A stretch of DNA of 64,000 bases, taken from the NCBI RefSeq assembly GCF_026343945.1, contig NZ_JAPKNJ010000001.1, positions 1,364,001 through 1,428,000 on the forward strand. The letters run 5' to 3'. This document shows, piece after piece, positions 1-64,000 of this stretch (its first letter is position 1; the number at the start of each line of letters is the position of its first letter). This stretch comes from Kaistia algarum. Lineage in GTDB: Bacteria > Pseudomonadota > Alphaproteobacteria > Rhizobiales > Kaistiaceae. The notes below the pieces were generated by a model that was given only the letters and a program-made list of their open reading frames with translations, did not search any database and was not told the origin of the DNA. A program made the translations under genes and the position numbers.

Positions 1-2
1 TG

Positions 3-224
3 GAGGCGCTGTTCCGCCGGGGCTTCCGCAGCTTTGATTTCACCATCGGCGACTATGCCTATAAGCGCGGCTTCGAAGTCGCCCGCATCCCGCTTGCCAT
101 GGTCGAGGAACCGCTGTCGTGGCGGGCATGGCCCAGGGTCGGTTATTCCAGCGCCAAGACCTATGTGAAGCGCCACCCCGCGATTGCCCGCCTCGTCCGC
201 CGGGCATTTCGCCGCGCCGCCTGA
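3..224 (+). CDS. GNAT N-acetyltransferase, CelD/BcsL-like, C-terminal part (5' truncated)
   Basis: The frame is open from the first base and ends at a TGA, giving the last 73 residues of a protein that begins outside the window. The segment with FDFTIGDYAYK followed by a basic C-terminus is what I expect at the end of the acetyltransferase domain of CelD/BcsL-type proteins, which occur in cellulose and exopolysaccharide gene clusters. The neighbouring flippase, polymerase and glycosyltransferases support a role in modifying or making an extracellular polysaccharide. It is convergent with the flippase gene, with only 8 bp between the two stop codons. The substrate cannot be told from this fragment. 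Confidence 0.7.
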   Translation, partial: EALFRRGFRSFDFTIGDYAYKRGFEVARIPLAMVEEPLSWRAWPRVGYSSAKTYVKRHPAIARLVRRAFRRAA

Positions 225-232
225 AGCGCCCG

Positions 233-1675
233 CTACACGGAAACGGCGCGGCCCGCGAGTCGGCGGCCGAGGATCGCCCGGACTTCGCCGGCATAGGCAA
301 GTGCGATCGCCGCCGCATAAACCGCCATGCCGATCAGGATGGTCAGCACCAGCCCGACAATCGTCGTCGCGGCCGGCAGCAGCAGGAGGGCGCCGGTCAT
401 CGCCGCCGTCGAGGCCAGCACCTTACCGAGGTCGAGCAGCGGTAGGGTGAAGTCCATCCGCCGGGCCAGAGCGAGGCTCACCAGGGTCGCCAGCGCCGAA
501 CCGGTCGCATTGCCGATGACGCCGCCGACCGGTCCGTGGAAGACAAGTCCGATGACTGTGAAGGCGATCGTGGCGGCGATTTCGACGACGTCGACGATCG
601 CGGCATAGCCAATCCGTCGCTCCAGCACGAAGAGCTGGTCGGTGACGTGGACATGCAGGAAGCGCAACGCGCCGGCCATCGCCGAAAGGCCGAGAATTGC
701 CCGCGTCGTCTCCCGGTAGGGTTCGGCGATCAGAAGATCCGTCGCCGCCCCTCCCACGATCATAAGGCCCGCGACCGTCGGCGCCAGGACGCCAATCAGC
801 AGCGCCGCATTGCTGGAGAGCTGCGCCATCGCCTCGCTGCGCCGACCGTCGTTCAGAAGGCGCGCGGCGATCGGGAAGGCCGCGGCGGCGACCAGCATGC
901 TGCCAAACGAGGCGCAGCGCCGGCCGAGACCCCAGCCCACCGCCATCAGGCCGAAGGCCGCCGCGCCGGACATGTGTTCGACGATGTAGCGGAAATTGTT
1001 CTCGGCGACCCAGCCAAGCCCGAACAGCATCAGGATCGGCCCGCCATAGCTGACGGCATGGCGAATGAATTCGCCATGGATGCGCTTCGGGACGATGGAG
1101 ACGCCGATCATCGGCGCGGCGATCAACGTGGCGACCGCCTGCGCGATGCCATAGCCGAGCAGAAGCATTTCGGCCGTCGGGGCGACGGTTTCCAAGAGCA
1201 GGAGACCGAGGCCGAAGCCGAGCACCGGGCCGCCGACCTGAAGAACCGTATAGGCCAGGATGTTGGACTGCGCCCGCGCACGCTCCGAATAATGAGCGTT
1301 CGTGCCCCGGCTGGCGAAGAACAGCCCGACGATGCCGATGCTGGCGATCGAGAACGTGCCGGCTCCGAAGATCGCGACCGAACCGGCAGCGGCGAGGAGG
1401 CTCAGCGGCAGCGACAGCGCGACCACCGCCGCCTCGGTGTGGAGATAATCGGCGCGCTCGCGCTTGCCCCGCTCGAACGGCATGAAGCGCAGCGCATAGA
1501 TCGAGAACCAGGAGAGCGTCAGCAAATTGACGAATTCCTGCGTTGCCGTGACGAGGACGAAGGAACCCATCTCGTGCGGCGGCAACCAATAGGTCCACAC
1601 CACCATGGAGAGAAGCTGGAAGGCGGGCGAGAGAACCTGCGCCGGCAAATAGCGCAGCGTCTGGCGGATCAGCAT
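233..1675 (-). CDS. polysaccharide flippase (Wzx/MATE-like membrane protein)
   Basis: A 480-residue, strongly hydrophobic protein with about 12-14 predicted membrane segments spread over its length, beginning with a short amphipathic stretch (MLIRQTLRYLPAQ) typical of Wzx-type flippases. It probably moves lipid-linked repeat units across the inner membrane for exopolysaccharide assembly. Its start overlaps the end of the upstream VpsF-like gene by 7 bp, so the acyltransferase, VpsF-like and flippase genes form one minus-strand, translationally coupled operon. The family is assigned from overall hydropathy and context more than from single diagnostic residues. Confidence 0.8.
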   Translation of the reverse strand: MLIRQTLRYLPAQVLSPAFQLLSMVVWTYWLPPHEMGSFVLVTATQEFVNLLTLSWFSIYALRFMPFERGKRERADYLHTEAAVVALSLPLSLLAAAGSVAIFGAGTFSIASIGIVGLFFASRGTNAHYSERARAQSNILAYTVLQVGGPVLGFGLGLLLLETVAPTAEMLLLGYGIAQAVATLIAAPMIGVSIVPKRIHGEFIRHAVSYGGPILMLFGLGWVAENNFRYIVEHMSGAAAFGLMAVGWGLGRRCASFGSMLVAAAAFPIAARLLNDGRRSEAMAQLSSNAALLIGVLAPTVAGLMIVGGAATDLLIAEPYRETTRAILGLSAMAGALRFLHVHVTDQLFVLERRIGYAAIVDVVEIAATIAFTVIGLVFHGPVGGVIGNATGSALATLVSLALARRMDFTLPLLDLGKVLASTAAMTGALLLLPAATTIVGLVLTILIGMAVYAAAIALAYAGEVRAILGRRLAGRAVSV

Positions 1676-2967
1676 GGTCGCAGCGCTCCCGGCGCGGATG
1701 GCAGGAAGCGCCGCCCAAGGAAGAGCAGCAGCATCGCCGTGATCATGGCGAGGTCGATCGTCTTGTTGGCGATGCCGGTCGAGGTCGACGAGACGGCGAA
1801 ATAATAGCCGAGCGGCAGCAGCGCCGAGATGCCGACGGCCCGTACGATCTCGGCCGAAAAGGCGAACAAGCCCAAGAAGAAGAGGATCGTGGTCACCGCG
1901 CCGTAATAGGCGAAGAAGGCGACTACGAAGCTCTCGATCGCGATAGCCAGATCGAGTCGTTGCTGATTGGCGGCGATGTGCTTGAGGTCGGGCGCGAAGA
2001 GATAGTCGTGCCAGCTTGTGCCGTCGAAGACGTGGAACATAGCGACGCGGGTGTCGGCGCTGCCATAGTCGTTCTGGAAGCGATCGAGGAAGCTGTCGAG
2101 AAAGCCGCCGAGGATGGCGAGCGTGCCGAGCGTGCCCACCAGCGTCACCGCGACCGTGATGGTGAGCACGGCACGACGCGAAAAGCGCCGTCCCGAAAGC
2201 GCGCCGAGCCCGGCGAAGGCGGCCCTCGCCGCGAGCAGGCCAAGCACGACAACCGTCGCGGCGCGGCCACCGAACGCCGCCATCGCCCCGATATTGAAGA
2301 CGATCAGGAAGGCGCGCAGGCGGATGTCGAACCGCCGCCCACCGCGACCTGACAGCACCAGCAGATAGACGCCCGTCATGAGGGCGTTGGAGAGCGGGTG
2401 GCCGAACAAGGCCGTCGCCCGCCAGTCATAGGTGATGATCTCGGTGCCCTGGAAATAGGGCGTCAGGCGCAGGCCGGTGACATATTCGAAATAGCCGATG
2501 GCCGAATTGGCGAAGAAGATCACATGCAGCCACGTCGCCAGCCGGCTGCCGGCACGGTCGGACAGCGCGGTGATCGAGATAAACAGCGCCAGCGGCATGA
2601 CGAAGGTGTCGGCGATCGCCGACAGGGGCAGCTTCTGGACGACGACGGCCTGGAAGAAGAGCAGCAGGATGGCGAAGGCGAAGGCGACGAGGCCGGGCCG
2701 CCCGATCGCCGTGCCGGCGAGGAGACGACCCGGCCCGACGGCCGCCACGGTAAGGGCCAGCGCGGCAAGCGACAGGAAGGTCGCCGGGTGGAACTTGGCC
2801 AGCGCCGAGCCGCCGCTGACCGAATAGGGCAGCCCAATCCATTGCAGGACCTTGGACGAAACGAGGAACAGCACGAGCACAGCCAGCGTCGTCATGGCGG
2901 CCGCCAGATCCGAGAGGGTTGGCAGGGCGACCCTGAAGCCGGGTTCTCCAATCGCGCGCAGGCTCAT
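1669..2967 (-). CDS. VpsF-like polysaccharide polymerase/O-antigen-ligase-type membrane protein
   Basis: A 432-residue integral membrane protein with about 11-12 hydrophobic segments. A larger loop near residues 290-330 contains the FDGTSWHDY region, in the place where Wzy polymerases and O-antigen ligases carry their periplasmic loop. The N-terminus with SKVLQWIGLPYSVSGG resembles VpsF-family exopolysaccharide proteins. It likely polymerises or transfers the repeat unit at the periplasmic face. It overlaps the flippase start by 7 bp and its own start overlaps the acyltransferase stop as ATGA. The exact activity (polymerase or ligase) is open. Confidence 0.7.
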   Translation of the reverse strand: MSLRAIGEPGFRVALPTLSDLAAAMTTLAVLVLFLVSSKVLQWIGLPYSVSGGSALAKFHPATFLSLAALALTVAAVGPGRLLAGTAIGRPGLVAFAFAILLLFFQAVVVQKLPLSAIADTFVMPLALFISITALSDRAGSRLATWLHVIFFANSAIGYFEYVTGLRLTPYFQGTEIITYDWRATALFGHPLSNALMTGVYLLVLSGRGGRRFDIRLRAFLIVFNIGAMAAFGGRAATVVVLGLLAARAAFAGLGALSGRRFSRRAVLTITVAVTLVGTLGTLAILGGFLDSFLDRFQNDYGSADTRVAMFHVFDGTSWHDYLFAPDLKHIAANQQRLDLAIAIESFVVAFFAYYGAVTTILFFLGLFAFSAEIVRAVGISALLPLGYYFAVSSTSTGIANKTIDLAMITAMLLLFLGRRFLPSAPGALRPC

Positions 2968-4064
2968 CGCGAGGCCATCTTGATCTTAAGCCGCGGCTCG
3001 GCCCGACCCGCATCACCTTTCAGCTCGATGCCGAGCAGCAGCAGCGCGGTGGCGCGGTGGCGGATGAAGAGATGATGCAGCAAGATCGGCAGGCCGATAC
3101 CGGCGGCGAGCGCGAGCAAGAAGAAGACGCCGCGCGGCGTATCGGGATAGTGAGCCAGGATGATGCGGCGAAGGCCGGCCGTGGCGAAGACGTGGAACAG
3201 ATAGATCGAATAGGAATAGACGCCGATCCATTCGAGCCAACGGCTGCGGATCCTCACGAAGAAGAGCAGCAGGCAGACTGTAAGGCCGAGCGCGAGGCCG
3301 GCTGCCGATTGGCGGCTGAAATCGACGGCAATGCGCTGCTCGACGCTCAATATGTCGAGGACGAACAGCCCGGAAAAGACGATCCCGAGCCCGACAACCG
3401 CTGCCGTCCTGCGTCCCGGATCATCGCCGATGCTGCGGTCGAGCGAGACAAGGCGGATCAGGTGGCCGAGCAGAAAATAGGGAATCAGGTAAATCGCCGA
3501 GCCGAGAGCGAAGATGTCCGGATCGAAGGTCAGGGCGAGCAGGAAGACGAAGACCGAAACGGGTAGCAGCGCGCCCAGAACCTGAACGCGGTAAGGGCCT
3601 GCAAAAAGCGCGACAGCCAGCAGGAACGTCATGATCAGCAGCGTCGCCTGAAGATACCAATAATGCTCATAGGGAAGGACGTAGATCTTCCAGAGCGGAA
3701 TCTGGCCGGACCCAGCCGCCGTGTAGCCAAGGCTGACATAGAAGAGGGTCGAGACAACGATGAAGGGGATGCCGATCCGCCGCAATTTGCGCAGCCAGGC
3801 GACCAAGAAGTCCGAAGCGCCGTCGATCGCGGTGGAGAACACATAGCCGGAAATGAACGAGAAGAGCGGCATGCGGACATGCATGAATATCTCGGTGAAC
3901 AGCCGCCAGCCGCTGGAATCCGCAACATGCATGCCGTGATCCACATCGTTGCCGATGACGTGATAGGCGACGAGCAACACGCAGGCGAGGCCACGCAGAG
4001 CTTCCACATGGCGGGCCCTGGCCGAATTTCCGCTTCCCATTCTTGCGATCTTCCGCTCCAGCAC
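2964..4064 (-). CDS. acyltransferase family 3 membrane protein (OafA/ExoZ-like)
   Basis: A 366-residue protein with about ten membrane segments. The N-terminal RHVEALRGLACVLLVAYH matches the start of the acyltransferase-3 family, where the R-x(10)-H pair lies in the first helix. These proteins O-acetylate or otherwise acylate sugars of surface polysaccharides from the membrane. It is the first gene of the three-gene minus-strand operon and overlaps the VpsF-like gene by 4 bp. The ATG at 4064 agrees with where the conserved domain begins, since the first helix starts about 22 residues in. The acyl group and target sugar are unknown. Confidence 0.85.
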   Translation of the reverse strand: MLERKIARMGSGNSARARHVEALRGLACVLLVAYHVIGNDVDHGMHVADSSGWRLFTEIFMHVRMPLFSFISGYVFSTAIDGASDFLVAWLRKLRRIGIPFIVVSTLFYVSLGYTAAGSGQIPLWKIYVLPYEHYWYLQATLLIMTFLLAVALFAGPYRVQVLGALLPVSVFVFLLALTFDPDIFALGSAIYLIPYFLLGHLIRLVSLDRSIGDDPGRRTAAVVGLGIVFSGLFVLDILSVEQRIAVDFSRQSAAGLALGLTVCLLLFFVRIRSRWLEWIGVYSYSIYLFHVFATAGLRRIILAHYPDTPRGVFFLLALAAGIGLPILLHHLFIRHRATALLLLGIELKGDAGRAEPRLKIKMASR

Positions 4065-4156
4065 CCCTTCGATCGCCCCAGCGCAATCCTATAGTCCTCC
4101 ACGAAGGTGCCGACCAGAAAACCGGCCAATCTCAATCAAATTGTATCGATTATGTT

Positions 4157-4172
4157 GAACGACTTGTCGTTC
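4157..4172. promoter_or_regulatory. perfect inverted repeat GAACGAC-TT-GTCGTTC
   Basis: Two 7-bp arms separated by 2 bp form an exact palindrome about 90 bp upstream of the acyltransferase start. Its size and position suit a dimeric regulator. The cognate protein is not identifiable from the sequence. Confidence 0.4.
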
Positions 4173-4253
4173 TGGTGGTAGAAAATCTATAGTTACCAGA
4201 AATAAATACTTAACTATAAAGAAATCGACAACGTCTCTAGCGTTTTTCTTGGT

Positions 4254-4268
4254 TAATCAAGTGTTAAT
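4254..4268. promoter_or_regulatory. candidate CtrA-binding site (TTAA-N7-TTAA)
   Basis: TTAA at 4254-4257 and TTAA at 4265-4268 are separated by exactly 7 bases, the spacing of the alphaproteobacterial CtrA consensus TTAA-N7-TTAAC. The final C is T here. It lies 134 bp upstream of the Wzz-like gene. In such an AT-rich stretch a chance match is possible. Confidence 0.4.
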
Positions 4269-4401
4269 AAGTGGTAACATACGATCCGCGCTGCTGATAA
4301 ACATCGTTTAGGGATCGTTAATGCCAATCGGGCCATAGTCGCTATGGGTCGTCCGCTGGTTCGGCCGACGCAATCGCAACGCTCTTGCCCAACGGAACGA
4401 G

Positions 4402-6561
4402 ATGGTGGCCACGCTGTCAGGCGCGCTCGATCGGAGACTGCTTTCGGTCGGCGGGCCGATGGCGGCCGACGCGCCCTCGGACATGGTCGATCTCGGCGTC
4501 GTCTTCGGCCTGCTGCTGCGGCGCTGGTGGATTATCGCGCTCGTCGTCGCCGTCTTCCTGGGCGGTGGCCTCGCCTATGTCGCCGTCGCCACGAAGATCT
4601 ACAGCGCCACGACGCGCGTGCTGCTCGACCCGCGCGACAAGCAGATCGTGGGAACCGACCTGACCGGCCCGTCGCAGGGAACGCCAGCCGGATGGATCGA
4701 GACGCAGGTCGACCTCGTCACCGCCTTTGCAACGCTCAAGAATGTCGTGCTCGACGAGAACCTGATCGACGATCCCGAGTTCGGCGGAACCGGCCAGCCC
4801 GCGGATCTCGACGCGGTGGTGCGCTCGCTGGCAGAGCATGTGCGCGCCGAACGCACGGCGGATACCTATGTCGTCGATGTGATCGTCTCCTCCGTCTCGG
4901 CGCAGAAGGCGGCGCGGCTCTCGCTCGCCGTGGCCGAGGCCTTCATCCAGAGCTCGACGGAAGCGAAACAGAACACGGCGCGGCAGGCGAACGATCTCAT
5001 CTTGCGGCAGGTCGACGACCTGAAGGCGAAGGCCCGCGAGGCGGACCAGCGCGTGCAGCGTTATCGCGAGGAGCACGGCCTCATCCAGATCGACGGCAAG
5101 CCGGTGGACGAGCAGACGCTGGCCCAGTTGAACGAGGCGAACAATGCGGCGCGGCTGAAGGCCGACCAGTCCGAAGAGCGCTGGAGCAAGATCGACGCCC
5201 TGTCCCGGACTGGCGGCAATGATTTTGGAGCCGCACTCGACAATGTCGATTCCGGCGTGCTTGGCCGGTTGAAGCTGGAACTCGCCATCGTCCAGAAGCA
5301 GCAGGCGGAACTCGCCGACACGCTCGGAAGCCGTCATCCGAAGATGACGGCGCTCAACGCCGAAGTCGAGCGCACGCGCGGGCTGATCGTCCAGGAGCTG
5401 AAGAATCTCTCCGCCCGTGCCAAGATCGACGCCGATCTGGCGCGGTCCCAGGCGGCGGCCACGGCGACGGCGCTCGCCAGGGCGACGCAGCAGGTCAATG
5501 ACAGCAGCCAGGCGAGTGTCGAGCTGCGGGAACTGGAAGGAGACGCCGCGATCCGGCGCGACGTCTACAAGGCGTTCGTGTCGCGCGCGCAGGAGACCGG
5601 TCTCCAGGAGAATTTGCAGGTTCCTGACGTGCGGGTCATCTCGCCGGCGCAGGTCCCGCTCGTCGCCGCCCAGCCGAAGAAATCCGTCATCCTCGCTCTC
5701 TCCCTGATCGGCGGCCTCGGCTGCGGCATCTCACTGGCGCTCTATCTCGGCCGGCCGCGCCGCAGCGAAGCACCTGATATCCCGCCGGAGCGGATCGAGA
5801 AGGTGCTTTCGCCGTCGCCCCCCGAAACACTGCCGGCTGCCGAAATCATCGCGATCCTGCCCGTGCCGGCGCCGCTGGCCGGCGGCGCGCATTTGACGCC
5901 CGCGGAAGCCGCGGATGGAATGGCCGACTTCGCCGAAGGCGCCGCCGATGCGATGGATGCCCTTCTCGCCCGCCTGACCCAGCCGCAGGAGACGGATGGC
6001 CCCGTGGTGCGGCTGCTGTTCGGCACGGCCGCGCCAGGCGCCATCGCCTCCATCGCCGCAGGCCTCGCCGGAGCGGTCGCCCGCGACGGGGCCGAAACGC
6101 TTCTGGTCGATGCCAATGCCGGGGCGATCAATGCGGGAACAGCGTTGATCGGCCCCGATGTCCTTGGCGTTCTCGACGTCGAGCTCGACGGCGTTCCGAC
6201 CGGGAATATCGGCGCAAGGCTCGCCGGAACGTCGGTCGTTCTCCTGCCGGCCGCCAGCGCCGATCTCCGCCACAAGATCGCGGCGCATGGCGAGCGCCTT
6301 GCCGAGACGGTCGAGGATGTCGCCGATGGCTTCGCCCATATCGTCATCGACCTCGGCGCCGCCTGCCCGCCCGAATTGTTCCAGGCGCTGTCGCCCCTCG
6401 CCGACGACGTGCTGATGGTCGTCGATGCGGCCGAGGCTGGGCGCGAGGATATTCTGAGCATGTTCGACGATTTGCAGGCCCTGGTGCCGAACCTTCGCGG
6501 CATGATCGCCGTACGCGCGGTCCCCGTCGCCGTTGCCGATTCGGTCCGGACGCGCGGCTGA
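4402..6561 (+). CDS. Wzz/GumC/ExoP-type exopolysaccharide chain-length protein with degenerate kinase domain
   Basis: A 719-residue protein. A Wzz-type N-terminus with a first membrane segment lies near residues 35-60, then a periplasmic region rich in coiled coil with KIYSATTRVLLDPRDKQIVG early in it. A second membrane segment is near residues 429-450 and a cytoplasmic domain from about 536. That last domain aligns with bacterial tyrosine kinases (LLVDANAG in the Walker A' position) but its P-loop reads GTAAPGAIASIAAG, with no GK[ST], and no C-terminal tyrosine cluster is present. It therefore probably sets chain length and export without kinase activity. A start at Met 20 (4459) is an alternative. 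It overlaps the next gene by one base (TGATG). Confidence 0.88.
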   Translation: MVATLSGALDRRLLSVGGPMAADAPSDMVDLGVVFGLLLRRWWIIALVVAVFLGGGLAYVAVATKIYSATTRVLLDPRDKQIVGTDLTGPSQGTPAGWIETQVDLVTAFATLKNVVLDENLIDDPEFGGTGQPADLDAVVRSLAEHVRAERTADTYVVDVIVSSVSAQKAARLSLAVAEAFIQSSTEAKQNTARQANDLILRQVDDLKAKAREADQRVQRYREEHGLIQIDGKPVDEQTLAQLNEANNAARLKADQSEERWSKIDALSRTGGNDFGAALDNVDSGVLGRLKLELAIVQKQQAELADTLGSRHPKMTALNAEVERTRGLIVQELKNLSARAKIDADLARSQAAATATALARATQQVNDSSQASVELRELEGDAAIRRDVYKAFVSRAQETGLQENLQVPDVRVISPAQVPLVAAQPKKSVILALSLIGGLGCGISLALYLGRPRRSEAPDIPPERIEKVLSPSPPETLPAAEIIAILPVPAPLAGGAHLTPAEAADGMADFAEGAADAMDALLARLTQPQETDGPVVRLLFGTAAPGAIASIAAGLAGAVARDGAETLLVDANAGAINAGTALIGPDVLGVLDVELDGVPTGNIGARLAGTSVVLLPAASADLRHKIAAHGERLAETVEDVADGFAHIVIDLGAACPPELFQALSPLADDVLMVVDAAEAGREDILSMFDDLQALVPNLRGMIAVRAVPVAVADSVRTRG

Positions 6562-7616
6562 TGCCGGTGCCGCGGATCTATGTCGACGAAAGCCACCTCG
6601 GCCGTCATGTGACCGGGCTGGAGCGGATCACTCTGGAACTCTTCTCCGCCGAGGCGCTGGCACCCTTGCCGGTCGAGTCGATCCGGGCCGCTGGCCTGGC
6701 CGGCATGATCGCCGCGCAGACCATGACCCTGCCAATGCGCCTCCTCGCGAACCGCCGCGCCCTTGCGCTCTGTCCCGGCTTTCCGCCGTCGCAGCCGCTG
6801 ACGCTCTTCGGCGACCGCGTCATCCCCTATGTCCACGACAGCTTCCTGCTGACGCGGCCGCAGGATCTGAACTGGCGCGCCCGCGCCTATATGGCACCGG
6901 CCTTCGCCTTCGCGCTGAAGCGGCTGCCCTGGCTGCTGGTCAATTCGGAGACGACGCGAGCCGATATCGCGCGTTTTGCACGGCCCGATGCCGAGATTAC
7001 GCTCTATCGTCCGCAGATCCGCGACATTTTCGGGATTTCCCACCTCGCCGCGGAACGGCCGACGCCGTATGCGAGCGAGACGCTCCGCCTCATCGCCATC
7101 GGAACCGTCGAGCCGCGGAAAGACCTCGCCGCCGCCGCCGCGATCGTGGCGGCATTGAATGCGGCCGGTCGCCCGGCACATCTCGACATTGTCGGTCGCT
7201 TCGGCTGGGGCGAGGAGATCGAGACGTTGAAGCGGGCGCCGAACGTGACGCTGCATGGCTATCTCGAGCCGGACCTGGTCCGCGAGCGGATTGCCGGCGC
7301 GCATATGATGATCTCGACCTCGAAGGATGAAGGCCTCGGCCTGACATTGCTGGAGGTCCAGCATGGCGGGCTCGATGTCGTGGCGACGGACATGCCGGTG
7401 TTCCGCGAGGTTCTGGGCGCTTCCGGACTGCTGGTCGATCCGGCGCGCCCGGCCGATGCGGCGGCTGCAATCCTCGCTCGCCTCGCGACACCTGATGCAC
7501 TGAAAGACGCCGCTCGGCTGGCGCTAGCCAATGTGGCGCGCTGGAACGAGACCGCCGGCCGCGACCGCGCGACGCTGGTCGATCGCCTTTCGCGACGCCT
7601 GTCCGAGAGAGGCTGA
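6561..7616 (+). CDS. GT4-type glycosyltransferase
   Basis: A 351-residue protein with the two-lobe layout of GT-B enzymes. The C-terminal half contains IGTVEPRKDL, a GRFGWGEEIE loop and the EX7E motif in DEGLGLTLLEV, which binds the nucleotide-sugar donor in family 4. It presumably adds one sugar to the lipid-linked repeat unit at the inner face of the cytoplasmic membrane. It is coupled to the Wzz-like gene (ATG shares the last base of the TGA stop). Its own stop directly abuts the stop of the convergent GH10 gene, leaving no room for a terminator. Confidence 0.85.
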   Translation: MPVPRIYVDESHLGRHVTGLERITLELFSAEALAPLPVESIRAAGLAGMIAAQTMTLPMRLLANRRALALCPGFPPSQPLTLFGDRVIPYVHDSFLLTRPQDLNWRARAYMAPAFAFALKRLPWLLVNSETTRADIARFARPDAEITLYRPQIRDIFGISHLAAERPTPYASETLRLIAIGTVEPRKDLAAAAAIVAALNAAGRPAHLDIVGRFGWGEEIETLKRAPNVTLHGYLEPDLVRERIAGAHMMISTSKDEGLGLTLLEVQHGGLDVVATDMPVFREVLGASGLLVDPARPADAAAAILARLATPDALKDAARLALANVARWNETAGRDRATLVDRLSRRLSERG

Positions 7617-8702
7617 TCAGGCCCGCCGGCTGCCGAATGCCGCCAGCATGGCGTCGCGCGCCGGCTTCGGCTGCAGATGGTCATTGAAGGGGAGCGGGCG
7701 CGGCAATCGCGAGGCGCTCGGATGGGCTTCGAGCTCGCCGTGATAGTACCAGCTTGCCGAATCGGCGAGTTGCCAGGTGATCACCATCTTGACGGCCGGA
7801 ACCACGAGAACGGCACTCAGAAAATCGCGATAGCGCGCGGCAACCATCGCATCGCGGGCCGCCACATCACGGGGGAAGCGCGCATCGTCGATGTCCAGCT
7901 CGGTGATGTAGATGTCGACCCGCCGCGTTGCGAGTTCGGCGACGAAATCGGAGAACCCGTTGTCATCATAGGGATATTGCGGCAGCATATGCCCCTGCAG
8001 GCCGACGACGTCGAGCCGCACGCCGCGATCCTGCAGCCGATCGACCAGCTTCAGGAGCCCGGCCCGTATCGCCGCGCCGGTCTCGTCCCAGCGCTCGGTC
8101 ATCGCTTCATTCAGGACGAGGCGCACATTCGGATCGGCGGCTGCCGTGCGGCGGAAGGCGCGCTCGACATAGCCCTCGCCGAACGCTTCCAGCCACGGCC
8201 CATCGCGGAAGCCGCCGGGAAGCCCGTGGCCCGGCCAGAACGGCTCATTGACCACGTCCCAGGAATGCAGCTTTCCGGCGTAATAGCCGACCGTCTCGTC
8301 GACGTGTCGGTCGAGCGCCTTGCGCTTCTCGGCCGTAGAGAGCGCCATCAGCCAATCCGGGCGGCTCTCGTTCCAGGCCAGCGTATGGCCGCGTACGGGG
8401 ATGGGGCCCGCAAAGGCGAGGATGGCATCGGCATCGGCGGTCAGGAACTGATCGGCCTCGGGCCGCAACGCGCCGAACTTCAGGGCATAGTCGACGGTGA
8501 AGATCCCGGCCTCGCGCCGGTAGAGTGTCGCCTGCGCCGGATCCGCCAGCGTGTCGGCGGCGATGGACGTTCCAAAGACAATCCCTGCGCCACGCGCCGC
8601 TTCGGAGAGCGTCGGTTCCGCCCGGGCCTGCGCCGGTCCGGCAAGCACGGTCGCGGCCGAGCCGGCCAGCAAGGCGAGTGTCTCACGGCGGGACGGTTTC
8701 AT
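7617..8702 (-). CDS. Tat-exported glycoside hydrolase family 10 (xylanase-like)
   Basis: A 361-residue protein opening with a twin-arginine signal (SRRETLALLAG, cleavage expected near AQARA). The mature part is a full GH10 barrel: RGHTLAWN, the acid/base glutamate E153 in DVVNEP, and the nucleophile E268 in ITELDI. GH10 enzymes cleave beta-1,4-xylan and related beta-linked backbones. The gene sits inside the exopolysaccharide locus, so it may trim the cell's own polysaccharide rather than digest plant xylan. No carbohydrate-binding module is attached. The substrate in this organism is inferred, not shown. Confidence 0.88.
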   Translation of the reverse strand: MKPSRRETLALLAGSAATVLAGPAQARAEPTLSEAARGAGIVFGTSIAADTLADPAQATLYRREAGIFTVDYALKFGALRPEADQFLTADADAILAFAGPIPVRGHTLAWNESRPDWLMALSTAEKRKALDRHVDETVGYYAGKLHSWDVVNEPFWPGHGLPGGFRDGPWLEAFGEGYVERAFRRTAAADPNVRLVLNEAMTERWDETGAAIRAGLLKLVDRLQDRGVRLDVVGLQGHMLPQYPYDDNGFSDFVAELATRRVDIYITELDIDDARFPRDVAARDAMVAARYRDFLSAVLVVPAVKMVITWQLADSASWYYHGELEAHPSASRLPRPLPFNDHLQPKPARDAMLAAFGSRRA

Positions 8703-8978
8703 TCGGATTACCCTCGGCAGCTCCCCGGCAGCAATTCACAGCACCAGAGGCCAACGACTCATAGATCGAAGGTTCACATAAATCACCGGCGCCAGATCGC
8801 AATTGTCGAGACTTAGTTAATCTATCATCAACCATGTGAACGTTGATATTAAAGACGAAATCCGCTCGCTGTTCTTTTTGTAGCTCTCATCGTTAACGAC
8901 GAAACGATCCAATTTTAATCTATTCTTGCCCCAAGGGTGCGTTTGCGGTTTGACGGCAGGCGAACCAGGGCGCGAGCC

Positions 8979-9818
8979 ATGTATGACATTCTTTCGCTCG
9001 ACGATGACGATGCCCGCCTCGACCTCGTGCGCATGGCGGAGGGCCGCGTGAACATCCGCGACCAGCAGGAGCTGGTGCGCCGGATCATTGCCGATTGCCG
9101 GGCCGGCCAGGGCGGCACCGTTTTCACGCTCAATCTCGATCATCTCGTCAAGCTGCGCGACCATCTGCATTTCCGCGCCGCCTATCAGCGCGCTACCTAT
9201 GTTTCCGCGGACGGGGCGCCGGTCGTGGTAATGGCCAAGGACCTCGGCGAGCCGGTCGAGCGCGTGACCGGCGCCGATCTGGTGGCACCGCTTTGCCATG
9301 CCGCCGCCGCCGCAGGCGTTCCCGTGTTTCTGTTTGGAACGGGCGACTTCATTCGCGACAAGGCCGCCGAGCATCTGTTGGCCGAGAGCCCGAATCTCAT
9401 CATCGCCGGATCGGAATCACCGCCCCTGGGCTTCGATCCGACCGGGACTGCCGCGCGGGAAGCAGCGGAGCGAATCTCAGCCTCCGGCGCGCAGATCTGC
9501 TTTCTGGCGCTCGGTGCGCCGAAGCAGGAACTCTTCGCCAACATGGCCGTCTGCCGTTCGCCCAATGTTATGTTCGTCTGCGTCGGCGCGGCACTGGATT
9601 TCATCGCCGGTGCCAACCGGCGCGCGCCCTCGCTCTGGCAGAGGGCCGGCTTCGAATGGGCGTGGCGGGTGTTGCAGGAGCCTCGCCGGCTGACGGCACG
9701 CTACACGCGCTCGCTGCTCTATTATTTCCGCTATCGCTTGCGCGGCGGCGACGACCGCATGCTTCGCGTCGAGCGCCGACGCAAGCAAGACGCCCCCTCG
9801 CCGATCCGCCACCTCTGA
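8979..9818 (+). CDS. WecG/TagA/CpsF-family (GT26) glycosyltransferase
   Basis: The hallmark blocks of family GT26 are present: TLNLDHL near residue 40, the SADGAP block, RVTGADLV, and FLALGAPKQE. These enzymes transfer a sugar (ManNAc-type or uronic acid) onto a lipid-linked acceptor at the membrane. I chose the ATG at 8979 because AGGG lies 8 bases upstream. A GTG 14 codons earlier (8937) is also open but adds a basic, unconserved stretch. The C-terminus is rich in arginine, as expected for membrane association. It is followed 13 bp later by another glycosyltransferase gene. Confidence 0.88.
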   Translation: MYDILSLDDDDARLDLVRMAEGRVNIRDQQELVRRIIADCRAGQGGTVFTLNLDHLVKLRDHLHFRAAYQRATYVSADGAPVVVMAKDLGEPVERVTGADLVAPLCHAAAAAGVPVFLFGTGDFIRDKAAEHLLAESPNLIIAGSESPPLGFDPTGTAAREAAERISASGAQICFLALGAPKQELFANMAVCRSPNVMFVCVGAALDFIAGANRRAPSLWQRAGFEWAWRVLQEPRRLTARYTRSLLYYFRYRLRGGDDRMLRVERRRKQDAPSPIRHL

Positions 9819-9831
9819 GACAGGCTCCGGC

Positions 9832-11064
9832 ATGACCCATCGCCTGACGCTCCTGCACCCGATCGATCCGCGCGGCTCCAAGGTCGGCGGAATCGAGACG
9901 CATGTGAGGCTCATGTATGAGCGCCACCCGGCCGATTTTTCGGTGCTTCTGGTCGGGATCGATGAGCGCGGCGATCTCGAACTCGGCAAGCCGATTCGCC
10001 TTGCCGTGGGCGAGCGGACGATCGATTTCCTGCCCGTCGCCCATGTTCCAGACGCCGAGATCCACAGCGCCGCCAAGAGGCTGACCCAGTCGGTGACCCT
10101 GCGCTTCGCGCTCGGCGCGCTTCGCCATATCCGTGCCATCCGCCGCCTCGGCGAGGGTCCCAATGCCACGACCGAATTGCAGCGCTTCGAACTCGGCCTG
10201 CTCGGCCGGCTGATCGGGCGGCCGGTGGTGCAGATCGTTCATGGCGAGGGCAGCCGCAAAGACCGGATGGATTCGCTGATCCGCCGCTTCTGGTATGTAA
10301 ACCTCCTGAACGAGCGCATCGCGCTGTCGCTCGCCAGCCGGATCGTCTGCGTCAACGGCAATATCATCGAGCGCTTCCGCCGGATTGCGCCGCATTTCGT
10401 CCGCAAATCGGAGCTGTTGACCGTCTCGGTCGACATGGACCGTTTCGAGGCCGCGCCGTTTCCGCCCACGGACATCTTCCGCATTGCCTTCGCCGGTCGG
10501 CTCGACGCCTTTAAGGATCCGCCGCTGATGTTCGAGACCATGCGGCGCCTCCATGCGGCCTTGGGCGGGCGCTTCGTTTTCGATTATGTCGGCACCAGCG
10601 ATCCGCATCGCTATGCGGAATTTGCCGCCATCAAGCCGTTCACGGTTCGTCACGGCTTCCAGGACGCGGCCGGCGTCGCGGCCATCCTGCGCGGCGCTCA
10701 TGCGGGCATATTGACGTCGTTCTTCGAAGGCATGCCCTGCTACCTGCTCGAGACGCTTTCCAGCGGCCGTCCCATGGGCGCCATCCGCCTGCCGCAGTTC
10801 GATCCACTTGTCGTGGATGGCGAAAGCGGTTTCCTGATCGAGCGTGGCGAGGCGGGCGACGATACGGCGAGCCGCCTCACCGAGCATTTCCTGGCACTGT
10901 TTCGAGCCATCGCGGCGGGACAGCTCGACCCCGCCATGATCCGCCGGAAGGCCGTTCCCTATTCGACCGCCGTGCAGATGCCGCGCCTGTTCGAGCGGCA
11001 TCGCAGCCTCGCGGCCGGCGACCGCGGCGACGGCAAGCTCGCTGGCAACGGACGGCTAGCCTGA
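9832..11064 (+). CDS. GT4-type glycosyltransferase
   Basis: A 410-residue GT-B fold protein. The N-terminal lobe begins with LLHPIDPRGSKVGGIETHVR, the glycine-rich loop and ETH segment common in family 4. The C-terminal lobe has IAFAGRLDAFKDP and the EX7E motif in FFEGMPCYLLE. It likely builds the exopolysaccharide repeat unit with the WecG-like enzyme 13 bp upstream. Its last 9 bp overlap tail-to-tail with the next, convergent glycosyltransferase gene. Donor and acceptor sugars cannot be read from the sequence. Confidence 0.85.
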   Translation: MTHRLTLLHPIDPRGSKVGGIETHVRLMYERHPADFSVLLVGIDERGDLELGKPIRLAVGERTIDFLPVAHVPDAEIHSAAKRLTQSVTLRFALGALRHIRAIRRLGEGPNATTELQRFELGLLGRLIGRPVVQIVHGEGSRKDRMDSLIRRFWYVNLLNERIALSLASRIVCVNGNIIERFRRIAPHFVRKSELLTVSVDMDRFEAAPFPPTDIFRIAFAGRLDAFKDPPLMFETMRRLHAALGGRFVFDYVGTSDPHRYAEFAAIKPFTVRHGFQDAAGVAAILRGAHAGILTSFFEGMPCYLLETLSSGRPMGAIRLPQFDPLVVDGESGFLIERGEAGDDTASRLTEHFLALFRAIAAGQLDPAMIRRKAVPYSTAVQMPRLFERHRSLAAGDRGDGKLAGNGRLA

Positions 11065-12189
11065 GGCCCTTTCAGTGGCGATCTCGTCCAGCAGCTCCAA
11101 CCACGCCTTGAACCCCGCCTCGACCGAAAACGTCTTGGCCCTTTCTATGCGCGGAGCAGGATCTCCCGGATCGCCGAGCGCCGCGTCGATCGCGGCTGCC
11201 ATGGCATCCACATCTCCCACTGGCACGATGCGGCCATAACGGCCGGCGTCCAGGATCTCCCGCGGCCCATCGCAGTCCGTCGCCACCAGCGGCAGACCAG
11301 CGGACAGGGCCTCCGCGGCGACCAGTCCGAAGGCCTCCGAGCGGGAAGGGATGACGCAGAGCCGGGCGACCGCGTAGAGCGAGGCGGGTACGACGAAGCC
11401 GACGAGGCGGACGCGATCCGAAAGCCCCCGCGCCTTGATCCGGGCCTGAAGCGCATCCCGGTCCACGCCCTTGCCGGCGATGCTGAGCGTCGCGCCCTCG
11501 GTCTTCACCTTGGCGAAGGCGTCGATCAGGACATCGAAGCCCTTGTCGGGGGAGAGGCGGCCGAGAGCGACCACATGCGGCGGACGGGCGTCAAGCGCGG
11601 CGCGGCTCGCCACCGGCGTTTGCGAGGGAACGGGATTGTAGATGCGCTCGGTCTTGGCCGGATCGGCATGCCAATCCTTGATCATGGTCCGCTTCAGCCC
11701 GTCGGAGACGCAGACAATCCGGCTCGCCGAGCGGCTCAGAAGCGGCAGGCCGTAGAGCGCGGCGGCCGAGAGCTTGCCGGTCTTGTGCTCCAGCAGACCG
11801 TGCACGGAGAAGACCAGCGGCGTAGCGGTTCGCGCCAGCCTGTTGGCGGCGGCGAGCTTCAGCGCATTGGCAGCGATGGCAGAGAGCGCCGCGTCCGGCT
11901 GGATCTCTCGTAGAAGCCTGGCAACGCCGCGCACGCCCTCGACTGCGCCGGTGCCGACGATCTCGACACGCAGTCTCTCGCTAGGTGGCACGGCCGGTTC
12001 GCCGCGCTCGTCGAGGGCGAGCACGACCTCGTCACCGCGCTCGGCGAAGAGCGAGGCGAGCAGGGCCCAGACCGGCTCCGCGCCGCCGCCGGAGAAGGAG
12101 CGCGTGTAGAAGAGATACTTACGTTTTGCCAATAGGCTCGATCCCCGATGGCGGCGGACACGCCGTCGTACGGGCCATCCTGACGCCAA
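11056..12189 (-). CDS. GT4-type glycosyltransferase
   Basis: A family 4 enzyme with FYTRSFSGGGAE at the N-terminal glycine loop, ALGRLSPDKGFDVLIDAF at the start of the second lobe and the EX7E motif in SEAFGLVAAEAL. The start is uncertain. The ATG at 12189 adds 19 arginine-rich residues that look unconserved, and a TTG at 12132 lies just before KRKYLFYTRSF. It is the only glycosyltransferase of the cluster on the minus strand, convergent with the preceding one and divergent from the GINT1-like gene. Confidence 0.83.
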   Translation of the reverse strand: MASGWPVRRRVRRHRGSSLLAKRKYLFYTRSFSGGGAEPVWALLASLFAERGDEVVLALDERGEPAVPPSERLRVEIVGTGAVEGVRGVARLLREIQPDAALSAIAANALKLAAANRLARTATPLVFSVHGLLEHKTGKLSAAALYGLPLLSRSASRIVCVSDGLKRTMIKDWHADPAKTERIYNPVPSQTPVASRAALDARPPHVVALGRLSPDKGFDVLIDAFAKVKTEGATLSIAGKGVDRDALQARIKARGLSDRVRLVGFVVPASLYAVARLCVIPSRSEAFGLVAAEALSAGLPLVATDCDGPREILDAGRYGRIVPVGDVDAMAAAIDAALGDPGDPAPRIERAKTFSVEAGFKAWLELLDEIATERASG

Positions 12190-12228
12190 GCCGTAAAGCC
12201 GGCGCTAACCGAACGGAAATCTGACGCC

Positions 12229-13689
12229 ATGCTGATCGAGGTGAGGCTCGACCCGGACGCGCTTCGCCTCTGGCAGCACCATCTGATCGCCGAACTGGCG
12301 GTGCTGCCCGGCGTGGCGATCTGCCTAACCTTGTCGCCGGGCCGCATCTCCTGGCCGCGCGGCATGGAAACGCTTCTGGCGCTCGAAGATCGGATCGGGG
12401 GGCGTCCGGCGGACCGCGCGAGCGAGAGGGTCACGTTCGACACGATGCGCCCGCTGGCCCGCGGATCCGGAACGGCGGATCTCGTAGTCGATCTGGCCGG
12501 CGGCTCCGCCAAGGCTGGAGATCCTCCCGTCCTCGAACTTCTCTGCGACGCCCTGCCCTTCGAGACGGGTGCGATCGCGGCGGTTCTTTCCGGCCGCCAC
12601 GCCCTGTTCGAGACGCAACTCGTCGAGGATGGCTCCGCGACCGTCCTGTCGCGCTGGCGACCGGCGACCGAAACGCCGAACCGCGCTGGTTCGGCGCTGG
12701 ACATGCTGTTCGGGCGCGCGGCCGACATGCTTGTCCAGGAGGTGACTCGCCTTCGGAAGGGCCGCCCTCCGGCTTTGCCACCCTCCCCGGCGCCGTCCGT
12801 CCGTCGCGGTTCGCCGGCAGCGTTCTTCATCCGCTCGCTCGAAGGCCGCATCCGCGCAAAGCTCGCCCGCCAGCTTGGGCAAGCGCCGGACTGGCATGTC
12901 GCCCTGCGACGGCGTGTCGGAGGCGACGGCCTGCCAGACCTTGGACCGAACGGCTTCCAACGCTTGTCCGATGACGGACAGCGCTTCTATGCCGACCCCT
13001 TCCTGTTCGAGGCCAGCGGCGAGACGTTCCTGTTCGTCGAAGAGTTCCCCTATACGACGCAGAAGGGCATCCTTTCCGTCGCGAAGGTCGCGGCCGATGG
13101 CAGCATGTCGAAGCCGCAGCCGGTCCTCGAAGGCCCCGACCATCTCTCCTATCCCTTCGTTTTCGCGGCCGAGGGTGCGATCTGGATGATCCCCGAAACC
13201 TCGGGAAGGCGCACGGTCGAACTCTACCGCGCCGATCGATTCCCGGATCGCTGGACGCTGCATCAGGTGCTGATCGACAACGCCGATCTGGCCGACGCGA
13301 CGCTGCTTCGGAAGGATGGCAAATGGTGGCTTTTCGCGGCCTCCAGGGCGCGCTGGACCTCAAGCTGGGACGCGCTGTCGCTGTACCGGGCCGAACACCT
13401 CACCGGACCGTGGCACCCGCATCCGGGCAATCCGATCCAGGTGGATCTCGCCTCGTCGCGGCCGGGCGGGCGCATCCTGGACATCGGCGGCCGGCTCATC
13501 CGCCCGGCGCAGGATTGCGCCGGTGGCTATGGCGCGCGGCTTGCCTTTGCCGAGATCAACCAGTTGGATGAGGACGGCTTTCAGCAGCGAATCGTCGAGG
13601 TCGCGCGGCCCTGGCGCTCCAATAGCGGCCTGCACAGCTATGATCGGACGCGTGCCTTCGAAGTCATCGATCTGTTTGGACCGCGCTGA
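12229..13689 (+). CDS. GINT1-like beta-propeller protein with an unassigned N-terminal half
   Basis: A 486-residue protein without signal peptide. From about residue 215 the repeated blocks (FYADPFLFE, FVEEFPYTTQKG, LSYPFVF, IWMIPETS, LYRADRFPDRW, DATLLRKDGKWWLFA, LYRAEHLTGPWHPHP) are those of the five-bladed, GH43-like propeller found at the N-terminus of GINT1-type glycosyltransferases and in bacterial polysaccharide clusters. The first 200 residues resemble the formyltransferase-like companion only loosely and I cannot assign them. It ends 6 bp from the convergent hexapeptide acyltransferase gene. A role in processing or modifying the exopolysaccharide is inferred from location. Confidence 0.65.
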   Translation: MLIEVRLDPDALRLWQHHLIAELAVLPGVAICLTLSPGRISWPRGMETLLALEDRIGGRPADRASERVTFDTMRPLARGSGTADLVVDLAGGSAKAGDPPVLELLCDALPFETGAIAAVLSGRHALFETQLVEDGSATVLSRWRPATETPNRAGSALDMLFGRAADMLVQEVTRLRKGRPPALPPSPAPSVRRGSPAAFFIRSLEGRIRAKLARQLGQAPDWHVALRRRVGGDGLPDLGPNGFQRLSDDGQRFYADPFLFEASGETFLFVEEFPYTTQKGILSVAKVAADGSMSKPQPVLEGPDHLSYPFVFAAEGAIWMIPETSGRRTVELYRADRFPDRWTLHQVLIDNADLADATLLRKDGKWWLFAASRARWTSSWDALSLYRAEHLTGPWHPHPGNPIQVDLASSRPGGRILDIGGRLIRPAQDCAGGYGARLAFAEINQLDEDGFQQRIVEVARPWRSNSGLHSYDRTRAFEVIDLFGPR

Positions 13690-13695
13690 GCGACC

Positions 13696-14307
13696 TTAGC
13701 TCTCATATTTCTCGAGGAAGGCTTCGATCGGCAGCGCGCGGAAATCCGGCAGAGCGGTCCGGAGCCGCTCATGCTCCCAATCCCACCATGCGAGCGCCTG
13801 CAGCCGGTCGGCAACGGAAACGGGAAAGCGGCGCTTCACCGTCTTCGCCGCGACGCCAACGGCGATCTCATAGGGTCCGACATCCTTCGACACTACGGCA
13901 CCGGCGCCGATGATCGCGCCATCGCCGATCGAGACGCCGGCCAAAACGACGACCCCATGGCCGATCCAGACGTCATGGCCGATCGTTACACGGCTTGAGC
14001 GACGCCAGTCGAAGAACGCCGGCTCGTCGGGTTCGCCGTCGAAATAATACGAGGCGCGATAGGTAAAATGCGATTGGGTAGCCCGCCAGTGCGGATGGTT
14101 GCCGGGGTTGAGGCGCACCTGCGCGGCGATCGACGCGAACTTGCCGATCGCGCTGTAGATCACGTCGCCATCCTCGGAGATGTAGGAATAGTCGCCCATT
14201 GTGGTCTCGGCGATCTTGGTGCGCGCCCCGATCTCGGTATAGCGCCCGAGATGACAGTCGCGGAGGCTCGCCGTCGGATGGACAGTCGGGCTCGGGCCGA
14301 GGCGCAT
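13696..14307 (-). CDS. phosphonate-locus hexapeptide acetyltransferase (DapH/GlmU-related)
   Basis: A 203-residue left-handed beta-helix protein with imperfect hexapeptide repeats (GRYTEIGARTKIAET and VTIGHDVWIGHGVVVLAGVSIGDGAIIGAGAVV) and NPGNHPHW, as in chloramphenicol/xenobiotic-type acetyltransferases. A family of these is recurrently linked to C-P lyase operons, and here it is divergent from phnC. I use the start at 14307 because GGAGA lies 7 bases upstream; a longer frame back to 14481 has no conserved sequence. It may acetylate aminoalkyl phosphonates or an intermediate, but the substrate is unknown. A Pho-box-like repeat lies 52 bp upstream on its strand. Confidence 0.82.
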   Translation of the reverse strand: MRLGPSPTVHPTASLRDCHLGRYTEIGARTKIAETTMGDYSYISEDGDVIYSAIGKFASIAAQVRLNPGNHPHWRATQSHFTYRASYYFDGEPDEPAFFDWRRSSRVTIGHDVWIGHGVVVLAGVSIGDGAIIGAGAVVSKDVGPYEIAVGVAAKTVKRRFPVSVADRLQALAWWDWEHERLRTALPDFRALPIEAFLEKYES

Positions 14308-14358
14308 GACGAAGTCTCCGCAGGCTTGGATGGCGTGCGGACAAGGTGGAGAAATTCC

Positions 14359-14376
14359 ATGACGCGTCCATGACAA
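14359..14376 (-). promoter_or_regulatory. candidate Pho box for the hexapeptide acetyltransferase gene
   Basis: On the minus strand two GTCAT units (TTGTCAT and GCGTCAT) are separated by 4 bases, giving the 11-bp period of PhoB boxes (CTGTCAT-N4-CTGTCAT). Seen on the plus strand this is TCCATGAC repeated at 14356 and 14367. Phosphate-starvation control of phosphonate genes is well established, which makes the match credible. Confidence 0.5.
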
Positions 14377-14441
14377 AGCCGGCGAACCAACAAAGTCAAA
14401 AGATGCCGACGGCTTATGGCTTCGTCCACAGGCAAAGAACT

Positions 14442-14459
14442 CTGTCACAATAGATTTGC
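14442..14459 (+). promoter_or_regulatory. candidate Pho box and -10 for the phnC operon
   Basis: CTGTCAC at 14442 matches a PhoB half-site well; the second half (GATTTGC, 11 bases on) is weak. A possible -10 (AGTATC, from 14470) follows about 10 bases after the box, the spacing seen in PhoB-dependent promoters. The phnC start is 30 bp further. Confidence 0.4.
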
Positions 14460-14499
14460 ATCCACTGAGCAGTATCTCCAAAAATCAGGAGGTCCTTGC

Positions 14500-15309
14500 A
14501 TGCTCGTCCTTGACGGGGTGGATCGCTATTACAACAACAAGGCGGCTGTGTCCGGCGTCAGCCTCACAATTCCGACCGGCAGCTTTGTCGGCGTGATCGG
14601 CCGTTCCGGCGCGGGCAAATCGACATTGCTGCGCATGATCAACCGTCTGGTCGACCCGACCGCCGGGAACATCCGCTTCGACGACATCGACGTGACTCGG
14701 CTGAAGGGCCAGGCGCTGCGCGACTGGCGCGCCCGCTGCGCGATGATCTTCCAGCAATTCAATCTGGTCGGCCGTCTGGACGTTCTGACGAATGTACTGA
14801 TGGGCCGCCTCAACAAGGTTTCTACACCGCGCTCGCTGATGCGGATGTGGACCGACGAGGACCGGGCCATCGCGCTTTCCGCGCTGGAACAATTCGACAT
14901 CGCCGGCCTGGCGGCCCAGCGTGCCGACAGCCTTTCCGGCGGCCAGCAGCAGCGCGTCGCCATTGCCCGCGCCCTGGTTCAGGAACCGGACGCGATCCTC
15001 GCCGACGAGCCGATCGCCTCGCTCGATCCGCGCAATACCAAGGTGGTGATGGATGCGCTGCTCAGGATCAACAAGCATTACGGCATCACCGTCCTCTGCA
15101 ATCTCCATTCGCTGGAGCTCGCGCGCGGCTATTGCGACAGGCTGATCGGCATGTCGGCCGGCCGGCTCGTTTTCGACGGCGCACCCGAAGCGCTCACCGA
15201 CGACGTAGCGCGCGAGCTCTACGGACTTGAGGCCGGCGAGGTGCTCGACCACGCGCCCGCACCACACCCCCGAGAACTACCCGGCGAAGCTATCGCCGTG
15301 GCCATCTGA
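14500..15309 (+). CDS. phnC: phosphonate ABC transporter ATP-binding protein PhnC
   Basis: A 269-residue ABC ATPase with Walker [11 protein letters not shown]-loop in IFQQFNLV, signature LSGGQQQR, and Walker B ILADEP. The inserted block after the Q-loop ([11 protein letters not shown]) is typical of PhnC. It powers the import of phosphonates through PhnD and the PhnE pair. The start at 14500 is set by a perfect AGGAGG 8 bases upstream; a 28-codon upstream extension of the frame has no conserved content. It is the first gene of the phnCDEE unit, probably controlled by phosphate through the upstream Pho-box-like site. Confidence 0.97.
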
Positions 15310-15369
15310 TGCCCTGAAGGGCATGCCAATCGGCGCCGTAGCGGCGCCGTCAACGCCTGGAGAGACCCG

Positions 15370-16299
15370 ATGTTCAACCGTCGTACCCTGATCGGTGCCG
15401 CCTTCGCCACGCTGGCGATCGCCGGCGTCGCCCATGCCGAAGACTGGAAGGCGCAGTATCCCGAGCTCACGATCGCCGTGATTCCGGCCGAGAACGCCTC
15501 GACGACGACCGATCGCTACCAGCCGCTCGCCGACTATCTCGGCAAGCAGCTCGGCGTTCCGGTCAAGCTCGCCGTCGCGACCGACTATGCGGCCGTGATC
15601 GAGGCGCAGCGCGCCGGCAATGCCCAGATCGCCTTCTACGGCCCGGCTTCCTATGCCCGCGCCGTGCTGACGGGTGTCGCCACCGAGCCGGTCGCCGTCT
15701 CGCGTCACTCCAATGGCCTCACCGGCTACTATTCGGTGATCTACACGCTGGCCAACGGCCCCAACAAGTCGATCGACGATCTGAAGGGCAAGAAGCTCGC
15801 CCTCGTCGACCCGAACTCGACCTCGGGCAACAATGCGCCTCGTTTCTTCCTGCATCGCGATGGCAAGGACGTCGACACGTTCTTCTCCGAGGCCATCTTC
15901 GCCGGCAGCCATGACAACGCCGTCCTCGCGCTCGCGCAGGGCACCGTCGACGCCGCGGCCAATTCCTGGAACTCGGAAGACGATTCCAACCTGACCCGCA
16001 TGATCACCAAGGGCGTCCTCAAGGATGCCGATGGCAAGCCGATGACCAAGGAAGACTTCCGCATCGTCTTCAAGTCGGACTTCCTCCCCGAAGGCCCGTA
16101 CTCGGTACTCGCCTCGCTCCCGGCCGATCTGAAGAAGCAGATCACCGAGGCCTTCCTCGCCATGCCGAAGAACGACCCGAAGGCCTTCGCCGGCCTCTCG
16201 GACGGCAAGGACATCGAGTTCGCGCCGATCACGGCGAAGGACTACGAGCCCGTCGTCGAGATGGTGAAGTTCAACGACGATCAGCGCAAGAAGAGCTGA
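15370..16299 (+). CDS. phnD: phosphonate ABC transporter periplasmic binding protein PhnD
   Basis: A 309-residue exported protein. A Sec signal (FNRRTLIGAAFATLAIAGVAHA, cleaved before EDW) precedes a PhnD fold with TIAVIPAENAS, the FYGPASYARA loop and LVDPNSTSGNNAPR, regions that line the phosphonate-binding cleft in family members. GGAGAG lies about 8 bases before the ATG. It lies 60 bp after phnC and is followed by a strong hairpin that could lower expression of the permeases relative to this abundant binding protein. Confidence 0.96.
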   Translation: MFNRRTLIGAAFATLAIAGVAHAEDWKAQYPELTIAVIPAENASTTTDRYQPLADYLGKQLGVPVKLAVATDYAAVIEAQRAGNAQIAFYGPASYARAVLTGVATEPVAVSRHSNGLTGYYSVIYTLANGPNKSIDDLKGKKLALVDPNSTSGNNAPRFFLHRDGKDVDTFFSEAIFAGSHDNAVLALAQGTVDAAANSWNSEDDSNLTRMITKGVLKDADGKPMTKEDFRIVFKSDFLPEGPYSVLASLPADLKKQITEAFLAMPKNDPKAFAGLSDGKDIEFAPITAKDYEPVVEMVKFNDDQRKKS

Positions 16300-16316
16300 T
16301 CGAGGCTCTGTCGATC

Positions 16317-16347
16317 AGGGCGGCCGGAGCGATCCGGCCGCCCTTCT
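16317..16347 (+). terminator. hairpin with short T-run between phnD and phnE (attenuator-like)
   Basis: AGGGCGGCCGG at 16317-16327 pairs perfectly with CCGGCCGCCCT at 16334-16344 around a 6-base loop, followed by TCTCG. An 11-bp GC stem directly after the binding-protein gene fits partial termination or mRNA stabilisation of phnD. Confidence 0.6.
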
Positions 16348-16377
16348 CGTATCCGGATCGCGGCGATCGGTGCCGCG

Positions 16378-17292
16378 ATGGCGGGCCTAACACAGACGGA
16401 GTTCTCCTTGGCCACGGCGATCGCGAAACTTCCCGAGCACCAGGCTGCCCAACTGGCCGCGGCCTATGACAAGGCGGTTTCGGCCCGGCGCATGAAGGGG
16501 CTGATCGTCGCTGGCATCGTCCTGCTGCTGATCGCGATCAGTGCGCAGCTGGCCCATGTGCGTCCGTTGACGCTTTTCGCCAATCTCGGGAATTTCGGCA
16601 GCTTCATCGGCAAGACCGTCCCCGTCCTCACGCTCGGCAATTTCCCCGCCGACATGCGCGAATGGTACTGGAACTTCCCGAAATGGCTCGGCCTGCTCGG
16701 CCAGACCATATTGATCGCCTATCTCGGCACCTTCATGGGCGCGATCGTCGCCTTCTGTCTCTGCTTTTTTGCTTCGGCCAATCTGGCGCGGAGCCGCTGG
16801 ACGCGCATCGTCGCGCGCCGGTTCCTCGAATTCTGCCGCACGGTTCCCGACATCGTCTTCGCGCTGATCTTCGTCATCGCCTTCGGGCTCGGACCGATGG
16901 CCGGCGTCTTCGCGCTCGCCATCCACACAACCGGCGCGCTCGGCAAGCTCTTCGCCGAAGTTGTCGAGAACATCGACATGAAGCCGGTCGAAGGTCTCTC
17001 CGCCGCTGGTGCCTCGTGGATCCAGACCGTGCGCTATGCCGTGCTGCCGCAGGTTCTGCCCGGCTTCGCCTCCTATTCGCTGCTGCGCTTCGAGATCAAT
17101 GTGCGCGGCGCCGGCGTCATGGGCTTCGTCGGCGCGGGAGGCATCGGCCAGGAATTCCTCGTCGCGATCCGCAATTTCTATTATTCGGATGTGAGCGCGA
17201 TCCTCCTGATGATCATCGCCACCGTCATCCTGATCGACATCGGCACCGAGCAGCTGCGCCATCGCCTGATTGGCATGGAGGGCGGGAAATGA
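16378..17292 (+). CDS. phnE: phosphonate ABC transporter permease PhnE (first copy)
   Basis: A 304-residue membrane protein with about six hydrophobic segments. The ABC-permease coupling loop is near EGLSAAGASWIQTVRYAVLPQVLP (EAA-type motif), followed by GAGGIGQEF, which is conserved in PhnE. It forms the membrane channel with the second PhnE. The start is ambiguous: ATG 16378 has no clear ribosome site, whereas TTG 16408 has CGGAG 6-7 bases before it. It overlaps the next permease gene by ATGA, indicating coupled translation and heterodimer assembly. Confidence 0.95.
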   Translation: MAGLTQTEFSLATAIAKLPEHQAAQLAAAYDKAVSARRMKGLIVAGIVLLLIAISAQLAHVRPLTLFANLGNFGSFIGKTVPVLTLGNFPADMREWYWNFPKWLGLLGQTILIAYLGTFMGAIVAFCLCFFASANLARSRWTRIVARRFLEFCRTVPDIVFALIFVIAFGLGPMAGVFALAIHTTGALGKLFAEVVENIDMKPVEGLSAAGASWIQTVRYAVLPQVLPGFASYSLLRFEINVRGAGVMGFVGAGGIGQEFLVAIRNFYYSDVSAILLMIIATVILIDIGTEQLRHRLIGMEGGK

Positions 17293-18173
17293 GCCTTGGA
17301 GCCGTCCCCTCGGCCGGCCGAGGCCTGCGCGAAGCTGCCTTGGCCGATATCGCCGGTCTCAAAACCCGGCACGGCGCCTATTTCCGCGTTTCGACCAAGT
17401 CGAGGCTGATGGCGATTGGCATTCCCCTGGCCCTGATCGCCCTCGCCTTCCTGTCCATGGTGGTCCTGGGCTTCTCGCTGACGCGGATCCTGAACGGATT
17501 GCACCGGCTCGGCCAGTTTGCCGTGCTGATGGTCCCGCCGGAGCCGCAGGGCCGGTTCGTCGCCTTCTCGATCGCGCTCGGCGAAACGCTCGGCATCGCC
17601 TTTCTTGGCACGCTGACCGCCGCAGTCCTGGCGTTCCCGGTAGCGTTCCTCGCCGCCAAGAATGTCATTCCGAACCCCTTCGTCCATTTCGCGGCGCGGC
17701 GGAGCTTCGACGTCATCCGTTCGGTCGATACGCTGATCTGGGCGCTGATGTGGATCAATGTCGTCGGGCTCGGGCCATTCGCCGGCGTGCTGGCGATCGC
17801 CTGCTCGGACTTCGGCTCGTTCGGCAAGCTGTTCTCGGAGGCGATCGAAGCGACCGACGGCAAGGCTTCCGAAGGCATCACCGCCTCCGGCGGCAACAGG
17901 CTCCATCAGGTCCGCTTCGGCCTCATTCCCGGCGTGCTGCCGGTGATCGCCAGCCAGGTGCTCTACTATTTCGAATCCAACACGCGGTCGGCGACGATCA
18001 TCGGCATTGTCGGAGCTGGCGGCGTCGGCGCCTATCTGACAGAGCTGATCCGCGTGCTCGAACTGAAGCAGGTCGCGTTCCTGATCCTGATGATCCTCGT
18101 CACCGTCGCCGTGATCGACTTCATCTCGACCCGGCTGCGCATGGCGATCATCGGCAAGGCCAAGATCGTCTGA
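17289..18173 (+). CDS. phnE: phosphonate ABC transporter permease PhnE (second copy)
   Basis: A 294-residue permease with about six membrane segments and the same landmarks as the first copy: the EGITASGGNRLHQVRFGLIPGVLP coupling loop and GIVGAGGVGAYL. It is diverged from the first copy (short identity blocks only), as usual for tandem PhnE genes in alphaproteobacteria. The ATG at 17289 overlaps the stop of the first permease. It ends 6 bp from the convergent end of phnF, with no obvious terminator in between. Confidence 0.95.
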   Translation: MSLGAVPSAGRGLREAALADIAGLKTRHGAYFRVSTKSRLMAIGIPLALIALAFLSMVVLGFSLTRILNGLHRLGQFAVLMVPPEPQGRFVAFSIALGETLGIAFLGTLTAAVLAFPVAFLAAKNVIPNPFVHFAARRSFDVIRSVDTLIWALMWINVVGLGPFAGVLAIACSDFGSFGKLFSEAIEATDGKASEGITASGGNRLHQVRFGLIPGVLPVIASQVLYYFESNTRSATIIGIVGAGGVGAYLTELIRVLELKQVAFLILMILVTVAVIDFISTRLRMAIIGKAKIV

Positions 18174-18179
18174 CGCGGC

Positions 18180-18956
18180 TCAGCTTTCTACCAGGATCTC
18201 GGTCCGGTCGGCGGAGAAGAGGGCGCGGGTGAACTGGATCGGGATGCCGTCCATGTCGACATTGGTGCTGTCGACGGTGAGGACGATCCGGCCGGGGGAG
18301 AGGTCCAGCCGCGCCGCCTCTTCGGCGCTGGCGGGGCGGGCGGATATCCGGGTCTCGAGCCTGCGGTAGTCCGAAATACCTCGCGATTCCAGCGCCTTGG
18401 TAATCGTACCATAGGCCAGGTAAGCGTCGTTCAGCCGTTCGAAGCGCGGCAGCGGAAAATAGCCGCTTCCCGTCGAGATCGGCGTCTCGTCAGCGAAACG
18501 GAGCGTATCGAGGCGGATGACCGGGGTCGCGAGTGCAACCCCGAGCGCCGCGGCGACCGCCGGATCGGCGGGCTGAATGATGGATTGGAGCAGCTTGCCC
18601 CCGGCCTCGCGCCCGGCGCGCGAGACAATCTCGGAGAAACGCGTACGGCGGCCAATCGGGTAGGGCAGCGGCCGCGCCTCGACGAAGGTTCCCCGACCCT
18701 GGGTCGCCCGGATGAGGCCCCGGGCCGCTAGTTCAGCCAGGGCCCGGCGAACCGTATGGCGATTGACGGCGAAGCGCGCGGCGAACTGGGTTTCCGTCGG
18801 CAATTGCGCGCCAGCGGCGAGCGCCCCGGTGCCGATATCGGCGGCGATCTCGTCGGCGATCTGGCGCCAAGCCGAGATTCCGGCACCGCGGGAGATTTCG
18901 CCGGCCGGTCCGACCTCGACCGGCAATGTCATCAAATCGTCACTGGACTGTTTCAT
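18180..18956 (-). CDS. phnF: GntR/HutC-family phosphonate operon regulator PhnF
   Basis: A 258-residue regulator. The winged helix of GntR proteins covers residues about 25-90 (LPTETQFAARFAVNRHTVRRAL, then GLIRATQGRGTFV) and is followed by a UTRA effector domain (IRLDTLRFADETPISTGSGYFP, ending in VDSTNVDMDGIPIQFTRALFSADRTE). I place the start at 18956; an upstream Met at 19016 would run through the operator. The gene is divergent from phnG and its start codon is 4 bp from a palindromic operator, so it should repress both itself and phnG onward, with a phosphonate-pathway ligand as inducer. Confidence 0.9.
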   Translation of the reverse strand: MKQSSDDLMTLPVEVGPAGEISRGAGISAWRQIADEIAADIGTGALAAGAQLPTETQFAARFAVNRHTVRRALAELAARGLIRATQGRGTFVEARPLPYPIGRRTRFSEIVSRAGREAGGKLLQSIIQPADPAVAAALGVALATPVIRLDTLRFADETPISTGSGYFPLPRFERLNDAYLAYGTITKALESRGISDYRRLETRISARPASAEEAARLDLSPGRIVLTVDSTNVDMDGIPIQFTRALFSADRTEILVES

Positions 18957-18960
18957 GCAA

Positions 18961-18978
18961 TCGTCTATACCATTAGAC
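18961..18978. promoter_or_regulatory. PhnF operator between phnF and phnG
   Basis: On the minus strand the bases read TGGTATAGACGA, 11 of 12 identical with the PhnF site TGGTATAGACCA that I recall from Mycobacterium smegmatis. The core GTCTATAC fits the HutC-type GTNTANAC pattern. A wider inverted repeat, GTCTA-N6-TAGAC (18963-18978), is exact. Its place next to the regulator start and ahead of phnG supports autoregulation and operon control. Confidence 0.7.
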
Positions 18979-19028
18979 AATTCGAAGGGGAAGCCCTTCG
19001 CGATCCAAAGGTCCAACCGAGGCCTGAT

Positions 19029-19520
19029 ATGCCGACATCCACCCGTTCTCGTCCATCGCCGAGCCCCGACCTACGGCCCGATCCCATTGTCGCAGCGCGG
19101 CAAGCGCTGATGGCGCTGTGTGTCGCGGCGACGAAAATGGAGCTGGAACAAGCCTACGCCAATATCGGTCCGGGTCCGTCGGCCGAGGATTTACGCCGCT
19201 CCGAGAGCGGTCTCGTCATGCTGCGCGGGCGGATGGGCGGCGATGGCCGGGCGTTCAATCTTGGCGAGGCGACGGTGACGCGCGCCGCCATTCGTCTTTC
19301 CGATGGGCGGACGGGCTTTGCCTATCAGCTCGGACGGGACTCAGAGAAAGCTCGGATTTCCGCCATTCTCGACGCGCTTTGCCAGGGTGTCGAGCGTGAG
19401 GCCGTCGAGACGGCTCTTGCCCCGATACGCCGCCGCGTCGAGACGGAGGCGCTGGCCAAGGCGCGCCGCGTCGCTGCGACGAAGGTCGATTTCTTCACCA
19501 TGGTGCGGGGAGAAGACTGA
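19029..19520 (+). CDS. phnG: C-P lyase core subunit PhnG
   Basis: A 163-residue protein of the PhnG family. Landmarks are ESGLVMLRGRMGGDGRAFNLGEATVTRAAIRL, a well conserved block, and the C-terminal KVDFFTMVRGED. PhnG is part of the PhnGHIJ core complex that displaces adenine from ATP with the phosphonate. The frame is open upstream of 19029, but that part overlaps the operator and phnF, so the ATG after the operator is preferred. A small hairpin (18983-19000) lies in the presumed leader. The stop overlaps phnH by one base. Confidence 0.94.
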   Translation: MPTSTRSRPSPSPDLRPDPIVAARQALMALCVAATKMELEQAYANIGPGPSAEDLRRSESGLVMLRGRMGGDGRAFNLGEATVTRAAIRLSDGRTGFAYQLGRDSEKARISAILDALCQGVEREAVETALAPIRRRVETEALAKARRVAATKVDFFTMVRGED

Positions 19521-20119
19521 TGTCCGCAGCTATCGCAACCTCGGGCCTTGCCGAGCCCGCTCTGGACGGCCAGGCGAATTTCCGCAGCCTTATGAATGCC
19601 CTGGCGCGCCCCGGCACCATCGAGCCCTTGTCGCTGCGTCTTGCCGCGCCGGCGCCGCTGACCGCGGGTCTTGCTGCATTGGCGCTGTCGCTCGCCGATC
19701 ACGAGGCGCCGCTCTGGCTCGACGCGGCGCTGGCCAGCTCCAATGAGGTCGTCACCTATCTGCGCTTCCACACCGGCGCCCGGATCGTCGCCGATCCGCA
19801 GCTTTCCGCCTTCGCGCTCGTCGCCGATTTCGCCGCCATGCCCCCTTTGGCGACATTTTCTCTCGGCAGCGACGACTATCCCGACCGGTCGACCACGATC
19901 CTCGCCGCGGTTCAGGATCTGGGGACCGGCGTCCGCCTTGAACTCACGGGACCGGGCATATTGGGCGAGGCGCACGTCGCTGTATCGCCCTGGCGCGATG
20001 GCCTGACCGGCGAACTCGCCGATAATCGCTCGCTCTTCCCCTGCGGCGTCGATCTGGTGCTGGTCGCGGCCGATGCCGTCGCCGCCCTGCCCCGCACTAC
20101 TCACGTCCGGGAGGTCTGA
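19520..20119 (+). CDS. phnH: C-P lyase core subunit PhnH
   Basis: A 199-residue protein with the typical PhnH beginning (NFRSLMNALARPGTIEPL), the LALSLADHEAPLWLD block, and the end PCGVDLVLVAADAVAALPRTT. PhnH is a pseudo-PLP-transferase-fold subunit of the PhnGHIJ complex. Its ATG shares a base with the phnG stop, and phnI begins 1 bp after its own stop, so the core subunits are made in a coupled series. Confidence 0.95.
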   Translation: MSAAIATSGLAEPALDGQANFRSLMNALARPGTIEPLSLRLAAPAPLTAGLAALALSLADHEAPLWLDAALASSNEVVTYLRFHTGARIVADPQLSAFALVADFAAMPPLATFSLGSDDYPDRSTTILAAVQDLGTGVRLELTGPGILGEAHVAVSPWRDGLTGELADNRSLFPCGVDLVLVAADAVAALPRTTHVREV

Positions 20120-20120
20120 C

Positions 20121-21227
20121 ATGTATGTCGCGGTCAAAGGCGGCGAGGCAGCGATCGACAACGCCCATGCGCTCCTCGCCCGGAAGCGGCGCGGGCCGGC
20201 GACGATCCCCGAAATCGCGCCTTCGCAGATCGAGGCGCAGCTCACGCTCGCCGTAGACCGCGTCATGGCGGAGAGTTCGCTTTATGACCCGAAGCTGGCG
20301 GCGCTGGCGATCAAGCAGGCGCGCGGCGATTTGATCGAGGCGATCTTCCTGACGCGGGCGTTTCGCACCACGCTGCCCCGCTTCGGCTATTCCGAGCCGC
20401 TCGATACGGCTGCCATGGAAATCGAGCGCCGTATCTCGGCCACCTTCAAGGATTTGCCCGGCGGGCAGGTGCTGGGCCCGACCTTCGACTATACGCATCG
20501 CTTGATCGACTTCCTGCTCGAGGCCGGCGCTGAGCTACCGCCCGAGATCGAGGCCCACACGCAGCCCGAGCCGTCGCCGCGGGTGACCGACCTTCTGGAT
20601 GGCGAGGGGCTGATCGAGCAGGAGAGCCGCGACGACGATGCCGAAATTGGCGACCTCACGCGCGCCCCGCTCGACTTCCCGGCGGATCGCGATCTTCGCC
20701 TGCAGGCGCTGGCGCGCGGCGACGAGGGCTTCCTGCTGGCGCTCGGTTATTCGACCCAGCGCGGCTATGGCCGCACCCATCCCTTCGTCGGCGAAATAAG
20801 GTTCGGCGAGGTGATGGCCGAGTTCGTCCCCGAGGAGCTCGGCTTCGCCGTGCCGCTCGGGCCGGTCGCGGTGACCGAGTGCCAGATGGTCAACCAATTC
20901 CATGGCTCGGCAGAGCTGCCGCCGCAATTCACCCGCGGCTATGGCCTCGTCTTCGGCCAGAGCGAGCGGAAGGCGATGTCGATGTCGCTCGTTGACCGGG
21001 CCCTGCGCACCCGCGAATTCGGCGAAGATGTCGTGGCGCCGGCGCAGGACGAGGAATTCGTGCTGTCGCATTGCGACAATGTCCAGGCGACCGGCTTCGT
21101 CGAGCATCTGAAGCTGCCGCATTACGTGGATTTCCAGGCTGAACTCGGCCTCGTTCGGCAGATGCGCGCCGACTACGCGAGCCGGCGGCAGGAAGCTGAG
21201 GGCGAGTTGAAGGAGGCGGCGGAATGA
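20121..21227 (+). CDS. phnI: C-P lyase core subunit PhnI
   Basis: A 368-residue PhnI protein beginning MYVAVKGGEAAIDNAH, as in family members, and ending with the VEHLKLPHYVDFQAELGLVR block. PhnI has the nucleosidase activity that forms the ribose-triphosphate-phosphonate with PhnGHL. The start at 20121 is supported by GGGAGG 7 bases upstream; the open frame before it overlaps phnH. Length is normal (E. coli about 354). It overlaps phnJ by 4 bp. Confidence 0.96.
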   Translation: MYVAVKGGEAAIDNAHALLARKRRGPATIPEIAPSQIEAQLTLAVDRVMAESSLYDPKLAALAIKQARGDLIEAIFLTRAFRTTLPRFGYSEPLDTAAMEIERRISATFKDLPGGQVLGPTFDYTHRLIDFLLEAGAELPPEIEAHTQPEPSPRVTDLLDGEGLIEQESRDDDAEIGDLTRAPLDFPADRDLRLQALARGDEGFLLALGYSTQRGYGRTHPFVGEIRFGEVMAEFVPEELGFAVPLGPVAVTECQMVNQFHGSAELPPQFTRGYGLVFGQSERKAMSMSLVDRALRTREFGEDVVAPAQDEEFVLSHCDNVQATGFVEHLKLPHYVDFQAELGLVRQMRADYASRRQEAEGELKEAAE

Positions 21228-22186
21228 GCGCGGCAGCAACCGGATCCACCGGCTACAATTTCGCCTATCTCGACGAACAGACGAAGCGGATGATCCGCCG
21301 TGCGATCCTGAAGGCGATTGCCATTCCCGGCTATCAGGTTCCCTTCGCCAGCCGCGAAATGCCGATGCCCTATGGCTGGGGCACGGGGGGCGTGCAGGTG
21401 ACGGCAGCGATCCTCGGGCCGCAGGACGTGCTGAAGGTGATCGACCAGGGCTCGGACGACACGACCAACGCCGTCTCGATCCGCAAGTTCTTTGCCAAGA
21501 CAGCCGGCGTCGAGACGACGACGAAGACCGCCGAGGCGACGATCATCCAGACCCGCCACCGCATTCCGGAACACAAGCTCACCAGCGGTCAGGTCCTCGT
21601 CTACCAAGTGCCGATCCCCGAGCCGCTGCGCTTCCTGGAGCCGCGCGAGACCGAAACGCGCAAGCTGCATGCGCTCGCCGACTACGGCCTCATGCATGTG
21701 AAGCTCTATGAGGACATTTCGCGGCACGGGCATATCGCGACAACCTATGATTATCCGGTCGAAATCGCCGGGCGCTATGTGATGAACCCGTCGCCGATTC
21801 CGAAATTCGACAATCCCAAGATGGATTTCTGCGAGGCGCTGCAGCTCTTCGGCGCCGGCCGCGAAAAGCGCATCTATGCGGTCCCGCCGCACACCCGGGT
21901 CCGCAGCCTCGATTTCGAGGATCATCCCTTCGCGGTGCAGCGCTTCGACAAGCCCTGCGCGCTCTGCGCGGCAACGGGCGTCTATCTCGACGAGGTCGTG
22001 CTCGACGATGAAGGCGGGCGGATGTTCGTCTGCTCGGACAGCGACTATTGCGAGGAACGGCGGGCGCAAGGGCATGTCGGCGAGATGCTGGGGACCAACA
22101 GCGGCGATCCCCCTTCCTTCACCCTCTCCCGCGGCGCGGGAGAGGGGGCACCGCCGTCATCCTCCGTCGACGGGAGCGGATCATGA
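21224..22186 (+). CDS. phnJ: radical SAM C-P lyase PhnJ with repeat-derived C-terminal tail
   Basis: A 320-residue catalytic C-P lyase. The cysteines C245, C248, C270 and C276 (CALC, then CSDSDYC) have exactly the spacing of E. coli C241, C244, C266 and C272, three of which hold the 4Fe-4S cluster while the last forms the thiyl radical. GWGTGGVQ and the PPHTRV block are also kept. It is longer than E. coli PhnJ (281). Residues from about D295 to the end are encoded by a palindromic repeat (22106-22182) and look like an added tail. The stop overlaps the GNAT start as ATGA. Confidence 0.96.
   Translation: MSAAATGSTGYNFAYLDEQTKRMIRRAILKAIAIPGYQVPFASREMPMPYGWGTGGVQVTAAILGPQDVLKVIDQGSDDTTNAVSIRKFFAKTAGVETTTKTAEATIIQTRHRIPEHKLTSGQVLVYQVPIPEPLRFLEPRETETRKLHALADYGLMHVKLYEDISRHGHIATTYDYPVEIAGRYVMNPSPIPKFDNPKMDFCEALQLFGAGREKRIYAVPPHTRVRSLDFEDHPFAVQRFDKPCALCAATGVYLDEVVLDDEGGRMFVCSDSDYCEERRAQGHVGEMLGTNSGDPPSFTLSRGAGEGAPPSSSVDGSGS
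22106..22182 (+). repeat. in-frame palindromic repeat, copy 1 (3' end of phnJ)
   Basis: A 77-bp unit whose core CCCTCTCCCGC-GGC-GCGGGAGAGGG (22122-22146) is a perfect 11-bp stem with a 3-base loop. The first 41 bp match copy 2 (22627-22667) at 35 positions. Both copies are read in the same frame (PxSFxLxRxAGEG) and both end just before an ATGA junction with the next gene. The core also occurs in the intergenic repeat at 30425-30540. Confidence 0.85.
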
Positions 22187-22707
22187 TGGATCTCGTGCTC
22201 CGCCCTATCACCGAGGCCGATCTCCCCGCCCTGCTCGCGCTCTATGCCCAGCCGAGCTTCAACAAGGGCCACGTGATTTCCCTTGATGCGGCGAAGGCGA
22301 TCTTCGCCCGCTTCGCCGCCTATCCCGACTACGCCATCTATTTCGCGGAAGCGGACGGGGAGGTGCTCGGCACCTTCGCGCTGATGATCATCGACAATAT
22401 TGCCCATTGGGGCACGCCGACGGCCATGATCGAGAATGTCGTGGTGCGCGAGGATCGCCAGGGCGGCGGCATCGGCCGCGCCATGATGAACGCCGCCTGC
22501 GCCCTGGCCCAGACCAAGGGCGCCTACAAGGTGGCGCTGTCTTCGAACCTCGCCAACGAGCGCGGCCATGCCTTCTATGAAGGCTTGGGCTTTGAGAAGC
22601 ACGGCTTCAGCTTCCGGCTGGAGCTGGCTCCCTCTTCCTTCTCCCTCTGCCGCGAGGCGGGAGAGGGAAGAACTGCCGTGCCTTTCGTAGAGGAAAGCGC
22701 ATCATGA
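22183..22707 (+). CDS. GNAT N-acetyltransferase in the C-P lyase operon (PhnO-like role)
   Basis: A 174-residue GNAT protein beginning DLVLRPITEADLPALLALY, with the acetyl-CoA loop VVREDRQGGGIGRAMMNAA (QxxGxG type) and a C-terminal ERGHAFYEGLGFEKHGFSF. It lies between phnJ and phnK, overlapping both by 4 bp. By analogy with PhnO it may N-acetylate aminoalkylphosphonates, but it is not a close PhnO relative by eye. The last 26 residues (from A149) are encoded by a second copy of the palindromic repeat that also ends phnJ, and are probably a tail outside the fold. Confidence 0.82.
   Translation: MMDLVLRPITEADLPALLALYAQPSFNKGHVISLDAAKAIFARFAAYPDYAIYFAEADGEVLGTFALMIIDNIAHWGTPTAMIENVVVREDRQGGGIGRAMMNAACALAQTKGAYKVALSSNLANERGHAFYEGLGFEKHGFSFRLELAPSSFSLCREAGEGRTAVPFVEESAS
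22627..22703 (+). repeat. in-frame palindromic repeat, copy 2 (3' end of the GNAT gene)
   Basis: A 77-bp unit of the same length, frame and position relative to the following ATGA junction as copy 1. Its stem pairs TCCCTCT (22642-22648) with AGAGGGA (22662-22668) around GCCGC/GCGGG. The encoded peptide SSFSLCREAGEG parallels PSFTLSRGAGEG of the PhnJ tail. Confidence 0.85.
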
Positions 22708-23486
22708 CCCAGAACGATCTCCCCCTTCTCTCTGCCCGCGATCTGACCAAACATTATGGTCCCAGGATCGGCTGCGCCGAGGTCTCGTTCGATATCTATG
22801 AGGGCGAGGTGCTGGCGGTGGTCGGCGAGTCCGGTTCGGGCAAGTCGACGCTCCTCTCGTTGCTCTCGACCGAACTGCCGCCAACTTCCGGCAGTGTCCA
22901 CTACAGCATGCGCGACGGCGTCAGCCGCAATCTGTTCGACCTGTCGGAGGCCGAGCGGCGCTTCCTGCTGCGGACCGATTGGGGTTTCGTGCGGCAGGAT
23001 GCGCGCGACGGCCTGCGCATGGGCGTCTCGGCCGGCGGCAATGTCGGCGAGCGGCTGATGGCGGTGGGCGCGCGCCATTATGGCAAGATCCGCGATACGG
23101 CGTCGGACTGGCTCGGCCGCGTCGAGATCGATCCGACCCGCATCGACGATCTGCCGAAGAGCTTCTCCGGCGGCATGCGCCAGCGCCTGCAGATCGCCCG
23201 CAATCTGGTGACCCATCCGCGCCTCGTCTTCATGGACGAGCCGACTTCCGGCCTCGACGTCTCGGTACAGGCGCGTCTGCTCGATCTCATCCGCGGCCTC
23301 GTCACCGAACTCGGTCTCGCGGTGATCATCGTCACGCACGACCTCGCCGTGGCACGGCTGCTCTCCCACCGCATCATGGTGATGCGGCACGGCCACGTCA
23401 TCGAGACCGGCCTCACCGACCAGGTGCTCGACGATCCGCGCGAGGCCTATACGCAGCTTCTCGTCTCCTCCGTGCTGGCGGCATGA
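22704..23486 (+). CDS. phnK: C-P lyase ABC-type ATPase PhnK
   Basis: A 260-residue ABC protein with Walker A GESGSGKST, the PhnK-specific block WGFVRQDARDGLRMGVSAGGN, signature FSGGMRQRLQIAR and Walker B LVFMDEP. PhnK binds the PhnGHIJ core and drives its opening rather than membrane transport. It starts by a 4-bp overlap with the GNAT gene and overlaps phnL by 4 bp. Length is as in E. coli (252) within a few residues. Confidence 0.96.
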   Translation: MTQNDLPLLSARDLTKHYGPRIGCAEVSFDIYEGEVLAVVGESGSGKSTLLSLLSTELPPTSGSVHYSMRDGVSRNLFDLSEAERRFLLRTDWGFVRQDARDGLRMGVSAGGNVGERLMAVGARHYGKIRDTASDWLGRVEIDPTRIDDLPKSFSGGMRQRLQIARNLVTHPRLVFMDEPTSGLDVSVQARLLDLIRGLVTELGLAVIIVTHDLAVARLLSHRIMVMRHGHVIETGLTDQVLDDPREAYTQLLVSSVLAA

Positions 23487-24196
23487 TCATGACCGACAAC
23501 CTCGTCACTCTCGGCGGCGTCTCCAAGGCGTTCACGCTGCATCTGCGGGACGGACTGCGGATCGGCGTCGTCGACAATGTCAGCTTCGCGGCATCGCCCG
23601 GCGAGTGCGTCGTGCTCGGCGGGCCGTCCGGAGCCGGCAAATCATCGATCCTGAAGATGATCTACGGCAATTACCGCTGCGACGTCGGTCGCATCTTCGT
23701 TCGCGACGGCGAGGAAGCGGTTGACGTGGCCAGCGCCGAGCCGCGGCGCATCCTGAAGCTGCGCGCCTCGGTCATGGGCTATGTCAGCCAGTTCCTGCGC
23801 GTCATCCCGCGAGTCTCGACACTCGACATCGTCGCCGGAGCCGCCATGTCGGACGGGATCGGCGAGTGCGAGGCCTGGGCCCGCGCTGAGCGGCTGCTGA
23901 CGCTGCTGAACGTTCCCGAACGCCTCTGGGCGCTGCCGCCGGCCACCTTTTCCGGCGGCGAGCAGCAGCGCGTCAATATTGCACGCGGCCTTGCCTCCGA
24001 ACGGCCGATACTGCTGCTCGACGAGCCGACTGCCTCGCTGGACGCGGCCAACCGCGCCGTGGTGGTGCGCCTGATCGAAGAAAAGAAGCGCGCCGGCGCG
24101 GCGATTATCGGCATCTTCCACGACGAGGATGTGCGCGACCGCGTCGCCGACCGCATCGTGGATGTGACGCGCTTCGCCACGGAAAAGGCGGCGTAG
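23483..24196 (+). CDS. phnL: C-P lyase ABC-type ATPase PhnL
   Basis: A 237-residue ABC protein with Walker A GGPSGAGKSS, the VMGYVSQFLRVIPRVSTLDIVA block typical of PhnL, signature FSGGEQQRVNIAR, Walker B ILLLDEP and a terminal GIFHDEDVR. Two start codons are close: ATG 23483 (coupled to the phnK stop) and ATG 23489. PhnL acts with PhnGHI in forming the phosphonate-ribose-triphosphate adduct. After its stop come 221 bp holding a mosaic repeat before phnM. Confidence 0.96.
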   Translation: MIMTDNLVTLGGVSKAFTLHLRDGLRIGVVDNVSFAASPGECVVLGGPSGAGKSSILKMIYGNYRCDVGRIFVRDGEEAVDVASAEPRRILKLRASVMGYVSQFLRVIPRVSTLDIVAGAAMSDGIGECEAWARAERLLTLLNVPERLWALPPATFSGGEQQRVNIARGLASERPILLLDEPTASLDAANRAVVVRLIEEKKRAGAAIIGIFHDEDVRDRVADRIVDVTRFATEKAA

Positions 24197-24223
24197 TGAG
24201 CGCGGGAGGGTGACGCTCTCCTT

Positions 24224-24366
24224 GAGCCTCCCCCGAGGGGAGGCCGAAAACGCCTCGACGTTTTCGGGAGGGGGTCATGGTCTCGCCATGGCTGTGAGAT
24301 TAGAAGAGCAGACGCGACCCCTCCCCAAAACCGCTTCGCGGTTTTGACCCTCCCTCAAGGGGAGGG
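24224..24366. repeat. mosaic palindromic repeat (type C) between phnL and phnM
   Basis: Two hairpin-forming arms in opposite orientation frame a 40-bp spacer: CCTCCCCCGAGGGGAGG plus a GAAAACG/CGTTTTC stem on the left, and CCCCTCCCCAAAACCGC/GCGGTTTTGACCCTCCC plus CAAGGGGAGGG on the right. The right arm is nearly the same as that at 38089-38140. No gene is seen in the gap. Confidence 0.75.
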
Positions 24367-24417
24367 TTCAAGGGGAGAGTCCCGTCGGCACACGCTGAAC
24401 TGGAAAGACCTGATTCG

Positions 24418-25569
24418 ATGATCGACCCGCGCGACTATGTCCTCACCAACGCCACGCTCGTCCTGCCCGACCGAGTCGTCCCGGCGGGATGGGTTGCCGT
24501 TTCCGACGGCGTGATCGCCGAGATCGGCGAGGGCAAGGCGCCCGAGAGCGGCATCGATCTGGAGGACGACCATCTGATTCCCGGCCTGGTCGAGTTGCAT
24601 ACCGACCATCTCGAGAGCCATTTCGCGCCGCGCCCGCATGTGCGCTGGCATCCGCTCGCCTCGGTCATGGCTTATGACGCGCAGATCGCGGCGGCCGGCA
24701 TCACCACCGTGTTCGATTCGCTGCGCGCCGGCTCCGATGCCGATTCGACCTCCGTTGGCGAGGATCTGGTCAAACTCGCCGAAGCGATCGACGAGGCCAG
24801 GGCCTCCGGTCACCTGCGCGTCGATCATCGCACGCATCTGCGCTGCGAGATCGCCTGCGAGGACGTGATCGAGCAGGTCGAGGATTTCTCCCACCGCTTC
24901 CCGATCCACATGATGTCGCTGATGGACCACACGCCGGGCCAGCGCCAGTTCACCGACATGGCGACGTGGCGGCGCTTCTATATGCGGCGCAAGCCAATGA
25001 CCGAGGCCGAGGCCGATTTCTTCATCGCCCAGCGGCTCGAACTGCACGAGAAGAATGCGCGGCCGAACCGCGGCCGCCTGATCGAGATCGCCGGCGACGT
25101 CGGCGCGGTACTGGCAAGCCATGACGACGCGACCGCCGCCCATGCCGAAGAGGCCGTGACGAACGGCGTTTCGATCGGCGAATTCCCGACGACGCTGGAA
25201 GCGGCCGCGGCGCTGCATGCCGCCGGCATTGGCGTGATGATGGGCGGGCCGAATGTCGTGCGCGGCGGCTCGCATTCCGGCAACATCGCCGCCGAGGAAC
25301 TGGCTCGCGCGGGCGTGCTCGACATCCTCTCGTCCGACTATGTGCCGGCAAGCCTGCTGATGTCGGCCTTCGAGCTGCCGCAGCGCGTCCCGAACATCGA
25401 CCTTGCGAGCGCGATCCGCACCGTGACGTTGACGCCAGCCGAGGCAACCGGCCTTGGCGACCGCGGCGCCATCGAGCCCGGCCGTCGCGCCGATCTCGTG
25501 CGCGTCAACCTCGCCGGCTCGACGCCGATTGTACGTCATGTCTGGCGCCAAGGCCGCCGCGTCTCGTGA
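24418..25569 (+). CDS. phnM: ribose 1-methylphosphonate 5-triphosphate diphosphatase PhnM
   Basis: A 383-residue amidohydrolase-superfamily enzyme. The metal site is visible in ELHTDHLESHFAPRPHVRWHP, with the later DHRTHLRCE, SHDD and SSDYVP blocks of the family. It removes pyrophosphate from the triphosphate intermediate before the C-P lyase step. It lies 221 bp after phnL across a mosaic repeat, and 10 bp before phnN. Length agrees with E. coli PhnM (378). Confidence 0.96.
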   Translation: MIDPRDYVLTNATLVLPDRVVPAGWVAVSDGVIAEIGEGKAPESGIDLEDDHLIPGLVELHTDHLESHFAPRPHVRWHPLASVMAYDAQIAAAGITTVFDSLRAGSDADSTSVGEDLVKLAEAIDEARASGHLRVDHRTHLRCEIACEDVIEQVEDFSHRFPIHMMSLMDHTPGQRQFTDMATWRRFYMRRKPMTEAEADFFIAQRLELHEKNARPNRGRLIEIAGDVGAVLASHDDATAAHAEEAVTNGVSIGEFPTTLEAAAALHAAGIGVMMGGPNVVRGGSHSGNIAAEELARAGVLDILSSDYVPASLLMSAFELPQRVPNIDLASAIRTVTLTPAEATGLGDRGAIEPGRRADLVRVNLAGSTPIVRHVWRQGRRVS

Positions 25570-25579
25570 GGAGATCGTT

Positions 25580-26140
25580 ATGGCCGGAGCCTTCGTCGCC
25601 ATCGTCGGGCCCAGCGGGGCCGGCAAGGACACGCTGATCGCCCATGCCCGCACGGCGCTGGCTGCCGATGCGGATTTCATCTTCGTTCGGCGGCTGGTGA
25701 CGCGCGCCGCCAACGCCTTCGAGGATCACGACACGATCGACCCGGCGAGTTTCGAGGCGGGCCACGCGGCCGGGAGCTTCGCGCTCTCCTGGCGTGCGCA
25801 TGGCCTCGGTTATGCCCTTCCGGCCGAGACACTGGCGGCGGTACAGGCAGGCTCGGTCGCAGTGTGCAACCTTTCTCGAAGCGTGCTCGCCGAGGCGCGG
25901 CATCGCTTTCCTCGCGTCGCCGTGGTCCTCGTCACGGCGCCGCCCGAGGTGCTGGCCGTGCGGCTGACGGCGCGCGGGCGCGAAAGCGCCGTGGCCGTGG
26001 CCGAGCGCCTCCGTCGCGAGGCGGCCTGCGACGAGGTGCCCAGCCCCGACCTAGTGGTCATGAACGACCGACCGATCGAAATTACGGGCGGCGAGTTGCT
26101 GGACTTCCTGAGCCGGCTGAAGGAAACGCAGCCGGCCTGA
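25580..26140 (+). CDS. phnN: ribose 1,5-bisphosphokinase PhnN
   Basis: A 186-residue P-loop kinase with GPSGAGKDTL at the N-terminus, RRLVTRAAN, and the guanylate-kinase-like arrangement of PhnN (FALSWRAHGLGYALP). It phosphorylates ribose 1,5-bisphosphate to PRPP, the last step of methylphosphonate salvage. The start at 25580 is set by AGGAG 6-7 bases upstream; the open frame before it overlaps phnM. PhnP, which would produce its substrate, is not in the window. Confidence 0.94.
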   Translation: MAGAFVAIVGPSGAGKDTLIAHARTALAADADFIFVRRLVTRAANAFEDHDTIDPASFEAGHAAGSFALSWRAHGLGYALPAETLAAVQAGSVAVCNLSRSVLAEARHRFPRVAVVLVTAPPEVLAVRLTARGRESAVAVAERLRREAACDEVPSPDLVVMNDRPIEITGGELLDFLSRLKETQPA

Positions 26141-26155
26141 TTGGCAGAGCCTCGC

Positions 26156-27304
26156 TCAGACGTCCTTGAAGCTCTTCTCGAACAGGGCGTTCAGGTCCTC
26201 GATGAGGCTAGTGCCGTCCTCGCCCGACTTCAGCGCCAGGTTGATGCGCTGCGAGGCTTCCTCCTGGAACGGCATGTAGCCGTCATGACGCGGGCGGACG
26301 AAAGCCTCTTCCAGAGTCGCGCGCGTGCCGCGGTAGAAGTCGTGGGTGCGGGCGTTGACGGCGTCGTCGTTCCACGCCGCGGCATGACCTGGCTGGCCGC
26401 CATTCGCTGCATAGGCACCGCGCTGGACCTCGCCGCTTGCCAGCCAATAGGCGAAGTCGATCGCCGCGTCCTTGTGCTTCGAATGCGCCGAGACGGCGAT
26501 GCCGGTGCCGCCAAGCGCCGAGCCACGCGGCGCCGTACCCGCCTCGATCACCGGCATATCGGTGAAGGCGAGTCGATGCGGGCGGAAGCCGTCCGTCGCA
26601 TAGGAGACATAGCCATAGAGCAGCGGCGCGAGGGCAAGCGTCGAGCCCGCCTCCGCCATGCGCTCGAACACTTCGATCGGATCGATGTCATAGGCGACGT
26701 CGGGAACCAGCCGCGCGATTTTGTGCATCCACTGATAGGCGCGGATGCCAGCGTCGCGGCCGATCAGCTCCGGCCCCAGTACGTTGCAGGGCGTGCCGAG
26801 ATGGGCGGCGAAGGTGAAGAATGCCATCAGCGAATGCGGTGGGCGCAACGGCAGCAGCACATGGCCCTTCTCGGCCTGCGCGATGACCTCATCCCAGGTC
26901 GTGGGCGGCGACGCGATCAGGTCCGGCCGATAGGCCATGACCGGGCTCGCGGCGTCGATCGGGAACGCCCATTGCTTGCCGCGCCAGAAATAGCTCGGAT
27001 AGGACGGCCCGACGGAGCCGGCGATGAGGCCGTCACGCTCATCCTCGCGCCCCGGCACATCGAGCGGCGCCAGGCAGCCTTCATGGGTGACCTGACCGAC
27101 GTGGGGGTGGTCGATGACGATGAGGTCATAGGCCTTGGCCAGTTCGTCGACCGGAAAGCTCTCGAAATCCTGCAGAGAGCGCTTGTTCCATTCGACGGCG
27201 ACGCCTTTCTCGCGCGCATAGATTTCGGCGCAGGCGACGACCGGGTCATAGCCGCGCGGATGGCTCCAGGTCATGCCCTTGAGCGTGATCGGTGGGGTGG
27301 TCAT
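26156..27304 (-). CDS. extracellular-solute-binding-like protein lacking a signal peptide
   Basis: A 382-residue SBP_bac_1-type protein. Sugar-binding landmarks are visible: DLIVIDHPHVGQV, a YPSYFWRGKQWAFPIDAASPVMAYRPDL block and the terminal NALFEKSF. It starts MTTPPITLKGMTWSHPRGYDP with no hydrophobic segment, so by sequence it stays in the cytoplasm unless the true start is missed. No in-frame upstream signal is apparent in the 52-bp gap to the CaiB gene. Related signal-less binding proteins occur beside CaiB/BaiF and MaoC genes in some proteobacteria, as I recall, with unknown role. Confidence 0.8.
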   Translation of the reverse strand: MTTPPITLKGMTWSHPRGYDPVVACAEIYAREKGVAVEWNKRSLQDFESFPVDELAKAYDLIVIDHPHVGQVTHEGCLAPLDVPGREDERDGLIAGSVGPSYPSYFWRGKQWAFPIDAASPVMAYRPDLIASPPTTWDEVIAQAEKGHVLLPLRPPHSLMAFFTFAAHLGTPCNVLGPELIGRDAGIRAYQWMHKIARLVPDVAYDIDPIEVFERMAEAGSTLALAPLLYGYVSYATDGFRPHRLAFTDMPVIEAGTAPRGSALGGTGIAVSAHSKHKDAAIDFAYWLASGEVQRGAYAANGGQPGHAAAWNDDAVNARTHDFYRGTRATLEEAFVRPRHDGYMPFQEEASQRINLALKSGEDGTSLIEDLNALFEKSFKDV

Positions 27305-27356
27305 CGGCTCTGTCTCTTCAGGTCAAGGGAAGGGCGAGGTGGTTTCAGCCCATCAT

Positions 27357-28514
27357 TCATAGGCCGAACTCCGCCCGGATGGCCTCGGTGTTCTCGCCGA
27401 TGCGCGGCGCGGCGACCGTGCTCACCGGACGGATGCCATCGACGCGGATCGGCGAGCGGGTCGTGCGGATCGAGACATTGTCGGCGCGCTCCACCGTCTG
27501 CAGCATGTCGAGGGCGGTGAAACCCGGATTGACCAGCAGTTCCGGCCAGTCGAGCACCTTGGCGCACCATATGTCGGCCGGCTCCAGGATCGACAGCCAA
27601 TGCTCGGTCGTCTGGGTCGAGAGACGCGCCGCGATCAAGTGCTTGATCTCGTCGCGCGCCGTGAACCAACTCTTCGGATCGTCGCGCCAGGGGCTGAGTT
27701 CCGGCATGCCGAGAAGGTCGGCCAGGCGCGGGATCGGCGTCATCGCGATGGCGAGATAGCCGTCCTGCGTCGGATAGATGCCATAGGGCGCCGAGAGATA
27801 GGCATGGGCGTTGCGGAAGGCCGAGCGGCGGGGCTGGCGGTTGCCGTCATTCATATAGGTGGTGAGCACCTCGAACTGGAAATCGACCAGCGCTTCCATC
27901 AGGCTGGTCTCGACATGGCTGCCCTTGCCGGAAATGCCGCGACGGACCAGCGCCGCCAGCACGCCCTGGCAGAGCGCCGCGCCGGCCAGCATGTCGGCAA
28001 TGGCGAGGCCGAAGGGCACCGGCCCCTGGTGCTCGTCGCCGTTCAGCCAGGTGACGCCAGAGCGAGCCTGCGCCAAGAGGTCCTGTCCTGGCCGCGACAC
28101 CCACGGCCCCTCGTCGCCATAGCCGGTGATCGAGCCATAGACGACATCCGGATTGATCGCCTTCACCGCCTCATAGCCAAGGCCGAGGCGATCGATGACG
28201 CCGGGGCGGAAATTCTGCATGACGACGTCGGCTCGGGCGAGCAGCTTCTTCAGGCTCTCAAGCTCGGCCGGGTTCTTCATGTCGACGGCGAAGCTCTCCT
28301 TGCCGCGATTGATCGCGTGGAAAAGCGTCGAATCGCCGCCGATCTCGGTATCGGTCAGATAGAGCCGTCGGCAGAGATCGCCGCCATCCGGCCGCTCTAC
28401 CTTGATGACGCGCGCACCGAGATCCATGAGGCGCAACGCGCAATAGGGCCCTGACAGAAATTGCGAGAGATCGACGACGACCAGCCCGCTGAGCGGCATT
28501 TCGGAATTCGACAT
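27357..28514 (-). CDS. CaiB/BaiF family (class III) CoA-transferase
   Basis: A 385-residue protein with the class III CoA-transferase N-terminus (GLVVVDLSQFLSGPYCALRLMDLGARVIKVERPDGGD), the ADVVMQNFRPGVIDRLGLGYE block whose NFRPG loop contacts CoA, and GKGSHVETSLMEALVDF. The catalytic aspartate of the family should be in the middle of the protein, around KGSHVETSL. It would move CoA to an organic acid. It sits between the signal-less binding protein and a MaoC hydratase, and all three may work on the same acid. The substrate is not known. Confidence 0.9.
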   Translation of the reverse strand: MSNSEMPLSGLVVVDLSQFLSGPYCALRLMDLGARVIKVERPDGGDLCRRLYLTDTEIGGDSTLFHAINRGKESFAVDMKNPAELESLKKLLARADVVMQNFRPGVIDRLGLGYEAVKAINPDVVYGSITGYGDEGPWVSRPGQDLLAQARSGVTWLNGDEHQGPVPFGLAIADMLAGAALCQGVLAALVRRGISGKGSHVETSLMEALVDFQFEVLTTYMNDGNRQPRRSAFRNAHAYLSAPYGIYPTQDGYLAIAMTPIPRLADLLGMPELSPWRDDPKSWFTARDEIKHLIAARLSTQTTEHWLSILEPADIWCAKVLDWPELLVNPGFTALDMLQTVERADNVSIRTTRSPIRVDGIRPVSTVAAPRIGENTEAIRAEFGL

Positions 28515-28526
28515 CAGTGAGGCCTG

Positions 28527-29084
28527 TTACTTCTCTGTATCGCCGGCAAAGGCCGAGGCGTCGCGATATTTGACCGTCTGGAGATGCTCGCAATAGAGCA
28601 CCAGCTCGCCCTCGCCCTTGAAGATCTCATAGGAGGCGCGGATGAGGCCCATCGCCTTGTATTTCGGCCGTTTTTCCAGATTGGTGCGGATCGCGTAGAT
28701 CGTGTCGCCGATGAAGACCGGCTTGATGAAGCGCAGCCGGTCATAGCCATAGGAGAAGGCATTGACGCAATTGGTCGCAACGAGGCCGAGCCCGGCGGAG
28801 AAGACGAAGGCGCCAGCGACCAGGCGGCGGCCGAAGACGCCCTCGCTCGCGGCGAACATCTGGTCCTGCACATAGGGGTGGATGTCGGTGACCAGCAGGT
28901 TGAAGAGATGCGAATCGCCTTCGGCCATAGTGCGGCGCAGCGAGCGGATCTTCTGGCCGACGGGCCAGTCCTCATAGAACCAGTTCTCGGCATTCCAGAC
29001 CGGCAGGTCGGAATGTTCCTTCGGCATGTCCTTGGGATGCGTCGACGATACGCCCACCGTCGGCGCGCCCGGCTCAGTCGTCAT
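28527..29084 (-). CDS. MaoC-like hot-dog hydratase/dehydratase
   Basis: A 185-residue hot-dog-fold protein. The hydratase core ([64 protein letters not shown]) is like that of mesaconyl-CoA-type and other MaoC enzymes. I use Met at 29084, with GGAGG 5 bases before, rather than 29099. It lies 12 bp before the CaiB gene, so the two are co-transcribed. Its cousin at 38171-38629 is on the other arm of the cluster; the YGYD[RK][LV]RF block is shared. Confidence 0.85.
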
Positions 29085-29187
29085 GGTTTCCTCCCGCATG
29101 CCGACATTTCTTGTTCTTCATATATCAATCGACAACTCATCGGCAAATCAATGGGAAAGTGTGGTGCCGCAGAAAGTACGCTCTTTC

Positions 29188-29316
29188 CTTCACCTCCCCA
29201 TGAGGGGGAGGTCGACGGCCGAAGGCCGGCGGGAGAGGGTTTAGGGAACCATCCGGAGATGGCCGTAAACCCGCCCCCGCGATTCGCGCCGACCTCTCCC
29301 TCGAGCAGAGGTGAAG
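29188..29316. repeat. mosaic palindromic repeat (type A), copy 1
   Basis: A 129-bp element bounded by CTTCACCTC and its inverse GAGGTGAAG, with nested inverted pairs (AGGTCG/CGACCT, GGGTTT/AAACC) inside. Copy 2 (34147-34274) has the same ends, order and near-same length. It lies between the MaoC gene and the Gfo/Idh/MocA gene; the other bases of that 246-bp gap show no gene. Confidence 0.8.
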
Positions 29317-29330
29317 AAAATCAAGCCCTC

Positions 29331-30407
29331 CTAAGGTGCCGTCCTCACGGCCGTCGCCGGCGCCGCCGCCGATTCGAATGCGGCCTCGACCATCGCCATG
29401 GTGTGCCAGGCATCCTCCACCGACGTTACCAGCGTCTCGTCCTCGCCAGTCGCATAACGCTGGAGGTTCGACATCACGCCGATAAAGGCATGCGGGAACC
29501 AGCCGCCCGAGAGCTTGACGCTCTTCCATTTGGCGTCGGGGCCGCGGTCGGCGGTGATCCAGAGTTCGTCCGGCTCGCCCTTGGGATAGTTGAGCAGCAG
29601 ACCGAGTTTGACGAGGGCGGCGCCGTCGCGGCCCTCGAAACGGAAGCTCGCATCCTGGAAGCGGCGCCCGAAATCATGATTGTGGTTGATCGACAAAGTG
29701 CAGCGCCGGTCGCCGCCGAAATCGAGCAGCGCCGAGGTGCGCGTCTGCGCCAGATCGGTCGAGGGGTGGCCGAGCGTGCGGGCATGGATTCCGGTCGGAT
29801 TGCCGAGGAAGGCGCGGATCAGGTCGAGATAGTGGATCGAATGGACCGCGATCTCGACGCGCGGCATGCCCTTCAGGAACGGGAAGAGGTGCCAGGGCGT
29901 CACGAGGTTCAAATGCACCTCGACATCGACCAGCGGCCCGAGCAGCCCGCGACCGACCGCATCGGCAAGCGCCAGCATCATCGGCGAGAAGCGGAGCTGG
30001 AAGTTCACCGCCGCCTTGAAGCCGCGTGTGCGGGCCAGCGCCAGAATGGCGCTCGCCTCGGCCAGGTCGCGGCCCATCGGCTTCTGGATCAGGACAGCCG
30101 CGCCTTTCGGGAGGCGCTTCAGCACGTCGAGATGGGCGGCGGGCGGCGTTGCGAGATCGAAGACCGCATCGCGTACCGCGACCGTTTCGTCGACCGTGCG
30201 AAAGGCGGGCACGCTCCAGCGCTCGGCCAGCGCCCGCGCCTTGACCACATCGCGGTCATAGATGCCAGCCACGGGAAACCCAGCCATCGCATAGGCCGGC
30301 AGATGCGCGTCGCCGACGATCCCACCCGCGCCAATAATGACGATCGGCCGGGGCGCCGAGGGCCGCGGCCAGGACTGCGAGAGGGAGGAAGGTTCGAAAT
30401 CGGCCAT
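29331..30407 (-). CDS. Gfo/Idh/MocA-family NAD(P)-dependent oxidoreductase
   Basis: A 358-residue protein with an N-terminal Rossmann fold (IVIIGAGGIVGDAHLPAY) and the catalytic-lysine motif as QKPMG in place of the usual EKP. A C-terminal substrate domain follows, with HSIHYLDLIRAFLG. Such enzymes oxidise or reduce sugars and their derivatives. With the mutarotase and lactonase 165 and 515 bp upstream it may perform the first oxidation of a deoxysugar, but other family members act on inositols and aminosugars. A type B repeat lies between it and the mutarotase gene. Confidence 0.85.
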   Translation of the reverse strand: MADFEPSSLSQSWPRPSAPRPIVIIGAGGIVGDAHLPAYAMAGFPVAGIYDRDVVKARALAERWSVPAFRTVDETVAVRDAVFDLATPPAAHLDVLKRLPKGAAVLIQKPMGRDLAEASAILALARTRGFKAAVNFQLRFSPMMLALADAVGRGLLGPLVDVEVHLNLVTPWHLFPFLKGMPRVEIAVHSIHYLDLIRAFLGNPTGIHARTLGHPSTDLAQTRTSALLDFGGDRRCTLSINHNHDFGRRFQDASFRFEGRDGAALVKLGLLLNYPKGEPDELWITADRGPDAKWKSVKLSGGWFPHAFIGVMSNLQRYATGEDETLVTSVEDAWHTMAMVEAAFESAAAPATAVRTAP

Positions 30408-30424
30408 AAGAGTCTCGCTGCGCT

Positions 30425-30540
30425 CTCCCCTCTCCCGTTTGCGGGAGAGGGTTGGGGTGAGGGTCTTGCTGGGGTGTCGGCGACGAAGGGAAGGAGAAAG
30501 TCTCTCACCCTAGCCCTCTCCCGGAAGGCAGGAGAGGGGA
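30425..30540. repeat. palindromic repeat (type B) between Gfo and mutarotase genes
   Basis: Two hairpins frame the element: CCCTCTCCCG/CGGGAGAGGG at the left, followed by TTGGGGTGAGGG, and CTCACCCTAGCCCTCTCCCG/GGAGAGGGG at the right in opposite order. The left core is the same sequence that is read as protein in the phnJ and GNAT tails. Confidence 0.75.
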
Positions 30541-30572
30541 TCAAGTCGTGCGCGCCGAAAGTCGCTTCCCCC

Positions 30573-30902
30573 TCAATCGGTATGAAATACCTCTTCCATC
30601 TCCGCCCACCACTCGCCCTCTTTTCGACTTCCGAGCGGGGCCTGCAGCGGCATGCAGATCTTCCACCAATCCTGCGTCACCGGATCGGCGGCCATCAGCA
30701 GGCTGTCGGCGGCGTAGTCCGCGCCGTGATATTCGAAAGTGGCGAAGAGCAGGTTCTCCGGTTCGCGGAGATAGATCGAATAGTTCTTGATGTTGCAGAG
30801 CGCGATGCGCTCGAGGACGCCCGGCCAGACGGCGGCGTGCAGGCGCTTATATTCCGCGATCGCCTCGGGCTTGATGCCGAGGATGAATCCCATTCGCTGC
30901 AT
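30573..30902 (-). CDS. rhaM: L-rhamnose mutarotase
   Basis: A 109-residue protein that matches the RhaM/YiiL fold throughout: MGFILGIKPEAIAEYKRLHAAVWPGVLE, IKNYSIYLREPENLLFATFEYHG, and WWKICMPLQAPL. It interconverts alpha and beta anomers of L-rhamnose and related 6-deoxy sugars such as L-fucose. GGGAGG lies about 6 bases before the ATG. It is encoded between the amidohydrolase and the Gfo oxidoreductase and is the best clue that this cluster handles a deoxysugar. Confidence 0.93.
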   Translation of the reverse strand: MQRMGFILGIKPEAIAEYKRLHAAVWPGVLERIALCNIKNYSIYLREPENLLFATFEYHGADYAADSLLMAADPVTQDWWKICMPLQAPLGSRKEGEWWAEMEEVFHTD

Positions 30903-30922
30903 TTTCTGCCTCCCTTTTGGCG

Positions 30923-31756
30923 CTAAACCGCCAGCCTATAGATCCGTTCTGCATTGGCGTGCAGCAATTTTGCCTTCTCCGGCTCGCTGGCGCCGGCGAT
31001 GATTTCATGCGTCGCCTCGACCCAGCGTGTCAGATTGGCCGTCAGCGTGCAGACCGGAAAGTCAGACCCCCAGACGACGCGATCCCAGCCAAAGGCTTCG
31101 ATGGTGTGCTCTACGAAAGGGCGCAGATCCGCAACTTTCCAGTGCTCCGGATCGCCATAGGCGATGACGCCGGAGATCTTGGCCGCGACATTGGGCAGTT
31201 CGGCGAGCGCGGTCATGTCGGCGCGCCAGGGATCGAGCGCTTGGTCCTTGACGTTGGGCACGCCGCAATGATCGAGGATGAACTGGACATCGGGCGCGGC
31301 GCGCGCGATTTCGACCGCGATCGGAAGCTGCCGCGCCAGCACGCAGAGGTCGAAGGTCAGCCCAAGCGGCGCCAGGCGACGGATGTTGTCCTGGAAGATC
31401 GGACGGCGACCGAGTTCGTCCGGCGATTCGTGCAGGATGCGGCGAAGCCCCTTCACCCTGGGATTGGCCGCATAACGCTCGGCGAGTTCCGGGAAATCGG
31501 CGTGTTCCGGCCGGCAGGCGGCAATGGCGCCGACAACGCCCTCGCCCAGCGACGTGACGAAGGCGGTCTCCGCCTCCATATCCGGCTCGGCGACGTCCAC
31601 CTCCATATGCAGCATCGCTTCGATACCGAGCGGCTTCGCTTCGGCAAGGTAGTCCGCAAGCGTAAAGTTGCGGTTGAGCGACGGGGCGCCCGCGAGCCAG
31701 GGGTAGCGAAAGCGTTCCTGGTAGACGAGGTGGAGATGGGTGTCGACGATCCGCAC
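30923..31756 (-). CDS. amidohydrolase-family lactonase (L-fuconolactonase-like)
   Basis: A 277-residue TIM-barrel hydrolase. Landmarks are the DTHLHL metal motif at the start, LDHCGVPNV in the middle, and WGSDFPVC with the late metal aspartate. It fits the amidohydrolase-2 subfamily that includes L-fucono-1,5-lactonase. It starts with GTG, supported by GGGAGG 6 bases upstream. In an oxidative sugar pathway it would open the lactone made by a dehydrogenase. It lies 20 bp from the mutarotase gene. Decarboxylase relatives share the fold, so the substrate is inferred. Confidence 0.85.
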   Translation of the reverse strand: MRIVDTHLHLVYQERFRYPWLAGAPSLNRNFTLADYLAEAKPLGIEAMLHMEVDVAEPDMEAETAFVTSLGEGVVGAIAACRPEHADFPELAERYAANPRVKGLRRILHESPDELGRRPIFQDNIRRLAPLGLTFDLCVLARQLPIAVEIARAAPDVQFILDHCGVPNVKDQALDPWRADMTALAELPNVAAKISGVIAYGDPEHWKVADLRPFVEHTIEAFGWDRVVWGSDFPVCTLTANLTRWVEATHEIIAGASEPEKAKLLHANAERIYRLAV

Positions 31757-31848
31757 GCGGTCCTCCCTGCCGGGCTTCAGGCCGGCTCGTTTTCATTCAT
31801 GGGTGATGATATCATTCACGACGATGGACTGCCGAGCAAGCGGCAGCC

Positions 31849-32688
31849 TCAACCCTCGCTGTCCCCGCCGCGGCCGAGCGCCGCCGACAGATCGCGCACG
31901 GTCTCCAGCAGGATGTCGAGTACCGCATCCCGGCCCGGAACATTCGGCCGGTCGATACGCGAGAGGAACGGGCAGGTGAGCGCGGCGATCGCCGTGTCGT
32001 TGGGGCCGAGGATCGGCGCGGAGAGATTGTAGACCGCCTCCGACTGGACCGACGGCATCACCTCATAGCCCTGGCGGCGGATTTCGACCAACCGTCTGTC
32101 GAGTCCCTCGGGACGGTGCGCGTCCTCGGCCTGGTCCTCGCGCTCCGACTCCATCATCGCCCGCTCCTGCGAGGTCGCGAAGGCGAGAAGGACATGGCCG
32201 GAGCCGGTATTGTAGAGGCTGACGCGAGCGCCGACGCGAATCGAATAGCTCCAATAGGATGGCGCGTCCATCTGGCCGACAACGACGACGCGGCCACGGT
32301 CATAGACCGCGAGATGGCAGGCCTGCTCGGCCCGCTTGCAGAATTCACGCATCACCGGCAGCGCCTGGCTCACCAGCCTTCGCACCGGCGGATGCTGGTG
32401 AGCGAGCGAGAACAGGCGGAGCGTCAATTCGTAGCGATCACCCAGGATGCGGGCGACATAGGAGCGCCGCACAAGGCGGTCGAGCATACGGTAAATCTCG
32501 TTCGGAGATCGATTGAGCGCCTTGGCGATCTCCGCCTGCGTCATGCTCTCATCGGTCGAGGCCAGCAGCTCAAGGATGTCCAGGCCCTTGTCGAGCGCGG
32601 GCGCGCGGTAGCGGTCATTGGCGTCGTCCAGCATTTCCTGTCCCCATTCCGCCCACGGTCCAAGCCTCTTTTGAGCCAAGTTAGACAT
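31849..32688 (-). CDS. IclR-family transcriptional regulator
   Basis: A 279-residue IclR regulator: the winged helix is at residues about 30-90 (ALDKGLDILELLAS, MTQAEIAKALNRSPNEIYRMLDRLVRRSYV) and the effector domain follows (LAVYDRGRVVVVGQMDAP, TGSGHVLLAFAT, EGLDRRLVEIRRQGYEV). The start at Met 32688 is preferred to Met 32730, which would overlap the likely -10 of the divergent transporter. It sits at the centre of the divergent catabolic cluster and should control both arms. The inducer is presumably the sugar or an acid derived from it. Confidence 0.9.
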   Translation of the reverse strand: MSNLAQKRLGPWAEWGQEMLDDANDRYRAPALDKGLDILELLASTDESMTQAEIAKALNRSPNEIYRMLDRLVRRSYVARILGDRYELTLRLFSLAHQHPPVRRLVSQALPVMREFCKRAEQACHLAVYDRGRVVVVGQMDAPSYWSYSIRVGARVSLYNTGSGHVLLAFATSQERAMMESEREDQAEDAHRPEGLDRRLVEIRRQGYEVMPSVQSEAVYNLSAPILGPNDTAIAALTCPFLSRIDRPNVPGRDAVLDILLETVRDLSAALGRGGDSEG

Positions 32689-32800
32689 TGACTCGGTTCC
32701 GTCAATTTCGCTTATATACGAATACTCCATTCAATAGTGGAGGAAGTGCCGGTCGGAATCGTGAGGATGATCCGATGGCGCCGTCGGGAGGAGATCACAC
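32689..32800. promoter_or_regulatory. divergent promoter with inverted repeats, IclR target candidate
   Basis: TTGACT at 32688-32693 and TTATAT at 32712-32717 (18-base gap) are a plausible sigma-70 promoter for the transporter operon. Two overlapping inverted repeats follow: GAAT-N5-ATTC (32720-32732) and CTCCA-N8-TGGAG (32725-32742). Being just downstream of the -10, they suit repression by the IclR protein. Confidence 0.45.
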
Positions 32801-34141
32801 ATGACCGTTTTTCGCGGCCTCAAGGCCGTTCTGTTTTCGTGCGCCGCCTTGGGCGCGCTCGCCATGCCCGCGCATGCGGAAGACACGCAATATGACTGGG
32901 GCAAGTTCCCCGGCTACACGCTGAAGGTGAAGCTCATCGGCGGCACCCAGTACGAGAAGCTCTATACGCGCATCGCCGAATGGGAAAAGGCGACGGGCGC
33001 CAAGGTCGAGATCGTCTCGTCCAAGAACCATTTCGAACTCGACCGCGAGATCAAGCAGGACATCGCTTCCGGCTCGATCACCTGGTGCGTCGGCTCGAAC
33101 CACACCTCATTCGCCCCGCAATATGGCGATCTCTATATCGACCTGAAGGAAGTGATCCCCGAGACGACGCTGGCCGAATTCGTGCCGGGTACGCTCGCCT
33201 CTTCCATGGTCGACGGCCGCCTCGTGCAGCTGCCGCGCGTCACCGATGTGTCGAACCTCTACTACCAGAAGGAATTGTACGAGAACGCCGACAACAAGGC
33301 GAAGTACAAGGCGAAGTTCGGCACCGATCTTGCCCCGCCGAAAACCTTCGACGAGTTCAAGCAGCAGATCATCTTCTTCGCCAATCCGCCGAACCTCTAC
33401 GGCACCGCCTTCGCCGGCAAGGACGAGGGCATGACGGGCCGGTTCATGGAGATCGTGCGCGCCAATGGCGGCGACATGTTCGATGCCAACTGGAACCCGA
33501 CCTTCAACTCGCAGGCCGGCCTCGACGCGCTGCAATGGTTCATCGACATCTACAACGCCAAGGCGGTTCCCGCCGGCACGGTGAACTACACCTGGGACGA
33601 TATCGGCCAGGCCATGGCCGCCGGCACGCTCGCCGTCGATCTCGACTGGCCGGGCTGGGCCGCCTTCTTCAATGATCCGAAGTCGTCGAAGATCGCCGGC
33701 AAGATCGGCCTCGCGGTCGCTCCGGTCGGCACGGCCGGCAAGCGCGGCGGCTGGTCGGGCTCGCACTCCTTCTCGGTGACGAAGGATTGCGACAACAAGC
33801 CGGCAGCGGTCTCCTTCGTTACTTTCCTGACCGACTACCAGTCGGAAATGATGGAAGCGCGCGCCGGCAATCTGCCGACCCGGACGAAGGCGTTCGCCGA
33901 TGTGGTGGATGAGTTCAAGAAGGACAACAATACCTACATGGCTGACATGTTCGCCACATGGGAGCAGTCGCTCGCCGACGCGCGCACGCCGCCGCTCGTC
34001 CCGCAATGGATCGAGGTCTCGAACGTGATCTGGCCGGAACTTCAGGCCGCGATCGTCGGCCAGAAGACGCCGAAGGACGCGCTCGACACGGCGGCCGAGA
34101 AGGCCAAGCAGATCATGGAAGATGCCGGCGTCCTGAAATAG
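32801..34141 (+). CDS. sugar ABC transporter substrate-binding protein
   Basis: A 446-residue SBP_bac_1-type protein with a clear Sec signal (VLFSCAALGALAMPAHA, cleaved before EDT). The mature protein has LYTRIAEWEKATGAKVEIV, a VDGRLVQLPRVTDVSNLYYQKELY block near residues 130-160 and GGWSGSHSFSVTKDC, as in sugar-binding proteins. A strong GGAGGAG site is 6-7 bases upstream of the ATG. It heads the plus-strand arm of the cluster, and two permeases follow after a 128-bp repeat. Ligand is likely a deoxysugar, aldonate or oligosaccharide. Confidence 0.92.
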   Translation: MTVFRGLKAVLFSCAALGALAMPAHAEDTQYDWGKFPGYTLKVKLIGGTQYEKLYTRIAEWEKATGAKVEIVSSKNHFELDREIKQDIASGSITWCVGSNHTSFAPQYGDLYIDLKEVIPETTLAEFVPGTLASSMVDGRLVQLPRVTDVSNLYYQKELYENADNKAKYKAKFGTDLAPPKTFDEFKQQIIFFANPPNLYGTAFAGKDEGMTGRFMEIVRANGGDMFDANWNPTFNSQAGLDALQWFIDIYNAKAVPAGTVNYTWDDIGQAMAAGTLAVDLDWPGWAAFFNDPKSSKIAGKIGLAVAPVGTAGKRGGWSGSHSFSVTKDCDNKPAAVSFVTFLTDYQSEMMEARAGNLPTRTKAFADVVDEFKKDNNTYMADMFATWEQSLADARTPPLVPQWIEVSNVIWPELQAAIVGQKTPKDALDTAAEKAKQIMEDAGVLK

Positions 34142-34146
34142 GCAGC

Positions 34147-34274
34147 CTTCACCTCCCCCTAAGGGGGAGGTCGGACCGCAGGTCCGGGAGCGGGTTTTCG
34201 CCCTCCCCCGGATAGTCCGTAAACCCTCTCCCCGTCGGCTTCGCCGCCGACCTCTCCCTTAGGAAGAGGTGAAG
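34147..34274. repeat. mosaic palindromic repeat (type A), copy 2
   Basis: A 128-bp element starting CTTCACCTC and ending GAGGTGAAG, with internal stems (CCCCCTAAGGGGG, GGACCGCAGGTCC, GTCGGCTTCGCCGCCGAC). It has the same layout as copy 1 at 29188-29316. It lies in the gap between the binding-protein and permease genes, where hairpins could stabilise the upstream mRNA. Confidence 0.8.
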
Positions 34275-34326
34275 AAACGGCGGCGTCGCTTTCGGCCCTG
34301 ATCCAGTGGCTCACCGGACTCCATTG

Positions 34327-35229
34327 ATGCGCTTCTTCACCAGCCGTCTTTCCGCGCCGTTCGTGCTGTTGCTGCCGGCGTTCCTGATCATCGCGGCGGT
34401 CATCCTGATCCCGCTGATCTTCTCGCTCTATACGAGCTTCACCGCCTATCGCCTCGTCCAGCCGGCCTCGCTCTGGCAGTGGGTGGGGCTGCGCAACTAC
34501 ATACGCATCTTTTCCGATGTGGACTTCTGGTGGGCGTTCGGGCGCACGCTGGTGTTCCTCACCGTAGCGCTCAACCTCGAGCTCGTGCTCGGCCTTTGCA
34601 TCGCCCTGCTGATCGACAAGATCACCACCGGACAGCGCGTCATCCGGACCATCATGATGTTCCCGATGATGTTCTCGCCGATCCTGGTCGGCTTTCAGTT
34701 CAAATACATCTTCAACGACAATGTCGGCCTCATCAACAACGCCATCCAGTCGCTGGGCTGGACCGACGTCACGATCCCCTGGCTGGTGAATGCGTGGACG
34801 GCGAACCTCGCCATCCTCGTCGCCGAGGTGTGGATGTCGACGCCGGTCTTCGCGATCTTGCTGCTCGCCGGGCTGATGGCGATGCCGCGCGATCCGGTCG
34901 AGGCGGCAAAGGTCGATGGCTGCAATCCATGGCAGGTATTCCGCCATATCACGCTGCCCTTCCTGATGCCCTTCGTCTACATCGCCATGGCGATCCGCTC
35001 GCTCGATGTCGCGCGCGCCTATGACATGGTCAAGATCATGACGAATGGCGGGCCCGCCGGTCGCACCGAACTGCTTTGGACGCTGATCGCCCGGGTCGGC
35101 TACCAGGATGCGCGCATGGGCGTCGCCAACGCCATGTCCTACGCCTCGATCCTGCTCTCCATCTACTTCACCTATTATTTCTTCCGGAAGCTGGCATCGG
35201 CCCGCGCCAGCCTGGGGAGCATGGCCTGA
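34327..35229 (+). CDS. sugar ABC transporter permease (MalF/UgpA type)
   Basis: A 300-residue protein with six membrane segments, first FVLLLPAFLIIAAVILIPLIFSL. The coupling EAA loop is EAAKVDGCNPWQVFRHITLPFLMP. It pairs with the next permease. I use ATG 34327; GTG 34306 and TTG 34324 are in the same frame and none has a strong ribosome site. Its stop shares a base with the next ATG, as usual for permease pairs. Confidence 0.92.
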   Translation: MRFFTSRLSAPFVLLLPAFLIIAAVILIPLIFSLYTSFTAYRLVQPASLWQWVGLRNYIRIFSDVDFWWAFGRTLVFLTVALNLELVLGLCIALLIDKITTGQRVIRTIMMFPMMFSPILVGFQFKYIFNDNVGLINNAIQSLGWTDVTIPWLVNAWTANLAILVAEVWMSTPVFAILLLAGLMAMPRDPVEAAKVDGCNPWQVFRHITLPFLMPFVYIAMAIRSLDVARAYDMVKIMTNGGPAGRTELLWTLIARVGYQDARMGVANAMSYASILLSIYFTYYFFRKLASARASLGSMA

Positions 35230-36074
35230 TGGAAACCTCGTTCCAGCGCTTCATGATCCGCCTTGGCGTTTTCGTCGTCATGGTGGTGATCTGCCTGCCC
35301 GGCCTCTGGGTGGTGATGACGGCGTTCCGCGACAATGTCGAGGTGATGGCCCGGCCCCCTGTCTGGCTGCCGCAGCAATGGACGCTCGACAATTTCCGTT
35401 CGATCTTCGGCCTATCGGCGACGCAGCAAGGCATTCCGGTCGCGAGCTATTTCCTGAACTCGCTGGTGATCTCGGTGACGAGCACCATCCTCGCCGTGCT
35501 GATCGGCATGGCTGGCGGCTATGCCTTCGCGCGCTACAATTTCCGCTTCAAGAAGGCGTCCTTCCTGACGCTGATGCTGTCGCGCACCGTGCCAGGCATC
35601 TCGCTGTCGCTACCGGTCTTCATCATCTGGAGCCGCATCGGCCTGATCGACACCCATTTCGGAGTCATCCTGGTCTATCTGGCGCTCAACATCCCGTTCA
35701 CGATCTGGCTGATCGATGGTTTCTTCCGCCAAATCCCGCAGGAACTCTCGGAAGCGGCCAAGATCGACGGCTGCTCGCCCTGGCAGGCCTTCTGGAAGAT
35801 CGAGTTCCCGCTGGCGAAATCCGGCGTCGCCTCGGCCGGCATCTTCGCCTTCCTGACCTCGTGGAACGAGTTCGCGCTCGCCTCGCAGCTTACCCGCACG
35901 ACGGCGTCGAAGACGCTGCCGGTGGGGCTGATGGACTTCACCGCGCAGTTCACGGTCGACTGGACGGGCATGTGCGCCATGGCTGTGATCATTATCGTGC
36001 CGGCGCTGCTCTTGACCTTCATCGTGCAGAAGCACCTGATCGCCGGACTGACCTTCGGCGGCGTCAAAGGATAG
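35229..36074 (+). CDS. sugar ABC transporter permease (MalG/UgpE type)
   Basis: A 281-residue protein with six membrane segments and the coupling loop EAAKIDGCSPWQAFWKIEFPLAKSG. The end LIAGLTFGGVKG is typical of MalG-type subunits (GLTxGAVKG). The ATG at 35229 overlaps the stop of the first permease; the open frame before that is out of register with the conserved family start. No ATPase gene follows within the cluster, so energy coupling must come from a shared ATPase elsewhere. Confidence 0.94.
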   Translation: METSFQRFMIRLGVFVVMVVICLPGLWVVMTAFRDNVEVMARPPVWLPQQWTLDNFRSIFGLSATQQGIPVASYFLNSLVISVTSTILAVLIGMAGGYAFARYNFRFKKASFLTLMLSRTVPGISLSLPVFIIWSRIGLIDTHFGVILVYLALNIPFTIWLIDGFFRQIPQELSEAAKIDGCSPWQAFWKIEFPLAKSGVASAGIFAFLTSWNEFALASQLTRTTASKTLPVGLMDFTAQFTVDWTGMCAMAVIIIVPALLLTFIVQKHLIAGLTFGGVKG

Positions 36075-36104
36075 GCCCGGACAACAGGGCGAAGGGAGGC
36101 ACTC

Positions 36105-37214
36105 ATGGCAAGAATAGTCCGCGTCGAAGGCTTGATGGTCGACCTGAAGCCGAAGGTGAAACGGGTCGATGCGATCCAGTCCTTCGTCAGCCAGGAAACG
36201 CCGATCATCCGCATCACCGATTCCGACGGCGCCGTCGGGACGGGCTACAGCTACACGATCGGCACCGGCGGACCGGCGATCATGTCGCTGATCGAGCGGA
36301 CGCTCGGCCCGGCTCTGATCGGCCGCGAGGCCGGCATGATCGAGCAGATCTGGCGCGACCTCCTGTTCATGACACATGCAACGAGCGTCGGTGCGATCAC
36401 CTCGCTGGCGCTCGCGGCGATCGATACCGCACTTTGGGATTTGAAGGCCCGCAGGGCCTCGCTCCCTATCCATGTCCTTGCCGGCGGCGCGCAGGAGAAG
36501 ATCCGCCTCTACACGACCGAGGGTGGCTGGCTGCATCTGGAAACCTCCGCCATCGTCGACGACACGCTGCGCGCAAAGGAATCGGGCTTTGGCGGCGCCA
36601 AGATGAAAGTCGGACGGCCGATCCATGAGGATGTGGCGCGGCTCATAGCCGTGCGCGAGGCGGTTGGCGGCGGCTTCGAGATCTTCACCGACGCCAACCA
36701 GGCCTTCACGGTCGACGAGGCCATCCGCCGAGCCCGCCACTACGAGGCGGCCGATATCGGCTGGCTCGAGGAGCCGTTGACGGCCGACGATGTCGACGGC
36801 CATGTGCGCCTTTCGGCCTCGACCTCGATCCCGATCGCAGTGGGCGAGAGCCTCTATTCCGCGCTGCATTTCCGCGACTACCTGCAACGCCGCGCCTGCT
36901 CCGTCGTGCAGGTCGATGTCGCGCGCATCGGCGGCATCACGCCCTGGCTCAAGGTCGCGCATCTGGCCGAGACCTTCAATGTCGCCGTCTGTCCGCATTT
37001 CCTCATGGAACTGCATGTCGCGCTCTGTTCGGCCGTTCCCAATGCGCGCTGGGTGGAATACATCCCGCAACTGGACAGCCTGACCACGAAGGGCATGACC
37101 ATCGACAAGGGCTATGCGGTCCCGAGCGCGGAACCGGGACTTGGCATCGCCTGGGATTTCGACGCGATCGACCGGCAGACCGTCGAGGGATCGCGATTCA
37201 CGATTGCGAACTGA
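36105..37214 (+). CDS. enolase-superfamily dehydratase (mandelate racemase/muconate-lactonizing type)
   Basis: A 369-residue acid-sugar dehydratase-like enzyme. The barrel has the KxK pair K166/K168 (AKMKVG), metal ligands D196 (FTDAN), the EEP block at about 222-224 and a later VGES, and a CPHFLMELH segment with the histidine expected on strand 7. Such enzymes dehydrate aldonates (rhamnonate, fuconate, and others) to 2-keto-3-deoxy acids. GGGAGG is about 7 bases upstream. It sits 30 bp after the permease and 13 bp before the SDR gene, in line with a lactonase-dehydratase-dehydrogenase path. Exact substrate needs testing. Confidence 0.88.
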   Translation: MARIVRVEGLMVDLKPKVKRVDAIQSFVSQETPIIRITDSDGAVGTGYSYTIGTGGPAIMSLIERTLGPALIGREAGMIEQIWRDLLFMTHATSVGAITSLALAAIDTALWDLKARRASLPIHVLAGGAQEKIRLYTTEGGWLHLETSAIVDDTLRAKESGFGGAKMKVGRPIHEDVARLIAVREAVGGGFEIFTDANQAFTVDEAIRRARHYEAADIGWLEEPLTADDVDGHVRLSASTSIPIAVGESLYSALHFRDYLQRRACSVVQVDVARIGGITPWLKVAHLAETFNVAVCPHFLMELHVALCSAVPNARWVEYIPQLDSLTTKGMTIDKGYAVPSAEPGLGIAWDFDAIDRQTVEGSRFTIAN

Positions 37215-37227
37215 AGGAACGGAATTC

Positions 37228-37962
37228 ATGGGCGGGAAGCTCGAAGGCAAGGTCGCGCTGGTCACGGCGGCGGCACAGGGTATCGGCCGGGCGATCGCGG
37301 AGAGCGCGGCGGCCGAGGGTGCCACCGTATGGGCGACCGACGTCAATGCGGAGAAGCTGGCGGAGCTGGAAGGCGCCCCCGGCATCACGACCCGCCTGCT
37401 GAATGTGCTGAAGGGCGCCGATGTCGACGCTCTCGTCGCCGAGATCGGCACGGTTGACGTGCTGTTCAACGCGGCGGGCATTGTCCATGCCGGCACGATC
37501 GAGCAGGCAACGGAAGCCGATCTCGACTTCGCCTATGACCTCAACGTCAAGTCCATGTGGCGCACGATCAAGGCGGTGCTGCCGGGCATGCTGGCGCAGG
37601 CCGACGGCTCAATCGTCAACATCTGTTCCGTCGCCGGATCGATCAAGGGCGTGCCGAACCGCTTTGCCTATGGCGTCACCAAGGCAGCGACGGTCGGCCT
37701 GACCAAGTCAGTGGCGGCGGATTTCGTCGCCAGGGGCATTCGCTGCAACGGTATCTGCCCCGGCACGGTCGAGAGCCCTTCGCTGCAGGATCGCCTGCGC
37801 GCCCAGGGCGACTACGAAGCGGCCCGCGCCGCTTTCATCGCCCGCCAGCCGATCGGCCGCATCGGCACCCCGCAGGAGATCGCCGACCTCGCCATCTATC
37901 TGGCGACTGCGACCTACACCACCGGCCAGATGCACATCATCGACGGCGGCTGGGTGAACTGA
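37228..37962 (+). CDS. SDR dehydrogenase, 2-keto-3-deoxy-aldonate dehydrogenase-like
   Basis: A 244-residue short-chain dehydrogenase: cofactor loop [12 protein letters not shown], an acidic ATDVNAEKL after strand 2 (NAD preference), NAAG, and the active-site Y in FAYGVTKAA with S in [21 protein letters not shown] and [12 protein letters not shown] resemble the DHRS6/2-keto-3-deoxy-L-fuconate dehydrogenase branch. The start at 37228 follows GGAACGGAA; the earlier open frame overlaps the dehydratase gene. With its neighbours it would oxidise the 2-keto-3-deoxy acid. Confidence 0.88.
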
Positions 37963-37982
37963 ACGAGCGCGGAAGCGCCCAG

Positions 37983-38140
37983 CCCTCCCCCTGAGGGAGG
38001 GCCAAATCCGCCTTGGCGGATTTGGGGAGGGGTCGCTTGAGCGTGGCGGACGAGGATGTGCGGAGAACGCTTCGGCTTTGCCGAAGCTAGCCCCTCCCCA
38101 AAAGCGCGCCGCGCTTTTGACCCTCCCTCAAGGGGAGGGT
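37983..38140. repeat. mosaic palindromic repeat (type C) between SDR and MaoC genes
   Basis: Left arm CCCTCCCCCTGAGGGAGGG plus CAAATCCGCC/GGCGGATTTG stem; right arm CCCCTCCCCAAAAGCGC/GCGCTTTTGACCCTCCC plus TCAAGGGGAGGG, in the opposite orientation. A short CTTCGGCTTTGCCGAAG hairpin lies between. The right arm is close to that of 24316-24366. Confidence 0.75.
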
Positions 38141-38170
38141 TCGCGGAGTTTCTTTCGGAGAGGGCGTATC

Positions 38171-38629
38171 ATGATCGTCGAGCAATATTTCGAAGACTAC
38201 GCCATCGGCTTCAGCCGCCGGACGATGGGGCGGACGATCACCGAGGCCGACATCGTCATCCATGCCGGTCAGACGGGCGATTTCTTCCCGCACCACATGG
38301 ACGCCGAATGGTGCGCGACCCAGGACTTCAAGCAGCGTGTCGCCCATGGCACGTTGATCCTATCGATCGGCGTCGGCATGACGGCAACGACGATCAACCC
38401 GCACGCCATGTCCTATGGCTATGACAAGGTCCGCTTCGTCAGGCCCGTATTCATCGGCGACACGATCACGGTCGAGGCAATGATCACCGAAAAGCGGGAC
38501 CACCCCAAGCGTTCCAGCCATGGGATCGTCGTCGAGCAGGTCACCGTGACAAAGCAAACCGGCGAGACCGCGCTCGTCTGCGAGCATATCTATCTCGTGG
38601 CGCGGCGGGCGGACACAATCTCCGCTTAA
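38171..38629 (+). CDS. MaoC-like hot-dog hydratase/dehydratase
   Basis: A 152-residue single-domain MaoC protein. The active-site pair is visible in [13 protein letters not shown] (D and H), with [14 protein letters not shown] and [19 protein letters not shown] downstream. It would add water to, or remove it from, an enoyl-CoA. The start at 38171 is supported by GGAGAGGG 6-7 bases upstream. It ends the plus-strand arm. Its resemblance to the 185-residue homologue on the other arm suggests that the two arms serve one CoA-linked pathway. Confidence 0.88.
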
Positions 38630-38892
38630 CGCCGGCGATTTCGACAACCAAGACAATATGTCATTGTCGCCTCGAGCAAATTCGGGTCGATTCAATTTAC
38701 AGCTGGCGTCGTCGCGATACGGTAACCAGCCTGTAGAACTGCGTCTTACGTCTCATTTTTTTGCAGTGCAGCATCTATTGTGCTATACGGAAAAATGTGT
38801 TGTGATGATTTTGGGTCATTTGGCAGTTGTTATTCTTGGGGCAGAGGAATCTAGGGTTCGGTCGGCACGACGCTCGCGAACGGGGTATCCTT
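38630..38892 (+). promoter_or_regulatory. AT-rich intergenic region, presumed promoter of the Ala-rich protein gene
   Basis: This 263-bp gap is markedly AT-rich compared with the coding DNA and contains no gene I can support. It ends in the start of the Ala-rich exported protein, whose ribosome site is weak. A short imperfect inverted repeat (TGCAGTGCAGCA...TGTGCTA near 38760-38786) is the only structure seen. Confidence 0.4.
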
Positions 38893-39471
38893 ATGAATAT
38901 TTCACGTAAATTCTTTCTCGCTTTGGCTTTGAGCGTTTCGGTCGCTGCGCCGATGACTTTTGCGCCTGTCGCAGCCTATGCGCAGGAAATTTCGCAGGAC
39001 ATTGCCGATCAGCTGGCGGCGGTCGCGAACGATCCTGAGGCGCTGGCGGCGCTGGCAGCGAAACTCGCAGCCGCAAATCCAGGCTTGGCAGCCAAGATCG
39101 CGGCGGCAGCGGCCGCGGCGAATCCGGCGGCGGCAGCGGCGGTCGCTCAGGCCGTTGCGGCGGCGGCGCCATCTGCGGCGGCGGCGATCGCGGCAGCGGT
39201 CGCGGGCGCTCCCGGCGTTTCGGCCGCGGCGGCATCTGCGATCAGCGCAGCAGCCACAGCCGGCGCTGCTGCTGGCAGCAGCGCTGGAGCAGGTGCGGGA
39301 GCTGGCGGTAGTGTCGCCGGCACCGGTGCCGGCTCTTCCGGCGGCTCAAGTGGTTCGAGCGGCTCGAGCGGCTCGAGCGGCGGATCCAATAGCGACAGTT
39401 CCTCCACCGACAACAGCTCGGGTCCGGATGTCGTTGGCGGCGACCAGTGCAACGCCGCTAGCTGCAACTGA
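38893..39471 (+). CDS. exported Ala/Gly/Ser-rich low-complexity protein
   Basis: A 192-residue protein. A Sec signal (FFLALALSVSVAAPMTFAPVAAYA, cleaved near AQE) is followed by a short helical-looking segment (ISQDIADQLAAVANDPEALAALAAKL), then about 100 residues made mostly of alanine with periodic P, G and I. Next come a Gly/Ser-rich segment with repeated GSS units and a Ser/Asp/Asn-rich end with two cysteines (DQCNAASCN). I recognise no family. It could be a wall- or matrix-associated structural protein. A rho-independent terminator follows at 39525. The codon bias is normal for this genome despite the low complexity. Confidence 0.75.
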   Translation: MNISRKFFLALALSVSVAAPMTFAPVAAYAQEISQDIADQLAAVANDPEALAALAAKLAAANPGLAAKIAAAAAAANPAAAAAVAQAVAAAAPSAAAAIAAAVAGAPGVSAAAASAISAAATAGAAAGSSAGAGAGAGGSVAGTGAGSSGGSSGSSGSSGSSGGSNSDSSSTDNSSGPDVVGGDQCNAASCN

Positions 39472-39474
39472 GAG

Positions 39475-39520
39475 CTCTCCCTCTATCCTCCTCTCTCTCT
39501 CCTCTTACTTCCTCCCAAGC
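39475..39520 (+). other. 46-base polypyrimidine tract after the Ala-rich gene
   Basis: Between the stop of the Ala-rich gene and its terminator almost every base is C or T, with a (CT)5-like run near 39491-39500. Such a tract can favour rut-like or unusual DNA structure; its function is unknown. Confidence 0.5.
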
Positions 39521-39524
39521 CTTC

Positions 39525-39553
39525 GAAACCCCGCTCCGGCGGGGTTTCTTTTG
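39525..39553 (+). terminator. rho-independent terminator of the Ala-rich protein gene
   Basis: GAAACCCCGC at 39525-39534 pairs perfectly with GCGGGGTTTC at 39539-39548 around TCCG, followed by TTTTG. The 10-bp stem and T-run are classic. Confidence 0.9.
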
Positions 39554-39631
39554 TGTTGCTGCCAATGACGGGGCGGAACGATCGCTTCGCCGAGGCGTTT
39601 CTCCTTCATCCAGCAATCGAAGGAGGACGAC

Positions 39632-40003
39632 ATGGAAGCCATCCACCAGCCCGTCAATTCGCTGATTGGCGCCGACAAGGTCGACGGTACGGCCGTCTAC
39701 GATCCGAGCGGCGAGCGGCTCGGCACCATTCACGATATCATGATCGACAAGGTTTCCGGCCGGGTCGCCTATGCCGTGCTGTCATTCGGCGGCTTTCTCG
39801 GCCTCGGCGAGAAGTACCATCCGCTGCCGTGGAACGCGCTGAAATACGACACTTCGCTTGGCGGCTATGTCACCGGCCTTTCGAAGGAGCAGCTCGAAGG
39901 CGCGCCTGCCTATGACGAGGGCGATGATCCCGCCTGGGGGGACCGCGCCTATGAAAAGAGCGTTCACGACTATTACGGCGTGCCACCCTATTGGATGGTT
40001 TGA
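39632..40003 (+). CDS. PRC-barrel domain protein
   Basis: A 123-residue cytosolic protein with one PRC-barrel (residues about 10-85: LIGADKVDGTAVYDPSGERLGTIHDIMIDKVSGRVAYAVLSFGG, then EKYHPLPWNALKYD) and an acidic C-terminus ending YGVPPYWMV. PRC-barrel proteins of this size are common in Rhizobiales and often linked to stress, with no fixed function. AAGGAGG lies 6-7 bases upstream. A GC-rich hairpin without T-run follows at 40026. Confidence 0.9.
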   Translation: MEAIHQPVNSLIGADKVDGTAVYDPSGERLGTIHDIMIDKVSGRVAYAVLSFGGFLGLGEKYHPLPWNALKYDTSLGGYVTGLSKEQLEGAPAYDEGDDPAWGDRAYEKSVHDYYGVPPYWMV

Positions 40004-40025
40004 TTGCCCGCCTTATAAACGTTCT

Positions 40026-40051
40026 CCCCCGGCCGAATTCTTGGCCGGGGG
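40026..40051 (+). terminator. hairpin after the PRC-barrel gene
   Basis: CCCCCGGCC (40026-40034) and GGCCGGGGG (40043-40051) form a perfect 9-bp stem with an 8-base loop. No T-run follows, so it may only partly terminate; the next gene begins 20 bp later. Confidence 0.55.
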
Positions 40052-40070
40052 TTCGCCGCAAGGAATTTTC

Positions 40071-40349
40071 ATGTTCAATTGGTGGCAACTGGCCTTCGAG
40101 ACGTCGCGCATGGCGTTCGAAGCCCAGGAAGTCGTTGCTATGCGCCTGACAAAGATCGGCCGCGGCGACGCAGCCGCCTCCGTTGAAGCCCAGCAGATGG
40201 TGATGGAGAAGACGCTCGTCATCGGCGAGGCCTGGATGGCGGCCGCTGGCGTCGCCATGCGCAATGGCAGCCCCCAATCCGTTGCCGCGGCGTTTCTCGG
40301 ATCCTATCGCAAGCGCGTGCGCGCCAATCGGCGGCGCCTTTCGCGCTGA
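40071..40349 (+). CDS. small hypothetical protein
   Basis: A 92-residue protein with a mostly helical, amphipathic look (NWWQLAFETSRMAFEAQEVVAMRLTKI) and a basic end (RKRVRANRRRLSR). The repeated helical pattern and short length recall phasin-like or antitoxin-like small proteins, but no motif decides this. AAGGA lies 7 bases before the ATG, and the longer open frame upstream overlaps the PRC-barrel gene. It ends 3 bp before the convergent dehydrogenase gene. Confidence 0.65.
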   Translation: MFNWWQLAFETSRMAFEAQEVVAMRLTKIGRGDAAASVEAQQMVMEKTLVIGEAWMAAAGVAMRNGSPQSVAAAFLGSYRKRVRANRRRLSR

Positions 40350-40352
40350 GCG

Positions 40353-41387
40353 CTATTCCATAAGGATCTGCAGCTTGACGTCATTCGGGTTGGCAGAGGC
40401 GGCGCGCTCGAAGGCGGCAATCGATTCCGCAAACGGATAGACGCCGGTCACGAGCGGCTTCAGATCAACCTTGCCCGAGGCGATCAGCGCCAGCGCCCGA
40501 TCGAAGACATTGGCGTAGCGGAAGATCGTCTCGATGCGAACTTCCTTGGCCTGCGCGCCGACCACGTCGAAATGAACCGGCTCGACCGGCATGCCAACCA
40601 GCACAAGCGCGCCGCCCGGCCGCACCAGGCCGAAGATCCCCTCATAGGCGCGCGGCGAGCCCGACGCCTCGAACACGATGTCGACGCCCCAGCCTTCTGT
40701 CTCATTGGCGATCACGTCCGCGATCTTCTTCTCGCGAACATTGACGGGGATGATGCCGTCATAACGGCCGGCAATGTCCAGCTTCTCCGCCACCAGATCC
40801 GACACATAGACGCGCGAGCAGCCGCCGGCGAGCGCGGCCAGCGCCACCATGATGCCGATCGGGCCGGCGCCGATGACCAGCGCCGTGTCACCCGGCACGA
40901 TCTTCGCCTTGGCCGCAGCCTGCATGCCGACGGCGAAGGGCTCGACCATCGCCCCTTCCGCGAAGGAGACATTGTCGGGAAGCTTGAAGGTAAAGGCTTC
41001 CGGGAAAACGACGAAGGGCGTCAGGCAGCCATGAACCGGCGGCGTCGCCCAGAAAACGACGCTCGGATCGACATTGTAGAGGCCGAGCTTGGAGGCCCTG
41101 GAGTTCAGGTCCGGAATGCCCGGCTCCATGCAGACGCGGTCGCCGACCTTGAGGCTCTTCACGGCCGAACCGATCTCGACGACGGTTCCCGCCGCCTCGT
41201 GCCCCAGCACCATCGGCGCGTTGACGACGAAGGGTCCGATGCGGCCATGCGTGTAATAATGCACGTCCGAACCGCAGACGCCGACCGTATGGATGGCGAT
41301 CTTGACGTCGCGCGGCCCGACTTCGAGCGGCAGATCGATGTCACGGAGGGAGAGCTTCAGTCGTTCTTCAAGGACGAGGGCGCGCAT
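40353..41387 (-). CDS. zinc-type polyol dehydrogenase (xylitol/D-xylulose reductase-like)
   Basis: A 344-residue medium-chain dehydrogenase. The catalytic zinc site is in [14 protein letters not shown] and [11 protein letters not shown], and the nucleotide fold has GAGPIGIM with D in SDLVAEK (NAD). The structural-zinc lobe has no cysteines: [11 protein letters not shown] replaces the CxxC-rich stretch, as in rhizobial xylitol dehydrogenases. It should oxidise xylitol or a similar polyol. It stands 81 bp downstream of the hydroxyproline epimerase gene, on the same strand, and may not belong to that pathway. Confidence 0.88.
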
Positions 41388-41468
41388 GGCAAGGCTTCCG
41401 GATTGGCGTCGAGGAAGCCAAGTCTTAGAGCATTGGGCCGGGCGGTGAAAGCAGCAGGACGAAGGCCC

Positions 41469-42485
41469 CTACGCCTCGCCGTCGACCACCTGGAAGCCGG
41501 CCCAGAACGGATCGCGATCATCGACAAAGATGGTGTTGAGGCCGGTGACGCGGGCCCAGCCTTCGATGGTTGGGATGATCGCGGGCAGGTCGCCGACGCT
41601 CGTGGTGTCGGCAACACGGCCGGTAAAGGTTGAGCCGATGATGCTCTCGTGCACGAAAGCCTCGCCCTGCTCCAGCCGGCCGGTGGCGAAAAGCTGCGCG
41701 AGGCGCGCCGACGTTCCCGTCCCGCAGGGCGAGCGGTCGATCGCCTTGTCGCCATAGAAGACGGCGTTGCGGCCCGACGAACCCTGGTTCTTCGGCTTGC
41801 CGGTCCATTGCACATGGGTGAGCTGGTTCAGCGCCGGATTGGTCGGATGGGCGATTTTATGGCGCGCATTGAAGGCCGCGCGTAGCTTCGGCGACAGACG
41901 GAGGATATCGGACGGATCGAGATCCGAAAGGTCAGCATAGTTCGCCTGCGGCTCGACGATCGCATAGAAATTGCCGCCATAGGCGATATCGACCTTGAGC
42001 GTACCGAGCCCGTCGACCTCGACCTCATAGTCGCGCCCGAGCAGGAAGGACGGCACATTGGTCAGCGTGACGCTGTCGACATAGGGACCATTCTGGACAT
42101 AGCGCGCCTCGACGAGGCCGGCCGGCGTCTCCAGCCGCAGCAGGCCCGGCGTCTTCGGTGTGACGAGGCCATGCTCGATGATCGTCGTCACCGTGCCGAT
42201 CGTGCCATGGCCGCACATGGGCAGGCAGCCCGACGTTTCGATGAACAGGATCGCGACGTCGTAAGCCTCGCTCGACGGCGGATAAAGGATCGAGCCAGAC
42301 ATCATGTCGTGGCCCCGCGGCTCGAAACACAGGCTCTTCCGGATCCAGTCGAACTCGGCGAGGAAATGCTGGCGCTTCTCGAACATCGTGGCGCCCTTCA
42401 GCACCGGGATCGAACCGCCGGTGACGACGCGCACCGGATTGCCGCAGGTATGGCCGTCGATGCAGAAGAAGGAATGGCGCGCCAT
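41469..42485 (-). CDS. 4-hydroxyproline 2-epimerase (proline racemase family)
   Basis: A 338-residue racemase-fold protein. The two catalytic thiols are C91 in MCGHGTIG and C254 in DRSPCGTGTSAR, the Cys/Cys pair that separates 4-hydroxyproline epimerases from the Cys/Thr dehydratases. FCIDGHTCGNPVRV opens the protein. It turns trans-4-hydroxy-L-proline into cis-4-hydroxy-D-proline for the oxidase encoded 17 bp upstream of its start. The set with the oxidase and deaminase is a known hydroxyproline degradation pathway. Confidence 0.93.
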   Translation of the reverse strand: MARHSFFCIDGHTCGNPVRVVTGGSIPVLKGATMFEKRQHFLAEFDWIRKSLCFEPRGHDMMSGSILYPPSSEAYDVAILFIETSGCLPMCGHGTIGTVTTIIEHGLVTPKTPGLLRLETPAGLVEARYVQNGPYVDSVTLTNVPSFLLGRDYEVEVDGLGTLKVDIAYGGNFYAIVEPQANYADLSDLDPSDILRLSPKLRAAFNARHKIAHPTNPALNQLTHVQWTGKPKNQGSSGRNAVFYGDKAIDRSPCGTGTSARLAQLFATGRLEQGEAFVHESIIGSTFTGRVADTTSVGDLPAIIPTIEGWARVTGLNTIFVDDRDPFWAGFQVVDGEA

Positions 42486-42502
42486 TTCGTAAAGGCCTCT
42501 CG

Positions 42503-43741
42503 TCAGAAGCGCTCGGCAAAGCGCCGAGGCGAATAAAGAGCGATCGATATCGCCGGCTGACGGCCAGCGAGAAGGTCCGCAACGATCTCTGCCGTTGCCG
42601 CGGCCTGGGTCAAGCCGTAATGGCCATGGCCGAAGGCATAGAGGATGCGCGGCTCGTCCGGCGCCGCGCCGATGACGGGCAGCGAATCCGGCATGGACGG
42701 ACGGAAACCCATCCAGCGCGTGCCGCCGGAAAGCTCGGCCTGCGGCAGGAAGCGCTGCAGCCGCGTCAGGATCGCGTCGACGCGGGCATAATTGGGCGAC
42801 GCTTCGAGACCGGCGAATTCGACACTGCCACCCACCCGGTCGCCCGTATCGAGCGGGCTCACCACGAAACCCTCGCCCTCGAACATCACCGGCCGCGACA
42901 GGCCGAGCCGGCCCGACGGCAGCGTCACGTTGTAGCCGCGCTCGGTATCGAGCGGGACGTGATCGCCGATCGAGGCGGCGAGCGGCTTCGACCAGGCGCC
43001 GGCGGCGACGATGACGGCGTCATAGAGCGCGGTGCCGAGCGAATGGTGGAAGCCGACATCCTCGCCCCGGCGCAGCGACACCGCTTCCATCGGCAGCAGC
43101 CGGGCACCACGCTGCAGCGCCGACCGGCCAAGATCGAGCGTCAGGTTGCGCGGATCGGAGACGTGGCAGCCCGAAGGATAGAGCGCGCCAAACCGGGCAC
43201 GCGGCCCCAGCGCCGGCTCGAGCGCCTGCAGCGCCGTGGCATCCAGCGCCTCGACCGGGGCGCCAAGCGCCCGCTGGCGCTCGATCAGCGGTCCGGCAGC
43301 GCGCCATCCCGCCTCGCTCGACCAGACGGAGAGAAGGCCGTGACGGCGAAGGTGATGGCCGAGGCCGAGCGCCTCCAGCCGCCGTTCCCAGGCGGGCAAG
43401 GCACGGCTATTCAGGGCGGAGATAGCCAGCGTCGAGGCCTCGATGCGGGCTGGTCGGCTCGCCGAGGCGAAGCGGGCGAACCAGGGCAGGAGCTTCGGCA
43501 GATAGGCGGCCCGGATCGAGAGCGGCCCCAGCGGATCGAGCGCCCAGCGCGGCAGGTTGCGCCAGGCCTTGCCGGAAGCGAGCGGCAGGATGTCGACATG
43601 GGCGATCCAGCCGGCATTGCCGGCCGACGCGCCGGCCGCGATGCCGTCGCGATCGACGAGATCGACCGCATGGCCCTGGTCTAGCAGCGCATGGGCGATC
43701 GCAACGCCGACAATGCCCGCTCCGATGACCGCTACGCGCAT
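42503..43741 (-). CDS. FAD-dependent D-amino-acid oxidase/dehydrogenase (D-hydroxyproline type)
   Basis: A 412-residue DAO-family flavoprotein: the FAD-binding VIGAGIVGVAIAHALLDQGH at the very start, ASAGNAGWIAHVDILPLASGK, and late FRPSMPDSLPVIG and FGHGHYGLTQAAATAEIVADL. It would oxidise cis-4-hydroxy-D-proline to a pyrroline carboxylate. It is encoded between the epimerase and the deaminase genes. Specificity is inferred from these neighbours, since single-subunit DAO members act on many D-amino acids. Confidence 0.88.
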   Translation of the reverse strand: MRVAVIGAGIVGVAIAHALLDQGHAVDLVDRDGIAAGASAGNAGWIAHVDILPLASGKAWRNLPRWALDPLGPLSIRAAYLPKLLPWFARFASASRPARIEASTLAISALNSRALPAWERRLEALGLGHHLRRHGLLSVWSSEAGWRAAGPLIERQRALGAPVEALDATALQALEPALGPRARFGALYPSGCHVSDPRNLTLDLGRSALQRGARLLPMEAVSLRRGEDVGFHHSLGTALYDAVIVAAGAWSKPLAASIGDHVPLDTERGYNVTLPSGRLGLSRPVMFEGEGFVVSPLDTGDRVGGSVEFAGLEASPNYARVDAILTRLQRFLPQAELSGGTRWMGFRPSMPDSLPVIGAAPDEPRILYAFGHGHYGLTQAAATAEIVADLLAGRQPAISIALYSPRRFAERF

Positions 43742-43769
43742 GCCCGTGACTGCCTTCCCGCATGAATTG

Positions 43770-43789
43770 GGGGCGCGGTGGCGCGCCCC
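43770..43789 (-). terminator. GC hairpin after the deaminase gene
   Basis: GGGGCGCG (43770-43777) pairs with CGCGCCCC (43782-43789) over a 4-base loop. It lacks a T-run on the minus strand, so it is only a possible terminator or processing site between the deaminase and oxidase genes. Confidence 0.4.
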
Positions 43790-43822
43790 TCGTCACTCCA
43801 CCTGGGGAGCGGAAGGATCGCG

Positions 43823-44752
43823 TCAAGCCGCGAGCGGCAGACCGACTTCCGGCAGCGCCGGCCGCGTCGCTTCGGCCTGCTTCATGACGGCCTCCAGCTC
43901 GACCTTCTCGGCGGCGTCGAGCGCCAGGCGCGGCGGGCGGGTCAATTCGCTACCTCGGCCGATCAGCTTCTCGCAATATTTGATCGCCTGGACGAGGTCC
44001 GAACGGGCATCCAGATGCAGGATCGGCATGAACCAGTCGTAAAGCGGCATCGCTTCGTCGAAGCGGCGATCGCGGATCAGACGGAACAGCGTCTCGCCTT
44101 CGCGCGGGAACACGTTGGACATGCCCGAGACCCAGCCGACGCAGCCAAGCGCGACGCTTTCCAGCACGACGTCATCGAGACCGCAGAAGGGAATGAAGCG
44201 ATCGCCGGTCATGTTGCGCACATCGACGATGCGGCGCGTATCACCCGACGAGTCCTTGAAGGCGACGATCGTGTCGATCTCGGACAGCGCCGCCAGCATC
44301 GCCGGCGTCACGTCCGTGCGGTAGGATGGCGGGTTGTTGTAGATCATGATCGGCGTATCGCTCGCCCGCGCGATCGTTGCGAAATGATCCAGCGTCTCGC
44401 GCGGCTTGGCCGGGTAGACCATGGCCGGCATCACCATCAGCCCGTCGACGCCGATACGACTGGCCTCGCGCGCATAGGTGGAGCCGAGAACGCTCGTGTA
44501 TTCGGCGAGACCGGAAATCACCGGCAGGCGACCGCCCACGGTCCCGACTGCCATTTCCAGCAGAGAGAATTTCTCCGGCTGAGACAGCGAGCAGTTCTCG
44601 CCGACCGTGCCGCACATGACGAGACCGGAAACACCGTCGGCGATCAACGCCTCGACAACCTTTTTCGTCGCGTCCAGATCGACGGAAAAATCATCGCGGA
44701 ACTGCGTCGTTACCGCCGGAAACACACCCTTCCAGCTCGTCCTCGGATCCAT
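43823..44752 (-). CDS. DapA-family enzyme, pyrroline-4-hydroxy-2-carboxylate deaminase-like
   Basis: A 309-residue TIM-barrel of the dihydrodipicolinate synthase family: Schiff-base lysine K166 (IVAFKDSSG), the tyrosine Y138 in MIYNNP, and GTVGEN at the substrate-carboxylate loop. Next to the epimerase and oxidase it fits the deaminase that turns the pyrroline into alpha-ketoglutarate semialdehyde. The dehydrogenase that completes the pathway is not in the window. A palindrome with FadR-type pattern (44772-44781) lies just upstream of its start. Confidence 0.87.
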   Translation of the reverse strand: MDPRTSWKGVFPAVTTQFRDDFSVDLDATKKVVEALIADGVSGLVMCGTVGENCSLSQPEKFSLLEMAVGTVGGRLPVISGLAEYTSVLGSTYAREASRIGVDGLMVMPAMVYPAKPRETLDHFATIARASDTPIMIYNNPPSYRTDVTPAMLAALSEIDTIVAFKDSSGDTRRIVDVRNMTGDRFIPFCGLDDVVLESVALGCVGWVSGMSNVFPREGETLFRLIRDRRFDEAMPLYDWFMPILHLDARSDLVQAIKYCEKLIGRGSELTRPPRLALDAAEKVELEAVMKQAEATRPALPEVGLPLAA

Positions 44753-44771
44753 GTTATCTCGCCCTTTTGTT

Positions 44772-44781
44772 CTGTCGACAG
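44772..44781. promoter_or_regulatory. palindrome CTGTCGACAG upstream of the hydroxyproline genes
   Basis: A perfect 10-bp palindrome, 19 bp before the deaminase start, in an AT-rich stretch. The TGTnnACA core fits operators of FadR-type GntR regulators, which often control hydroxyproline genes. No such regulator is coded nearby. Confidence 0.45.
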
Positions 44782-44837
44782 TTTGTATTTAACATCAATT
44801 CCGTTAGAGGGCAATGCCCGCAGGGGCGGCAGTGCGG

Positions 44838-44871
44838 CAAAGAAAAGCCCGCCATGCGGGCATGGCGGGCT
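44838..44871 (-). terminator. rho-independent terminator of transaldolase gene
   Basis: AGCCCGCCATGC (44846-44857) and GCATGGCGGGCT (44860-44871) form a perfect 12-bp stem with a 2-base loop. Read on the minus strand it is followed by TTTCTTT. It lies about 50 bp after the transaldolase stop. A second inverted repeat (CCTTC...GAAGG, 44886-44919) comes directly after the stop. Confidence 0.88.
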
Positions 44872-44920
44872 GGATCGGGCAGGCGCCTTCACCTCCCCAG
44901 CGGAGAGGCGAGGAGAAGGT

Positions 44921-45889
44921 CTACGCCGGGACGGCCTCAAGCCTGGCGGCGACCAGGCCACGGAGGGTGCGCAGATCCTTGGCGAACTGGCGGATGCCTT
45001 CCGAGAGCTTCTCGGTCGCCATCTGGTCCTCGTTCATTTCCCAGCGGAAGCTCTTCTCGTCGGAGGCGACGGTCGCGGGCGATTCGCCGGGATGGGCCGG
45101 GTCGAGCTTGCGGGCGAGAGCGCCCTCGTCGGCGGCGAGCTTTTCCAAAAGGGCCGGGGCGATCGTCAGGCGGTCACAGCCGGCAAGGGCCTCGATCTCG
45201 CCGGTCGAGCGGAACGAGGCGCCCATGACGACGGTCTGGATGCCGCGGGTCTTGTAATAGGCGTAGATCGAGCGGACCGAGAGGACGCCCGGATCCTGCT
45301 CCGGCTCGAAGGTCTTTCCGCTCGCCTTGACGTGCCAGTCGAGGATGCGGCCGACGAAGGGCGAGATCAGGAACACGCCGGCCTCGGCGCAGGCGGCGGC
45401 CTGGGCGAGCGAGAACAGCAGCGTCAGATTGCAGTCGATGCCTTCCTTCTGCAGCACTTCGGCGGCGCGGATGCCTTCCCAGGTCGAGGCGAGCTTGATC
45501 AGGATCTTCTCGCGCGGCACGCCGAGATCCTTGTAGTCGGCGATGATGGCGCGCGCCCGGGCCAACGAGGCTTCGGTATCGAAGGAGAGGTCGGCATTGA
45601 CCTCGGTCGACACGCGGCCGGGCACCAGCTTCGACACTTCGGCGCCAAAGGCGACGGCGAGCCGATCGGCGACGGCGGCGGCCACCGCCTCCTTGGTTCC
45701 GCCCTGCTTCGAGCCCCAGGCGACGGCGGCGTCGATCACGTCCTTGTACAAGGGCAGGTCGAACGCCTTCAGCACAAGCGAAGGATTGGTGGTGCAGTCG
45801 ACCGGACGGAACGCCTTGATCGCCTCGAGGTCGCCCGTGTCGGCGACAACAACCGTCATGGCTTTGAGCTGGTCGAGTTTCGAGGTCAT
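44921..45889 (-). CDS. tal: transaldolase
   Basis: A 322-residue class I transaldolase of the TalB type: DTGDLEAIKAFRPVDCTTNPSL at the start, the Schiff-base lysine in KILIKLASTWEGI, NLTLLFSLAQA, and ISPFVGRILDW. It transfers a dihydroxyacetone unit between sugar phosphates in the pentose phosphate pathway. The start at 45889 follows AGGA; a longer frame to 45994 is not conserved. It is transcribed away from the divergent beta-mannosidase gene and ends in a strong terminator. Confidence 0.96.
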   Translation of the reverse strand: MTSKLDQLKAMTVVVADTGDLEAIKAFRPVDCTTNPSLVLKAFDLPLYKDVIDAAVAWGSKQGGTKEAVAAAVADRLAVAFGAEVSKLVPGRVSTEVNADLSFDTEASLARARAIIADYKDLGVPREKILIKLASTWEGIRAAEVLQKEGIDCNLTLLFSLAQAAACAEAGVFLISPFVGRILDWHVKASGKTFEPEQDPGVLSVRSIYAYYKTRGIQTVVMGASFRSTGEIEALAGCDRLTIAPALLEKLAADEGALARKLDPAHPGESPATVASDEKSFRWEMNEDQMATEKLSEGIRQFAKDLRTLRGLVAARLEAVPA

Positions 45890-46045
45890 CCGTCGTTCCT
45901 CCAGGAAAGAGACACGCTTATAGCGCGCGCATATGGAGGGCATATGATCATCTTGGTCCCCAAATGGAAGCCGAAAAATGCCCGTCCGGAGCAAAAGGCC
46001 AGCGCGCCGGCCTTCCCCTTCGCACGGTGTTCCATGCTAGGGCTC

Positions 46046-46066
46046 TCTCCCTGGGAGCGAGGGAGA
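46046..46066 (+). promoter_or_regulatory. hairpin covering the ribosome-binding site of the beta-mannosidase gene
   Basis: TCTCCCT (46046-46052) pairs with AGGGAGA (46060-46066), which is the only good Shine-Dalgarno sequence before the ATG at 46076. Closing this stem would hide it. The core resembles half of the type B repeat. Confidence 0.4.
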
Positions 46067-46075
46067 AGCGCCGCC

Positions 46076-48508
46076 ATGACCGATATTCATTTATCCGGAA
46101 ACTGGGCCCTCGCGGACGCCTCGGGCGAGCGCCTCGGCGCTATTCCCATCCCCGGCGACGTCCATTCCGCGCTTCAGGCGCTCGGGCGGATTGCCGATCC
46201 GCACCGGGGCACCAACGAGGCCGACATGCAGTGGGTCGGCGAGCGCGAATGGGAGATCGCGCGCCATTTCACGCTCGATAGGGCCGGACTTGACCACGGC
46301 TGGCCGGTGCTGGAACTCGAATTCGTCGATACTTTCGCCGATGTCTTCGTCAATGGCAGCCTCGCGGCACGGCTCGGATCGAGCTTCATCCGCCATCGCA
46401 TCGACCTCACCGGCCTGCTGGTCGAGGGCGAGAACGAATTGCGCATCCGCTTCTATCCCCCCGGCGCGGAAGCGAGCCGCCTCGCCGCGCTGCAGCCCTT
46501 TCCGATTCCGTGGAGCGTATCCAACAATCGCGTCCCGGATTTGAACATGATCCGCAAGGCGCAGTGCCATGGCGGCTGGGACTGGGGGCCCTGCCTTCTG
46601 GTCAGCGGCATCTATGCGCGGCCGGTGCTGCATCTCTATGAGACGGCCCGGATCGAGAGCGTCCAGATCCGCCAACGGCATCAAGCGGATGGCCGGATCC
46701 TCGCCATTGCCGAGATCGAGCTGGCAGCGAATGGCGAAGCGAGCCTTCCCGTCAGCTTCGAACTCTGCGGCCGCCGCATGGAAGCCGTCGTCGCGGTCAT
46801 GGCCGGCGTCACCAAGACCAGCCTCGAACTCGATGTCGGGACGCCGGCACTCTGGTGGCCGGCCGGCCATGGTGAGCAGCCGCTCCATGAGGCGGTCGTC
46901 ACCATCCCCGGCGACCGCGCCGTTCGCCGCATCGGCTTCCGGACGCTGGAGGTGGTGACGGAGAAGGACGAGGCCGGTGCCTCGATGATCTTCCGCGTCA
47001 ACGGCATCGACATCTTCGCCAAGGGCGCCAACTGGATCCCGGCCGACGCCCTGCCCTCTGCGATCACCGAAGACCGCGTCCGTGCGCTGCTTTCCGCCGC
47101 CGTCGAAGCCAATATGAACATGATCCGCGTCTGGGGCGGCGGCTTCTACGAGTTCGATCTGTTCTACGATCTTTGCGACGAACTCGGCCTCCTGGTCTGG
47201 CAGGACATGATGTTCTCCTGCTCGCAATATCCCTCGACGCCGGAATTCCTCGAAACCGTCGATGCGGAACTCCGCTACCAGATCCAGCGCCTCTCCAGCC
47301 GGCCGTCGATCGCGATCTGGTGCGGCGACAATGAGGTGATCGGCTCGCTCACCTGGTATGAACTCTCGATCAACAATCGCGACCGCTATCTCGTCAATTA
47401 TGACCGCTTGAACCGCGTCATCGAGAAGGCGGTGCTCGATACCGATCCCGGCCGGCGCTTCTGGCCGTCAAGCCCATGCAATGGCGATCTCGATTATGGC
47501 GATGCCTGGCATGATGACGGCTCGGGCGACATCCATTTCTGGGACGTGTGGCACTCGAACAAGAATTTCGAACACTATTACACCGTGAAGCCGCGCTTCT
47601 GCTCCGAGTTTGGCTTCCAGTCCTTTCCATCGATGACGGCGATCCGCGCCTTTGCCGAACCGAAGGACTGGAACGCCACGTCACCGGTGATGGAGTTCCA
47701 CCAGCGCGACCGCGCCGGCAACTCGCGCATCATCGACACCATGGCGCGCTATTTCCGCATGCCCACGGGCTTCGGCGAATTCGTCTATTTGTCGCAATTG
47801 CAGCAGGCGCTGGCGATCGAGACGGCGGTTCGCTACTGGCGCAGCCTGAAGCCCCATTCGATGGGCGCGCTCTACTGGCAATTGAACGATGTCTGGCCGG
47901 CGGTGTCGTGGTCGTCGATCGACCACACGCTCGCCTGGAAGACGCTGCACTATCACGCCAAGCGCTTCTTCGCGCCGGTGGCGCTCGCCGCCCGCATCGT
48001 CGACGGCCGGCTGGCAGTGCGCGGCGTCAATGACCGTCATGAGGCCGTGCCGATCGAAATCCGGCTCCGAACGCTCGACCTCGCCGGCCAGTGGCTCGAC
48101 GAGCGGCGCGTGAATGCCTCGCTGCCGCCCGACCGCGCGATCGATCTGCTCTCGGTCGCCGCCGGGCCGGCGAATGACCGGTTCTATGTCGTGGATGGGC
48201 GCATCGACGGCGAGTTCGATCCCGCCTTGCAGATTACCGTCTTCCCGGATGTGCCGAAGCGCTTCGAACTGCCCGAGGCCCAGATCTCGATCGGGTCGGA
48301 TGGCGGCGGGAGATTCGTGCTCTCGACCGACGCACCCGCCTTCCATGTCCGCGCCGAGGCGGAGGGATGGCCCGGTCATTTCGACGATACGAGCTTTCTG
48401 CTGCTGCCCGGCGAGGATCGCGTCGTGACGTTCCGCGCCGAAGCAGGAACGGCGATGCCGGCGGCCGGTGACATCACGATCCATCATCTCGCCGCCAGCT
48501 ATCGCTGA
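46076..48508 (+). CDS. glycoside hydrolase family 2 beta-mannosidase
   Basis: An 810-residue cytosolic GH2 protein. The N-terminal jelly-roll (WALADASGERLGAIPIPGDVHSAL) and immunoglobulin-like domains lead to the barrel with KGANWIPADALP, MIRVWGGGFYE, acid/base E420 in CGDNE and nucleophile E511 in CSEFGFQS. GH2 beta-mannosidases cleave terminal beta-mannosyl residues from oligosaccharides. No signal peptide is present, so imported oligosaccharides are the likely substrate. The frame is open far upstream of the ATG, but that part is antisense to tal and the hydroxyproline genes and is not coding. A bidirectional hairpin follows the stop. Confidence 0.93.
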   Translation: MTDIHLSGNWALADASGERLGAIPIPGDVHSALQALGRIADPHRGTNEADMQWVGEREWEIARHFTLDRAGLDHGWPVLELEFVDTFADVFVNGSLAARLGSSFIRHRIDLTGLLVEGENELRIRFYPPGAEASRLAALQPFPIPWSVSNNRVPDLNMIRKAQCHGGWDWGPCLLVSGIYARPVLHLYETARIESVQIRQRHQADGRILAIAEIELAANGEASLPVSFELCGRRMEAVVAVMAGVTKTSLELDVGTPALWWPAGHGEQPLHEAVVTIPGDRAVRRIGFRTLEVVTEKDEAGASMIFRVNGIDIFAKGANWIPADALPSAITEDRVRALLSAAVEANMNMIRVWGGGFYEFDLFYDLCDELGLLVWQDMMFSCSQYPSTPEFLETVDAELRYQIQRLSSRPSIAIWCGDNEVIGSLTWYELSINNRDRYLVNYDRLNRVIEKAVLDTDPGRRFWPSSPCNGDLDYGDAWHDDGSGDIHFWDVWHSNKNFEHYYTVKPRFCSEFGFQSFPSMTAIRAFAEPKDWNATSPVMEFHQRDRAGNSRIIDTMARYFRMPTGFGEFVYLSQLQQALAIETAVRYWRSLKPHSMGALYWQLNDVWPAVSWSSIDHTLAWKTLHYHAKRFFAPVALAARIVDGRLAVRGVNDRHEAVPIEIRLRTLDLAGQWLDERRVNASLPPDRAIDLLSVAAGPANDRFYVVDGRIDGEFDPALQITVFPDVPKRFELPEAQISIGSDGGGRFVLSTDAPAFHVRAEAEGWPGHFDDTSFLLLPGEDRVVTFRAEAGTAMPAAGDITIHHLAASYR

Positions 48509-48515
48509 AGAAAGC

Positions 48516-48539
48516 GAGGCGCCGCTCCCGCGGCGCCTC
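48516..48539. terminator. bidirectional hairpin between convergent genes
   Basis: GAGGCGCCGC (48516-48525) and GCGGCGCCTC (48530-48539) form a perfect 10-bp stem around TCCC, filling most of the 39-bp gap. There is no clear T-run on either strand. Confidence 0.6.
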
Positions 48540-48547
48540 CCGCAATC

Positions 48548-48862
48548 CTACCAGCGCACCCAGCCGCCCGGCACGAACACCCAGCGTCCGCCGCGGCGGA
48601 CCCAGCGAGGCTGCACATAGCGCCAGCCTGGACGGGCGGCGACCCAACGGCCCGGGATCCAGACATAGGCGCCGCGGCGCCAGCCCCAGTGCCCGGGGAC
48701 CCATACCTGACCACGCCGGGGCGGGGGTACCCGTTCGCGGCGCACGGGCGGCGGTGCCATCCACATCGTCTGGGCTTCGGCATCGGCGACCGGCAGGGTA
48801 GCAAGCGGAGCGACGACGCCGGCCGCGAACAGGCCGCGCAGAAGATTTCGTCTGGATATCAT
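48548..48862 (-). CDS. YXWGXW-repeat exported protein
   Basis: A 104-residue protein with a twin-arginine-type signal (SRRNLLRGLFAAGVVAPLATL, cleaved near DAEAQ) and a mature part dominated by W, G, R, P and V. Repeated units with the form VWVPGHWGWRRGAYVW and PGRWVAARPGW define the YXWGXW family, found in the periplasm or envelope of many proteobacteria. Its function is unknown. It is monocistronic in this window, convergent with the beta-mannosidase gene. Confidence 0.85.
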   Translation of the reverse strand: MISRRNLLRGLFAAGVVAPLATLPVADAEAQTMWMAPPPVRRERVPPPRRGQVWVPGHWGWRRGAYVWIPGRWVAARPGWRYVQPRWVRRGGRWVFVPGGWVRW

Positions 48863-48976
48863 TGTCGTTTCTCTCCTCTAGCCGGCATGTTTCGCCGGAA
48901 CAGCCCGCATCGCTTAAACGTCGAGGACGCCGTGTTCCGTCGCCCTGCCCGCGAAACGACGCCCATCGACCCTCCG

Positions 48977-49903
48977 TCAGAGACTATAACCGTGCCGATC
49001 CAGAAACAGTTTCAGCCGGTCGGGGAAGTTGAGCACCTTCCTGTCGCTCGGTGGGCAAGCATCAATATCGCCGCCGGTCAGGCAGGTCTCCTCGCCCTCG
49101 TCCTTGGCGAGATTCCAGTGTTGCTGAAGCGCCGCGAAGGCGGCCTTGCCACTTCCCGCCCGCGCGCTTTGGGCAACCCAGCCGGCGAGGAAGCCCGGCG
49201 AGGTCCAGCGCGTCGCCGGATCGGCGTCATCTTCCAATTGCTTCAGCCAGTCGCGATGGTTCTTCGCAAAGCGCGGCTCCGTAGTGAGGTCGACCAGTTT
49301 GCCGTCCCGCACCGTCTGGATCACGAGTGGCGCGGCGCTGCAGGCGTAGCAATCGAACGCATAGAGGAAGGCATTGTCGACGGTGACGATCTCCGCGACG
49401 CCGTCATTGTCGAGGTCCTGGAGATAGAAGCCATCGCCATCGAACGAGCCGACCTCGACCGTGACCCAGCCCTTCGCGGTCTTGTCGGCGATGACGATCT
49501 GCGAGCAACAATGGGCGCCGCCCGTATAGCTCGAGAAATAGACTTCCTTGGCATCATTGGCCGGGTCGATCTCGACGATCGACGCGCTCGCCGCCGGCAC
49601 GTCCATGCCGGAGGCGACCCCGACATATTCGAGCACCTGCTGCCCGCCGACGCTGACCTGCAGCACGGGAACGTCGAGATTGGGATCGACCTTGGGGCGC
49701 CGTTCCTCGAAGACGCGGGCGGTTATGCCCGAATCCGTCACCGAGGCGTCCGTTGCACCGTCGGCAAATTCGGTCGTTGGATAGGCGGGCGCATCCTCCT
49801 CGTCCTCGGCTCTAGCCGGCGTGCCGAGCAGGAGGGCATAAACAGAGGCGAAAAGCACCAGCGTCCGGATCGCGGCAAGGCCGGCGGTCGGTTTGAGGAT
49901 CAC
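48977..49903 (-). CDS. exported hypothetical protein with FG-GAP-like acidic motif and cysteine pair
   Basis: A 308-residue protein of no family I can name. A signal peptide (LVLFASVYALLLGTPARA) precedes a beta-rich mature region. FDGDGFYLQDLDNDGVAEIV looks like a calcium-binding FG-GAP/VCBS blade, YTGGAHCCSQIV has an unusual CC pair, and two more cysteines follow (FDCYACSAAP). I start at GTG 49903, where GGGAG is 7 bases upstream; a longer GTG start at 49951 has no ribosome site. It is transcribed away from the IlvB-like gene, with no partner in its strand. Confidence 0.7.
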   Translation of the reverse strand: MILKPTAGLAAIRTLVLFASVYALLLGTPARAEDEEDAPAYPTTEFADGATDASVTDSGITARVFEERRPKVDPNLDVPVLQVSVGGQQVLEYVGVASGMDVPAASASIVEIDPANDAKEVYFSSYTGGAHCCSQIVIADKTAKGWVTVEVGSFDGDGFYLQDLDNDGVAEIVTVDNAFLYAFDCYACSAAPLVIQTVRDGKLVDLTTEPRFAKNHRDWLKQLEDDADPATRWTSPGFLAGWVAQSARAGSGKAAFAALQQHWNLAKDEGEETCLTGGDIDACPPSDRKVLNFPDRLKLFLDRHGYSL

Positions 49904-50044
49904 CGGAAGTCTCCCGAATCGAACGTTCCTGAATCTAGGCGCGGATTCCACGCCGGGAAAGCGGCATCAAAGCGGCGCGACTTGATGATGGCTGGTAGCT
50001 GCGCCTATGAACATGGGGACCGACCCGCTCTCCGAGGCCAACCC

Positions 50045-51724
50045 ATGACATCTGCGAAACTGCTCCGTACCGGTGGCCAGCTCATCGTCGACATGCTGGC
50101 GGCGAACGGCGTCGAGCGGCTGTTCACCGTGCCCGGCGAGAGCTTCCTCGCTGTCCTCGACGCGCTGTACGAATCGCCGATCGGGGTCACCAATGCGCGG
50201 CATGAGGGCGGCGCGGCGATGATGGCGGAGGCCTGGGGCAAGCTCACCGGCCGGCCCGGCGTCGCGATCGTGACCCGCGGCCCCGGCGCGACGAACGCAG
50301 CGAGCGGCCTTCATGTCGCGATGCAGGATTCGACGCCCATGATCCTGTTGGTCGGCCAGATCGCGCGCGGCCATCGCGACCGCGAGGCGTTCCAGGAACT
50401 CGACTATCGCCGCGTCTTCTCCGGCGTGGTGAAATGGGTTGCCGAGATCGACGAGGCGGCGCGCATTCCGGAAATGCTGTCGCGGGCCTTCCATGTCGCC
50501 ATGTCCGGCCGCCCCGGCCCCGTGGTGCTCGCCTTGCCGGAGGACATGCTGCGCGATCCGGTCGAGGTGACGTTGCCGGCCCCCTTCGAGCCGACCGAGA
50601 CCTATCCGGGCCTGACGCAGACCGCGCAATTGCAGAAGCTGCTCTGGGCCGCGGAAAGGCCGTTCGTCATCGCCGGCGGCTCGCGCTGGAGCGACAAGGC
50701 CATCGCCTCGCTGCAGCGCTTCGCCGAGCGCTTCGACCTGCCCGTCGGCGTCTCCTTCCGCCGGCAGGGACTGTTTGACCATGAACACCCCAACTATGCG
50801 GGCGATGTTGGCATCGGCATCAATCCGGCGCTCGCGCGGCGGATCCGCGAGGCCGACCTGCTGCTGCTCCTCGGCGGCCGGTTCGGAGAGGTGCCGTCCT
50901 CATCCTATTCGCTGATCGACGTGCCCGAGCCGCGTCAGGCGCTGGTTCATGTCCATGCTAGTGCCGAGGAACTCGGCCGGATCTATCGTCCGACGCTGGC
51001 CATCCATGCGAGCCCGAACGGCTTCGCCTCGCAGCTGGAAGTCGTGCATCCGCCCGTTACCATCGGCTGGAGCGAGGCGACCCGCGCGGCCAATGCCGAA
51101 TATCGTGCCTGGTCGGAACCGGCGCCGCGCTCGGTCGGCGGCGTCGAGCTGGGCGCGGTGATGGCCCATCTGCGCGCAAGCCTTCCGGCCGACGCGATCC
51201 TCACCAATGGCGCCGGCAATTATGCCGGCTGGCTGCATCGCTATTACCGCTTCCGCCGGCCCGGCACGCAGCTGGCGCCGACCTCGGGCTCGATGGGCTA
51301 TGGCGTGCCCGCGGCCATCGCGGCGAAGCTGCGTCATCCGGAGCGAACTGTGATCGCGCTGGCCGGCGACGGCTGCTTCCAGATGACCGGCCAGGAACTC
51401 GCCACCGCCGTGCAGGAAGGCGCCGCGATCGTCGTGATCGTCGCCGACAACCAGATGTACGGCACCATCCGGGCCCATCAGGAGCGGAGCTATCCCGGCC
51501 GGGTCGAAGCCACCGCCCTCGTCAATCCTGATTTCGCCGCGCTGGCAAAGGCCTATGGCGGACATGGCGAGACGGTGCGAACCACGGAGGAGTTCGCGCC
51601 AGCCCTCGAACGGGCGCTGGCCAGCGGCAAGCCGGCGCTCCTGCATCTCCATACCGATCCGGAGGCGATATCCCCATCCGCGACGCTGAGCGGGCTGGGG
51701 GCGAAGCGCGGATCGAAGGCCTAG
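50045..51724 (+). CDS. thiamine-diphosphate enzyme, acetolactate-synthase-like (IlvB family)
   Basis: A 559-residue ThDP enzyme with the three-domain layout. The N-terminal PYR domain has the catalytic glutamate in [15 protein letters not shown] and the [35 protein letters not shown] block. The C-terminal PP domain has the GDG...N cofactor motif ([14 protein letters not shown] ... [11 protein letters not shown]). The exact substrate is open: such orphans may be acetolactate synthase-like, oxalyl-CoA or sulfoacetaldehyde-type enzymes. No small IlvN subunit follows. Its stop shares the CTAG palindrome with the stop of the convergent xseA gene. Confidence 0.85.
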
Positions 51725-53271
51725 AACAGGCTCTCCTGCGACGCCGCCTTCGGTTTCGTCCGGCTCTTTGGCTTCGGCGGCACGGGCGAGCCGACGGCCA
51801 CGGCGCTCAGCTTGCCGTCCTGCAACTCGATCGTCAGCGCGTCACCGGGCGCAACCGTGGCGGCAAGGCGAACCGGGGCTCCGGCGGCATCGGTCACCAG
51901 CGCATAGCCACGCGCAAGCACGCTTTTATAAGAGAGCGTATCCACGAGGCGCGAGGCGCGATCGAAGCGGTCTCGGCTTCTCTCGACGATCCGCGCGAAG
52001 GCACGCCCGCCGCGCTCGTCGGCCTGGCGGAGGCGCTCGCGGCCTCGCGCCACGCGCTCGCCGAGCGGCTCGATCCGCAGCCGGCCAGCCAGACGGGCAA
52101 AGGCCGCGCGCTTGCGTTCGGCATGGACAACCAGCGCCCTGCCCTGCCGCGCCGAAAGCGCGTCCAGCCGCTCCTCCGCGCGGGCAACGAGACGGCCGAG
52201 TGAAGCGGGATTCAGTCGTCCCGCCGAGCGCTCCAGCCGGGCGCGATGGGCGAGCGTATTGGCGGAAAGGCTGCGCCCGAGGCGCGCCGACACCTCGTCG
52301 AACGAGCGGCGCGGCACGGCGAGCAGATCGTCGAGCCTCGGCAGCGCGCGGACGGCGGCGCGCAGATCGCGCCTGCGACCCTCGACATGGCGCAGCATGG
52401 CGCCGTCGAGGCGGCGCGCGAGATCGGCGACCGTGCCGACCAGTTCCGAGCGCACCGGCACCGCCATCTCGGCCGCGCCGGTCGGCGTCGGTGCACGCAG
52501 ATCGGCGGCGAAATCGATCAAGGTCGTATCGGTCTCGTGGCCGACGGCCGAGATCAGCGGGATATCGGAGGCGGCCGCGGCGCGAACGACGATTTCCTCG
52601 TTGAAGCCCCAGAGATCTTCAAGGCTGCCGCCGCCGCGCGCGACGATCAGCACGTCCGGCCGTGGGATCGGCCCACCGGGCGCGATCGCATTGAAGCCGG
52701 CGATCACCGCCGCGACCTCAGCGGCCGAGGTCTCGCCCTGGACGCGCACCGGCCAGACCAGAACCTTGACCGGGAAGCGATCGGCAAGGCGGTGCAGGAT
52801 ATCGCGGATGACAGCGCCGGTCGGCGAGGTGACCACGCCGATCACGCGCGGCAGATAGGGGATGGGGCGCTTGCGGGCGCTCTCGAACAGACCCTCGGCG
52901 GCGAGCCTTCGGCGGCGCTCTTCCAGCAGCGCCATCAGCGCGCCGACGCCGGCCGGTTCCAACTGTTCGATGACGATCTGGTATTTCGACGAGCCCGGGA
53001 AGGTGGTGAGCTTGCCGGTCGCGATCACCTCCATGCCCTCTTCGGGACGGAAGCGGATGCGGCCGAAATTGCCCTTCCAGATCACCGCCTCGATCTTGGC
53101 GCGGTCGTCTTTGAGCGCGAAATAGGCATGGCCGGAGGAATGCGGCCCGCGATAGCCGGAAATCTCGCCGCGCACGCGGACATAGCCATAGGCCTCCTCG
53201 ACGGTGCGCTTCAGCGCCAGCGAGATTTCGGAGACGGAATATTCGGTGGCGTTGGACGGGGATTCGGGCAT
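51721..53271 (-). CDS. xseA: exodeoxyribonuclease VII large subunit
   Basis: A 516-residue XseA: an N-terminal OB-fold ([40 protein letters not shown]), then the catalytic domain with [30 protein letters not shown] and [28 protein letters not shown], and a long Arg-rich helical region at the C-terminus. It degrades single-stranded DNA with XseB, in mismatch repair and recombination. I use Met 53271, which GGAGG precedes by 5 bases, over GTG 53283. It overlaps the IlvB-like gene by 3 bp at the stops. Confidence 0.97.
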
Positions 53272-53374
53272 GGGGTCCTCCACTCCTGAATGCCCGCCGT
53301 CTCCGCGCCGGTCAAGCCAGGCGTTGCCAGCAATGGGACTTGCGGCCCGGACGCGGCTTGCGTATCGCTCGCTT

Positions 53375-54124
53375 ATGTCCCGCTACGATTTCACCTCACA
53401 AAGGCTGTTCCTCGACGCCGACCTCGGTGCCAGTGAGACCGTGCCGCTCGATCGCGACCAGGCGAATTATCTGGTCAATGTCCTGCGCCTGAGCCCCGGC
53501 GCCGGGGTCCTCGTCTTCAACGGGCGCGACGGCGAATGGCGCGCCGCGCTGGAGGGCGATCGCAAGCGTGCCGCGCTCCGCATCGAGGACCAGACGCGCG
53601 AACAGACGCGGCCGCCGGACCTGCACTATCTCTTCGCGCCGCTGAAGCAGGCGCGGCTCGACTACATGGTGCAGAAGGCGGTCGAGATGGGCGCCGGAAG
53701 GCTGCGGCCGGTGATCACGCGGCATACCCAGGTGCATCGGCTGAATGGCGAAAGGCTGCGCGCCAACGCCATCGAGGCGGCCGAGCAATGCGGCATCCTG
53801 ACGATTCCCGCGATCGACGAGCCGGTGGCGCTCGGCGATGTGCTGGCGCGCTGGACTGCCGAATCCGGCGAGCGGCGGATCCTGTTCTGCGACGAGGACG
53901 AGACCGGCGCCGATCCAGCGGCGCGGCTCCGGGCCCTGCCACCCGCCCCGATCGCCGTTCTGATCGGACCCGAAGGCGGCTTCTCGGCGGAGGAGCGGGC
54001 GCTGCTGGCGAGCCTGCCCTTCGTCACGCCGATCGCGCTCGGACCGCGCATCCTCAGAGCCGACACGGCGGCGGTAGCGGCCCTGGCGCTGGTTCAAGCC
54101 GCGATCGGCGACTGGCGGAGTTGA
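53375..54124 (+). CDS. rsmE: 16S rRNA (uracil-1498-N3)-methyltransferase RsmE
   Basis: A 249-residue SPOUT methyltransferase. The N-terminal PUA-like part has [10 protein letters not shown] and [19 protein letters not shown] text (NYLVNVLRL); the knot domain has [30 protein letters not shown] and the closing [20 protein letters not shown], which forms the SAM pocket. It methylates U1498 in the ribosomal decoding region. The Met at 53375 fits the family start; the frame upstream overlaps xseA. It is convergent with the TadG-like gene, 4 bp apart. Confidence 0.96.
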
Positions 54125-54128
54125 AGGC

Positions 54129-55610
54129 CTATTTCGACAGGCGGAGCTTGTTCATGTCCTCGGCAATCTGAGAGAAGGCGGCGAGAAGGGCCGCTGAATC
54201 GGCGGCGTCGTAGAAATTTCCGTCGTTGGACGCACAGTTCTTCAGCATTGTCTTCGCCTCGGTCGCGCCCGAGATCGAACTGTCGAGCGCGTAGGCAACC
54301 GTGAAGACCTCGATGTTCTTCGCCTTGATATTGTTGCAGAGCTCGGTCGTCCAAGTGTTGGTCTGCGTCGCGATCTTGGTCGAGCCGTCGGAATTCGTGC
54401 CGGGGCTCTTATCGTGACGTCCGAAGCTGGTGCTGGTCTTGTTGGTGGTCGTGTTGCGCAGAACGGTGTTGAAACCGTCCGTCATCAGAACGAGCGCCTT
54501 GCTTGGATTGATGTTGCGACCGGAGCTGTCATAGGCAGCCGCCTCGGTGAGCGGGACGGCGGAGGATAAGGCGTTGAAGCCCCAAGCAAGTCCCGAAGGG
54601 ATATAGGTGTTGTCCTTGGCCGTCAGACCGGAAATCGTGCTCTTGACCGTCGCAACATTGGTAGTCAGCGGGATCATCTGGCTGTTGCAGGTCAGATCGA
54701 TATAGCCCGGATAGACGCGGGATGAATTGTCGTCCGTGACGTTGTCCGGATAATTGGGCGAGCCAACGCAGCCTGAGAAGACGTGCGGAGTCGTCTTGGC
54801 TGCATAGCAGGTTCCCTTCTTTGGCGGATCATAGGTGACGGTGTGCGAAGCCGTGCAGGTCGTCGTCGAGCAGGTCGTGGTATAGGGAACGCCGTCGCTA
54901 TATTTGGTGCAGCTCGTCTTGGTCGTAGTCGACTTGTCGCAGACCGTGGCGCTGGTGACATCGGGATCGCAATAGGCATCCTTGGTCGTATTGTAGTCGT
55001 CGGGAACACTGACCCAAGGCTGCGTGCGGTTGGCGACACCGATATTGACGTATTGTCCGTATGGGATCACGGCGATCTTGACGTCGGCCTTGGGGTCGGC
55101 GGTGATCTTGGTAACCAGATCGGTCGCCGCCTGCTTGAGGCTCGACATCTTCGTTGCCGGCTGGTTCATCGACGCCGTCGTATCCAGCACCAGCGCCACT
55201 TCGAGCTTGTTGATGCTACGCACCGCCTGGCTGGCGACCGCGATCGGCAGGCTTGAGACGCCAAGGATGCTGGCGACCGTCGTCGGGACGGTGCCGGACA
55301 CGGTGACGTCGATCTTGCCGCCCGCCTGCGAGAAGCTGGCGATCTTCCAGCTACCGATCGTCTGGTCCTTGAGCTGGGTATTGACCCAGTCCGTTATCAT
55401 CGCCTTGGCGGCATCGTCGGACATGGACGATTTGGAGCCCACCGCGATCAGGGCCGAGTCGAGCGCATCGGCCATGCGTGACCTGGCGACGCTCGCCCGC
55501 CCATAGTCAACCGCTGCGCCCGTGGCGCCGAGAAGCGGTATGGCGGCAAGCGCAAAGGCAACCGCCACATTGCCCCGGCGATCCCGGCGAAAGAAATCGA
55601 AAAACCACAT
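54129..55610 (-). CDS. TadG-like pilus-assembly/VWA-domain protein
   Basis: A 493-residue protein with a Tad-type N-terminus (FFRRDRRGNVAVAFALAAIPLLGATGAAVDYGR) giving one membrane anchor, then a VWA domain starting near residue 135 (KLEVALVLDTTASMN). The MIDAS motif reads DTTAS where DxSxS is usual. A large Cys/Thr-rich insertion (residues about 210-290, about a dozen cysteines) interrupts it, and LVLMTDGFNT is the next MIDAS part. TadG-type proteins sit at the Flp pilus and in surface adhesion. The other tad genes are absent from the window, so this is an orphan copy. Confidence 0.85.
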   Translation of the reverse strand: MWFFDFFRRDRRGNVAVAFALAAIPLLGATGAAVDYGRASVARSRMADALDSALIAVGSKSSMSDDAAKAMITDWVNTQLKDQTIGSWKIASFSQAGGKIDVTVSGTVPTTVASILGVSSLPIAVASQAVRSINKLEVALVLDTTASMNQPATKMSSLKQAATDLVTKITADPKADVKIAVIPYGQYVNIGVANRTQPWVSVPDDYNTTKDAYCDPDVTSATVCDKSTTTKTSCTKYSDGVPYTTTCSTTTCTASHTVTYDPPKKGTCYAAKTTPHVFSGCVGSPNYPDNVTDDNSSRVYPGYIDLTCNSQMIPLTTNVATVKSTISGLTAKDNTYIPSGLAWGFNALSSAVPLTEAAAYDSSGRNINPSKALVLMTDGFNTVLRNTTTNKTSTSFGRHDKSPGTNSDGSTKIATQTNTWTTELCNNIKAKNIEVFTVAYALDSSISGATEAKTMLKNCASNDGNFYDAADSAALLAAFSQIAEDMNKLRLSK

Positions 55611-55775
55611 GGTCCAGCCCGCGCATCCAACCCGAATGCGGTCGATATGCGAGCTGAACCAGTAAACGAGACCTTAACAAATAATATTGGATTTAAACTT
55701 GATAAAGACCTCATTTAATCCAATTGCGATAATCCTTACTATCGATTCATAGATCGATAACCATACGCTCCTCGC
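55611..55775 (-). promoter_or_regulatory. AT-rich promoter region of the TadG-like gene
   Basis: An AT-rich 165-bp gap upstream of the TadG-like start and downstream of the acetoacetyl-CoA synthetase stop. ATCGAT occurs at 55741 and 55753 around TCATAG, a possible operator. No gene is seen. Confidence 0.4.
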
Positions 55776-57737
55776 TCATTCGCGCAGCGATGGAACGTCT
55801 CTGAAGAAGGCGAGCGCTTCCGGATTGGCGAGGGCTTCCTGGTTCTTGACCGGGCGGCCATGCACCACCTCGCGAACGGCCAGTTCGACGATCTTGCCGG
55901 ACTTGGTGCGCGGGATGTCGGGAACCGCGACGATGCGGGCCGGCACGTGGCGCGGTGTGCAGCCGGTGCGGATGCGGGTGCGGATCACCGCCTGCAGCGC
56001 GTCGTCGAGGTCGATACCTTCGCGCAGGCGCACGAACAGCACGACGCGGACATCATGGTCCCAGTCCTGGCCGATTGCCAAGGCTTCCAGGACTTCCGGA
56101 ATCTGCTCGACCTGGTTGTAGATCTCGGCGGTGCCGATGCGGACGCCGCCGGGATTGAGCGTCGCATCGGAACGGCCATGGATAACCAGGCCGCCATGCT
56201 CCGTCCATTCGGCGAAATCGCCATGACACCAGACATTGTCGAAGCGCTCGAAATAGGCGGCGTGATAGCGCGCGCCGTCCGGATCGTTCCAGAAGCCGAC
56301 CGGCATGGACGGAAACGCCTTACGGCAGACGAGTTCGCCCTTGCCGGCATCCATATGCCGTCCGTCATCGTCCCAGACATCGACGGCGAGGCCGAGACCC
56401 GGCCCCTGGATCTCGCCCTTCCAGGCCGGCTTGCCCGGAATGCCGAGCACGAAGCAGGAGACGATGTCGGTGCCGCCCGAGATTGAGGCCAGATGAATGT
56501 CGTGCCTGATGCCCTCATAGACGAAGGCGAAGCTCTCCGGCGAGAGCGGTGAGCCGGTCGACGTCATCATGGCCAGCGACGAGAGGTCATGCGTCTCGAT
56601 GGGGCGCAGGCCCGCCTTGGCGACGCTGTCGATGAACTTCGCCGAAGTGCCGAAAAGCGTCATGCGCTCGGCGTCAGCATAGTCGAACAGGATGTTGCCG
56701 CTCGGATGGAAGGGCGAGCCGTCATAGAGCAGCAGCGTCGCGCCGGTGGCGAGGCCCGAGGCAAGCCAGTTCCACATCATCCAGCCGCAGGTCGTGAAAT
56801 AGAACAGCCGGTCGCCCTCGCCGATGCCGCAATGGAGATGGATCTCCTTCAGATGCTGCAGCAATGTCCCACCGGCGGAATGGACGATGCATTTCGGCAC
56901 GCCCGTCGTTCCGGACGAGAACATGATGTAGAGCGGATGCGAAAACGGCATCGACACGGTCTCGACCGGCTTCGCCAAGTAAGGCTCCAACGCCACACGG
57001 AACGTGACCGCATGAGGCAAGCCGGCGGCGACGGCATCCGCCGTGCCGATATAGGGAACGATCAGCACCTGCGCCGCTGTCGGCAGTTGCGGCACGATCT
57101 CGGCCAGCTTCGGGGCGAGGTCGATCGTCTTGCCGGCGTAATAATAGCCATCGCAGGCAACGAACACCTTGGGCTCGATCTGGCCGAAACGGTCGAGCAC
57201 GCCGCGCGGGCCGAAATCCGGCGAGCAGGAGGAGAACACCGCGCCGATCGAGGCGGTCGCCAGCATCAGCGCGATCGTCTCCGGCCGGTTGGGCATCATG
57301 GCGGCGACGCGGTCTCCCGGCTCGACACCGGACGCGCGAAGCCATTGCTGCAGGCGCGAGACGAGATCATGCAGCTCGTTCCAGGAGAGCCGACGTCGCA
57401 CGCGGTCCTCACCCCAGAACACCAGCGCGTCGTCTGTGCCGTGCCGGCGCAGCAGATTGGCGGCGAAATTCAGCTTGGCATCGGGAAAGAAGCGGGCGCC
57501 CGGCATCTGGTCGCCAGCGACGAGGCGTCGCTCGCCCTTGTCGCCGGAAACGCCGCAGAAATCCCAGACGAGGTCCCAGAACGCGGCTCGGTCCTCGATG
57601 GACCAGGCATGGAGCGCGTCGTGATCGGGCAACGCACGTCCGGCCCGCGTCGCGGCAGCCGCGCGGAATCGCGTCATCGGATGGCGGCGCATGCGCTCTT
57701 CGGACGGCGTCCACAGGGGCGAGGATTCCATAAGCAT
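55776..57737 (-). CDS. acetoacetyl-CoA synthetase
   Basis: A 653-residue adenylate-forming enzyme: [10 protein letters not shown] at the start, the ATP motif [37 protein letters not shown] and the C-terminal [19 protein letters not shown] with the acetylation/catalytic lysine. The [14 protein letters not shown] block and PLWTPS start separate it from acetyl-CoA synthetases. It activates acetoacetate, used with polyhydroxybutyrate or ketone-body turnover. Met codons at 57737 and 57731 are both possible starts; the earlier 57812 adds unconserved residues. It is divergent from the AsmA gene. Confidence 0.94.
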
Positions 57738-57942
57738 CTCACACGGTCCGAGGCGCCGGAAACCTCCGGCAGGAATGCATTGCGGTGCGGCACAAATGCG
57801 CCACAGAACCATTGGATAACCGGATCATACGTGCGAGTCACGTGCCGCAAGCCGTTCGGTTTTCGGCGGAATCGTTGCGTCGCGGCCGGATTGTGCCTAT
57901 CCCCTTGGCCGTTGCGCGCAGCACCAATTGCCATCGGGTAGA

Positions 57943-59763
57943 ATGAAAAGGCTCGCTTCCCTCTCCATCGCACTCGTCGTGCTCGTCGGCGCCTTCATCA
58001 TCACTGCGCCGAGCCTCGTCTCGATCGAGGTGGTGCGCCGCTCGCTCGCCTATGAGATCGCCGGCTGGGGCGGCAGCGCCCTGACGTTCGAAGGCACGCC
58101 GACGGTCGCGTTCCGCCCGTATCTCACCGTCACGTTCCCGAAGGCTCGCATCGCATCCAGCCGGAACGGCGAAACGCTCGTTTCCATGGACCAGCTCTCC
58201 GCGCAGGTTCCGCTGCTGCCGCTCCTCTTCCAGGGACGGATCGAGCCTTCCGCCTTCGATTTCCGCAAGCCGGAGTTTCATTTCGAGAGCGACGCTGCCG
58301 GCCGACCGAACTGGACGCTGCCCTACGGCCTCGATTCCACCAGCCGCGTCAGCCGCCTCACCGTGACGGGTGGTTCGATCCACTATCGCGCCGCCGACGG
58401 CCGTGTCGTCGATATCGGCGACGTCGACGCGGTGCTGCGCTGGCCAAGCGTAGCCGGGGCCGCCAGCTTCGAGGGCAGCGCCAGTTGGAGAGGACAGTCC
58501 GGCGACTTTTCGGCCTCGATCGGATCGCTGCGCGATTTCTTCGGCGGCCAGCCGACGGCGCTGCAATTCGCGCTCGCCTCGACGCCGCTGCGCACGACGT
58601 TCAACGGCCAGGTCCAGTCGGTGGACGGCCTCACCGCCAATGGCGAAATTTCGGCCGAGACTCCTTCGATCCGGCAGCTCGGCGACATATTCGGCTGGAA
58701 GCTGTCGGAACATACCGCCTATGGCGCGGCGTCGCTGCGCACTTCGCTTTCCTTTGCCCGGGGTGTCGCGACGATGGCCGATGCCGCGCTCTCCATCGAT
58801 GGCAGCGACGGCGAAGGCGCGCTCGCGCTCGACCTGACCGGTCCGCGGCCTTCGCTGCAGGCGACTTTGGCATTCGACGATTTCGAGGCAGCGCCACTGG
58901 TGGAGCTTGCATCCAGTTTCGTCCGGGACGTTCGTGCCACGCCGGATGCGCCGATCGATCCCGCCCCGATGCGCTGGGTCGATTTCGATATGCGCCTTTC
59001 CACCGAACGTCTTCTCTATAGCGGAAGCAATATCGGCCGGGTCGCCGGTTCGGCCGCGCTGCGGGACGGGCGGCTCGATATTGCCCTTGCCGACATGCGG
59101 CTGTTCGACGGGCGCCTGTCAGGAAACGTGACGGCGGATGCCAGTGGACCGCGCCCATCGGCCGCGCTTCGCCTGCGCCTCGACAGCCTGCCGCTGAAGT
59201 CCCTTCCCAATGACTGGCTGCCGCTGCTCTCCGCTCGCGGAACGGCCGAAGGCACGCTCAACCTCGAAGCGGCAGGCAACCACTGGAGCGAGTTCTCCGC
59301 ATCGCTCTCCGGCGATGGCGATCTCGTAATTACCGACGGCGGTCTTGACGGCGTCGACTTGACGGCACTGCGCAACGGCTGGGGCAGCGCCGATACGACC
59401 GCCCGGGCCGCTATATCGGGATCGACCCGCTTCAGCACGGCAAGTTGCGCCGTGACGATACGAGGCGATGTCGCCCGGGTCGATCAGGCCGAGGCAACCG
59501 GCAGCGATTTCAAGGTGAGCCTGGCAGGCGCCGCCGCGCTCGCCGATTCCGGCTATGACCTGCGCGGCGAAATCCGCTTTGGCACCGCGACGGGTTCGGC
59601 GGCGGAGCCGGTTCCCTTTACCGTACATGGCGACGGCAAGGGCGCACCGATCTTCGCGCCGGATCCGGCGCCGATGCGGCGAAGCGAGCAGGGCTCGGCC
59701 GGAGACGTCGCTCCGGTCCGCCTCACCGATCGGATCGTGCCGGCGGAATTCTTCGCGCGCTGA
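57943..59763 (+). CDS. AsmA-family envelope protein
   Basis: A 606-residue protein with one N-terminal membrane anchor (LASLSIALVVLVGAFIITAPSLV) and a long beta-rich periplasmic part. ALTFEGTPTVAFRPYLTVTFPKARI and the C-terminal block (LSGDGDLVITDGGLDGVDLTAL) are characteristic of AsmA proteins, which take part in outer-membrane assembly and phospholipid transport. ATG 57943 is used; TTG 57928 upstream is possible. It is 74 bp from the EF-hand gene. Confidence 0.87.
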   Translation: MKRLASLSIALVVLVGAFIITAPSLVSIEVVRRSLAYEIAGWGGSALTFEGTPTVAFRPYLTVTFPKARIASSRNGETLVSMDQLSAQVPLLPLLFQGRIEPSAFDFRKPEFHFESDAAGRPNWTLPYGLDSTSRVSRLTVTGGSIHYRAADGRVVDIGDVDAVLRWPSVAGAASFEGSASWRGQSGDFSASIGSLRDFFGGQPTALQFALASTPLRTTFNGQVQSVDGLTANGEISAETPSIRQLGDIFGWKLSEHTAYGAASLRTSLSFARGVATMADAALSIDGSDGEGALALDLTGPRPSLQATLAFDDFEAAPLVELASSFVRDVRATPDAPIDPAPMRWVDFDMRLSTERLLYSGSNIGRVAGSAALRDGRLDIALADMRLFDGRLSGNVTADASGPRPSAALRLRLDSLPLKSLPNDWLPLLSARGTAEGTLNLEAAGNHWSEFSASLSGDGDLVITDGGLDGVDLTALRNGWGSADTTARAAISGSTRFSTASCAVTIRGDVARVDQAEATGSDFKVSLAGAAALADSGYDLRGEIRFGTATGSAAEPVPFTVHGDGKGAPIFAPDPAPMRRSEQGSAGDVAPVRLTDRIVPAEFFAR

Positions 59764-59837
59764 CGTAGGAACACGGTCCCTGGTGCGTGAAGAGATCAGG
59801 AGCGGCACTCGCCGGTCCGATCGTACCCGGAGTTCCG

Positions 59838-60362
59838 ATGAAAAAGCTGATCATTTCCGCTGGCCTCGCCATGATGGCCGCCTCGCTCGCCCTGCCGGCC
59901 GCGGCAGACGAGCCGGCGCCGCCGCGCGCCAAGATGATGTTCTGGTTCCTCGACAGGAATGGCGACGGCTTCATCGATGCCAGCGAGATCGAGGCGTTCC
60001 GCACCGCGCAGTTCCGCTCGATCGACCAAGATGGCAGTGGCACGCTCACCAAGGCCGAAGCGACCACGATGATCGAGACGGCGCGGCGTCCCGGACATGG
60101 CGGCAAGATGGATGGGGCCAAGCCGGACAAGGTGAAGCTCGACAAGGACGAGGCGCGAGGCGAGCGCTTCGCCAAGCGCGAGGCGGCCATGCTTCGCCGG
60201 CTGGGCTTCACGGGCGATGTCGAAACGATCACGCTGGCCGAATTCGTCGCCAAGGAGCCGGGCTGGTTCAAGCGCGCCGACAAGAACGCCGATGGCAAGA
60301 TCGATCAGGCCGAGTTCCTCGCCTCTTGGGGTAGCAAGGCGCATCGGGCAATGCCAGACTGA
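59838..60362 (+). CDS. exported EF-hand protein
   Basis: A 174-residue protein with a signal peptide (KKLIISAGLAMMAASLALPAAA, cleaved near ADE) and three calcium-binding EF-hand loops: DRNGDGFIDASE, DQDGSGTLTKAE and DKNADGKIDQAE. Between them lies a Lys/Asp-rich linker. It probably senses or buffers calcium or another divalent metal in the periplasm. GGAG lies 5-6 bases before the ATG. The sigma-factor gene starts shortly after its stop, and this pairing with an ECF system recurs in Rhizobiales, as I recall. Confidence 0.9.
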   Translation: MKKLIISAGLAMMAASLALPAAADEPAPPRAKMMFWFLDRNGDGFIDASEIEAFRTAQFRSIDQDGSGTLTKAEATTMIETARRPGHGGKMDGAKPDKVKLDKDEARGERFAKREAAMLRRLGFTGDVETITLAEFVAKEPGWFKRADKNADGKIDQAEFLASWGSKAHRAMPD

Positions 60363-60441
60363 GGAAAATGCCGTGCGGGCAGCGTTCGGCGACTGGGGGA
60401 GGACGGGTGGTATTCACCCCGCCCGAGAGCCTTATCGGAAG

Positions 60442-61035
60442 GTGAGCTTGCCCCCAGCGACGCCGTCGGACGATCCTGACGCCTTGCTCGCCGTCCGCCT
60501 CCAGGCCGGCGACGAGCAGGCCCTTGGTCTGCTCATGGCAAGGCATGGCGGAAGATTGCGGCAGCTCGCCCGGCGCATGACCGGGCGGGCCGACGAGGCC
60601 GAGGACATCGTGCAGGAGGCGTTCGTCGCAATATGGCGCCGCGCGGCCCGGATCGAAGTCGGTCAGGTCTCCATCGGCGCCTATCTCACCCGCACGGTGA
60701 TCAACCGGTGCATCGATCGATCCCGGCGGGAGCGGATACGCCGATGGATCGGCCTCGACGTCGTTCCCGAAGTTGAGGACGAGGCTCCGGCGGCGGATGA
60801 TGTCATCGAGGCCCGGTCGGAGATGCGGGCGGTCGCCCGTGACCTGACAACGCTGCCGCCGCGACAGCGCGCGGCCATCCTGCTGGTCTCAAGCGGCGAT
60901 CATTCGATCGCCGAGATCGCCGAGACGATGGCGCTCTCCGTGGGGGCGGTGGAGCAATTACTGGTTCGAGCCCGCCGCACGCTGAGGGCGAGGGCGCTCG
61001 AACGGTTGAGGGCCGAAGGAAGTGAGGGGCAATGA
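60442..61035 (+). CDS. ECF sigma-70 family RNA polymerase sigma factor
   Basis: A sigma factor with region 2 (LMARHGGRLRQLARRMTGRADEAEDIVQEAFVAIWRRA) and region 4 (LPPRQRAAILLVSSGDHSIAEIAETMALSVGAVEQLLVRARRTLR). The start is uncertain: GTG 60442, TTG 60448 with GGAAGG before it, or GTG 60373 with GAGG before it are all in frame, and region 2 begins about 25 residues after 60442. It overlaps the next gene (ATGA), which would encode its anti-sigma factor. Together with the periplasmic sensor it forms a three-gene signalling unit. Confidence 0.92.
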   Translation: MSLPPATPSDDPDALLAVRLQAGDEQALGLLMARHGGRLRQLARRMTGRADEAEDIVQEAFVAIWRRAARIEVGQVSIGAYLTRTVINRCIDRSRRERIRRWIGLDVVPEVEDEAPAADDVIEARSEMRAVARDLTTLPPRQRAAILLVSSGDHSIAEIAETMALSVGAVEQLLVRARRTLRARALERLRAEGSEGQ

Positions 61036-61439
61036 ACCAGTTTGACGAGGAGGACGGCATCCGGCGGCTGGAGCATGGTCTCGACCGCTGGGGCTCCGAG
61101 CTTGGCCGCTGGCCGGAGGCGGAGCGCATCACCGCCGAGCGGCTGCTCATCTCCAGCCAACCGGCCCGGCGCATTCATGAGGCGGCAAGGCGGGTGGACG
61201 GCGCACTTTTCGACCTCATGCGCGAAGATACACTCTCCGTTCGACGGTTTGCGCCCCGCGCCGCGATCGTGCAACGGCCATCTTTCCGGCGCATCGCTAC
61301 CTGGGGTTCGGTCGGGCTCGCAGCTTCGCTGGTCGCCGGCTTCGTGATGGGCAGCGTGGTACCGCCGCCGGACGAGGAGATCGGCCCGGTCTATATAGCC
61401 GTCCAGGATGTCGATGCCGGCGACGGAGGCCTGCTGTGA
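61032..61439 (+). CDS. probable membrane-bound anti-sigma factor
   Basis: A 135-residue protein of no named family by eye. A cytosolic helical first part (IRRLEHGLDRWGSELGRWPEAERITAERLLISS) is followed by a membrane segment at about residues 93-112 (WGSVGLAASLVAGFVMGSVV) and a short periplasmic end. The position, directly coupled to the ECF gene and followed by a periplasmic-sensor gene that overlaps it by 4 bp (GTGA), supports an anti-sigma role. GAGGGG is about 5 bases before the ATG. Confidence 0.75.
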   Translation: MNQFDEEDGIRRLEHGLDRWGSELGRWPEAERITAERLLISSQPARRIHEAARRVDGALFDLMREDTLSVRRFAPRAAIVQRPSFRRIATWGSVGLAASLVAGFVMGSVVPPPDEEIGPVYIAVQDVDAGDGGLL

Positions 61440-61894
61440 CCTTGACCGGCCGATGGGCGGCGCTCGTCCTCACAGCACTGGGCCTGTCGCTCTGCGCCAA
61501 TTTCGTCTGGCTCGGCTTTCAGGTCTCCCGTTCCGTCGGACCGGGTCCGCAGCCACCCTCCGCCGAAAGGCTGATTTCGCTCGGGGGTGCCGCGTTGCCC
61601 AAGCCGTTGCGCGCCGAGATCGCTGCGGCGCTGGCGCCGCGACGCGACGATCTCAAGACCGCGTTCCGCCAGATGCGCGACGCGCGGCTTGCGGTCCTGC
61701 AGGCGATGCGGGCCGATCCGCTCGATCCGGCGGACCTGGAAGCCGCGTTCGCCGATCTCCGGCGCCGGCTCGACGAGGTCGCGGCGATCGGCGAGGCGGC
61801 GGTCGTCCAGGGACTCCAGCATGTCTCGCCGGAGATCCGCAGCCAGATCGAAGCATCAGGCAAGCCGAAGGCCACGGTTCGGAAGGACAATTGA
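61436..61894 (+). CDS. periplasmic heavy-metal-sensor-like protein (CnrX/Spy type)
   Basis: A 152-residue protein with an N-terminal membrane anchor (AALVLTALGLSLCANFVWLGF) and a mostly helical periplasmic domain. APRRDDLKTAFRQMRDARLAVLQAMRADPLDPADLEAAFADLRRRLDEV is the helical-hairpin block of heavy-metal-sensor/periplasmic-chaperone families. It starts with GTG overlapping the anti-sigma stop. It would report a periplasmic signal (metal or envelope stress) to the anti-sigma factor. It ends 13 bp from the convergent DUF2239 gene. Confidence 0.83.
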   Translation: MTLTGRWAALVLTALGLSLCANFVWLGFQVSRSVGPGPQPPSAERLISLGGAALPKPLRAEIAAALAPRRDDLKTAFRQMRDARLAVLQAMRADPLDPADLEAAFADLRRRLDEVAAIGEAAVVQGLQHVSPEIRSQIEASGKPKATVRKDN

Positions 61895-61907
61895 TCGAGG
61901 CGAAAAG

Positions 61908-62522
61908 TCAGACCGCGGCGAAGGCGGCGGCGGCCAATCCGCGGCTGTGATCGCGGATGTCCGCCGGCCAGAGTTCGGTCAGCGCGTCGAACGCTTCGGC
62001 GTCGCTCGCGAACAGTGCCCGGCTCGCGTCCTCGAAGCGCGGCTGGTCTCCGGCCATCGCCATCATGAAGCGATTGGCGGCTTCCTGGGCATCGCGCTTC
62101 CGGTCCCGCTCGCCATGGACGCGCCGGGCCTCATCGACGAGCTTCCGCAGCGCGACCGACGCGCCGCCCGGCTGGCGGCCCAGCCACTCCCAATGCCGCG
62201 GCAGCAGCGTGACCTCGCGAGCGACGACACCGAGCTTCGGCCGCCCGCGTCCCCTCGCTGCCGGGATGTCCATGTCGGCCGGCTCCGTTTTAGCGACCGC
62301 CTCGACCGTTTCCGGTTCGGTATCGATGCGGGCCCGCACCTCCTCCGCCGTGCCGCGAAAGTCGATCTCGATCGGACGGCTGGTGGCATCATCGAAAATC
62401 GCGACGGTTTCGCCGCGGTCGACCAGTCCCTTGACAGCGACCGCCACATCGCCGGCAAGCCCCGAGGCGACCCGCTTCAGCCCGCAAAAGGCCGTGCAAT
62501 AGAGCGTACTGACAACTTTCAT
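61908..62522 (-). CDS. DUF2239 family protein
   Basis: A 204-residue protein matching the DUF2239 family: YCTAFCGLKRVASGLAGDVAVAVK, a TSRPIEIDFRGTAEEVRARI block and GVVAREVTLLPRHWEWLGRQPGGASVALRKLVDEARR. The last part reads like a ribbon-helix-helix or YjhX-type DNA-binding segment, but the role is not established. Start at 62522 follows GAGG by 8 bases. A CGGATA-AAA-TATCCG palindrome lies 42 bp upstream. Confidence 0.9.
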   Translation of the reverse strand: MKVVSTLYCTAFCGLKRVASGLAGDVAVAVKGLVDRGETVAIFDDATSRPIEIDFRGTAEEVRARIDTEPETVEAVAKTEPADMDIPAARGRGRPKLGVVAREVTLLPRHWEWLGRQPGGASVALRKLVDEARRVHGERDRKRDAQEAANRFMMAMAGDQPRFEDASRALFASDAEAFDALTELWPADIRDHSRGLAAAAFAAV

Positions 62523-62563
62523 CGCGGCATCCTCAGCTTTCCGACCAATGGACAATTTATACC

Positions 62564-62578
62564 CGGATAAAATATCCG
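62564..62578. promoter_or_regulatory. palindrome CGGATA-AAA-TATCCG upstream of DUF2239 gene
   Basis: Two exact 6-bp arms around AAA in an AT-rich 85-bp gap between the potI stop and the DUF2239 start. It fits a dimer-binding operator, for example of an Rrf2-type regulator. No regulator gene is beside it. Confidence 0.4.
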
Positions 62579-62607
62579 TGTCCATGACGGAAGCAGTGTG
62601 CTTGGTA

Positions 62608-63429
62608 TCAGCCCTGTTGGGCCGCCAGCCGCTCGGCCTTCTGCCGCTCGACTTCGCGCCGCTTGCCAAACAGCGAGGCGACGAGCACGCCGACGGCAAT
62701 AATGGCGATCAAGATCGTGGAGATCGCGTTGATTTCCGGCGTCACGCCGAACTTCACCTGGCTGAAGATCTTCATCGGCAGCGTCGTCGCGCCGGGACCG
62801 GTGGTGAAGCTCGCGATCACCAGATCGTCGAGCGAGAGCGTGAAAGCCAGCATCCAGCCGGCAATGACGCCCGGAAGGATCAGCGGCAGCGTGATGACGA
62901 AGAAGGTCTTGAAGGGCGGGCAACCGAGATCCAGCGCCGCTTCCTCCAGGCTGCGATCGAAGACGACGAGGCGCGACTGCACGACCACGGCGACGAAGCA
63001 CATGGTCAGCGTCACATGGGCGAGCGTCACCGTCCAGAAGCCGCGGTCGAGGTCGAGCGAGACGAAGAGGAGCAGCAGTGACAGGCCGGTGATCACATCC
63101 GGCATGACGAGAGGCGCATAGATCATGCCGGAAAAGACAGTCCGGCCGAGAAAGCGGCCGAACCGCACCATGGTGATCGCGGCCAGCGTTCCGAGCACGG
63201 TCGCGATTGTCGCCGAGACGAAGGCGAGGCGCAGCGTGATCCACGCCGCATCCAGCATGGCCTGGTCCTGAAGCAGCGCGGAATACCAGCGCGTCGAGAA
63301 GCCGCCCCAGACCGTTACGAGCTTTGAATCATTGAAGGAATAGATGACGAGGATGACGATCGGCGCATAGAGGAACGCAAAACCGAGCGCGACCGAGGTC
63401 GTGTTGAACCAGCTTTGGCCGTATCTCAT
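62608..63429 (-). CDS. potI: putrescine/spermidine-type ABC transporter permease PotI
   Basis: A 273-residue permease with six membrane segments. It starts with SVALGFAFLYAPIVILVIYSFND as PotC/PotI proteins do; the EAA loop is EEAALDLGCPPFKTFFVITLPLILPG and the end has SLDDLVIASFTTGPGATTLPMKIFSQVKFGVTPEINAISTI, highly typical. It forms the polyamine importer with PotH. Start overlaps the potH stop by 4 bp. The ATPase and binding protein are expected beyond the window edge. Confidence 0.93.
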   Translation of the reverse strand: MRYGQSWFNTTSVALGFAFLYAPIVILVIYSFNDSKLVTVWGGFSTRWYSALLQDQAMLDAAWITLRLAFVSATIATVLGTLAAITMVRFGRFLGRTVFSGMIYAPLVMPDVITGLSLLLLFVSLDLDRGFWTVTLAHVTLTMCFVAVVVQSRLVVFDRSLEEAALDLGCPPFKTFFVITLPLILPGVIAGWMLAFTLSLDDLVIASFTTGPGATTLPMKIFSQVKFGVTPEINAISTILIAIIAVGVLVASLFGKRREVERQKAERLAAQQG

Positions 63430-64000
63430 TTTCCGGCCTCCGCCGCCTGCTGATGATTCTGGAACAGGACAATCGGCACGACGAGGATCAGCAGCAGCAC
63501 CACCGCCACGGCGGATGCCAGCGGCCAGTTCCGGTTGTTGAAGAACTCGTACCAGAGCTGCTTGCCGATCATCATCGTCCCGGAACCGCCGAGCAGCTCC
63601 GGAATGACAAATTCACCGGTGATCGGGATGAAGACCAAGAAGCAGCCGGCGACGACGCCCGGCAGCGACAGCGGGAAGGTGATCTTCCAGAAGGCCTGCG
63701 TCGGCGGGCAGCCGAGATCGGCAGCGGCCTCCAGCAGCGTCTCGTCCATCTTCTCCAGCGTCGCGTAAAGCGGCAGCACCATGAAGGGCAGGTAGGAATA
63801 GACGATGCCGATATAGACGGCCCAATTCGTCGTCAGGATGGTCAGCGGCTGGTCGATCAGCCCGGTCCAGAGCAGGAAGCCGTTGAGCAGGCCCTCATTG
63901 CCGAGAATGCCGATCCAGGCATAGACGCGGATCAGGAACGACGTCCAGAACGGCAGGATCACCAGCATCACCAGGATCGACCTCCACTGTCGCGGCGCCC
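63426..64000 (-). CDS. potH: putrescine/spermidine-type ABC transporter permease PotH (5' truncated)
   Basis: The C-terminal 190 residues of a PotB/PotH permease. The frame runs open to the last base of the window (APRQWRSILVMLVILPFWTSFLIR), so the start lies outside; a GTG at 63971 is internal. Landmarks are WTSFLIRVYAWIGILG, the coupling loop EAAADLGCPPTQAFWKITFPLSLPG and FVIPELLGG. It overlaps potI (ATGA). Whole members are about 300 residues. Confidence 0.93.
   Translation of the reverse strand, partial: APRQWRSILVMLVILPFWTSFLIRVYAWIGILGNEGLLNGFLLWTGLIDQPLTILTTNWAVYIGIVYSYLPFMVLPLYATLEKMDETLLEAAADLGCPPTQAFWKITFPLSLPGVVAGCFLVFIPITGEFVIPELLGGSGTMMIGKQLWYEFFNNRNWPLASAVAVVLLLILVVPIVLFQNHQQAAEAGK

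What the first reader, a model, noticed from the sequence alone, without database searches (positions are those of the whole stretch)
22106..22703. Palindromic repeats read as protein: the tails of PhnJ and the GNAT enzyme
Two 77-bp repeats with perfect hairpin cores end two adjacent genes of the C-P lyase operon. Both are read in the same frame (PSFTLSRGAGEG and SSFSLCREAGEG) and both stop at an ATGA junction with the next gene. The same core occurs outside genes at 30425-30540. The parsimonious reading is that a mobile palindromic element inserted twice in coding DNA without breaking translational coupling, as Rickettsia RPE elements do. Added tails on a catalytic radical SAM subunit may affect complex assembly.
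Basis: partly seen in the sequence, partly recalled or inferred. Interest (0 to 1): 0.8.

Follow-up and report, generated by a model that had tools for sequence, protein, structure and literature searches.

The report
Mobile hairpin repeats become protein tails
In a Kaistia bacterium, short hairpin repeats found mostly between genes also lie inside the last codons of two adjacent phosphonate-degradation genes, where they encode extra tails; comparison with related species says they were likely inserted several times, and likely kept because the overlap joining neighbouring genes stayed intact.

Summary
Hairpin cores at 22122-22146 (perfect) and 22643-22667 (one mismatch) lie in frame in the last ~26 codons of phnJ and of the next gene (GNAT). 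Both genes keep the 4-base ATGA overlap with the gene behind. The shared repeat is about 39 nt, not 77. The core belongs to a REP/REPIN family: a covariance model built without the two phn copies finds at least 78 cores in the genome (73 intergenic, 5 genic) and recovers both.

In 13 Kaistia genomes, REP-like insertions sit at 9 of 39 phnI/J, phnJ/GNAT and GNAT/phnK junctions. All 9 are open in frame and keep a 4-base overlap; at least 5 look like separate events. In some species PhnJ carries them behind its start codon. The same genome has two in-frame REP insertions inside cobN, so this is not one accident.

No REP-associated transposase was found (0 of 14 genomes). In-frame REPs are already in print (PMC3733652; Rickettsia RPEs), so this is a new variant of a known kind. 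Nothing shows that the tails have a function.

The parts
21224..22186 (+). phnJ (C-P lyase radical SAM subunit, 320 aa); residues 295-320 are the inferred added tail
   Evidence: ORF; PF06007 2.4e-149 over residues 10-281; E. coli PhnJ 4xb6_D aligns to residues 9-279
22122..22146 (+). REP hairpin core in phnJ, perfect arms 11 + loop 3 + 11; repeat copy about 22108-22146
   Evidence: REP model R1 (built without it) E = 7.5e-7 on the minus strand, 3.5e-5 on the plus strand
22183..22186 (+). ATGA: stop of phnJ and start of the GNAT gene
22183..22707 (+). GNAT acetyltransferase gene (174 aa); fold ends near residue 147, tail 148-174
   Evidence: PF00583 3.1e-17; model pLDDT 54-69 in the tail
22643..22667 (+). 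REP hairpin core in the GNAT gene, one mismatch; repeat copy about 22629-22667
   Evidence: REP model R1 E = 0.0077, close to the cut-off of 0.01
22704..22707 (+). ATGA: stop of GNAT and start of the phnK-like gene
22704..23486 (+). phnK-like ABC ATPase
   Evidence: PF00005 2e-30; phnK by position in the operon
20073..21227 (+). phnI (the start may be further in), ending in ATGA with phnJ at 21224
   Evidence: PF05861 7.6e-163
30411..30555 (.). intergenic REPIN of the same family (two inverted REP units, 30411-30476 plus and 30489-30555 minus)
   Evidence: R1 E = 7.6e-19 (this copy was in the model's training set) and 6.4e-11

Best explanation
Two REP-type palindromic elements lie in frame in the last codons of phnJ and of the GNAT gene, and they were most likely inserted there as mobile repeats and likely kept because each insertion left the reading frame and the ATGA overlap to the next gene intact. 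Shown: the element is a multi-copy family, mostly intergenic, often in inverted pairs. Shown: in 13 Kaistia genomes, REP-like insertions of several sequence types sit at three overlapping junctions of this operon, in species whose relatives lack them, and every one is open in frame. Shown: between the conserved part of each protein and the ATGA there is no other in-frame stop, so a ribosome that makes PhnJ must read the element unless it shifts frame. Inferred: these junctions have no spacer, so a repeat that lands there must be coded. Copies that shift the frame would move the stop away from the next start and weaken translational coupling, so they are lost. Copies that keep the frame add a floppy tail after a finished fold and are tolerated. 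Inferred: the tails are near neutral. Unknown: the enzyme that moves the repeats, since no REP-associated transposase was found.
For: Family: 39 perfect-arm sites in the genome against 3 for the reversed control pattern. Model R1, built from 19 copies without the phn ones, finds 78 distinct cores, 73 intergenic (56 co-directional, 13 convergent, 1 divergent, 3 unassigned), 5 genic; 57 of 78 have an inverted partner within 150 bp. Presence/absence: GNAT of G002 carries a REP tail that its sister G009 and G003, G011, G012 lack. The GNAT-core tree of 46 rows needs 8 changes (gains or losses) of the REP label; starred branches force at least 5. Junctions: 39 of 39 in 13 genomes overlap (38 by 4 nt if GTG and TTG starts are allowed, 1 by 1 nt). 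The 9 with REP-like insertions all overlap by 4 nt: 8 ATGA, 1 TTGA. Contrast: in family member G018 the phnJ-phnK gap is open and holds four REP-like hairpins as intergenic DNA. Tails are outside the folds: E. coli PhnJ aligns to 9-279; pLDDT below 50 for 294-320 and 54-69 for the GNAT tail. The same genome has in-frame REPs inside cobN.
Against: No mobilising enzyme: PF01797 and NF047646 not found in 14 of 14 Kaistia genomes, so mobility rests on presence/absence only. The phnJ tail of the nearest relative (G004) has a different, decayed core; whether it is the same insertion or a second one is open (its 3' flank alone is matched by 215 of 1000 shuffles). In G005 and G013 my gene caller chose later start codons, which would leave the REP pair untranslated between phnI and phnJ; the overlapping ATGA start is my reading. 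Hairpins with 10-bp arms and one mismatch also occur in gene bodies; I picked the REP-like ones by their letters. No proteomics. The PhnJ model is weak overall (mean pLDDT 61.8). The in-frame argument (about 1 in 3 per event, 5 to 6 events) rests on few events.
Confidence: 0.82

Rival explanations
1. The hairpins are kept as RNA elements that tune the operon (mRNA stability or ribosome passage between cistrons) and the coded tail is a by-product.
For: Both local RNAs fold better than most shuffles (z = -2.1 and -2.9; 5 and 3 of 200 shuffles fold as well); REPs in mRNAs are credited with such roles in the abstract of PMC3733652.
Against: At the phnJ end of the nearest relative the hairpin is decayed (z = -0.4). 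11 of 13 Kaistia have no REP insertion at phnJ/GNAT and 9 of 13 none at GNAT/phnK. Copy 2 in the window has a mismatch; ribosomes translating the tail would melt it.
Confidence: 0.1
2. One 77-bp junction segment was duplicated from the end of phnJ to the end of GNAT (or the reverse), rather than two insertions.
For: 76% identity over 79 bp between the two places; 19 of 36 identities in the last 36 nt, the highest of 13 same-genome values.
Against: Outside the 39-nt element the likeness lies within the range between phnJ and GNAT ends of different genomes (up to 24 of 36); the family has 76 other cores; G002 and G010 have REPs at the GNAT end alone.
Confidence: 0.05
3. Chance GC-rich palindromes in coding DNA.
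For: High G+C genome; other 10-bp hairpins with one mismatch occur in gene bodies; the GNAT copy scores only E = 0.0077.
Against: 0 of 100 shuffles give the perfect pattern; a model trained on other copies finds the phnJ site at E = 7.5e-7; the two copies share 39 nt at 87%; both sites coincide with length differences from relatives.
Confidence: 0.02

Closest known systems
REPs inside ORFs, GTAG and CGTC superfamilies (PMC3733652; sections 6 and 15 and passages read)
   Same: Short palindromes, mainly intergenic between co-directional or convergent genes, some wholly inside ORFs and read in frame; [quoted passage not shown] in Xanthomonas recB different REPs sit at about the same site
   Different: No GTAG or CGTC tag seen in the consensus (the paper also allows TGTC and CCTC variants; here CCTC occurs only inside the paired stem); 11-bp stem against 8-9 for CGTC; no REP tyrosine transposase found in the genus; hits at overlapping start-stop junctions with different REP types at the same junction in related species
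Rickettsia palindromic elements (RPE) and Wolbachia WPE (PMC3767692, passages read)
   Same: Palindromic repeats inserted in existing ORFs without breaking the frame, often in solvent-exposed parts; orthologues hit at the same locus
   Different: RPEs are 100-150 bp; the phn copies are about 39 nt single hairpins; another genus. [quoted passage not shown]
REPINs (PMC3116915, search listing and abstract start only)
   Same: Two inverted REPs with a short spacer: 57 of 78 cores are paired; the G004 GNAT tail and the G013 PhnJ leader hold a pair of hairpins
   Different: No RAYT gene found; the window's two genic copies are unpaired

Membership tests
REP (generic) | Short (20-40 bp) palindrome repeated in the genome, mainly intergenic | tested here: met
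   78 cores, 73 intergenic; a lower bound, as 150 of 2582 first-look candidates were scored
REP (generic) | Sits between co-directional or convergent genes rather than divergent ones | tested here: met
   56 co-directional, 13 convergent, 1 divergent, 3 unassigned; no control for the genome's own share of such gaps
GTAG/CGTC REP superfamilies | GTAG or CGTC tag at one end | tested here: inconclusive
   Neither is seen in the consensus of 19 copies, but PMC3733652 section 6 allows TGTC and CCTC variants, and its figures were not seen
RAYT-driven REP/REPIN | REP-associated tyrosine transposase in the genome | tested here: not met
   PF01797 0 of 14 Kaistia (control genomes rang in 5 of 14), NF047646 0 of 14 (controls rang in 6 of 14, over the cut-off in 1)
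REPIN | Inverted pair of REPs | tested here: met
   For the family 57 of 78 cores; not for the two phn copies of the window, which are single
Rickettsia RPE | In-frame insertion in an existing ORF, relatives lacking it | tested here: met
Rickettsia RPE | Sequence kinship with RPE-1 to RPE-7 | not tested
   No RPE sequence was fetched
Mobile element | Observed movement or target-site duplication | not tested
   Only presence/absence between species was compared; target-site duplications were not searched for

The most novel reading that the evidence does not exclude
Kaistia has a living system of protein-decorating REPINs: repeats of several sequence families, moved by a not yet recognised enzyme that is not RAYT, land again and again at the same permissive points (C-P lyase gene junctions, PhnJ leader, two loops of CobN). 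Frame-keeping under translational coupling turns them into ever-changing coded tails and linkers of core metabolic complexes.
Probability: 0.3. Interest if true: 0.7.

Novelty: new variant of a known kind. Interest (0 to 1): 0.52.

Why it matters
It gives a bacterium outside Rickettsia and Wolbachia in which the conversion of palindromic repeats into protein can be followed at the same gene junctions across a dozen species, with relatives that lack the insert. It suggests that overlapping start-stop junctions, which leave no spacer, filter repeats into coding sequence. It also warns annotators that PSPLAGEG- or SLSRKAGEG-like tails and leaders in Hyphomicrobiales proteins may be repeat DNA, not domains.

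Tried and rejected
A 77-bp duplication between the two junctions: judged unlikely from the flank control. RAYT as the mover: PF01797 and NF047646 not found in the genus. A shared single insertion in phnJ of G000 and G004: left open. Rfam: no family in window 20000-32000 at gathering score. First GNAT tree used a rule that labelled P0008 and P0022 as REP-bearing, which by eye they are not; redone with hand labels after dropping five outgroup or long-branch rows (P0048, P0022, G016, P0029, P0030). The PhnJ model is weak (mean pLDDT 61.8), so I ran no fold search on it. Literature: searches gave 0 papers; others gave lists. No paper on translated REPs in Kaistia or in the phn operon was seen in those lists; the library holds few subscription journals.

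Full report
What is there. The window is G000:C1:1364001-1428000 of a 5.26 Mb genome. The genus is Kaistia: G004, a same-genus genome and the best match for both proteins, has the contig length of Kaistia hirudinis DSM 25966, found by name. phnI, phnJ, a GNAT gene and two ABC ATPase genes (phnK and phnL by position) follow each other. phnJ is 21224-22186, GNAT 22183-22707, phnK 22704-23486, each start overlapping the stop before it. Hairpin 1 (22122-22146) is perfect with 11-bp arms. Hairpin 2 (22643-22667) has one mismatch. The common stretch is 39 nt at 87%.

Beyond those 39 nt the likeness is not out of the ordinary. I compared the last 36 nt before the stop of phnJ and of GNAT in 13 Kaistia genomes. 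The window genome shows 19 identities, the highest of the 13 same-genome values, but phnJ of one genome against GNAT of another gives a mean of 14.3 and up to 24.

The repeat family. The pattern CCTCTCCC-N3..12-GGGAGAGG has 39 sites in the genome, against 3 for the reversed control. Of these 39, my gene calls put 37 between genes and 2 inside. Copies of the longer-stem type, once oriented, show the unit CCCTCTCCCGC-NN-GCGGGAGAGGG followed by TTGGGGTGAGGGYCTTGC. Of 20 such copies other than phnJ, 19 have that tail. The phnJ copy lacks it, and the GNAT sequence lacks it too.

A covariance model from 19 copies, phn copies left out, gave 115 matches in the genome at E 0.01 or better. Only 150 of 2582 first-look candidates were scored, so this is a lower bound, and E-values from the short calibration are rough. 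I removed 36 opposite-strand doubles by hand; 79 were entered and 78 cores remained: 73 intergenic, 5 genic. The gene calls are from a home-made caller trained on 21 ORFs of the window; a gene broken by a repeat would be counted as intergenic. The model scores the phnJ copy at E = 7.5e-7 and the GNAT copy at 0.0077. 57 of 78 cores have an inverted partner within 150 bp, the REPIN layout; the two phn copies are single.

The five genic cores are phnJ, GNAT, two in cobN (L155, 1247 aa open frame, TIGR02257) and one at the very end of a methylenetetrahydrofolate reductase gene. In cobN both lie in the middle of the protein, in frame. CobN was found in 14 of 14 Kaistia genomes; in 11 of them the alignment to the window's CobN is broken into pieces, at one or both of these places. 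At the second place I could read 12 genomes: six have 62-89 residues between the anchors, six have 24-31. For genomes other than the window's, that these are REPs rests on peptide look, not on DNA.

Comparison at the C-P lyase operon. GNAT of the nine Kaistia genomes without an insertion runs 12-22 residues past the fold. With an insertion: G000 (one hairpin), G004 (two), G002 (one), G010 (two). Among 39 GNAT proteins read from the database search (39 of 144 hits; 120 were listed), nine show such tails: P0002, P0003, P0004, P0005, P0010, P0011, P0018, P0019, P0034 (P0034 is the G010 protein). On a tree of the GNAT fold without tails (46 rows), the tail label needs 8 changes, gains or losses; well-supported branches force at least 5; bootstrap range 7-8. 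G002 is sister to G009, which has no tail.

PhnJ: the tail is present in G000 and, with a different and decayed core, in G004; whether these are one insertion is open. At the other end of PhnJ, G005 and G013 have leaders of 72 and 68 residues from the ATGA start, against 10-11 in the other genomes except G004. These leaders contain REP-like hairpins, two in G013 and one in G005, and the frame is open through them. My gene caller preferred later starts there, so translation of these leaders is the reading I favour, not shown. G004 has a probable decayed single copy at this place (24 residues).

In all, 9 of 39 junctions in 13 genomes carry REP-like insertions. Seven have a hairpin with arms of 10 or more and at most one mismatch; two, both in G004, are decayed. 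I picked REP-like hairpins by their letters; other hairpins of that strength occur in gene bodies. All 9 keep a 4-nt overlap, ATGA in 8 and TTGA in one. Among the other 30, one has a 1-nt overlap. The script took the start nearest to a 4-nt overlap, GTG and TTG included; in four phnJ/GNAT junctions (G002, G003, G009, G012) that is a GTG, with an ATG one step on as the alternative. Counting shared insertions once, there are at least five events (six with the decayed G004 leader). If frame were free, about one in three would fit each time. In G018, of the same family, the phnJ-phnK gap is not overlapping and holds four REP-like hairpins between the genes.

PhnJ of other genera. From 120 listed PhnJ relatives (of 7904) I read 27, chosen mostly for unusual length, so the share means nothing. 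Repeat-like C-tails appear in Kaistia-like P0121 and P0122, Bosea P0148, Ancylobacter P0149, P0177 and P0188, and in P0217; another repeat type in P0146 and P0152. Leaders with repeat-like peptides are in P0121, P0190 and P0235. These rest on peptide look alone.

How it most likely works. The ends of PhnJ and GNAT lie past the folds. The solved E. coli PhnJ aligns to residues 9-279. AlphaFold2 gives 294-320 of PhnJ below pLDDT 50 (a weak model overall, 61.8), and the GNAT tail 54-69 without secondary structure, in a model of mean 88.6. The iron-sulphur cysteines of E. coli PhnJ (241, 244, 266, 272; passages of PMC9947105) align with 245, 248, 270 and 276 here, before the tail; PhnK binds the central insertion domain, not the end. 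A frame-keeping insert is thus cheap, while a frame shift would move the stop away from the next start. A consensus hairpin can be read in all six frames without a stop; a consensus unit with its tail has a stop in one of six. That the filter is selection on coupling is inferred.

Known or new. REPs inside ORFs, about a tenth of the repeats at the coding end, are in print (PMC3733652, sections 6 and 15 and passages read), as are Rickettsia RPEs (PMC3767692, passages read). This family shows no GTAG or CGTC tag in its consensus, though variant tags leave that open, and no REP transposase was found (0 of 14 genomes by PF01797 and by NF047646). New here, as far as my searches show, are repeated hits at overlapping junctions of one operon and in CobN across one genus. 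I call it a new variant of a known kind.

Noticed in passing
L155:1-3741 minus (G000:C2:411801-415541): cobN carries two REP insertions in frame in the protein interior; at the second place six of twelve Kaistia genomes read have 62-89 residues and six have 24-31.
   Followed up: partly
L101:381-1175 plus (G000:C3 near 456948): A methylenetetrahydrofolate reductase gene ends 9 nt behind a REP hairpin of the short-stem type.
   Followed up: partly
L175 (reverse complement) and L176, phnI/phnJ junction: PhnJ leaders of 72 and 68 residues with REP-like hairpins directly after the ATGA start, against 10-11 residues in ten of the other eleven Kaistia genomes (24 in G004).
   Followed up: yes
window 24244-24267: Hairpin CCGAAAACGCC-TC-GACGTTTTCGG between the phnL- and phnM-position genes, perfect in G004 (L164:6631-6654); possibly an attenuator or terminator.
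   Followed up: no
L176:1052-1077, L175:1057-1082 (reverse complement) and six other phn loci: Inverted repeat TTGTCTA-N6-TAGACAA upstream of the first phn gene, beside a minus-strand gene that I take from memory to be a GntR-type regulator (not tested); looks like an operator.
   Followed up: no
window 29184-29320: Two 34-nt inverted arms, 79% complementary, between two minus-strand genes; looks like another repeat pair.
   Followed up: no
G000: 18 of the 39 perfect-arm sites have a shorter stem with a 3-nt loop, such as CCTCTCCCTCAGGGAGAGG; some of them share the GGGTGAGG tail, so they may be a subtype rather than a separate family.
   Followed up: no
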